IMG/VR virus record: IMGVR_UViG_3300022220_000020
Coordinates: 1-24,815 of that record
DNA: 24,815 bases
Direction: 5' to 3' (one strand)
Source of the DNA: a virus
Shown here: positions 1-24,815 of the stretch, one piece after another
Layout of the letters: each line of letters opens with the position of its first letter
Position numbering within the stretch: position 1 is the first letter of the stretch
Program-made: the position numbers and the translations under genes
Notes under the pieces: model-generated
What the model was told of the DNA's origin: nothing
Database searches by the model: none
Seen by the model: only the letters and a program-made list of their open reading frames with translations

Positions 1-1
1 C

Positions 2-202
2 CTACGATTAAAAGCTGAACTAATGCTTGACAAAGCAAACGAACTTATAAGGTTTTGCGATATGGTAGAGAATAGAAAATCAGTATTAAGAAAGCATTTC
101 AATTTGCTTGATCAAAAAAACATTGCTAAATACAATCACGCAATTAATAGAAAGCAGGTTTTGATTGATTCACTTAAAACGGATTTGCAATGTATAAACT
201 AA
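2..202 (+). CDS. Hypothetical protein, 5'-truncated by the window edge
   Basis: An open frame enters at base 2 and ends at TAA 200-202, giving 66 residues of a C-terminal part with no start codon visible. The sequence is rich in Lys, Asn and Leu and looks helical; I recognise no family. Its last codons overlap the start of the next gene (ATG at 190), a coupling seen throughout this window, which supports it being a real gene and not a chance frame. Function unknown. Confidence 0.55.
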   Translation, partial: LRLKAELMLDKANELIRFCDMVENRKSVLRKHFNLLDQKNIAKYNHAINRKQVLIDSLKTDLQCIN

Positions 203-375
203 GTGGCGAATACTACCGAATTTTCAATAGTATAAAATTTGCTGAAAGACCTTCACAGATTGATTCAATTTTAAATTGGATTGATTTGTTTGAGAAGGTC
301 AGCACTAAAGACGAAGTTGAACGTTTAAAAAAAATAGCATATAGTAAATTGACAATTTTAACTAAAGCATTTTAA
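190..375 (+). CDS. Small hypothetical phage protein (61 aa)
   Basis: A 61-residue, probably helical protein. Its ATG at 190 lies inside the last codons of the preceding gene (13-nt overlap), and the next gene starts 3 nt after its stop, so it sits within a tightly packed early operon. No motif, membrane segment or Cys/His cluster is visible. Position next to an SSB-like gene suggests early expression, but no function can be assigned. Confidence 0.55.
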   Translation: MYKLSGEYYRIFNSIKFAERPSQIDSILNWIDLFEKVSTKDEVERLKKIAYSKLTILTKAF

Positions 376-378
376 CAG

Positions 379-591
379 ATGGAAGATTTTTTAAAAATTA
401 CAGACGAAGTTGCAACTGCTGAAATATTAGATCAAAGTGGTGACCTTTTAAAATGCACTTTTCAAAATGATGACGGAGTTGAGATTGACACAAAAGGAAT
501 TGATTTTATAGAATTAAGCTATGACAATTTAGAAACTTTGATGAATTTAATCATTGAAGCAAAAGAATATTACGAAAACAATTTAATTTAA
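379..591 (+). CDS. Small acidic hypothetical protein (70 aa)
   Basis: A 70-residue acidic protein with a predicted beta-rich start (KCTFQNDDGVEIDTKG, about residues 23-38) followed by a C-terminal helix (about 45-68). The ATG follows the upstream stop by 3 nt. The acidic composition resembles small phage accessory or DNA-mimic-like proteins, but that is only an impression from composition. No family recognised. Confidence 0.55.
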   Translation: MEDFLKITDEVATAEILDQSGDLLKCTFQNDDGVEIDTKGIDFIELSYDNLETLMNLIIEAKEYYENNLI

Positions 592-608
592 TTAATACAT
601 TTTAAAAA

Positions 609-953
609 ATGGAAATCAAAGGAAGAATTACCAAGAAATTGGCAGTAGAAACAGGAATGAGCAAGGCAGGAAAGTCTTGGCAAAAACAATCGTTTGTTAT
701 TGATACAGGAGCGCAGTATAATCCTGAAGTATGCTTTCAAACGTTTGGAGATAAATGTGAGATGCTTAACAACTTTGAAGAAGGTCAGGAAGTATCTGTG
801 GCTTTTAACGTATCAAGCAGGGAATACAACGGAAAGTATTACCACAACATTGACGCTTGGAAAATTGAATCCTTAGGCGAAAGACAACCGCAAGGCGAAA
901 AGTTGGAAGCAGCAGATTTAGGAAGTAGTGATAACGATGGATTACCTTTTTAA
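609..953 (+). CDS. DUF3127-like single-stranded DNA-binding protein
   Basis: A 114-residue OB-fold-type protein of the DUF3127 kind, which Bacteroidota phages often carry where other phages have SSB. The fold segment covers about residues 1-88 and includes the family-like stretch REYNGKYYHNIDAWKIE (71-87). It is followed by a flexible polar linker and an acidic, hydrophobic-ended tail (residues 106-114, ending DNDGLPF). That tail closely resembles the protein-docking tip of bacterial SSB, which ends DDDIPF in E. coli. The likely role is to coat ssDNA and recruit replication and recombination proteins encoded just downstream. Family assignment is from remembered family pattern; binding is inferred. 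The 183-nt frame at 694-876 is a shadow. Confidence 0.82.
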   Translation: MEIKGRITKKLAVETGMSKAGKSWQKQSFVIDTGAQYNPEVCFQTFGDKCEMLNNFEEGQEVSVAFNVSSREYNGKYYHNIDAWKIESLGERQPQGEKLEAADLGSSDNDGLPF

Positions 954-956
954 GTT

Positions 957-1250
957 ATGGAAAGAAAGGAAGAACTAAACTACGTTATAAACTCGGTTAT
1001 CCTTAGTCACGCTCTATCTGATTGCTTGTCAATTATGATTGAGCGAGGCTACTTCTTTCAAGACGTTAAGAGAGCAGCCAAGAGATATGAAGGTTTAATT
1101 GAAAAAAACAATAACCGAATCTTTGCCAATGTTGATGATGAACGAATGGAGATGATTACGAAGGAGATTGATCAGCATACCGAGATTTTTAATTCTTTGA
1201 ATAAAATGAGTTTTAAAGAAAAAGAAGAACTTTTAAAATCGTTAAAATGA
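957..1250 (+). CDS. Hypothetical helical protein (97 aa)
   Basis: A 97-residue charged, all-helical-looking protein that starts 3 nt after the SSB-like gene and overlaps the next start by 4 nt (ATGA at 1247-1250). Residues 60-97 form a Glu/Lys-rich amphipathic stretch. No catalytic or metal-binding motif is visible. Tight coupling to the SSB-like and zinc-ribbon genes suggests a replication-module accessory role, which is inference only. Confidence 0.6.
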   Translation: MERKEELNYVINSVILSHALSDCLSIMIERGYFFQDVKRAAKRYEGLIEKNNNRIFANVDDERMEMITKEIDQHTEIFNSLNKMSFKEKEELLKSLK

Positions 1251-1522
1251 TAGTTACATATCAGAGCAAGATGAATGATGACCAATACTTAATTGAGGAG
1301 GTAGAAAAGGAATACTTTCCGCAATACAAATTTGAGGAGGTCATTCACGAATTAAACCACGTTCATAAATATGAAGAAGAAGCAGGTAAGAAGATGCCAT
1401 TTAAGCAATGCAGCATCTGTCATCAAAATAAAACTTTGCCTGAGTTCTATAAGTATTCAAAACCAACAAAGACTAAAATTTGTAAACTTTGTTTTAGGAA
1501 ATCAAGTTATGGAATAGATTAA
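1247..1522 (+). CDS. Small zinc-ribbon protein (CxxC...CxxC)
   Basis: A 91-residue protein with an acidic N-terminal half and a C-terminal zinc ribbon. C55-x2-C58 and C79-x2-C82 flank a short loop containing the LPEFYKYSK-like segment (64-72) common to small phage and HNH-associated zinc ribbons. It lacks the His residues needed for an HNH nuclease, so it is more likely a DNA- or protein-binding module. The start is coupled to the upstream stop (ATGA). It is the last gene before a promoter/RNA/terminator element, so it closes the first early operon. Confidence 0.65.
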   Translation: MIVTYQSKMNDDQYLIEEVEKEYFPQYKFEEVIHELNHVHKYEEEAGKKMPFKQCSICHQNKTLPEFYKYSKPTKTKICKLCFRKSSYGID

Positions 1523-1527
1523 ATTAT

Positions 1528-1535
1528 TATCTTTG
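1528..1535 (+). promoter_or_regulatory. Bacteroidota -7 promoter element (TAtcTTTG)
   Basis: TATCTTTG matches the Bacteroidota sigma-A -7 consensus TAnnTTTG. It lies in a non-coding gap just after the stop of the zinc-ribbon gene. A start about 5-7 nt downstream would place the RNA 5' end near 1540, exactly where the structured element at 1539-1634 begins. No clear TTG-type -33 box is present at the usual distance. Confidence 0.6.
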
Positions 1536-1634
1536 TAGAACAGTTGCGGTCGAAACATAGGCAACTTAAAGGAATTTTAATAGACCCTTATAATGAAAGC
1601 AGCTTCGACCCTGTTGGATTTATGAGGGTTTTTT
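1536..1634 (+). ncRNA. Candidate structured phage RNA (pseudoknot plus terminator)
   Basis: A roughly 95-nt non-coding stretch between a -7 promoter element and a T-run. Stem P1 pairs AGTTGC (1542-1547) with GCAACT (1561-1566). The first seven loop bases, GGTCGAA (1548-1554), match TTCGACC (1604-1610) perfectly, giving an H-type pseudoknot that would stack on P1. The 3' end is a 10-bp terminator hairpin whose loop holds 1604-1610. An alternative pairing joins AACAG (1539-1543) to CTGTT (1611-1615), extending the long-range helix to 12 bp with a 4-nt bulge and excluding P1. It could be a stand-alone small RNA or a leader/attenuator for the replication gene at 1647. I recognise no known RNA family. 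Pairings are seen by eye; folding energy was not computed. Confidence 0.6.
1584..1634 (+). terminator. Rho-independent terminator upstream of the replication gene
   Basis: ACCCTTATAA (1584-1593) pairs with TTATGAGGGT (1620-1629), ten base pairs with one G-U wobble, followed by T6 at 1629-1634. A competing shorter hairpin pairs ACCCT (1608-1612) with AGGGT (1625-1629). The next gene starts 12 nt after the T-run, so replication-gene expression would need read-through or an unseen start. Confidence 0.7.
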
Positions 1635-1646
1635 AATTAATAACAA

Positions 1647-2420
1647 ATGACTAAACGATTAGGATATACATTCTACCCAAAAGATTGGCGGAGTGATGAC
1701 AAAATAATTATGCTTAACGCAGAAGAAAGAGATATGTTTAGGTTCTTTATTGACGAGTGTTACATAAAAAGTTCAGCAAAACTTGAGTGGAACTTAGGTT
1801 ATCTTCGCAGAATCTTGGGGCATAACAAGCAAAAAGTTGAAAGAATCTTTAAAGTTTTATGCAACTTTGAGTTAGTTTACCAAGAGGGCGATTACATTGT
1901 TATCCCTAGTGTTATCAGTAGATTGGGTTACGTTGAAGAGAAAGTTCAAAAGGGTAAATTAGGAGGTTTAGCTAAGAGTAAGATTGTAGCTAATAAGAAA
2001 GAGAATATAAAAGAGAATATAAAGGAGAAAGAGAAAGAGAAAGAAGAAGAAGAAGATAACCGACACCGCCAAATAATTGAGTTAGCTAATGATTATAAAA
2101 AAAATGAACGAGTGATCAACGCAGTTCTTAAAAATGGTCAGCAGTTAGCATTTAGCAAAGAAGATTTACTTGCAAAACTTGATGAATTTGTTTTACATTT
2201 GGAATCCACAGGAGAAACTATTAAGACAAAAAAAGACTTCAATACACATTTCTTAAATTGGCTAAGGGTTAAAAAGAAAAAAAGTTCAGAAAAAAGTACT
2301 AAACCAACACCTGCTGAAAAGGTATTTGGTGAATATTACGAGGAAGCAAACACAATAGCAAAACAATTAAACAACTTAACAATTTTAAAAAATGAGCAAG
2401 ATAAAAGAATCACAGGATAA
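1647..2420 (+). CDS. Phage replication initiation / helicase-loader type protein
   Basis: A 257-residue two-domain protein. Residues 1-95 look like a winged-helix DNA-binding domain of the DUF1376/DUF4373 kind seen in phage replication proteins (start GYTFYPKDWRSDDKI). Residues about 112-138 are a Lys/Glu repeat hinge. Residues about 140-215 resemble the DUF7833 C-terminal module, ending in KDFNTHFLNWLR (197-208). Such proteins bind the phage origin and help load the replicative helicase, like DnaD/DnaB-type primosome proteins. That role is inferred from domain order and from the neighbouring SSB-like gene. It follows the structured RNA/terminator and overlaps the next gene by 29 nt. The exact family names are from memory. 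Confidence 0.65.
   Translation: MTKRLGYTFYPKDWRSDDKIIMLNAEERDMFRFFIDECYIKSSAKLEWNLGYLRRILGHNKQKVERIFKVLCNFELVYQEGDYIVIPSVISRLGYVEEKVQKGKLGGLAKSKIVANKKENIKENIKEKEKEKEEEEDNRHRQIIELANDYKKNERVINAVLKNGQQLAFSKEDLLAKLDEFVLHLESTGETIKTKKDFNTHFLNWLRVKKKKSSEKSTKPTPAEKVFGEYYEEANTIAKQLNNLTILKNEQDKRITG
1995..2056 (+). repeat. Purine-rich simple repeat encoding a Lys/Glu hinge
   Basis: Imperfect tandem copies of GAGAATATAAAA, GAGAAA and GAA run in frame through the replication gene and encode alternating KEN/KEKE/EEE residues. Almost every base on the + strand is A or G. It is a typical slippage-prone, length-variable linker between two folded domains. Confidence 0.7.
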
Positions 2421-3027
2421 AGAACTAACACTTTACATTCTAAAGTCAGCAGTTCAGGTTGGAATTAATGGTTCAATGGATGACCTGACAATGAACCTGC
2501 TTGTGGATTTCATAAAAAACTACTACGGCAATTTAGAAATTGATCAATACTCAAAAGCGTTTGAACTATATGCTGCTCAGAAATTGGATTATAAGGAAAA
2601 ACCATATAACAACTTTTCAACGGCATTCGTAGGACTAATACTAAACTCCTACAAAGAATGGTTGAGGAAGGATAATTTAAAGCCAAAGGCATATATTGAA
2701 CCAACACATCAGCTTGAGAATAATCAAGACCCAATATTAGAAATGGAAAAGGCTTTTAAGTTTATTGAAAGGGTTTACAAAGACGAAGGAAAATTTCCGA
2801 TAATAGCTAATTGGTCAGATGCGTTTTTATATGCCGAAGCGAATGGATTAATCAACCTTTCAGCGGAAGAAAAGCAGCAAATAAAGAAGGAAATCATTGA
2901 AGAAATCAAATTAAAGCAGGTTCAAAAGCGTTTGGAAACAGGAGTAAAAGGTTCAGTATCAGAATTTGATGATAAGAACGTAAAAGTTTTATGCAGAAAA
3001 AAATCATTAATGCAATATATTAGATAA
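2392..3027 (+). CDS. Hypothetical replication-linked protein
   Basis: A 211-residue protein whose ATG lies 29 nt inside the end of the replication gene, implying coupled translation and joint function. The N-terminal two thirds (about 10-110) look alpha-helical with conserved-looking aromatic positions (IKNYYGNL, LYAAQKLDY, LNSYKEWLR). The C-terminal third is Lys/Glu-rich. No Walker motif or metal site is visible, so it is not an obvious helicase or primase. Its place after a DnaD-like initiator makes a helicase loader or initiator partner the best guess. A -7 promoter follows its stop. Confidence 0.6.
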   Translation: MSKIKESQDKELTLYILKSAVQVGINGSMDDLTMNLLVDFIKNYYGNLEIDQYSKAFELYAAQKLDYKEKPYNNFSTAFVGLILNSYKEWLRKDNLKPKAYIEPTHQLENNQDPILEMEKAFKFIERVYKDEGKFPIIANWSDAFLYAEANGLINLSAEEKQQIKKEIIEEIKLKQVQKRLETGVKGSVSEFDDKNVKVLCRKKSLMQYIR

Positions 3028-3033
3028 TATATG

Positions 3034-3041
3034 TATATTTG
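3034..3041 (+). promoter_or_regulatory. Bacteroidota -7 promoter element (TAtaTTTG)
   Basis: TATATTTG lies 7 nt after the stop of the preceding gene and about 38 nt before the next start. It matches TAnnTTTG. No -33 TTG box is seen at 19-21 nt upstream. It probably drives the small genes and nuclease block from 3079 onward. Confidence 0.5.
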
Positions 3042-3078
3042 AAAGGTCAATAAGACATAAAAATAATACAAGAACAAG

Positions 3079-3210
3079 ATGAAAAACATCAGCACAGAAT
3101 TACTTCACGAAATGAAAGAATTGTTTTGGAAGAATAATAAAGAAAATGCATTGGGAGAAATTCAACTTCCTTTGTTTTTTAATGAATTAATAACAAGAAT
3201 AAAAAGATAG
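3079..3210 (+). CDS. Tiny hypothetical protein (43 aa)
   Basis: An ATG at 3079 opens a 43-residue frame ending at TAG 3208-3210, filling what would otherwise be a 180-nt gap. The peptide begins MKNISTELLHEMKELF and ends in a basic RIKR. It lies just after a promoter element and 2 nt before the next gene, so spacing supports it being real. Function unknown. Confidence 0.45.
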   Translation: MKNISTELLHEMKELFWKNNKENALGEIQLPLFFNELITRIKR

Positions 3211-3212
3211 TT

Positions 3213-3398
3213 ATGGATTATAAACTAATAACCAACATTCACGTTGACGGAATTGATTTCAACGATTATCCTGATTTTGTAGACGCTTATAATTATTCGG
3301 CAGAATATGATGGAAAAGAAATGACAGAAGAGCAGCTTGATGAGTTAAACGAAAATTCAGAATTTATACACGATTGTGTTTACAACCAACTTTATTAA
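3213..3398 (+). CDS. Small acidic phage protein (61 aa)
   Basis: A 61-residue strongly acidic protein with the pattern VDGIDFNDYPDFVDAY (11-26) and EMTEEQLDELNE (36-47). This pattern is familiar from many phages as an unnamed conserved small protein near replication and recombination genes. It sits between a 43-codon gene and a nuclease, separated from each by 2 nt or less. No function is known to me. Confidence 0.7.
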   Translation: MDYKLITNIHVDGIDFNDYPDFVDAYNYSAEYDGKEMTEEQLDELNENSEFIHDCVYNQLY

Positions 3399-3399
3399 T

Positions 3400-3819
3400 A
3401 TGGCAATTAGATTTGAAAATAAAGAATCCTTAGAGAGAGAACATAAGGCAGTATTATTATTCTGTTGTATTTATGACTACACATTTGAAAAGTTAGGTGA
3501 CCACGACATTGATTTTAAAATCTTCAAAGATGAAAAGTTAGTATGTTACCTTGAAGTCAAGGGAAGGAATAAAACAATTGCTGAGGCTTATCCTTTGCCA
3601 ATAGCGATAAGAAAGTTGCATAATTTGGCAGATAAAAGAAGAAAAGGAGTAATACTTTGGGATTGTTTGGATGGCTTAATTTACGCAGATTATACAAAGT
3701 TGGAAGGCACAATAAAAGTTGGAGGTCGGAGGATACCAAGAAAAGGTTCAGCAAACGACATTGAACTAATGGCATACTATCAGAAAAGCGAACACCTACA
3801 CGAGTATAAGTTTAAATAG
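3400..3819 (+). CDS. PD-(D/E)XK-type nuclease (VRR-NUC/HJR-like)
   Basis: A 139-residue protein with the signature of the restriction-endonuclease-like fold. A helix with acidic residues (E10, E13) comes first, then D38 in HDIDFKIF and the E52-x-K54 pair in CYLEVKGRNKT. This small single-domain form is typical of phage Holliday-junction resolvase or repair nucleases. The role is probably processing recombination or packaging intermediates in the cytoplasm. I place the start at ATG 3400, one base after the upstream stop, in place of 3376, because 3400 avoids a 23-nt overlap and begins the folded domain. The next gene encodes a phosphoesterase, strengthening a nuclease-module reading. Confidence 0.7.
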   Translation: MAIRFENKESLEREHKAVLLFCCIYDYTFEKLGDHDIDFKIFKDEKLVCYLEVKGRNKTIAEAYPLPIAIRKLHNLADKRRKGVILWDCLDGLIYADYTKLEGTIKVGGRRIPRKGSANDIELMAYYQKSEHLHEYKFK

Positions 3820-3827
3820 TATATTTG
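3820..3827 (+). promoter_or_regulatory. Bacteroidota -7 promoter element (TAtaTTTG)
   Basis: TATATTTG overlaps the stop region of the nuclease gene and lies 13 nt before the phosphoesterase ATG, giving a very short leader. The bases just upstream, TTTAAATAG, are nearly the same as those before the promoter at 5791 (TTTAAAATAG), suggesting two copies of one promoter type. Confidence 0.55.
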
Positions 3828-3840
3828 CAAAAATCCAATT

Positions 3841-5058
3841 ATGAAAGTTCGCAAAAGGTTATATGATGCAGAAGCATTAGCATTAGGTCTTAAATTAAAT
3901 AAGAAGTTACCAAGTGAACTGCAATCTCGTTATTACTTAGAGGAAGAAGTTTATAAAGATATCCTGAGAAAAAGAATAGAGCCAAATCCACGAAAATTCG
4001 TCAATACTCAAAACAAAATTGACAAAAACGGAAACGTAATTTCATCGGTTGAAAAGCTGCAAAGCGAAGCAATAGACATTCCTGATAATTTTGAAGTAAT
4101 AAAAATATCTACTTCCAAGACCACAGGTCAGCAATGGATACAGTACGCTGCAAAGCAGGAGAAAGAAGAAGTAAAAGACTTTGACTTTGAAGGAATCGTA
4201 AAGAAGCACATAAAAAGATTAGATAGGTTAGTTGTGCCAATCATTGACAAAGCATCAGACTTTGACAGGCTTGTTATATCAGACGTTCATATTGGAATGG
4301 AAACTAATAAATATGACAATTCAATGTATGCGGTTAAATGGAACAAAGAAGAGGTTCTTAAAGACTGCACAAGAATAGCTGAGGCAACTATAAAAGAAAG
4401 GCAATCTAACTTCATAGTTGTAGATGATTATGGCGATTTGATGGATGGGTTTGATGGCAAAACCACAAGAGGCGGTCACGAACTTCCTCAGAATATGACT
4501 AACGAAGAAGCATTTGATACTGCCGTTGAATTTAAGATTAAGCTGATTGAACCATTACTTGCTCATTATAGCAGAGTTGAGGTAAACAATATCTGCAACG
4601 ATAACCATTCAGGAGCGTTTGGATACTTCGTGAACAAAACTATGAAGCAGATTCTTGAACTAAAATATGACAATGTAAAGGTCACGAATCACAGGAAGTT
4701 TATCAATCACTATTTCATCGGTAATATTTGCTTTGTAATTAGTCACGGAAAGGATGACAAGAGTTTAAAGTTTGGATTTAAGCCACAACTTAAACCTGAT
4801 TCAATTGAGAAGATAGACCAATACTGTAAGAACAATGGCATTTACAAAACTGCTGAACTTGTTATTTTCTGCAAGGGGGATAGTCATCAGGCATTATTTG
4901 ATATGTGCAGCAGCGATGATTTCTATTATTTTAATTATCCTGCACTAAGTCCATCTTCGCAATGGGTACAGAACAACTTTAAAAAAGGCAGGAGAGGTTT
5001 CTTTTTGGAATCTTACAAAGACCTTGACGTATATTTAAAACCTAAATTCATAAAATGA
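3841..5058 (+). CDS. Calcineurin-like metallophosphoesterase
   Basis: A 405-residue protein with the ordered metal-binding motifs of the calcineurin-like phosphoesterase family. They are D148-x-H150 (SDVHIG), the GD motif (G198-D199), an N-D-x-H variant of GNHD (about 253-256), H302 in ISHGKD, and the final H349 in KGDSHQ. Residues 1-135 form an extra N-terminal region with a basic helical start and a linker. The family includes Mre11/SbcD nucleases and phosphatases. With the PD-(D/E)XK and NinG neighbours, a DNA nuclease or end-processing role is likely but not proven. The protein is probably cytoplasmic. The start is downstream of its own promoter element, and the end overlaps the next gene (ATGA at 5055-5058). 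Confidence 0.82.
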   Translation: MKVRKRLYDAEALALGLKLNKKLPSELQSRYYLEEEVYKDILRKRIEPNPRKFVNTQNKIDKNGNVISSVEKLQSEAIDIPDNFEVIKISTSKTTGQQWIQYAAKQEKEEVKDFDFEGIVKKHIKRLDRLVVPIIDKASDFDRLVISDVHIGMETNKYDNSMYAVKWNKEEVLKDCTRIAEATIKERQSNFIVVDDYGDLMDGFDGKTTRGGHELPQNMTNEEAFDTAVEFKIKLIEPLLAHYSRVEVNNICNDNHSGAFGYFVNKTMKQILELKYDNVKVTNHRKFINHYFIGNICFVISHGKDDKSLKFGFKPQLKPDSIEKIDQYCKNNGIYKTAELVIFCKGDSHQALFDMCSSDDFYYFNYPALSPSSQWVQNNFKKGRRGFFLESYKDLDVYLKPKFIK

Positions 5059-5264
5059 AAGACGATATTAAAACCTTTATCCATTACTTGGATAAGCTAA
5101 AAACAAGAAAAGAAATCTATTTCAAGTACTTTGAAAGTCCTGTGGTTGTGACTGTAAAAGATAAAGAAGATGGGGTTGACTACCTTGAAAAATTTTACCA
5201 AAAAGAAATGGAAAGGCTTGATAGCTTTAGAGCAGATTTAGACAGGTTCAAGAATGAAATGTAA
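5055..5264 (+). CDS. Small coiled-coil-like hypothetical protein (69 aa)
   Basis: A 69-residue, charged, mostly helical protein starting at an ATGA overlap with the phosphoesterase and overlapping the NinG-like gene by 11 nt. The C-terminal half (about 43-69) shows heptad-like spacing of hydrophobics. No motif recognised. Double overlap with two DNA-processing genes suggests an accessory subunit, as inference only. Confidence 0.6.
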   Translation: MKDDIKTFIHYLDKLKTRKEIYFKYFESPVVVTVKDKEDGVDYLEKFYQKEMERLDSFRADLDRFKNEM

Positions 5265-5790
5265 GAACTGCAAAGATAAGTTTGAACCGAAATGGTTTAA
5301 TTGGAAGTATTGTGACAAAGACCTTTGCCATAATTTAGGGGTTAAGGAACTTGTAAAGAAAGAACGAGAAAAGAAAGCGAAGCAGGAACGCAAGGAAAAG
5401 AAGAAAGCAAAGGAAGCACTATTGACCCATAGGGATTACCTGAAGATATTTCAGACAGTATTCAATACTTATATAAGGTTAAGAGATAAAGACCTTCCTT
5501 GTATATCTTGCGGTAAGAATAACAACAAACAATTTCACGCAGGGCATTATCGGTCAGTTGGCAGTTGTCCTGAACTTAGATTTGAGGAATTAAATGTTTG
5601 GCGGCAATGTGCAACCTGCAACACTTACCTGCACGGCAACTTAATTGAATACCGAAAAGAGTTGATTAATCGCATAGGGGTTGAGAAGGTAGAATGGTTA
5701 GAAGGATACCAACCAAGTAATAAAATGCTGATACCTGAAATAAAAGAAAAGATAAAACAATATAAAGCAAAGATAAACAGTTTAAAATAG
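5254..5790 (+). CDS. ninG: NinG/Rap-like recombination protein
   Basis: A 178-residue protein of the lambda NinG (Rap) family, which acts on recombination intermediates such as D-loops and Holliday junctions. The N-terminus carries a zinc finger (C3, C6, C20, C25), followed by a long basic helix (about 33-57). The HNH-like core follows: C83-x2-C86, H95 and H98 in FHAGHY, and C119-x2-C122 with H127. The segment HAGHYRSVGSCPELRF is characteristic of the family. It closes the recombination block, and its stop codon abuts a -7 promoter element at 5791. The gene symbol is used for the family, not for proven orthology. Confidence 0.87.
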   Translation: MKCKNCKDKFEPKWFNWKYCDKDLCHNLGVKELVKKEREKKAKQERKEKKKAKEALLTHRDYLKIFQTVFNTYIRLRDKDLPCISCGKNNNKQFHAGHYRSVGSCPELRFEELNVWRQCATCNTYLHGNLIEYRKELINRIGVEKVEWLEGYQPSNKMLIPEIKEKIKQYKAKINSLK

Positions 5791-5798
5791 TATATTTG
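5791..5798 (+). promoter_or_regulatory. Bacteroidota -7 promoter element (TAtaTTTG), near-leaderless
   Basis: TATATTTG directly follows the ninG stop and ends 4 nt before the ATG at 5803, so the mRNA would be leaderless or nearly so. The preceding TTTAAAATAG repeats the context of the promoter at 3820. It is the likely start of a transcript running into the packaging genes. Confidence 0.6.
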
Positions 5799-5802
5799 TA
5801 CG

Positions 5803-5967
5803 ATGGAAAAAGAAAAGAAAGCACAACCAAATGTTGTATTAACGATGCCTGAGGCTGAGAAGAAAATAGCACGTCAAAGAAGTATTGAAATTTATGACGA
5901 TTACCGAAGCCTGTCAAAGTACATTCGTGACTTGATTGCTTATGACGCTAAACACAAAATTCTGTAA
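5803..5967 (+). CDS. Small ribbon-helix-helix-like protein (54 aa)
   Basis: ATG at 5803 to TAA at 5965-5967 gives 54 residues. The segment NVVLTMPEAEKKIA followed by SLSKYIRDLIAYDAK (about 37-51) has the order of an Arc/CopG ribbon-helix-helix: a short strand, a helix and the SxSxYIRxxI second helix. This suggests a small dimeric DNA-binding regulator. It sits between two promoter elements at the entry to the late genes, a sensible place for a switch protein. The central spacing is longer than in a canonical RHH, so the assignment is tentative. Confidence 0.55.
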   Translation: MEKEKKAQPNVVLTMPEAEKKIARQRSIEIYDDYRSLSKYIRDLIAYDAKHKIL

Positions 5968-5972
5968 ATTTG
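5965..5972 (+). promoter_or_regulatory. Bacteroidota -7 promoter element (TAaaTTTG), near-leaderless
   Basis: TAAATTTG overlaps the stop codon of the RHH-like gene and ends 4 nt before the ATG at 5977. Its upstream context TTCTG is shared with the capsid-operon promoter at 15090. It would again give a leaderless message. Confidence 0.5.
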
Positions 5973-5976
5973 TATA

Positions 5977-6093
5977 ATGGTAGACCACGATGTTCTTTTT
6001 GATTTATATCTTGAAAACACTATCTACTTTTATAATGACAAAGAAGAAGAAATAGGATGCTTAGTGATACTGCACATAACTCAACAGAATTGA
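5977..6093 (+). CDS. Tiny hypothetical protein (38 aa)
   Basis: A 38-residue acidic frame, MVDHDVLFDLY...QQN, starting 4 nt after a -7 promoter box. The promoter spacing matches the gene at 5803 exactly, which argues it is translated. It overlaps a 25-codon frame at 6057. Function unknown. Confidence 0.4.
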   Translation: MVDHDVLFDLYLENTIYFYNDKEEEIGCLVILHITQQN

Positions 6094-6134
6094 AAGAAGA
6101 AGAATCAGAATACACTTTTATTTATTGGAACTAA
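6057..6134 (+). CDS. Possible 25-aa peptide coupled to the TM gene
   Basis: A 25-codon frame from ATG 6057 to TAA 6132-6134, overlapping the upstream 38-aa frame by 37 nt and sharing TAATG with the membrane-protein start at 6134. It may only serve to deliver ribosomes to that start. No motif is visible, and the frame could be chance. Confidence 0.25.
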   Translation: MLSDTAHNSTELKEEESEYTFIYWN

Positions 6135-6292
6135 TGTGGATTTTAAACATAATAATAGTTGCAGCAATAATTGTTTTAATTGCTCTTACAGGTTTTGTAT
6201 TTAGTTTAATTATTATTTACAACGCTTATGGTGGTAAACCTGATGATAAGTTGACTCAGGAGCAGATTGATGAAATCTTAAAAAGAACTTAG
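6134..6292 (+). CDS. Small single-pass membrane protein (52 aa)
   Basis: ATG 6134 to TAG 6290-6292 encodes 52 residues. Residues 3-29 are an uninterrupted hydrophobic segment rich in Ile, Val, Leu and Phe, a clear membrane span, followed by a polar tail (GGKPDDKLTQEQIDEILKR). It begins at TAATG and is 2 nt upstream of the terminase small subunit gene. Tiny membrane proteins in phages include superinfection-exclusion and lysis-timing factors; neither can be chosen from sequence. Confidence 0.55.
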   Translation: MWILNIIIVAAIIVLIALTGFVFSLIIIYNAYGGKPDDKLTQEQIDEILKRT

Positions 6293-6294
6293 CG

Positions 6295-6675
6295 ATGAAC
6301 AAAACGGAACAACATAAAAAGGCAATCATTGAAGCGTTGGAGCAATCGCTTGGAATCGTCACAACTGCTTGTAAAAAGGTTGGAGTTGGTAGAACTACTT
6401 TCTACGGATGGTTAAAAGATGACGAAGATTTTGCAAAGCAGGTAAAGGATATTGAAAACGTAGCTTTAGACTTTGCAGAAACGCAATTGCATCAGCAGAT
6501 AAAAGACAATGTTCCGACATCAACGATTTTCTACCTAAAAACGAAAGGCAAGAAAAGGGGATACATTGAAAGGATGGAAACAGAAAATACTAACAAGAAT
6601 CTTGACCTATCCAATCTAACTGACGAAGAACTTGAGGTACGTTTAAAGCAGGCAAAAAGAGTAACTGATGGCTAA
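6295..6675 (+). CDS. Terminase small subunit-like HTH protein
   Basis: A 126-residue protein directly upstream of the terminase large subunit, overlapping it by 8 nt. Residues about 8-42 form a helix-turn-helix (LGIVTTACKKVGVGRTTFYGW) like the DNA-binding domain of phage terminase small subunits. The middle segment (about 57-90, ending LKTKGKKRGYIER) is the Tyr-Leu-Lys-x-Lys-Gly pattern common in such proteins. The C-terminal acidic tail (LSNLTDEELEVRLKQ) probably binds the large subunit. It recognises the packaging site and regulates cleavage. Confidence 0.8.
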   Translation: MNKTEQHKKAIIEALEQSLGIVTTACKKVGVGRTTFYGWLKDDEDFAKQVKDIENVALDFAETQLHQQIKDNVPTSTIFYLKTKGKKRGYIERMETENTNKNLDLSNLTDEELEVRLKQAKRVTDG

Positions 6676-8215
6676 CCTTGAAGAAGTAATAATTGAGGAG
6701 GAAATTGCAAGGAGAAAAGCACGAACTAACCTAAAGGATTACACAAGCTACACAACAACAGATTTTGAATGGCAACCATATCATAAAGTCTATTACGAAA
6801 TTTTAGATAGGTTTGCAAAGGGCAAGATTAAGAAGCTGATGGTATCAATGCCTCCGCAACACGGAAAATCAGAAGGTAGCACAAGGCGGTTGCCTTCTTT
6901 TATGTTTGGCTTGAATCCTAATTTAAGACTTGCAGTCACTTCCTACAACGCAACCATAGCAAGAAAATTCAATAGGGATAATCAAAGGATTATTGATACC
7001 CCTGAATACGCTGCTTTATTTCCTGACACAAAATTAAATTCAAGCAATGTTGTAACAGTTGCAAGTTCATTCTTGAGGAACTCAGAAGAGTTTGAAATTG
7101 TAAACCACAAAGGAATGCTCAAGGCAGTTGGTAGAGGCGGAGCATTAACTTCCATCACTTTGGATTGTGTCATTATGGATGACCTTTACAAGGATTATCA
7201 GGAAGGTTCTTCTCCTGTAATTCGTGAATCAGCTTGGGATTGGTACACTTCAGTAGTTAAGACGAGGCTACACAATAACAGTCAGCAGCTAATTGTCTTT
7301 ACAAGATGGCACGAAGAAGATGTAATTGGAAGAATTGAGGAGAACGAAAAGGTAAATGTAATCACTTCCTTAGATGACTTAGATTCATATAATCCTAATG
7401 AATGGGTTAAACTAAACTTTGAAGCCATTAAAACAAGCGAAAAGACTTCTATTGATGAAAGAGCAGTTGGGGAAGCGTTATGGGAAAACAGACATTCAAT
7501 TGAAAAGCTAACTGAGGAACGCAGGATTGACCCAAACAAATTTGAATGTTTGCATCAGGGTAACCCAACAAGTAAAGAAGGATTGCTTTACTCAGGAGAA
7601 TGGCGAACCTATGACCACATACCTGAGAACGTAAGTAAGAAAGGAAACTATACTGATACGGCTGATGCAGGTGCTGATTACCTTTGTTCTGTTTGTTACG
7701 ATAGGGTTGGCGATGACATCTACATAACCGACATTCTTTATACGATGGATTCAATGGAAGCCACAGAAGTAATGTTGCCAAAGATGCTGAATGATGCAGG
7801 AACAAAACAAGCAGACTTTGAAAGTAATAACGGAGGAAGGTACTTTGCGATTAACATACAAAAGAACACCAAAGCTGCAATCAATAGCTTTCATCAGTCA
7901 ATGAACAAAGAAGCAAGGATTGTATCCAACTCTGCACAAGTCCAAAGACACATTCTATTTCCAAAGGATTGGCATAATAGGTGGGGGATGTTTTGGAAGC
8001 ATCTTACAGGCTTTAAAAAGAACTTTAGAGCGAATGCTCACGATGATGCAGCAGATGTCCTTACAGGCATTATAGAAAAGAATATAGTATTTAAAACACC
8101 AAAGCAACCGAAATATGATAATGAAAATTCCAAGTTCATCAAGGGAGATTCCACAGGCTTTAATGCAGCAACTTGGAACTCAGAACGAAACGGAGCAGGT
8201 AGCGACTTTTTTTAA
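6668..8215 (+). CDS. terL: Terminase large subunit (ATPase-nuclease)
   Basis: A 515-residue packaging motor. The ATPase half shows a Walker A-like SMPPQHGKSE (60-69), Walker B VIMDD (168-172), and the coupling-type segment FTRWHEEDVIG (211-221). The nuclease half, of RNase H-like fold, shows acidic metal ligands in YTDTADAG (D330, D333), E385 in FESNNGG, and AHDDAADVLTG near 457-467. The length is normal for the family. It translocates phage DNA into proheads using ATP and cuts the concatemer. The start overlaps the small-subunit gene by 8 nt, and its last 53 nt are shared with the next gene. Confidence 0.93.
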   Translation: MANLEEVIIEEEIARRKARTNLKDYTSYTTTDFEWQPYHKVYYEILDRFAKGKIKKLMVSMPPQHGKSEGSTRRLPSFMFGLNPNLRLAVTSYNATIARKFNRDNQRIIDTPEYAALFPDTKLNSSNVVTVASSFLRNSEEFEIVNHKGMLKAVGRGGALTSITLDCVIMDDLYKDYQEGSSPVIRESAWDWYTSVVKTRLHNNSQQLIVFTRWHEEDVIGRIEENEKVNVITSLDDLDSYNPNEWVKLNFEAIKTSEKTSIDERAVGEALWENRHSIEKLTEERRIDPNKFECLHQGNPTSKEGLLYSGEWRTYDHIPENVSKKGNYTDTADAGADYLCSVCYDRVGDDIYITDILYTMDSMEATEVMLPKMLNDAGTKQADFESNNGGRYFAINIQKNTKAAINSFHQSMNKEARIVSNSAQVQRHILFPKDWHNRWGMFWKHLTGFKKNFRANAHDDAADVLTGIIEKNIVFKTPKQPKYDNENSKFIKGDSTGFNAATWNSERNGAGSDFF

Positions 8216-8816
8216 ACACATAAAAATAAAAAAAGAAAAGTTTAGCGATGTAGATGCTTTATCAGTATTGCTGACCTTTTATACCTTAATCTCAAATGAG
8301 GACATAGGCGAAGCACCTGCAAAGATAACCTACAACCGAACTAATTACTTTGCTCCTGATGACCTGCTTGATATTCCATTAAAATTTTTGATTGAGTTAA
8401 TAAACATAGATGTAAACTATGAAACCAATGAGTTTCTTTATGCTTTAACTGCTTTAATTTATAGAAAGGATTGGACAAAACCATTTAGCAAAAAAGAATA
8501 TTTTGAAATGCAACCTATCTTTTACGATGCACCATTCATTTTTTCGTTATGGAGTACCAAACTCTTTAATCAAATTATTGTAACTTTGCAAGATAATTAC
8601 CCAATTTTATATAAAGGGGAGCAAGGAGCAGAAGAAAGTGATGGAAGAAAGTTGTATGGATTGCTAAAATTATTAGCAAATGATGATGCGACTAAAATGG
8701 AGAAAGCTGAACAAATGCCAATTTGGAGAGCGTTCACTTGGATTGAACAAACAAAAATTAATGAAATAAACCAAAAGAATGCAGACGTCAATCAAACAAA
8801 TAATAGAAAACATTAA
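8163..8816 (+). CDS. Hypothetical phage protein downstream of terminase
   Basis: A 217-residue protein if started at ATG 8163; an alternative ATG at 8115 would add 16 residues and extend the overlap with terL to 101 nt. The later start is preferred because the overlap is smaller and the sequence is protein-like from there (MQQLGTQNETEQVATFF). It is largely helical with several aromatic-rich helices (about 90-160) and has no signal peptide or metal motif. It lies between the terminase and two neck/tail-completion-like genes and overlaps the next gene by 38 nt, so a structural or assembly role is likely. Family not recognised. Confidence 0.65.
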   Translation: MQQLGTQNETEQVATFFKHIKIKKEKFSDVDALSVLLTFYTLISNEDIGEAPAKITYNRTNYFAPDDLLDIPLKFLIELINIDVNYETNEFLYALTALIYRKDWTKPFSKKEYFEMQPIFYDAPFIFSLWSTKLFNQIIVTLQDNYPILYKGEQGAEESDGRKLYGLLKLLANDDATKMEKAEQMPIWRAFTWIEQTKINEINQKNADVNQTNNRKH

Positions 8817-9198
8817 GGTAGTTGTTAAAACCAACTTCACAGAAATCAATTATGTAGACTTTGAGAAATACGCAGATAAAGGACTTGATAAAACAGGGGT
8901 TCGTTTGGTTTATTCCTTAGCAGATACAATGACCTTTAACTTACAGGTTGACACCTTTGCTTTGAAGTTTGAAATGCTTGACCTAATCAACACAATTGGA
9001 AATGAAGATGAACGCAGAAAGGAAGTAATTTCTGACTGCTTTGGCATAGCTTCAATGTTTGTTGACTACCTTAAAAGATACGGATATTATTTTCCTGATA
9101 GCATTGCAGTAACCACAGTTCACAAAAGGTATAAAGACGGATTAGGTGGAGTAGAATTTACCATAAACTTTGACCTTCAAAAAACCTGCTTAATTTAA
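8779..9198 (+). CDS. Putative tail terminator / neck protein
   Basis: A 139-residue alpha/beta protein starting 38 nt inside the preceding gene and sharing TAATG with the next. An N-terminal helix is followed by beta segments (YADKGLDKTGVRLVYSL, VTTVHKRYKDGLGGVEFTINFDL). Its size, fold pattern and place next to a gp10-like gene fit a tail-completion or tail-terminator protein, which caps the tube and joins it to the neck. This is inferred from context, since no sequence motif defines the family. Confidence 0.45.
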   Translation: MQTSIKQIIENIKVVVKTNFTEINYVDFEKYADKGLDKTGVRLVYSLADTMTFNLQVDTFALKFEMLDLINTIGNEDERRKEVISDCFGIASMFVDYLKRYGYYFPDSIAVTTVHKRYKDGLGGVEFTINFDLQKTCLI

Positions 9199-9788
9199 TG
9201 GAAGAACTAAAAAAGGCATTACAGAAATATGCTAATGATTCTATAAAACAAGCAAGGAGCAATTTGAACTTGACAGGTTTTGCAGGTAAAAAAAGAAAGA
9301 CTAACAATACAGGAGATTTAAGCAAAGGGTTGGGTTATGACTTAAAACAAAACAACAAAGGATTCAATTTAGAATTTACTACAAAAGAAATGTATGGCAT
9401 TTTTATAGAGAAAGGAGTTAACGGATGGATGAAGTCACAGAAAGCACCTTTTAAATTCAAGAAGAAAAACCTTGCAAAGGGGGTAATGGAAGAATATATT
9501 AAAACTTCCAAAATGCGTTTGAAGAAAATATTTGTAAATAAGTCAGGTCAAAAAGTTTCTCAATTTGTAGCAAAGACTCCTGCGAATATAAAGGCAGCAG
9601 CTTTTATGATGGGAAGAGCAATTGCAAGGGATGGAATTATAAGAACTAATTTTATGAGCAAGGCAAGTGATAGAGCATTTAAAGAAAACAAACAATCTTT
9701 AGAAAAAGCAATGGCAATAGATATGGCTTTTGATATAGGGAACACACTTAAAAAACAAGGTTTCATAGTAACAGAAAAATCAACCTAA
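9198..9788 (+). CDS. HK97 gp10-like neck / tail-completion protein
   Basis: A 196-residue, strongly basic protein. The N-terminal half has the gp10-like order: a helix (about 1-20), a Thr-Gly-Asp-Leu turn (NNTGDLSKGLGYDL, 36-49), beta strands, and the segment MYGIFIEKGVNGW (65-77), which resembles the YGxFVExG signature of HK97 gp10-type neck proteins. A Lys-rich middle and a helical C-terminus follow. The likely role is joining head and tail at the neck. It starts at TAATG with the preceding gene and ends directly before the next. Confidence 0.6.
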   Translation: MEELKKALQKYANDSIKQARSNLNLTGFAGKKRKTNNTGDLSKGLGYDLKQNNKGFNLEFTTKEMYGIFIEKGVNGWMKSQKAPFKFKKKNLAKGVMEEYIKTSKMRLKKIFVNKSGQKVSQFVAKTPANIKAAAFMMGRAIARDGIIRTNFMSKASDRAFKENKQSLEKAMAIDMAFDIGNTLKKQGFIVTEKST

Positions 9789-11030
9789 ATGGCAACAGTA
9801 GCAACTTACACAAACACCAATCCTGACATTGGAATTTATGGACTTTACAATCCTTTTGCAGTAATAATTTCAAACGATGGAGCAGCAAGAGCAAACCTGA
9901 CATTTAGAATTAGGGTTTCAATAGATGGCATAGCAGACACAGAAGTTGTAAGAGATGTTACACCAATTGGTCAAGCAGTAGTTGTAGAGCCTTTTAAATT
10001 GTTGCAGGATACGTTCTTTGAATCAAACTTTGACTTCCTTGCATTATCGCCTAATTCGTTTAACTTAGTAAAGATTGAGGTTGGTCAATCAAGTTCACCA
10101 ACTGTTGTTCCTCCTGCTGAAGGTGACCCTGTTCCCCCAACATTTCAAGGTTATGTATCTGCTCAGGAGAAATCTTTTTACGTTTACAACGGATATGAGA
10201 ATCAACCTGTGGCAATCAATTACAGAGATTTTTATTGGTATAATTTTGAGCCAATCAAACTACCAAAGATAAAGCAGGATATTTCATTGCTTACAAATGA
10301 CACAGAAAACCTTTCTTATCCAAATCAATTTAGGGGGTTTTACGATAGCACAGATTCAATATTAACTGCTACAAATGTCATCACTACATTCCACAGATTA
10401 AATGGTTCGGAAATTACAGGAACTGCAACAGATGTAGCAATTGGAGAACCTACTGCGATAGGATATGCAAGGCAGAATCTAAATTTACTTGATGCTTCAA
10501 TTCCTGCGGCTGCGTCATCTTGGAAGATACTAATACGTTATACAAGTGAAGAAGATGTAACATTTGATTCTGAAATAATAACAGTAAGAAGACAGGATTG
10601 CAATCCGAAACAAAGCAACCACAGATTGTATTGGGTTAACAGATACGGAGGTGATGAATACCAAAACTTTACAATGCTATCTGAACAAAGTTTAAATATA
10701 ACGAAGGGTAAGCGGATTCAAAGTGATGGCATAAACTACAAAGCCACAACATTCACAGATATTCAAAACATCAATAACCCTAACATTCAGGAGTTCGGTA
10801 ATTCAGCGACAAGAAACATTGTTTTACGAAGCGATTACCTTTCACAAATTGAGGTTGATGCTTTGGCAGAATTATACAAGTCAGCTATTGTGGTAATGTT
10901 TGACGATGATGGAACGCATCCGATGGTTGTAACAACTACAAGCTACCGAATAGTCAGCGTTCAACAGGAACTTTACAAGGTAGAGGTAAACCTACAATAT
11001 GCTAATAACGAATTAATGCAGATTCAGTAA
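9789..11030 (+). CDS. Putative tail structural (distal-tail-like) protein
   Basis: A 413-residue beta-rich protein with no signal peptide. Features include a Pro-rich linker (about 105-119) and a segment LYWVNRYGGDEYQNFTM (281-297) of a kind common in tail proteins of Bacteroidota phages. A beta-strand C-terminus (VTTTSYRIVSVQQELYKVEVNLQYA) resembles the wall-forming domain of distal tail proteins. It starts immediately after the preceding stop (TAAATGG) and abuts the large tail gene at 11031. A distal-tail or baseplate role is inferred from order and composition. Confidence 0.55.
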   Translation: MATVATYTNTNPDIGIYGLYNPFAVIISNDGAARANLTFRIRVSIDGIADTEVVRDVTPIGQAVVVEPFKLLQDTFFESNFDFLALSPNSFNLVKIEVGQSSSPTVVPPAEGDPVPPTFQGYVSAQEKSFYVYNGYENQPVAINYRDFYWYNFEPIKLPKIKQDISLLTNDTENLSYPNQFRGFYDSTDSILTATNVITTFHRLNGSEITGTATDVAIGEPTAIGYARQNLNLLDASIPAAASSWKILIRYTSEEDVTFDSEIITVRRQDCNPKQSNHRLYWVNRYGGDEYQNFTMLSEQSLNITKGKRIQSDGINYKATTFTDIQNINNPNIQEFGNSATRNIVLRSDYLSQIEVDALAELYKSAIVVMFDDDGTHPMVVTTTSYRIVSVQQELYKVEVNLQYANNELMQIQ

Positions 11031-13301
11031 ATGGTAGTAACTATAATATTAGACATAGACGGAGTTTCTCACGTTTGCAGAACCTTTGAAAATGAAAGCA
11101 TACAGATTAACAAGTTAGTTGCTTCAATTGATAACTTAGGAAGTCAGGGAACAATTACAAGGCAGTCATTTAGGCTTCCGCTTATTGGTGGATTGTTAGA
11201 AGCAATAGGCGATGTTACTGACCCATCACAATCAGCAAAGGTAAACTTGAACAAATCTATAAAAGGCAGGATTTTAGTTGATGGATTTGAAAGGTTCTTT
11301 GGAAGTTTCTTTGTGGTAAACACAACCAAAGGCGATAGCAAAGAAGTAGAAATGATATTTCAAGGAAATGAAACTGACTTAAAAGCTACTTTGTCAAACA
11401 TCACGATGGCTGAGTTATGTGATGGTGAAACTTTAGGTTATAACTTTACAACCTTATCTGCTTATTTTGCTAATCCGCATCAATACCAAAAAGATAACGG
11501 ATACCTTTTTCCTGTAATAGACTATGGAGATAAGTTTACTTACGACACAAGCGCATCTGTTGGTGTAGTGGTTGATTTATTTGAAACTAACTTTAAGCCT
11601 GCTATAACCTTACAGAAGTTGTTTGAGTTGATGCCAATCAACATTACAGTAAACAATATGGAGCAGATAATGCACCAATCTATTTTGCTGCACAATAGCA
11701 AGGAAAGAATACCTACAACTAACACAAGCCAATTTGATAACACAGGTTACATTGAAAGAACAACCGATTTATCTGCATCAACACCTTTTACTAATTATAT
11801 AATTCCTTTAGATGGTAAGACTGTTTACAATTCTGCAAACGCTTCTATTTTTGATATTAGCGACCAAGCAGACTGCAAGTACATTATTCCTCAGCGTGAA
11901 TATAATGGCTATTCTTTTAGGGTTGATGGGGATATAGATTTCACTATATTAAGTCCATCAAATAGTGTTGCTTTAAAATTATTAATTAATGGAGTTGAAA
12001 AAGGTGTATTTGTTGCCCAAACTGTTGCGAATGGAATAACTTCATTTAGCGGTCAAATTAATTACCCCTTTCTTTTAGAACCAAGTGATGAAATCCAATT
12101 AGTTTTCACAACAGGAAACATTACAAGCGTTGTGTTTAAAGCAGGGTTTAGGTTTAGTGTAACAAGAGCGCCTTCACTAACTTCAAGTTCTTTGATTAAT
12201 ATATCTGCAAATTGTCCTGAGTTAACGGCTTGGGATATATTTAGAACAGTAGCTATTCAATCAAACGCACAGATTATTTCAAACCCTGATGGAACTTATG
12301 AGATGACACCATTTAACGATTGGATTGAAGATAATTCTGAAGTAATAATTTTAGACGATATCATTGAAGATGGTGTTGATGTTCAGATAAAACCTTTCAG
12401 CGTTCAAGGTGCAAAGTCTATCCGTTTAGCATATAAAGAAAACGATGACTTTTATTCTAAGCAATACAAAGAATTGACAAATGAAAATTTCGGAGAAAAG
12501 TTTATTGAGAATACAGGTACAGAATTAGCAAAGAATGAATTAAAAATTGAAGTTCCTATTTCAACAATTCCAAGCGTTCCTGTTGATTCAAGTTCTGCGG
12601 TAATTCCAAAGATGGTTGATGGTAGCTTGAACGTAATAGTAGGGAAGCCTACATTATTGCAAAGCAACTATGACGATGATGGAACTTCAACAGATAACGA
12701 ATCTTATACTACTTTTCCATTTACGTTAAAATCTTTGTTTTCAACTGATAGCTTGGTTGTTTCAAGGATTCAATTTATTGGAAATTGGAGGCAGCAAAGT
12801 GGAGGATTTACACAAACAGATAACAACTTTGGACAGTCACTTTCATATTGGTCAAACATAGGTTACCCAAGTCAAAACCTTTATGAAAGATATTGGAAAA
12901 CATATTTGGAAGAAACCTATTCTGAGCAAAGCAGAGAAATAAAGATGAACATCAAGCTAAACAGAAATCAAATTGATGGCTTAGATTTTAACGAAAAGTT
13001 TTATTACAAGAATACCTTGCTGAGATTGGTTAAGTTGGAAGGGATAAGCCTAACAAGCAACCAACCTGCAACTGCTACATTTATGAAAAGGTTCACAATA
13101 TTCCCAACAGATATTGCAACATACTATCCTTATAATGTAATTAATTCAATCGTTCAATGGAAGGTAAGTGCTGACAATTCAAGCGTGGGAGATGGTAGTG
13201 GAGAAACACCAACAGTTGAAGCAAGTGCAAATGCTTACGGATTCTTTTACGATTCCAACCAAGATATCGCAACACAATCAGGTCAAATTTTAATCACATA
13301 A
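11031..13301 (+). CDS. Putative tail-tip / baseplate hub protein
   Basis: A 756-residue protein, the largest of the tail cluster. The N-terminus (VTIILDIDGVSHVCRTFENESIQINKL...) and the following FERFFGSFFVVNTTKGDSKEVEMIFQGNETDLKATL segment (about 87-122) look like the beta-barrel start of tail-hub (gp27/late control D-like) proteins. The long remainder is beta-rich and ends in a short repeat-free tail. Its place between a distal-tail-like protein and the tape measure supports a hub or tail-associated role. No lysozyme or peptidase motif is visible. Confidence 0.6.
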   Translation: MVVTIILDIDGVSHVCRTFENESIQINKLVASIDNLGSQGTITRQSFRLPLIGGLLEAIGDVTDPSQSAKVNLNKSIKGRILVDGFERFFGSFFVVNTTKGDSKEVEMIFQGNETDLKATLSNITMAELCDGETLGYNFTTLSAYFANPHQYQKDNGYLFPVIDYGDKFTYDTSASVGVVVDLFETNFKPAITLQKLFELMPINITVNNMEQIMHQSILLHNSKERIPTTNTSQFDNTGYIERTTDLSASTPFTNYIIPLDGKTVYNSANASIFDISDQADCKYIIPQREYNGYSFRVDGDIDFTILSPSNSVALKLLINGVEKGVFVAQTVANGITSFSGQINYPFLLEPSDEIQLVFTTGNITSVVFKAGFRFSVTRAPSLTSSSLINISANCPELTAWDIFRTVAIQSNAQIISNPDGTYEMTPFNDWIEDNSEVIILDDIIEDGVDVQIKPFSVQGAKSIRLAYKENDDFYSKQYKELTNENFGEKFIENTGTELAKNELKIEVPISTIPSVPVDSSSAVIPKMVDGSLNVIVGKPTLLQSNYDDDGTSTDNESYTTFPFTLKSLFSTDSLVVSRIQFIGNWRQQSGGFTQTDNNFGQSLSYWSNIGYPSQNLYERYWKTYLEETYSEQSREIKMNIKLNRNQIDGLDFNEKFYYKNTLLRLVKLEGISLTSNQPATATFMKRFTIFPTDIATYYPYNVINSIVQWKVSADNSSVGDGSGETPTVEASANAYGFFYDSNQDIATQSGQILIT

Positions 13302-13303
13302 GA

Positions 13304-14845
13304 ATGGCACAAATATTAGAAGTAAAAACAGTAGTTGAAACAAAAGACGCTGAAAAAAATGTTCAAGATTTAGAAGAAGGAATTGAAGGTGCAGGAGAGG
13401 CAACTAATCAACTGACAGGTTCTTTGGATAAAATGACAGGCGGAGCAATTACTGCTTTTAAAGGAATAGTTAAAGGAGTAAAGTCAGGAGTGATGGCTAT
13501 GAGGACTCTTAAAGGTGCTATTGCAGCAACAGGAGTTGGTTTGTTAGTTATTGCAGTTGGTACATTGGTTTCATATTTTAAAAACACACAAAAAGGTGCT
13601 GACTTGTTAGACCAAGCTTTTGCAACAATTGGAGCAACTATTGATGTTTTGATTGATAGGGTTTCTTCTTTTGGAGAAGGGTTATTTAAAATTATTAAAG
13701 GAGATTTTTCTGAAGGTTTAGATATTTTGAAAGGTAGTATGTCAGGAATTGTTGACGAAATAAAAAATGAATCAGCAGCAGCATTGCAATTAGAAAAAGA
13801 TTTTCAAGCATTAGAAAAAAGAAGAATTGATTTTATAGTTACAGAAACTAAATTAAGAGCAGAAATTGAAGCATCAAATTTAGCGGCTGATGATTTTACG
13901 AAGTCAGTAGAAGAAAGAGCAGCAGCAAATGAAAATGCAATAAAAGTTGAAAAACAATTAGCTGAAGAAAGAATTGCACAAACAACAGAAGAATTAAGAA
14001 TCCTAACTGCAAAAAATGAATTAGGCGAATCAATGAACGAAGACGTTGAAGCGCAAAGGGTTTTAGAAGCAAGACTTTTTGAAATTGAAACTAACAGAGA
14101 TAAGAAATTAAAAGCAATGTTGGCAAAGCAAAAGTCAATAACATCTGAATTAAATAAACAAAGCGAAATAAGACCTGAAAGAGAAATATTAGAACCATTA
14201 GAAACTATGGAAGCTGCTCCATTGTTAAGTCCTGAAGGAGAAGTAAGACTTTCACAAGAAGAACATCTTTTAAGCCTTTTAAAAACTTCAAATGAAATAT
14301 TTCAAAAAGAAAAAGTTGGAATTGATATTGCATCAGCAAAATTTAGTGCAGACCAAGAAGAATTAATTCAACAACAAAAGCACGAATCAATAATGAAAAT
14401 GACTCAATTAGGGTTTGACATTGCTTCAACACTTGCTAAGAAAGGAAGTAAAGAAGCCAAAGCAATAGCAGTTGGTCAAGTTTTATTTGATACTTATAGA
14501 GGAATACAATCAGCATTTGCACAAACCACAGATGTTTCTCCTACTCAAACTATGCGATTTATTAATGCAGCATCAGCAGCAGTTTTTGGTTTTGCTAATG
14601 TTAGAAAAATATTATCTACACCAACAACAGGCGGAGGTGGAGGTTCTGCTCCAAGTGTTAGCACAGGTGGAGGTGCAAGACCATCAACAGAAGTTCCAAG
14701 AATACCAAACTTTGCTGCAATGAATGAAGGTGTAGGTGGAAGAAGTGGATTTGGTTCAGTTAGGGCAGTAGTAATTCAGCAGGACATCAAAGATTCTGCA
14801 TCCTTAGATAACAGGGTTGATGACCTTGTAAAGATTGGGAAGTAA
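13304..14845 (+). CDS. Tail tape measure protein
   Basis: A 513-residue protein with tape-measure features. It has a Gly/Ala/Val-rich N-terminal region, a hydrophobic segment (about 71-91), a long alpha-helical coiled-coil middle (about 150-285) rich in Glu, Lys and Ala, and a Gly/Ser-rich C-terminal stretch (about 437-470). It sets tail length and is expelled during DNA injection. At the usual ratio of about 0.15 nm per residue it implies a tail near 75 nm. Unusually, it lies upstream of the capsid genes and far from the tube-like gene at 17258. The next gene is convergent, with the two stop codons abutting. Confidence 0.8.
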   Translation: MAQILEVKTVVETKDAEKNVQDLEEGIEGAGEATNQLTGSLDKMTGGAITAFKGIVKGVKSGVMAMRTLKGAIAATGVGLLVIAVGTLVSYFKNTQKGADLLDQAFATIGATIDVLIDRVSSFGEGLFKIIKGDFSEGLDILKGSMSGIVDEIKNESAAALQLEKDFQALEKRRIDFIVTETKLRAEIEASNLAADDFTKSVEERAAANENAIKVEKQLAEERIAQTTEELRILTAKNELGESMNEDVEAQRVLEARLFEIETNRDKKLKAMLAKQKSITSELNKQSEIRPEREILEPLETMEAAPLLSPEGEVRLSQEEHLLSLLKTSNEIFQKEKVGIDIASAKFSADQEELIQQQKHESIMKMTQLGFDIASTLAKKGSKEAKAIAVGQVLFDTYRGIQSAFAQTTDVSPTQTMRFINAASAAVFGFANVRKILSTPTTGGGGGSAPSVSTGGGARPSTEVPRIPNFAAMNEGVGGRSGFGSVRAVVIQQDIKDSASLDNRVDDLVKIGK

Positions 14846-15034
14846 CTAATTGCTTTGAATCCATTCGTAAACTTCAGAAGCCAAATAATAAGGTGCTGCG
14901 TTTGTCGGTTTGTGAATGGGTAAACCTTTCTTAACGTAGTTGTCAATCGTTCTTAAAGAGCATCCTATCATCTCGCAGACTTCAACCTTCCTGAGTATTT
15001 CCAAGTCTAAAAAGTATTTTATTGGTTTTGCCAT
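14846..15034 (-). CDS. Small HTH DNA-binding protein, MerR/excisionase-like
   Basis: The only convincing minus-strand gene. It has 62 residues with a MerR-N/HTH_17-type fold: a first helix VEVCEMIGCS (18-27), then the recognition helix LRTIDNYVKKGLPIHK (27-42), and a wing ending YYLASEVYEWIQ. Such proteins act as excisionases or small repressors/activators. Its start at 15034 lies in one arm of a 10-bp inverted repeat whose other arm precedes the capsid-operon start, so it may regulate itself and the head genes. Its stop abuts the tape-measure stop. The regulatory role is inference. Confidence 0.8.
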   Translation of the reverse strand: MAKPIKYFLDLEILRKVEVCEMIGCSLRTIDNYVKKGLPIHKPTNAAPYYLASEVYEWIQSN

Positions 15035-15038
15035 AACG

Positions 15039-15070
15039 CAAAAATAAGCAAAGCAAGGAAAGGATACAAA
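15039..15070 (-). promoter_or_regulatory. Full Bacteroidota promoter for the HTH gene
   Basis: On the minus strand a TTTG -33 box (complement of 15067-15070) is followed after 20 nt by TATTTTTG (complement of 15039-15046), an exact TTTG-N20-TAnnTTTG promoter. The ATG lies 4 nt after the box, so the message is probably leaderless. It is the best-formed promoter in the window. Confidence 0.7.
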
Positions 15071-15089
15071 TAAAGGTTGTATTGTTCTG

Positions 15090-15097
15090 TAATTTTG
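15090..15097 (+). promoter_or_regulatory. -7 promoter element for the head operon (TAatTTTG)
   Basis: TAATTTTG ends 5 nt before the ATG at 15103. It mirrors the minus-strand HTH promoter but has no TTTG at the -33 position. It may therefore be weaker or dependent on an activator such as the divergent HTH protein. Confidence 0.6.
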
Positions 15098-15102
15098 CGT
15101 TA

Positions 15103-16263
15103 ATGAAAAGATTTGAACTTAAGAAAAAAGATTGGTTGGACAGTTCTGTATTCAGAATTGCATTGGTTGAAAGTCCTGCAATTGAAACTGATTTCATTTT
15201 TTTATCTAAAGAAGATAAGCCTATTCAACTTTCCGTTCAAGATGAGAAGAGAATGATTTATTCTCCTGTACTTATTCCTGACAAAGTTATTCCAAGAGTA
15301 TCTGATTCAGGTGACCCATATGAAATATACTTTTCAGGAGAAACAATTGAGGATATAGCCAAAGATTATATGCTTAAAAAAGTAACATTGGGCGAATGGA
15401 ATAGCGAACACAATGAAAATCAAAAGTTGGAAGGTGTTGATGTTGTAGAAAATTGGATTGTTGAAAATCCTTTAAATGACAAAGCAACGGAGTTAGGTTT
15501 TAAAGTACCTGCCAAGACTTGGATGCAAGGAACGTATATTTCAAATGATGATGTTTGGGCAAAGATTAAAGACGGAACTTATAAAGGAATTTCAGTAGAA
15601 GCTGATATGAATCACGAATTAACACAATTAAATAAATCAGAAATGAGTAACACAAACTTGAAGTTAGATGCTATTCTAACAAAACTTGGTGAAATGATAC
15701 CAAGCAAAAAAACTGAATTAGCATCTATGGATGTTGGTGAAGGAGTATTAATTTACGCTGAATCATTTGAAGAAGGTTCTAAAGTTTACGCTGACGAAGC
15801 AATGACTGTACCTGCTGAAGGTTCTTTTGAAGTAGATGGTAAAACAATCACTATTGAAGGTGGGGTTTTAGTATCTATGACAGAAGCTGAAGACTTGATG
15901 AAAGACAAGGAAGAAGAAATGGGATACAACAAGAAAGAAGAAATGATGGAAGAGGAAGTTGTTGAAGTTGTCGAGGAAGTTAAAGAAGTAGCAGCAGAAG
16001 AAGTAAAAGTTCTTGTTGACGCTTTAATTGATACAGTTGCAAAAGAAGTTGAAGCTATTGCAGTAGTAAAGGAAGAAAACGAAGAGTTAAAATCTGAGTT
16101 AAACAAAATGAAAGAAACACTTTCAAGCCTTGAAAAAGCAACAAATTTAAATACAGAAAAACTTGCAAAAGTTTCAAATGTAGAACCAAAATCAGTAACA
16201 AAGTTAAACGCTACAACGTCAAACAACGTAGCAAATTATTTATCCAACAGACAAAATTATTAA
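15103..16263 (+). CDS. XkdF-like prohead protease fused to a scaffold
   Basis: A 386-residue protein. Residues 1-170 resemble the XkdF/prohead protease fold, with candidate catalytic His103 (NSEHNE) and Ser164 in KGISVEA. Residues 205-260 form a small beta domain (DGKTITIEGG-type), and 262-350 are an acidic coiled coil typical of scaffolds. The protein probably guides capsid assembly and then cleaves itself and capsid partners. ATG 15103 is chosen over the upstream TTG at 15082, since it follows the promoter box directly and begins the conserved segment. An in-frame ATG at 15643 (residue 181) could yield a scaffold-only product. The major capsid gene follows 3 nt later. Confidence 0.75.
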   Translation: MKRFELKKKDWLDSSVFRIALVESPAIETDFIFLSKEDKPIQLSVQDEKRMIYSPVLIPDKVIPRVSDSGDPYEIYFSGETIEDIAKDYMLKKVTLGEWNSEHNENQKLEGVDVVENWIVENPLNDKATELGFKVPAKTWMQGTYISNDDVWAKIKDGTYKGISVEADMNHELTQLNKSEMSNTNLKLDAILTKLGEMIPSKKTELASMDVGEGVLIYAESFEEGSKVYADEAMTVPAEGSFEVDGKTITIEGGVLVSMTEAEDLMKDKEEEMGYNKKEEMMEEEVVEVVEEVKEVAAEEVKVLVDALIDTVAKEVEAIAVVKEENEELKSELNKMKETLSSLEKATNLNTEKLAKVSNVEPKSVTKLNATTSNNVANYLSNRQNY

Positions 16264-16266
16264 GAG

Positions 16267-17202
16267 ATGGCAGTAAATGTAACAGTAACTCAAACTTCAG
16301 ATTCTATAAGTAGAGTTGAAGAAATTTTCTTAGACGCAGTTCTAAGAGCAGCATCATTCGATGCAGGATTCGGAATTAAACAAGTACAAGGAACACGAGA
16401 TAAATTCTCAATGTGGGAAATGGCAACATCAGGAGTTGTTCAAACATACTCAGTTGCACCTGCGGAAGATGGAACAGTAGCAATCGCTGACACAGAGTTT
16501 ACAATAGATAAGAAAAGTATTAACTTGCCAATTGCTTATGAATTGTTTAAAAATACAGAGTGGAAAGATGCAGTAGCAAACATTCACGCAATGGGTATTC
16601 CTGAGGAATTGAAAGTTGCAATGGTAACTAACATTGCTGAAGTAGCTTTAAAATCTGTTGAATCAGAATTGTGGACTTCTAATGCAGGAGCAACAGGTGA
16701 CATCGCAGGAAACATTAATGGATTTTTAAAACTTGCAGTTGACAAATTAACAGCAGCTACTTTACCTGCTCAAATTATTGCAGCAGCGGCTTCATTAACT
16801 GACCCAACAACTATCCAAGCTAAATTTAACGCTATGGTTGATGTTGTTCCTACTGCATTATTGGCTGAACAAGCTGATGTATTCTTCCACGTTTCTCCTG
16901 CTACGGCTTGGGCTTATAGAAGAAGTTTACAAACTCAAGATATGGCAGTATTGTCAAGTGAGCCAACTAACTTCGGTGGATTCGGAATTAAGGTTGTTCC
17001 TAACTTGAACCCTTATTGGATACTACTTGGTAAGACTTCAAACTTAGGGATAGGTTTACCATCTGCTCCAAGCGATATTATTTCATTAGACGTAATTGAC
17101 CAAAGAGATAACTTGAAAAATCAAGCGAATATCTTCGGAAACTTTGGTTATGGTTCAGGTCTTGTTACGACAGATTGGGTAACTATGGAGAACACACTTT
17201 AA
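16267..17202 (+). CDS. Major capsid protein (HK97-fold type)
   Basis: A 311-residue protein directly after the protease-scaffold gene, the usual position for the major capsid protein. It has an Ala/Val/Asn-rich, beta-dominated sequence, an N-terminal helix segment (ISRVEEIFLDAVLRAA), an MCP-like tail region (LNPYWILLGKTSNLGIGL, about 244-261), and a C-terminal FGYGSGLVTTDWVTMEN. It assembles the icosahedral shell. The gene is followed by a hairpin that may set its mRNA level apart from downstream genes. The fold is inferred from position and composition. Confidence 0.82.
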   Translation: MAVNVTVTQTSDSISRVEEIFLDAVLRAASFDAGFGIKQVQGTRDKFSMWEMATSGVVQTYSVAPAEDGTVAIADTEFTIDKKSINLPIAYELFKNTEWKDAVANIHAMGIPEELKVAMVTNIAEVALKSVESELWTSNAGATGDIAGNINGFLKLAVDKLTAATLPAQIIAAAASLTDPTTIQAKFNAMVDVVPTALLAEQADVFFHVSPATAWAYRRSLQTQDMAVLSSEPTNFGGFGIKVVPNLNPYWILLGKTSNLGIGLPSAPSDIISLDVIDQRDNLKNQANIFGNFGYGSGLVTTDWVTMENTL

Positions 17203-17204
17203 TA

Positions 17205-17212
17205 TAATTTTG
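17205..17212 (+). promoter_or_regulatory. -7 promoter element (TAatTTTG) after the capsid gene
   Basis: TAATTTTG begins 3 nt after the capsid stop and runs straight into the GGGGAG hairpin, overlapping its first base. If used, the transcript would begin inside the hairpin, so promoter and terminator functions compete for the same bases. Confidence 0.4.
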
Positions 17213-17238
17213 GGGAGTGATTAATTTCGCTCCCCTTT
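17212..17238 (+). terminator. Hairpin / weak terminator after the major capsid gene
   Basis: GGGGAGTG (17212-17219) pairs with CGCTCCCC (17228-17235), eight pairs including one wobble around an 8-nt loop, followed by TTTC. The short T-run suggests partial termination or 3' protection of an abundant capsid mRNA. Confidence 0.65.
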
Positions 17239-17257
17239 CATTACTAAAACGAAAGAT

Positions 17258-17800
17258 ATGTCTTGTACATTAACATTATCGGCTTACAAAAGAGGTTGTG
17301 CAACTCCGTCAGGAATTGATTCAATCTATTTGATAGACCACGAAGCACGAAAAAGTTCGGAAGCTGTTTTTAGTATTACCAATGGAGCATTAACAATTAC
17401 AAATTCAGGAGCATCAGTTCCTGCATTTCACGTTGAGCCTGTATTTAATACTTCAACAGTTACAACACCTATTACTTCAGATGCTACTTCAAATGCGTTT
17501 AAATACGATAGAAACTTAGAATTTAAGTTAGATGGTTATGATGCTTCAATAGTAACATTAACTGAAAACTTGGTAAAAGGAAGAACGGAAGTTTTGATCA
17601 AATGGGTAAACGGAAGCTACACATATATGGGCAATGAAAGAGGTTGTTCAGCAACAGGTAGTGATGCAGGTACTTCAGGAACTGCTTTGTCAGATGCTAA
17701 AGGTGTAACTTTAACATTGATGGAAGAAGCTACTGCACCGATGCCAATGGTTGACTTTGCAGAATTTACTGCTGCATTTGCTATAACTGAACCTGCTTAA
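17258..17800 (+). CDS. Putative major tail tube protein
   Basis: A 180-residue beta-rich protein whose C-terminal part has the tube-protein pattern: a strand with FKLDGYDASIVTLTE (about 89-103), then NGSYTYMGNERG (119-130). Then follow a Gly/Ser/Thr-rich stretch and GTALSDAKGVTLTLMEEATAP (140-160), similar to the GTAxxDxNGYTLTLxGxE end of tail tube proteins. It would polymerise into the tail tube. The N-terminus has two Cys (C3, C14). It stands between the capsid and portal and not next to the tape measure, which is atypical. A head decoration protein is the main alternative. Confidence 0.6.
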   Translation: MSCTLTLSAYKRGCATPSGIDSIYLIDHEARKSSEAVFSITNGALTITNSGASVPAFHVEPVFNTSTVTTPITSDATSNAFKYDRNLEFKLDGYDASIVTLTENLVKGRTEVLIKWVNGSYTYMGNERGCSATGSDAGTSGTALSDAKGVTLTLMEEATAPMPMVDFAEFTAAFAITEPA

Positions 17801-17802
17801 TT

Positions 17803-18018
17803 ATGTATTTATTTGGGAATTACGAAGGCTCAAAATCTAAGTTGATCATTGACGCCAAAACAAAAAAAACGGAAATTGAAAAGTTTCTGAAGGACAATCC
17901 TGAATTAAAATCATATATTACCAACAAAGAAAAGGTAATTGCTCAGTATAAATTGATGGGTTTGGAATTACCAAAAGTAGAAATTAAGACTAAAAAGAGT
18001 GGTTCTAAAAAAAGGTAA
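17803..18018 (+). CDS. Small protein A of a tandem paralogue pair (71 aa)
   Basis: A 71-residue protein starting 2 nt after the tube-like gene. Residues 5-41 align without gaps to residues 6-42 of the next gene's product, sharing Gly, Tyr, Ile, Thr, Ile-Glu, Pro-Glu-Leu, Ser and Ile at matching positions. The C-terminus is a Lys-rich tail (KTKKSGSKKR). Position after a tube-like protein recalls tail assembly chaperones, but the tape measure is elsewhere, so that role is uncertain. It ends at TAA 18016-18018, 20 nt into the next frame. Confidence 0.65.
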   Translation: MYLFGNYEGSKSKLIIDAKTKKTEIEKFLKDNPELKSYITNKEKVIAQYKLMGLELPKVEIKTKKSGSKKR

Positions 18019-18211
18019 ATACCAATATAAAAGGGTAGCATTCGAGATTACGGATGCTACCACTTTTAAAGACATTGAATGGGTGATACTAAAATTTCCT
18101 GAATTAGAATCAGTAATTTTACAGAATCCAAAACCAAAAAAGAAAAAGGTAAGTGATAACGATAACGAAGAATCAGGTAAGTCCGATAAAAGTAAGACTG
18201 AATCAAAGTAA
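17999..18211 (+). CDS. Small protein B of a tandem paralogue pair, GTG start (70 aa)
   Basis: A 70-residue frame with no ATG; its first usable start is GTG 17999, which places its N-terminus one residue from that of its paralogue. The folded part (about 6-43) is followed by a longer Lys/Asp/Ser tail (KPKKKKVSDNDNEESGKSD). It overlaps the upstream gene by 20 nt and the downstream gene by 59 nt. The alternative is a frameshift fusion at the A-run 18007-18013, which the N-terminal alignment with the paralogue argues against. Confidence 0.6.
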   Translation: MVLKKGKYQYKRVAFEITDATTFKDIEWVILKFPELESVILQNPKPKKKKVSDNDNEESGKSDKSKTESK

Positions 18212-18473
18212 CGTAGTTGGTGATACAATTACAATTACTCTTGATAGTCCTTCAAGAAGTCAGCTTGTTTTTTCTTCAGTTATCACAACCATAAGCGATG
18301 GGTATTATTCCTTTGATTTAGAAGTAGCAGATACTTCTCAATTGATAGATGATACCTATTTTTATACCATATCGCAAACAGATGTGGATTTAAAGAAAGG
18401 AGTGATTAGATTCTTGGAAGATACAGATACTAATAATGCCTTTGATTATACATTAGATTTCACATTAGCGTAA
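18153..18473 (+). CDS. Beta-rich hypothetical protein upstream of the portal (106 aa)
   Basis: A 106-residue protein with alternating beta segments (ITITKNQVSPIKVRLNQ, GDTITITLDSPSRSQLVF, GYYSFDLEVADTSQL), like an Ig- or head-fibre-type domain. No ATG exists in the frame, and the first start is GTG 18153. That makes 59 nt doubly coding with the Lys-rich tail of the preceding protein. Its last base is shared with the portal gene start (TAATG). It is probably a structural protein of head or tail. Confidence 0.6.
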   Translation: MITITKNQVSPIKVRLNQSNVVGDTITITLDSPSRSQLVFSSVITTISDGYYSFDLEVADTSQLIDDTYFYTISQTDVDLKKGVIRFLEDTDTNNAFDYTLDFTLA

Positions 18474-20701
18474 TGAAGATTCAATTATCAAGATATAAGA
18501 CTAACGCAATACAAGGACAAAGAAGGTTAAGCACCTATTATCCAAATGCGTTTGATAACCTTTTTTCAAACTACCTAAATTCACTTTACAATAATAGTCC
18601 AACGCATCAATGTATAGTTGACGATGTTGCTCAGCAAATTGTTGGTTTAGGGTTAACCTGTGACGATAAAGAAAAGAATGCAAAATTGCAAGAGTTCTTC
18701 AAAAAGAAAAACCTGCTTTCAATTGCTTCAGGTTTATTAGTTCAGGAAAGCATCAGCTTAGAGATTCGCAGAAATCCATTGATGGAAATCAAAGCGGTTG
18801 AAAACATTAACGTAGCACATTTCAGAGTTGTAGAATTACAGGATGGTTATCCTTGCAGATTTAGCTATAAGGAAGATTGGAATCCAAAAAGTCCAATTTA
18901 TAACTACAAAAATAATTACATAAATAGCTACAATAACGAGGAAGCAAAGTCACTTCTTTACTATTACGATTCAGGAACATTTAACACACCTTACGGCAGA
19001 CCTAAATACCTTTCAGCGGCAGATGCTATTGAGTTAGAGATTGCGATTTATATGATGCATAATCACGGAGCGCAGAACGGAATGTTCCCTTCAATGATTA
19101 TATCAAAAGAAACAAGTGGAGATGCTGAAATTGACAAACAAGATAGCGTTGAAACACAACATCAAACAACAGGAGCAGCAAATGCAGGAAAGGTAATAAC
19201 AACTTTTTATCGACAAGGTGGTAATGCTCCAACATTCTCAACACCAAATTTAACAGGCATTGACAAGATTTATGAAAACCAATATGAAACTGCTGAAATT
19301 GGAATCTTAAAGGCTCACAGAATACCATCAGCTAATTTGATTAGTGGGTTAAATTCTAAGGGTTCAGGGTTCACTTCGGAAACTGAGGAACTTGTATTTG
19401 CCACAGAGCGAATGATGGAAAAAATTGTCATTCCAAGAAGGGAGCAAATCCTTGAAATTCTAAGTCCTATCTTTTCAGAATTAGGTTGCGAAGATGTAAG
19501 GTTTAAAGAAGTGAAAGAAAAGCCTACTCACATAATGCCTGATGGAACTGTAATGGATGGAGAAACTCACATTGAAACTGAAGTTAAGGTTGAAGAAAAC
19601 TTGAATGATTCTGTAAAGAATTTGACAGGTAGACAAATGCAGGGAATTGAAAGAATAGTACGAAAGTATGGAAAAGGAGAATTGACAGAACCACAAGCTA
19701 AATTAATGCTAAAAAGCGGTTACGGATTTACAAATGAAGAAGCAAATATTTGGTTACAAATTGAAGAACAAGTTCAAGAAAACCTTTCTACAATAGAATT
19801 GTCTTACAACGATTATCCAAAATCTGCAAGTAATAACGCACAAAGAGCATTGGATTGGGCAGAGAAAAACGGATGGGGTTCTTGTGGAGAAGCAACAGGA
19901 AAGAACAGAGCAAATCAATTAGCTAAAGGCGAAAATATTTCAAGAGATACCATTGCAAGAATGGCTTCTTTTAAAAGACATCAGCAGCACAAAGATGTTC
20001 CTTACTCAGAAGGTTGCGGAGGTTTGATGTGGGATGCTTGGGGAGGAACTTCAGGTGTTGAATGGGCATCAAATAAACTCAAAGAAATAGACAAAGAAAA
20101 GTTAAAAAAAAAGGACTTTGACGATGAGCAAATGCTTGACGCATTAGAAGGGGAAAAGATAGACTTTAACGATTGGGAATTAGTTGATGTAAGAGAAGCA
20201 AACGGAGAAAGCATAGAAGATTGGGCAAATGGTTTAATAAAGCCTAAGAAGTCATCTATTGAGCGTTTGGCAGACTTTATCACAAGCAAACCGAATGGGT
20301 TTAGTTATTTAGATAAATCATTTTACAAGGTTCGTTACACTTATCAAGAAAAATATTCTTCAGGAAATAGTAGAGATTTTTGCAAGTCAATGATGCGAAG
20401 AACAGGCAACGGAGTTGTTTATCGTTTGGAGGATATTGACAAAGCTACACGAGAAGGAGTTAATAAGTCATTCGGACACAAGGGTTTAGCTTACGATTTG
20501 TTTAAATATAAGGGCGGTAGAAGCTGTGGTCATTTTTGGCAAGAGGAACTTTACAGAATGAAAGACAAAACTGAAAATTATCTCAGCAAAGGCGAAGAGG
20601 TAAGCAGTATTCCAAGCAGCTATAAACCAAGTCCAAGAGGAAATAAAGATTCAAAAATAGCACCTAAAGATATGCCAAATCAAGGAGCATATCCTAAATA
20701 A
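18473..20701 (+). CDS. Portal protein with two extra C-terminal domains
   Basis: A 742-residue protein. Residues about 20-345 are portal-like (PTHQCIVDDVAQQIVGLG; the stem region with IPSANLISGLNSKGSGFTSE, 284-303). Residues 383-430 carry the helical motif LTGRQMQGIERIVRKYGKGEL found after many portals. Residues 444-536 are a module seen in phage proteases and structural proteins (AQRALDWAEKNGW, ARMASFKRH, GLMWDAWGG). Residues 612-695 are a Cys/His module (FCKSMM, YKGGRSCGHFW) that recurs in Bacteroidota phage structural proteins. The C-terminus ends in a PKDMPNQG motif. The portal forms the dodecameric DNA gate; roles of the appended modules are unknown. Typical portals are about 400-500 residues. 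Confidence 0.78.
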   Translation: MKIQLSRYKTNAIQGQRRLSTYYPNAFDNLFSNYLNSLYNNSPTHQCIVDDVAQQIVGLGLTCDDKEKNAKLQEFFKKKNLLSIASGLLVQESISLEIRRNPLMEIKAVENINVAHFRVVELQDGYPCRFSYKEDWNPKSPIYNYKNNYINSYNNEEAKSLLYYYDSGTFNTPYGRPKYLSAADAIELEIAIYMMHNHGAQNGMFPSMIISKETSGDAEIDKQDSVETQHQTTGAANAGKVITTFYRQGGNAPTFSTPNLTGIDKIYENQYETAEIGILKAHRIPSANLISGLNSKGSGFTSETEELVFATERMMEKIVIPRREQILEILSPIFSELGCEDVRFKEVKEKPTHIMPDGTVMDGETHIETEVKVEENLNDSVKNLTGRQMQGIERIVRKYGKGELTEPQAKLMLKSGYGFTNEEANIWLQIEEQVQENLSTIELSYNDYPKSASNNAQRALDWAEKNGWGSCGEATGKNRANQLAKGENISRDTIARMASFKRHQQHKDVPYSEGCGGLMWDAWGGTSGVEWASNKLKEIDKEKLKKKDFDDEQMLDALEGEKIDFNDWELVDVREANGESIEDWANGLIKPKKSSIERLADFITSKPNGFSYLDKSFYKVRYTYQEKYSSGNSRDFCKSMMRRTGNGVVYRLEDIDKATREGVNKSFGHKGLAYDLFKYKGGRSCGHFWQEELYRMKDKTENYLSKGEEVSSIPSSYKPSPRGNKDSKIAPKDMPNQGAYPK

Positions 20702-20712
20702 AATTTAAGAAA

Positions 20713-21258
20713 ATGGCAGTAACAATTCCCTTACTTATTGGATTAGATGACCTAAAGTTTTATTTGGGCATCACAGAAAACTTTGATTCAAGACTTTTAG
20801 AACCTTTGGTAATTCAGTCAACAGATTTAGCAGCACAGAATGTACTCGGAACGGCTTTGATGATCAAGCTGAGAAACGATTATAATTCAAACACCTTAGC
20901 AGGATTATATCAAGAGTTATATGATAGCGACAAGGCATCAGTTATGAAGATGATAATTTGGCAAACGTATGTTATGGCACTTCCGAGAATGCTTTATAAG
21001 ATAGGTGCTGAAACTATTTCAATCGGAGATACTGACGAAGTAACTTCAATCGGTTCTGATGAATTGGGTAATATGCAAAGACAAGCAACTGCAAGTAAAG
21101 TATTTTATGAAAATCAAGTAAAGAATTACTTGACACAGAACTACGGAAACATTCCTGAATTAGCAGTTAACACTCCTGAATATATCAGAAGCAACAGAAC
21201 AGAAAGCTATTCTTCGCAAGGAACGACATATACAACAAACAAAAGATACGACATATAA
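20713..21258 (+). CDS. Head-tail connector protein (DUF6712/gp6-like)
   Basis: A 181-residue mainly helical protein. An N-terminal segment IGLDDLKFYLGITENFDSRLLEPLVIQSTDLAAQ (about 9-42) resembles connector/adaptor proteins of the HK97 gp6 and DUF6712 kind. A long second helix region (KASVMKMIIWQTYVMALP) and a Tyr/Ser/Thr-rich C-terminus follow. It would bind below the portal to extend the DNA channel and seal the head. It lies immediately after the portal, 11 nt downstream, and shares TAATG with the fibre gene. The family name is from memory. Confidence 0.65.
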   Translation: MAVTIPLLIGLDDLKFYLGITENFDSRLLEPLVIQSTDLAAQNVLGTALMIKLRNDYNSNTLAGLYQELYDSDKASVMKMIIWQTYVMALPRMLYKIGAETISIGDTDEVTSIGSDELGNMQRQATASKVFYENQVKNYLTQNYGNIPELAVNTPEYIRSNRTESYSSQGTTYTTNKRYDI

Positions 21259-22493
21259 TGGCAGCAACTAATATAACCTTTGACGATAAAATTTTAGGAC
21301 AAGCAAACGCACTTCCTGAAAACAAGAAATTGACATTTACCAATGCTAACGAAATTAAGTCAGTTGTAAATAATAACGCAACAGAATTAACATCAACGCA
21401 AAGTAATGTTGCCACAAATACAAGCGGAATAGCTACTAATGTAACAAACATTGCTACGAATGTGACTAATATAGCTACAAATACAAGCGGAGTTGCTGCT
21501 AACTTGTCAAGTATTGGAACTAACACAACAAATATTGCTACCAATGTAACTAATATAGAAAACAACGGCACAAGTATAGCAACAAATGTATCTAACATTG
21601 CAACGAACACAACAGACATTACTACGAATAGAAATGATATTGCCACGAATGTATCAAACATTTCTACAAACACAACCAACATTGCTACCAATACTTCAGG
21701 CATTGCAACGAATGTTACTAACATAGACGCAAACACTTCAGCATTAGCAGGAAAAGCAGATTTGACAGGAGCAGTTTTTACAGGTTCGGTTACTTCGCCT
21801 GACTTCATTGGAGATTTAAATGGAGCAGTTAGATTTGAAGCAAAAAATACAAGTGGTTCAACTTTATTAAAAGGAAAAGTTGTAGCGATTACAGGAGTTA
21901 GCGGAAATGAAACTTTGGTTGATTTAGCAGATGCAGATGATGTAGCATCAAGACCTGCTTTTGGTTTAGTTTTCGCAGACGCAAATAACAACGCAGGTTG
22001 TGAGGTTGTGACTCTTGGAAATTTATCAGGTTTAAATACTTCGTCATTTAGTGAAGGTGATACAGTTTACGTTGACACAACGGCAGGAGAATTAACTGCA
22101 ACTGCCCCAACAGGAGAGGCTGCGGACATTCAAAACATAGGTAGAGTAATTAGAAGCCACGCAAGTTCAGGGATAATTAGAGTTGGAGGAGCAGGAAGAG
22201 CAAACGCAACACCTAACCTAAATTCTGCAAAGATGTTTTTAGGAAACGCATCTAATCAATCAGCATCTGTTGCAATGAGCGGAGATGTTACAATTGACAA
22301 TACAGGAGCAACTACAGTAGGAACGATTAATTCAGTTGCAGTTGCCACAGTTACAAGCGGTGCAGCTTTAGGAACAACTTCAATTCAGAAGAACGTAGGA
22401 ACTACCTACACAACAAATGCAATAACCACAGTAACGCAGGCAGAGTATGATGCTTTGACACCTGTTGCAACGACAATTTATTTTATTATCTAA
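21258..22493 (+). CDS. Trimeric tail fibre with Asn-core coiled-coil stalk
   Basis: A 411-residue protein. The N-terminus (1-36) is probably the attachment region. Residues 51-162 are 16 consecutive heptads of the form [I/V]xxNxxx, with Ile or Val at position a and Asn at position d in every repeat, as in trimeric autotransporter stalks. Residues 163-330 are beta-rich, starting KADLTGAVFTGSVTSPDF. The C-terminus ends with TQAEYDALTPVATTIYFII, a closing motif common in phage fibre proteins. It likely forms a trimeric fibre that positions the adhesin encoded next. The start is coupled to the connector stop (TAATG). Confidence 0.75.
   Translation: MAATNITFDDKILGQANALPENKKLTFTNANEIKSVVNNNATELTSTQSNVATNTSGIATNVTNIATNVTNIATNTSGVAANLSSIGTNTTNIATNVTNIENNGTSIATNVSNIATNTTDITTNRNDIATNVSNISTNTTNIATNTSGIATNVTNIDANTSALAGKADLTGAVFTGSVTSPDFIGDLNGAVRFEAKNTSGSTLLKGKVVAITGVSGNETLVDLADADDVASRPAFGLVFADANNNAGCEVVTLGNLSGLNTSSFSEGDTVYVDTTAGELTATAPTGEAADIQNIGRVIRSHASSGIIRVGGAGRANATPNLNSAKMFLGNASNQSASVAMSGDVTIDNTGATTVGTINSVAVATVTSGAALGTTSIQKNVGTTYTTNAITTVTQAEYDALTPVATTIYFII
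21408..21743 (+). repeat. Sixteen degenerate 21-bp repeats in the fibre gene
   Basis: In-frame repeats of 21 bp encode the 16 heptads. The codons for Ile-Ala-Thr-Asn vary (ATAGCTACTAAT, ATTGCTACGAAT, ATAGCTACAAAT), so the protein repeat is conserved better than the DNA. Apparent minus-strand frames across it are mirror shadows. Confidence 0.85.
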
Positions 22494-22494
22494 T

Positions 22495-23298
22495 ATGAAA
22501 TTAGGAGCAAACGATGTAAGTGCAGTAAAGATTGGAGCAACAGATGTAAACAAGGTCTATCTTGGAAGTAATTTGGTTTGGGAAGCAGGTGGTTCTATCT
22601 TAGACTTTAGTCCATACAACGTATGGGATTCTGAACACGTTTCTATAGTAGGAACAACCACAACCTTTGAAGATTTCAATGATGTTGGAACTGCTTATGA
22701 TTTAACTAATCCTGCCGCAACAAATCAACCTACATATAATTCTTCTGACTCTGATTTCGGAGGATTACCTTCAATTACTTTTGATGGAATTGCGGAGTAT
22801 GTAAGAAGAAGCATTACTAATTATAGAAATTCAGACAGTAGCGGTTTAGTTGTTGGGGTTTTACTAATAGAGTCAGGTAGTAACTTTGATTTTTTGGGGT
22901 CTACGGGCTTGTCTTCAAGTGAGATTATGGGTTCTGCAAGAATCATAAGTAACAAATATAGACCAAGAATAGCCAACGGTTCTTTTGATAACAGAATTTC
23001 AGCGAGTACTACCACAATAGGCACGTTAACTCCTTATGTATTTACATTTGCCTCTACTGCTTCTGAATATAAGATAACTATTAACGGAGTTCAGCAATCT
23101 ATTTCCGTTTCTTTAGGTAATAATGACGGGAAGTGGTACGATGACATATCTGTCAAAAATATCGCAGTAGGTTTATTGCCTTCAAGAAATCTTTACTCTA
23201 ACATTACATGGTGTATGTCAGGATACTTTCCTTATGTAAGCGATTCTAAAACTATTGAAATTGCAAACTTTTTAAAGACGAAATATGGAATTAGTTAA
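22495..23298 (+). CDS. Tail adhesin with lectin-like (LamG/ConA-type) domain
   Basis: A 267-residue protein started at ATG 22495, 1 nt after the fibre stop; ATG 22465 would overlap the fibre gene by 29 nt. The N-terminus has three short repeats (LGANDVSAV, KIGATDVNKV, YLGSNLVWE), a motif widespread at the start of phage tip proteins. Residues 45-267 have the beta-sandwich pattern of concanavalin-like lectins (LPSITFDGIAEYVRR, YKITINGVQQSISVS, and the closing ANFLKTKYGIS). Binding of host surface glycans is the likely role. Confidence 0.7.
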   Translation: MKLGANDVSAVKIGATDVNKVYLGSNLVWEAGGSILDFSPYNVWDSEHVSIVGTTTTFEDFNDVGTAYDLTNPAATNQPTYNSSDSDFGGLPSITFDGIAEYVRRSITNYRNSDSSGLVVGVLLIESGSNFDFLGSTGLSSSEIMGSARIISNKYRPRIANGSFDNRISASTTTIGTLTPYVFTFASTASEYKITINGVQQSISVSLGNNDGKWYDDISVKNIAVGLLPSRNLYSNITWCMSGYFPYVSDSKTIEIANFLKTKYGIS

Positions 23299-23515
23299 TG
23301 GGTGGATAACACCGACAATAGAAGCTTACGAAGCTAAACAGACAGAGCTAGGAATAGCTTATAATATAAATTCGCCAAGATATGCAGGAAGTATTGTAGA
23401 CGGAGTTGTTCATCCTGATGTTGAGTTAATAACAGGAGGTTATTTTATGCGAGATATTAAAGGACTTGGAGTTGATAACATTACATTTGCGGATATAAAA
23501 CAAGAAGAAATATAA
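23285..23515 (+). CDS. Small hypothetical protein after the adhesin (76 aa)
   Basis: A 76-residue protein that overlaps the adhesin by 14 nt. It begins with WITPTIEAYEAKQTELG and has a central GGYFMRDIKGL segment. No membrane span, Cys cluster or signal peptide is visible. By place it could be an adhesin partner or chaperone. Function unknown. Confidence 0.55.
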   Translation: MELVNGWITPTIEAYEAKQTELGIAYNINSPRYAGSIVDGVVHPDVELITGGYFMRDIKGLGVDNITFADIKQEEI

Positions 23516-23524
23516 CTTTACACA

Positions 23525-23839
23525 ATGGAGCAGTTTTTAGAATTAACAAACAAGCACGGATTTAGCACAGTAATAATTGCAGCTTTGATATTTGGTTTTA
23601 TTGTAAACTATAAGAAAATTACAGGGTGGATTGTAGCAACGATTCAGGCAGCAGCTATTGTAAGAAACCACGAGGAAACGATTCAAGAACTAAAGGAAGA
23701 AATTGCAGTTTTACGAGCAAAGTTGGAAGAGTATAATGCTATCCTTATGAAGCAAACTGAAACTATTGCAAGGTTGGAGGAAAGAATTGTATTGACTGCT
23801 AAGAAAAGAGTATCTAAAAAGAAGCCAAATGAAGATTAA
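23525..23839 (+). CDS. One-TM coiled-coil lysis protein (holin- or i-spanin-like)
   Basis: A 104-residue protein. Residues 12-28 (GFSTVIIAALIFGFIVNY) form a membrane span, 33-46 a second weakly hydrophobic helix, and 48-92 a coiled coil rich in Glu and Leu, with a Lys-rich tail. The single N-terminal span plus coiled coil matches the layout of inner-membrane spanins such as Rz, but small phage holins can look similar. It is immediately upstream of the endolysin (11-nt overlap), supporting a lysis role. Confidence 0.6.
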   Translation: MEQFLELTNKHGFSTVIIAALIFGFIVNYKKITGWIVATIQAAAIVRNHEETIQELKEEIAVLRAKLEEYNAILMKQTETIARLEERIVLTAKKRVSKKKPNED

Positions 23840-24275
23840 AGAATATTTTAGCATTAAGGAATTGGTAGATGAGAATGTTTACAATCGTTACGGAGAAGGT
23901 GCTTGGAAGTTCTTTGATGATAAACTGCTTGAATGTTTAGTTATAATTAGGGAGCATTTCGGCAATCCAATCACGATTAACAATTGGGCATTTGGAAGTA
24001 CATTTAGTCAAAGAGGTTTGCGACATAATCAAAGTCCGATGGTACGCAATAAAAAAAGCATCTATTTAAGCGCTCATATGATGGGTAAGGCATTTGATTT
24101 TAATATTGAAGGGGTAACACCAAATGAAGTTAGAGAGTGGATTAAAACGCACCCTGATAAGTTTCCTTGCAAAGTTAGATTGGAACGCAATTTGAAAGGC
24201 AGTCCAATTAATTGGGTACACTTAGACGTTTACCAAGATGCAAAGAATCCGAAGGTTTATTTATTTGATGTATAA
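23829..24275 (+). CDS. Endolysin, peptidase M15-like
   Basis: A 148-residue protein of the M15 D-Ala-D-Ala carboxypeptidase / L-Ala-D-Glu peptidase type. The zinc ligands are H83 and D90 in SAHMMGKAFDF (the SxHxxGxAxD motif) and H131 in WVHLDV. R62 and the residues before it (FSQRGLRHN) fit the substrate-side Arg region. It cleaves peptidoglycan cross-links at the end of infection. No signal peptide is visible, so export should depend on a holin. It shares TAATG with the next gene. Confidence 0.88.
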   Translation: MKIKEYFSIKELVDENVYNRYGEGAWKFFDDKLLECLVIIREHFGNPITINNWAFGSTFSQRGLRHNQSPMVRNKKSIYLSAHMMGKAFDFNIEGVTPNEVREWIKTHPDKFPCKVRLERNLKGSPINWVHLDVYQDAKNPKVYLFDV

Positions 24276-24718
24276 TGGAAAAGAAATTTAAAGATACACA
24301 GCTTGGAAAATTTTTGGCAACTACTGCTCCTGATATACTTAGTGTCGCAGGTGATTTACTACCTGATGCAGGGGTTCTTGGCATTGTTAAGAACCTTATT
24401 GATAAAGACGAAAAGATTAGTCCTGAGGATAAAAAAGTGGCTTTAGCAAAGACCAAAGAAATGTATGACCTTGAGATAAAAGACAGAGATTCTGCACGAA
24501 GCAGGGAAGTAGAGGTTAAGAAGACAGGAAGCAAGGACATTATGATGATGTTGACAGGCATTGTTGGATTGGTTTCTTTTCTCTTTATTATATACGCAGT
24601 AGTTTATGAGGAAGGGGTTTTGCACAATGAACTCTTTGTACACCTGATGGGAATGGTTGAAGGGGTTGTGATCAGCAACATCTTTGCATATTACTACGGC
24701 TCATCGGCAGAAAAATAA
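24275..24718 (+). CDS. Putative holin (Holin_3TMs-like)
   Basis: A 147-residue protein with a soluble N-terminal part containing a weakly hydrophobic helix (about 17-42) and a charged helix (50-85). Two membrane spans follow: 90-111 (IMMMLTGIVGLVSFLFIIYAVV) and about 121-141 (FVHLMGMVEGVVISNIFAYYYG). The EKISPEDKKVALAK and SARSREVEVKKTGSKD segments resemble the 3TM phage holin family. It is the last gene, coupled to the endolysin. It would open the inner membrane to release the endolysin. Confidence 0.7.
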   Translation: MEKKFKDTQLGKFLATTAPDILSVAGDLLPDAGVLGIVKNLIDKDEKISPEDKKVALAKTKEMYDLEIKDRDSARSREVEVKKTGSKDIMMMLTGIVGLVSFLFIIYAVVYEEGVLHNELFVHLMGMVEGVVISNIFAYYYGSSAEK

Positions 24719-24723
24719 ATTTG
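24716..24723 (+). promoter_or_regulatory. -7 promoter-like element (TAaaTTTG) at the holin stop
   Basis: TAAATTTG overlaps the holin stop codon. No start codon with a long frame follows before the terminator, so a transcript from here would be about 85 nt and non-coding. No -33 box was found. Confidence 0.4.
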
Positions 24724-24727
24724 CGAT

Positions 24728-24815
24728 TTTAAAATATTAGGATTAGCTTTGCTGAATCTTGTTCATAATTTATTATTTTTTTAGGAAAACCCTTGCAACC
24801 TTGTAGGGGTTTTTT
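24728..24815 (+). ncRNA. Possible short non-coding RNA at the window end
   Basis: Between a -7 box and a terminator lies an AT-rich stretch with a small hairpin, GATTAGC (24741-24747) with GCTGAATC (24751-24758), one base bulged. No ORF fits. It may equally be just the untranslated 3' end of the lysis operon. Confidence 0.3.
24786..24815 (+). terminator. Rho-independent terminator ending the late operon
   Basis: AAAACCC (24786-24792) pairs with GGGTTTT (24807-24813), followed by a T-run to the window end. It is the natural stop of the lysis genes. Confidence 0.75.

Follow-up and report, generated by a model that had tools for sequence, protein, structure and literature searches.

A promoter-coupled kissing-loop RNA of flavobacterial phages with a built-in terminator and a probable role as a cis-acting leader

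Sequence comparison suggests that phages of flavobacteria encode a compact RNA that acts in cis as a self-terminating leader (attenuator), so that the gene behind it would be expressed only by read-through. The probability of this reading is put at about 0.65, and the RNA probably gates the expression of the genes that follow it. Structured leaders that contain terminators are already familiar as a general kind of element. What is new is the RNA family and its host group, together with a terminator whose tip and the first hairpin of the transcript are joined through a covarying kissing helix.

The window, meaning the whole stretch of DNA that was analyzed, is a 24.8-kb virus record (IMGVR_UViG_3300022220_000020, positions 1 to 24,815) with single-strand-binding, NinG, terminase, and tail-type genes. 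The 124 bases between an ORF stop at 1522 and a gene start at 1647 consist almost wholly of one element on the plus strand. It opens with the -7 promoter element TATCTTTG (1528-1535), which is of the Bacteroidota type. In F. johnsoniae the -7 element has the consensus TAHHTTTG and transcription starts 4-5 nt past it (PMC6847099). The same spacing here would place the 5' end of the RNA at P1, with a predicted start at 1540-1541. P1 is formed by AGTTGC (1542-1547) and GCAACT (1561-1566), and its loop contains the 5' arm of the kissing (pseudoknot) helix, GGTCGAA (1548-1554). A single-stranded A-rich linker (1567-1582) follows, with the conserved motif AAAGGAATT at 1568-1576. The terminator stem P2 (1583-1593 and 1620-1630) and the apical helix P3 (1598-1602 and 1611-1615) are separated by a 4x4 internal loop, UGAA (1594-1597) opposite GGAU (1616-1619), and the P3 loop holds the 3' arm of the kissing helix, TTCGACC (1604-1610). 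The U-run at 1629-1634, whose first two bases are paired at the base of P2, marks the predicted 3' end. A stem of 11-12 bp directly adjoining U6 has the sequence form of an intrinsic terminator. P1, P2, P3, and the kissing helix are mutually compatible, and they therefore describe a kissing loop that joins the first hairpin and the terminator tip. From its predicted start to the U-run the RNA would be about 95 nt long, compact, and released after termination.

Much of this anatomy was present in a first-pass annotation, which described a compact RNA ahead of a replication gene, with a pseudoknot and with a promoter and a terminator of its own; as a prediction from sequence this description holds. 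The promoter box and P1 are present as it placed them, and the complementarity that it noticed between 1548-1554 and 1604-1610 is exact and also covaries across relatives. Its terminator stands with regard to the stem, the U-run, and the position 12 nt before the ORF, but what it drew as a 10-bp hairpin is better described as P2, the 4x4 loop, and P3. A 10-codon ORF (MKAASTLLDL) is found inside the RNA at 1593-1625, and relatives are without it. A leader peptide (ATGAAAGCAGCT...) within the RNA was rejected because it is not conserved and several members have no ATG there. Elsewhere in the window, a 62-aa ORF with a small helix-turn-helix (excisionase-like) look lies between structural genes (14846-15034, minus strand). 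A 268-aa open frame (21185-21991, minus strand) runs antisense to a repetitive ORF (21258-22493) and is probably a shadow of the repeats of that ORF.

All four helices covary in an alignment of 31 sequences. Standard pairs make up 96.8% of the pair cells, compared to 70.5% in shuffles, and changes on both sides are seen at 28 of the 30 pairs, including those of the kissing helix. The observed covariation was reached by none of 500 shuffles. When the partner was slid by one to three columns, pairing fell to 34-50%, and no slid version exceeded 50%. The kissing helix provides the cleanest test, since the alignment was fitted to the nested helices; the covariance model, which recovered many more members, was built without it, and 95.9% of its cells are paired. 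The forms found include GGTCGAA/TTCGACC, AGTCGAA/TTCGACT, GCTCTCAC/GTGAGAGC, and GGTTTGGC/GCCAAACC. The window element itself has a predicted fold with a z score of -3.16, and none of 200 shuffles was as stable. A strict scan for the whole architecture, designed after the window had been seen, gave one match in the window and none in 2.43 Mb of dinucleotide-preserving shuffles. Covariation in related phages had been named beforehand as the test on which the RNA should stand or fall, and it was looked for and found. A second, exclusive fold proposed at the same time, between 1539-1543 and 1611-1615, fared differently. Its pairing in the homologues is 68.3%, versus 66.9% in shuffled columns, and 220 of 500 shuffles matched or exceeded it. 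It can be drawn in the window, but with a 4-nt bulge (1544-1547), and 1611-1615 is part of the covarying helix P3.

The RNA does not belong to a cataloged family. The 4227 families of Rfam release 15 gave no match at the gathering cut-off for the window or for 12 further loci, in agreement with the initial impression that no known family was present. The best sub-threshold result was RF04312 trpB (20.6 bits against a cut-off of 59, E 0.66), and the trpB, snR65, and SpF51 alignments obtained with relaxed thresholds, with E values of 0.66-5.4, were rejected. A search of the open literature found no description of such an RNA. The manA and wcaG RNAs reported from cyanophages and marine metagenomes are likewise structured RNAs of marine phages, and manA commonly lies in potential 5' UTRs of varied genes (PMC2864571), but these are distinct RNAs and no Rfam model matches here.

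The same design is found in 43 curated phage loci, and relatives of the replication protein of the window carry the same RNA upstream. Two later pattern sets gave 20 and 14 distinct loci (34), representing two subtypes and partly overlapping phages already counted. Members in named phages were found with a second covariance model, with the kissing helix checked by eye. Tenacibaculum phage Gundel_1 has two copies, one of them ahead of an antirepressor gene, and Flavobacterium phages snusmum6-1 and hattifnatt9-1 have three each. The RNA also occurs in Flavobacterium phages lillamy9-1, 11b, FCL-2, and elemoC_14-1A, in Olleya phage Harreka_1, in Polaribacter phage P12002L, and in Croceibacter phage P2559S. 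The carriers are viruses of marine and freshwater flavobacteria. No member was found in crAss001, B124-14, phi14:2, phi38:1, Colly_1, Peternella_1, P12024S, phiSM, or the Listeria phage control. Weak model matches in phiST, most of the matches below 30 bits, and five loci (L281, L282, L177, L259, and L119) were rejected, as they lack either the kissing helix or the terminator. Copies within one phage differ in their kissing sequences, which are GCTTCGAC, GTCGTCG, and GTGGAACG in snusmum6-1 and GCTCTCAC and GTAGGATTC in Gundel_1. Such differences would be in keeping with an intramolecular contact in which the copies are kept from pairing or recombining with each other.

Cellular genomes contain very few members. 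With strict filters, a match was found in one of 46 genomes from the order of one carrier, in one of 397 sampled from one family and centered on an Aquimarina genome, and in none of 395 sampled across the phylum, a sample that held no known positive. The absence from host genomes is only suggestive, but the near-absence from the sampled genomes makes the RNA look like a phage element. When genome contigs were scanned with a loose pattern, a single true match emerged, in a Vicingaceae genome (L199). Contig C9 of G001, a Vicingaceae genome, has two copies 1.85 kb apart (22262-24230; L284 and L279), one ahead of a DNA methylase gene and the other ahead of a replication-type gene. This contig is probably a phage contig.

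The spacing of the RNA is constrained toward its promoter and toward the gene behind it. All 45 parsed members have a TAHHTTTG-type -7 box, a few with one deviating base, and the distance from box to P1 is mostly 5-6 nt. Of the 43 loci, 41 have a strict box ahead of P1. The two later pattern scans did not contain the promoter, yet 34 of 34 of their loci have both an ORF behind the RNA and a TAHHTTTG-type box, with one position of the box allowed to vary. At the other end, the U-run has five or six T in its best six bases in 43 of 43 members, and an ATG ORF on the same strand begins 4-41 nt past it in every locus (median 13, quartiles 10-19). The gap to the upstream gene is scattered, from -3 to 337 nt. 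Among the unpaired parts, an AAR..ATT-type motif occurs in 27 of 35 linkers, compared to a mean of 5.6 and a maximum of 12 in shuffled linkers. UGAN and NGAU occupy opposite sides of the P2-P3 internal loop in most members, and they would permit tandem sheared G.A pairs. In snusmum6-1 (L288, 9705-9819) and hattifnatt9-1 (L289, 9355-9469), the annotated helicase start (9791 and 9441, respectively) lies within the RNA, on the 3' side of P2. These annotated starts are probably too early; in snusmum6-1 an alternative start at 9827 would fall just past the U-run. In Cellulophaga phage Ingeline_1 (L320, 38149-38291), a transcript start behind a TATATTTG box pairs long-range with a terminator-like stem that has an extra inner hairpin. 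The idea is similar to that of the window RNA, while the architecture is different.

Genes behind the RNA are mostly related to replication or DNA modification or encode antirepressors or HNH endonucleases. In the window this is a probable replication protein gene (1647-2420, plus strand, 12 nt past the U-run) with a weak match to phrog_1408 and a C-terminal DUF7833. Other downstream proteins include replication-type proteins with DUF6291, DUF7833, or Lin1244_N, a Prim-Pol/DUF3987 primase, a BT4734-like protein, N6 and N4 DNA methylases, a superfamily 2 helicase, an AntA/ANT antirepressor, a pentapeptide protein, and small proteins of no known function. The first-pass annotation had offered two readings, an independent small RNA or a cis switch or attenuator controlling replication. 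A cis attenuator is favored by the ORF spacing and by the lack of a second promoter, but specificity for replication is not supported, as this RNA also stands before genes for helicases, methylases, antirepressors, and homing endonucleases and before uncharacterized genes. One subtype has the kissing arm GTCGTC and a P1 of GTAG/CTAC (L135, 8296-8398, minus strand; L323 in snusmum6-1, 13646-13749; L344-L369). NUMOD4/HNH or GIY-YIG-like homing endonucleases are behind eight of its ten tested loci, and the RNA and the gene may therefore move as one cassette. A protein of 78-79 aa (MNTISVQGFKIDINHF...) is also recurrent behind this subtype (L350, L351, L355, L358, and L362).

Several known systems share parts of this arrangement. 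Type III toxin-antitoxin systems of the ToxIN kind have the same order of promoter, pseudoknotted RNA, terminator, and ORF, and their gene is made by read-through. However, each locus here has a single unit with no tandem repeats of the pseudoknot, model matches are not in tandem, and none of 40 downstream proteins (30 examined with Pfam, 10 with PHROGs) matches an RNA-cleaving toxin family of the ToxN, CptN, or TenpN type. The c4 antisense RNA of phage P1 (RF01695) pairs with the ant leader; it is also small and encoded by a phage, and its closeness to an antirepressor gene recalls the arrangement in Gundel_1. In contrast, the present RNA has no Rfam match, and most members are not beside antirepressors. 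The T4-type homing endonuclease genes I-TevI, segB, and mobE also have an RNA structure just before the ORF and a promoter beside it; their hairpin sequesters the ribosome site and blocks expression from read-through transcripts, while late transcripts avoid it (PMC2988022). Here the terminator lies in the path of every transcript, even the one begun at the promoter of the element, and the genes served include replication genes. Among attenuators and transcriptional riboswitches, the crcB and pfl motifs have a terminator that overlaps the conserved fold, competes with it, and differs from one representative to another (PMC2864571). They resemble the phage RNA in being structured 5' leaders with a terminator before the ORF in many contexts, but in the phage RNA the conserved fold includes the terminator, the terminator tip pairs with the first hairpin, and no competing helix was seen.

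The close ORF and the missing second promoter favor a cis-acting leader. As in an attenuator, leader and gene would share a transcript, the leader coming first and no promoter box separating the two (43 of 43 ORFs, 0 of 43 boxes between P2 and the ORF). The downstream gene lacks a promoter of its own and stands behind a terminator. Provided that the promoters follow the known consensus, it can therefore be expressed only through read-through. The predominance of DNA-metabolism and homing genes behind the RNA also supports a cis-acting leader, and differing kissing sequences within one phage are expected of an intramolecular contact. Since most phage genes run in one direction, the shared strand by itself carries little weight. 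A classical two-state switch is not shown either, as no conserved antiterminator helix was found. In the proposed mechanism, RNA polymerase would start about 5 nt past the -7 box, at P1, which would fold first. P3 would then emerge and its loop would kiss the P1 loop, a structure shown by covariation. P2 would close beneath, and transcription would halt at the U-run, freeing the RNA. Read-through into the gene 4-41 nt downstream could be a fixed leak set by the fold, or a factor from the phage or the host could act on the fold and switch it; the conserved linker and the UGAN/NGAU loop make switching the more likely of the two. The terminator would also shield the gene from transcripts that run on out of the preceding operon.

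The main rival is an independent small RNA acting in trans, for example on the host RNA polymerase, a host nuclease, or a host mRNA, with the gene behind expressed by ordinary leakage and its closeness reflecting phage compactness. The fixed promoter-to-P1 spacing is predicted equally well by this explanation. A 5' end in P1 and a 3' end in the terminator would yield a protected product, and the conserved single-stranded linker and the several copies per phage are also consistent with it. It is nevertheless unlikely, because no stand-alone copy was found, a close same-strand ORF follows in 43 of 43 and 34 of 34 loci, and the 43 loci have no second promoter box. In addition, the loop sequences turn over freely and thus offer no conserved target seed, and homing-endonuclease genes accompany one of the subtypes.

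A ligand-sensing riboswitch would be one particular form of the cis-acting leader. The conserved linker would join with the internal loop and the kissing helix to make a pocket, and termination would depend on whether the ligand is bound. The RNA has a conserved core with covarying helices, as riboswitches do; this core is compact and pseudoknotted with conserved unpaired positions, and it heads many different genes of one process. A riboswitch is rather improbable, however. No alternative antiterminator pairing was found, as the predicted folds of 16 members cut before the 3' arm of P2 share no alternative to P2. The tested targets include no metabolic gene that would name a ligand, and the RNA is nearly absent from the three sampled sets of Bacteroidota genomes, unlike most metabolite riboswitches.

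Antitermination by polymerase modification is a highly doubtful explanation. The put RNA of phage HK022 is a leader RNA at operon fronts, and a similar RNA here would bind the elongating polymerase and let it run through the built-in terminator and through others further on. A single phage can have the RNA at the head of several operons, unpaired bases are conserved, and the downstream gene needs read-through. However, put consists of two hairpins and promotes passage, while the phage RNA has a terminator built into its fold, and the U-run kept in 43 of 43 members looks like selection for stopping; no polymerase partner is known. Finally, chance complementarity around an ordinary operon terminator has a negligible probability: hairpins and promoter-like words are common in AT-rich DNA, and E. 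coli-type promoter matches were about as many as in shuffles, but that scan was uninformative (it used the wrong promoter type, and it missed the window terminator because its rule covered only loops of 3-8 nt), while covariation in the 31-member alignment refutes chance and the recurrence across many phages and the empty 2.43 Mb of shuffles also argue against it.

Within the cis-acting leader reading, it is possible, although tentative, that the RNA represents a new class of phage device in which the contact between P1 and the terminator tip is sensed or stabilized by a specific factor of phage or host, so that one signal opens several genes. If so, the replication, modification, and homing genes of one phage would be opened together by one signal. 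Very little is known about gene timing in phages of Bacteroidota, and no RNA of this kind has been cataloged. Because the element is small, well defined, widespread, and found in cultured phages, and has a tertiary contact that covariation supports, its termination, read-through, and trigger are directly testable. It may also serve as a compact tool for setting expression in hosts that are without Shine-Dalgarno sequences.
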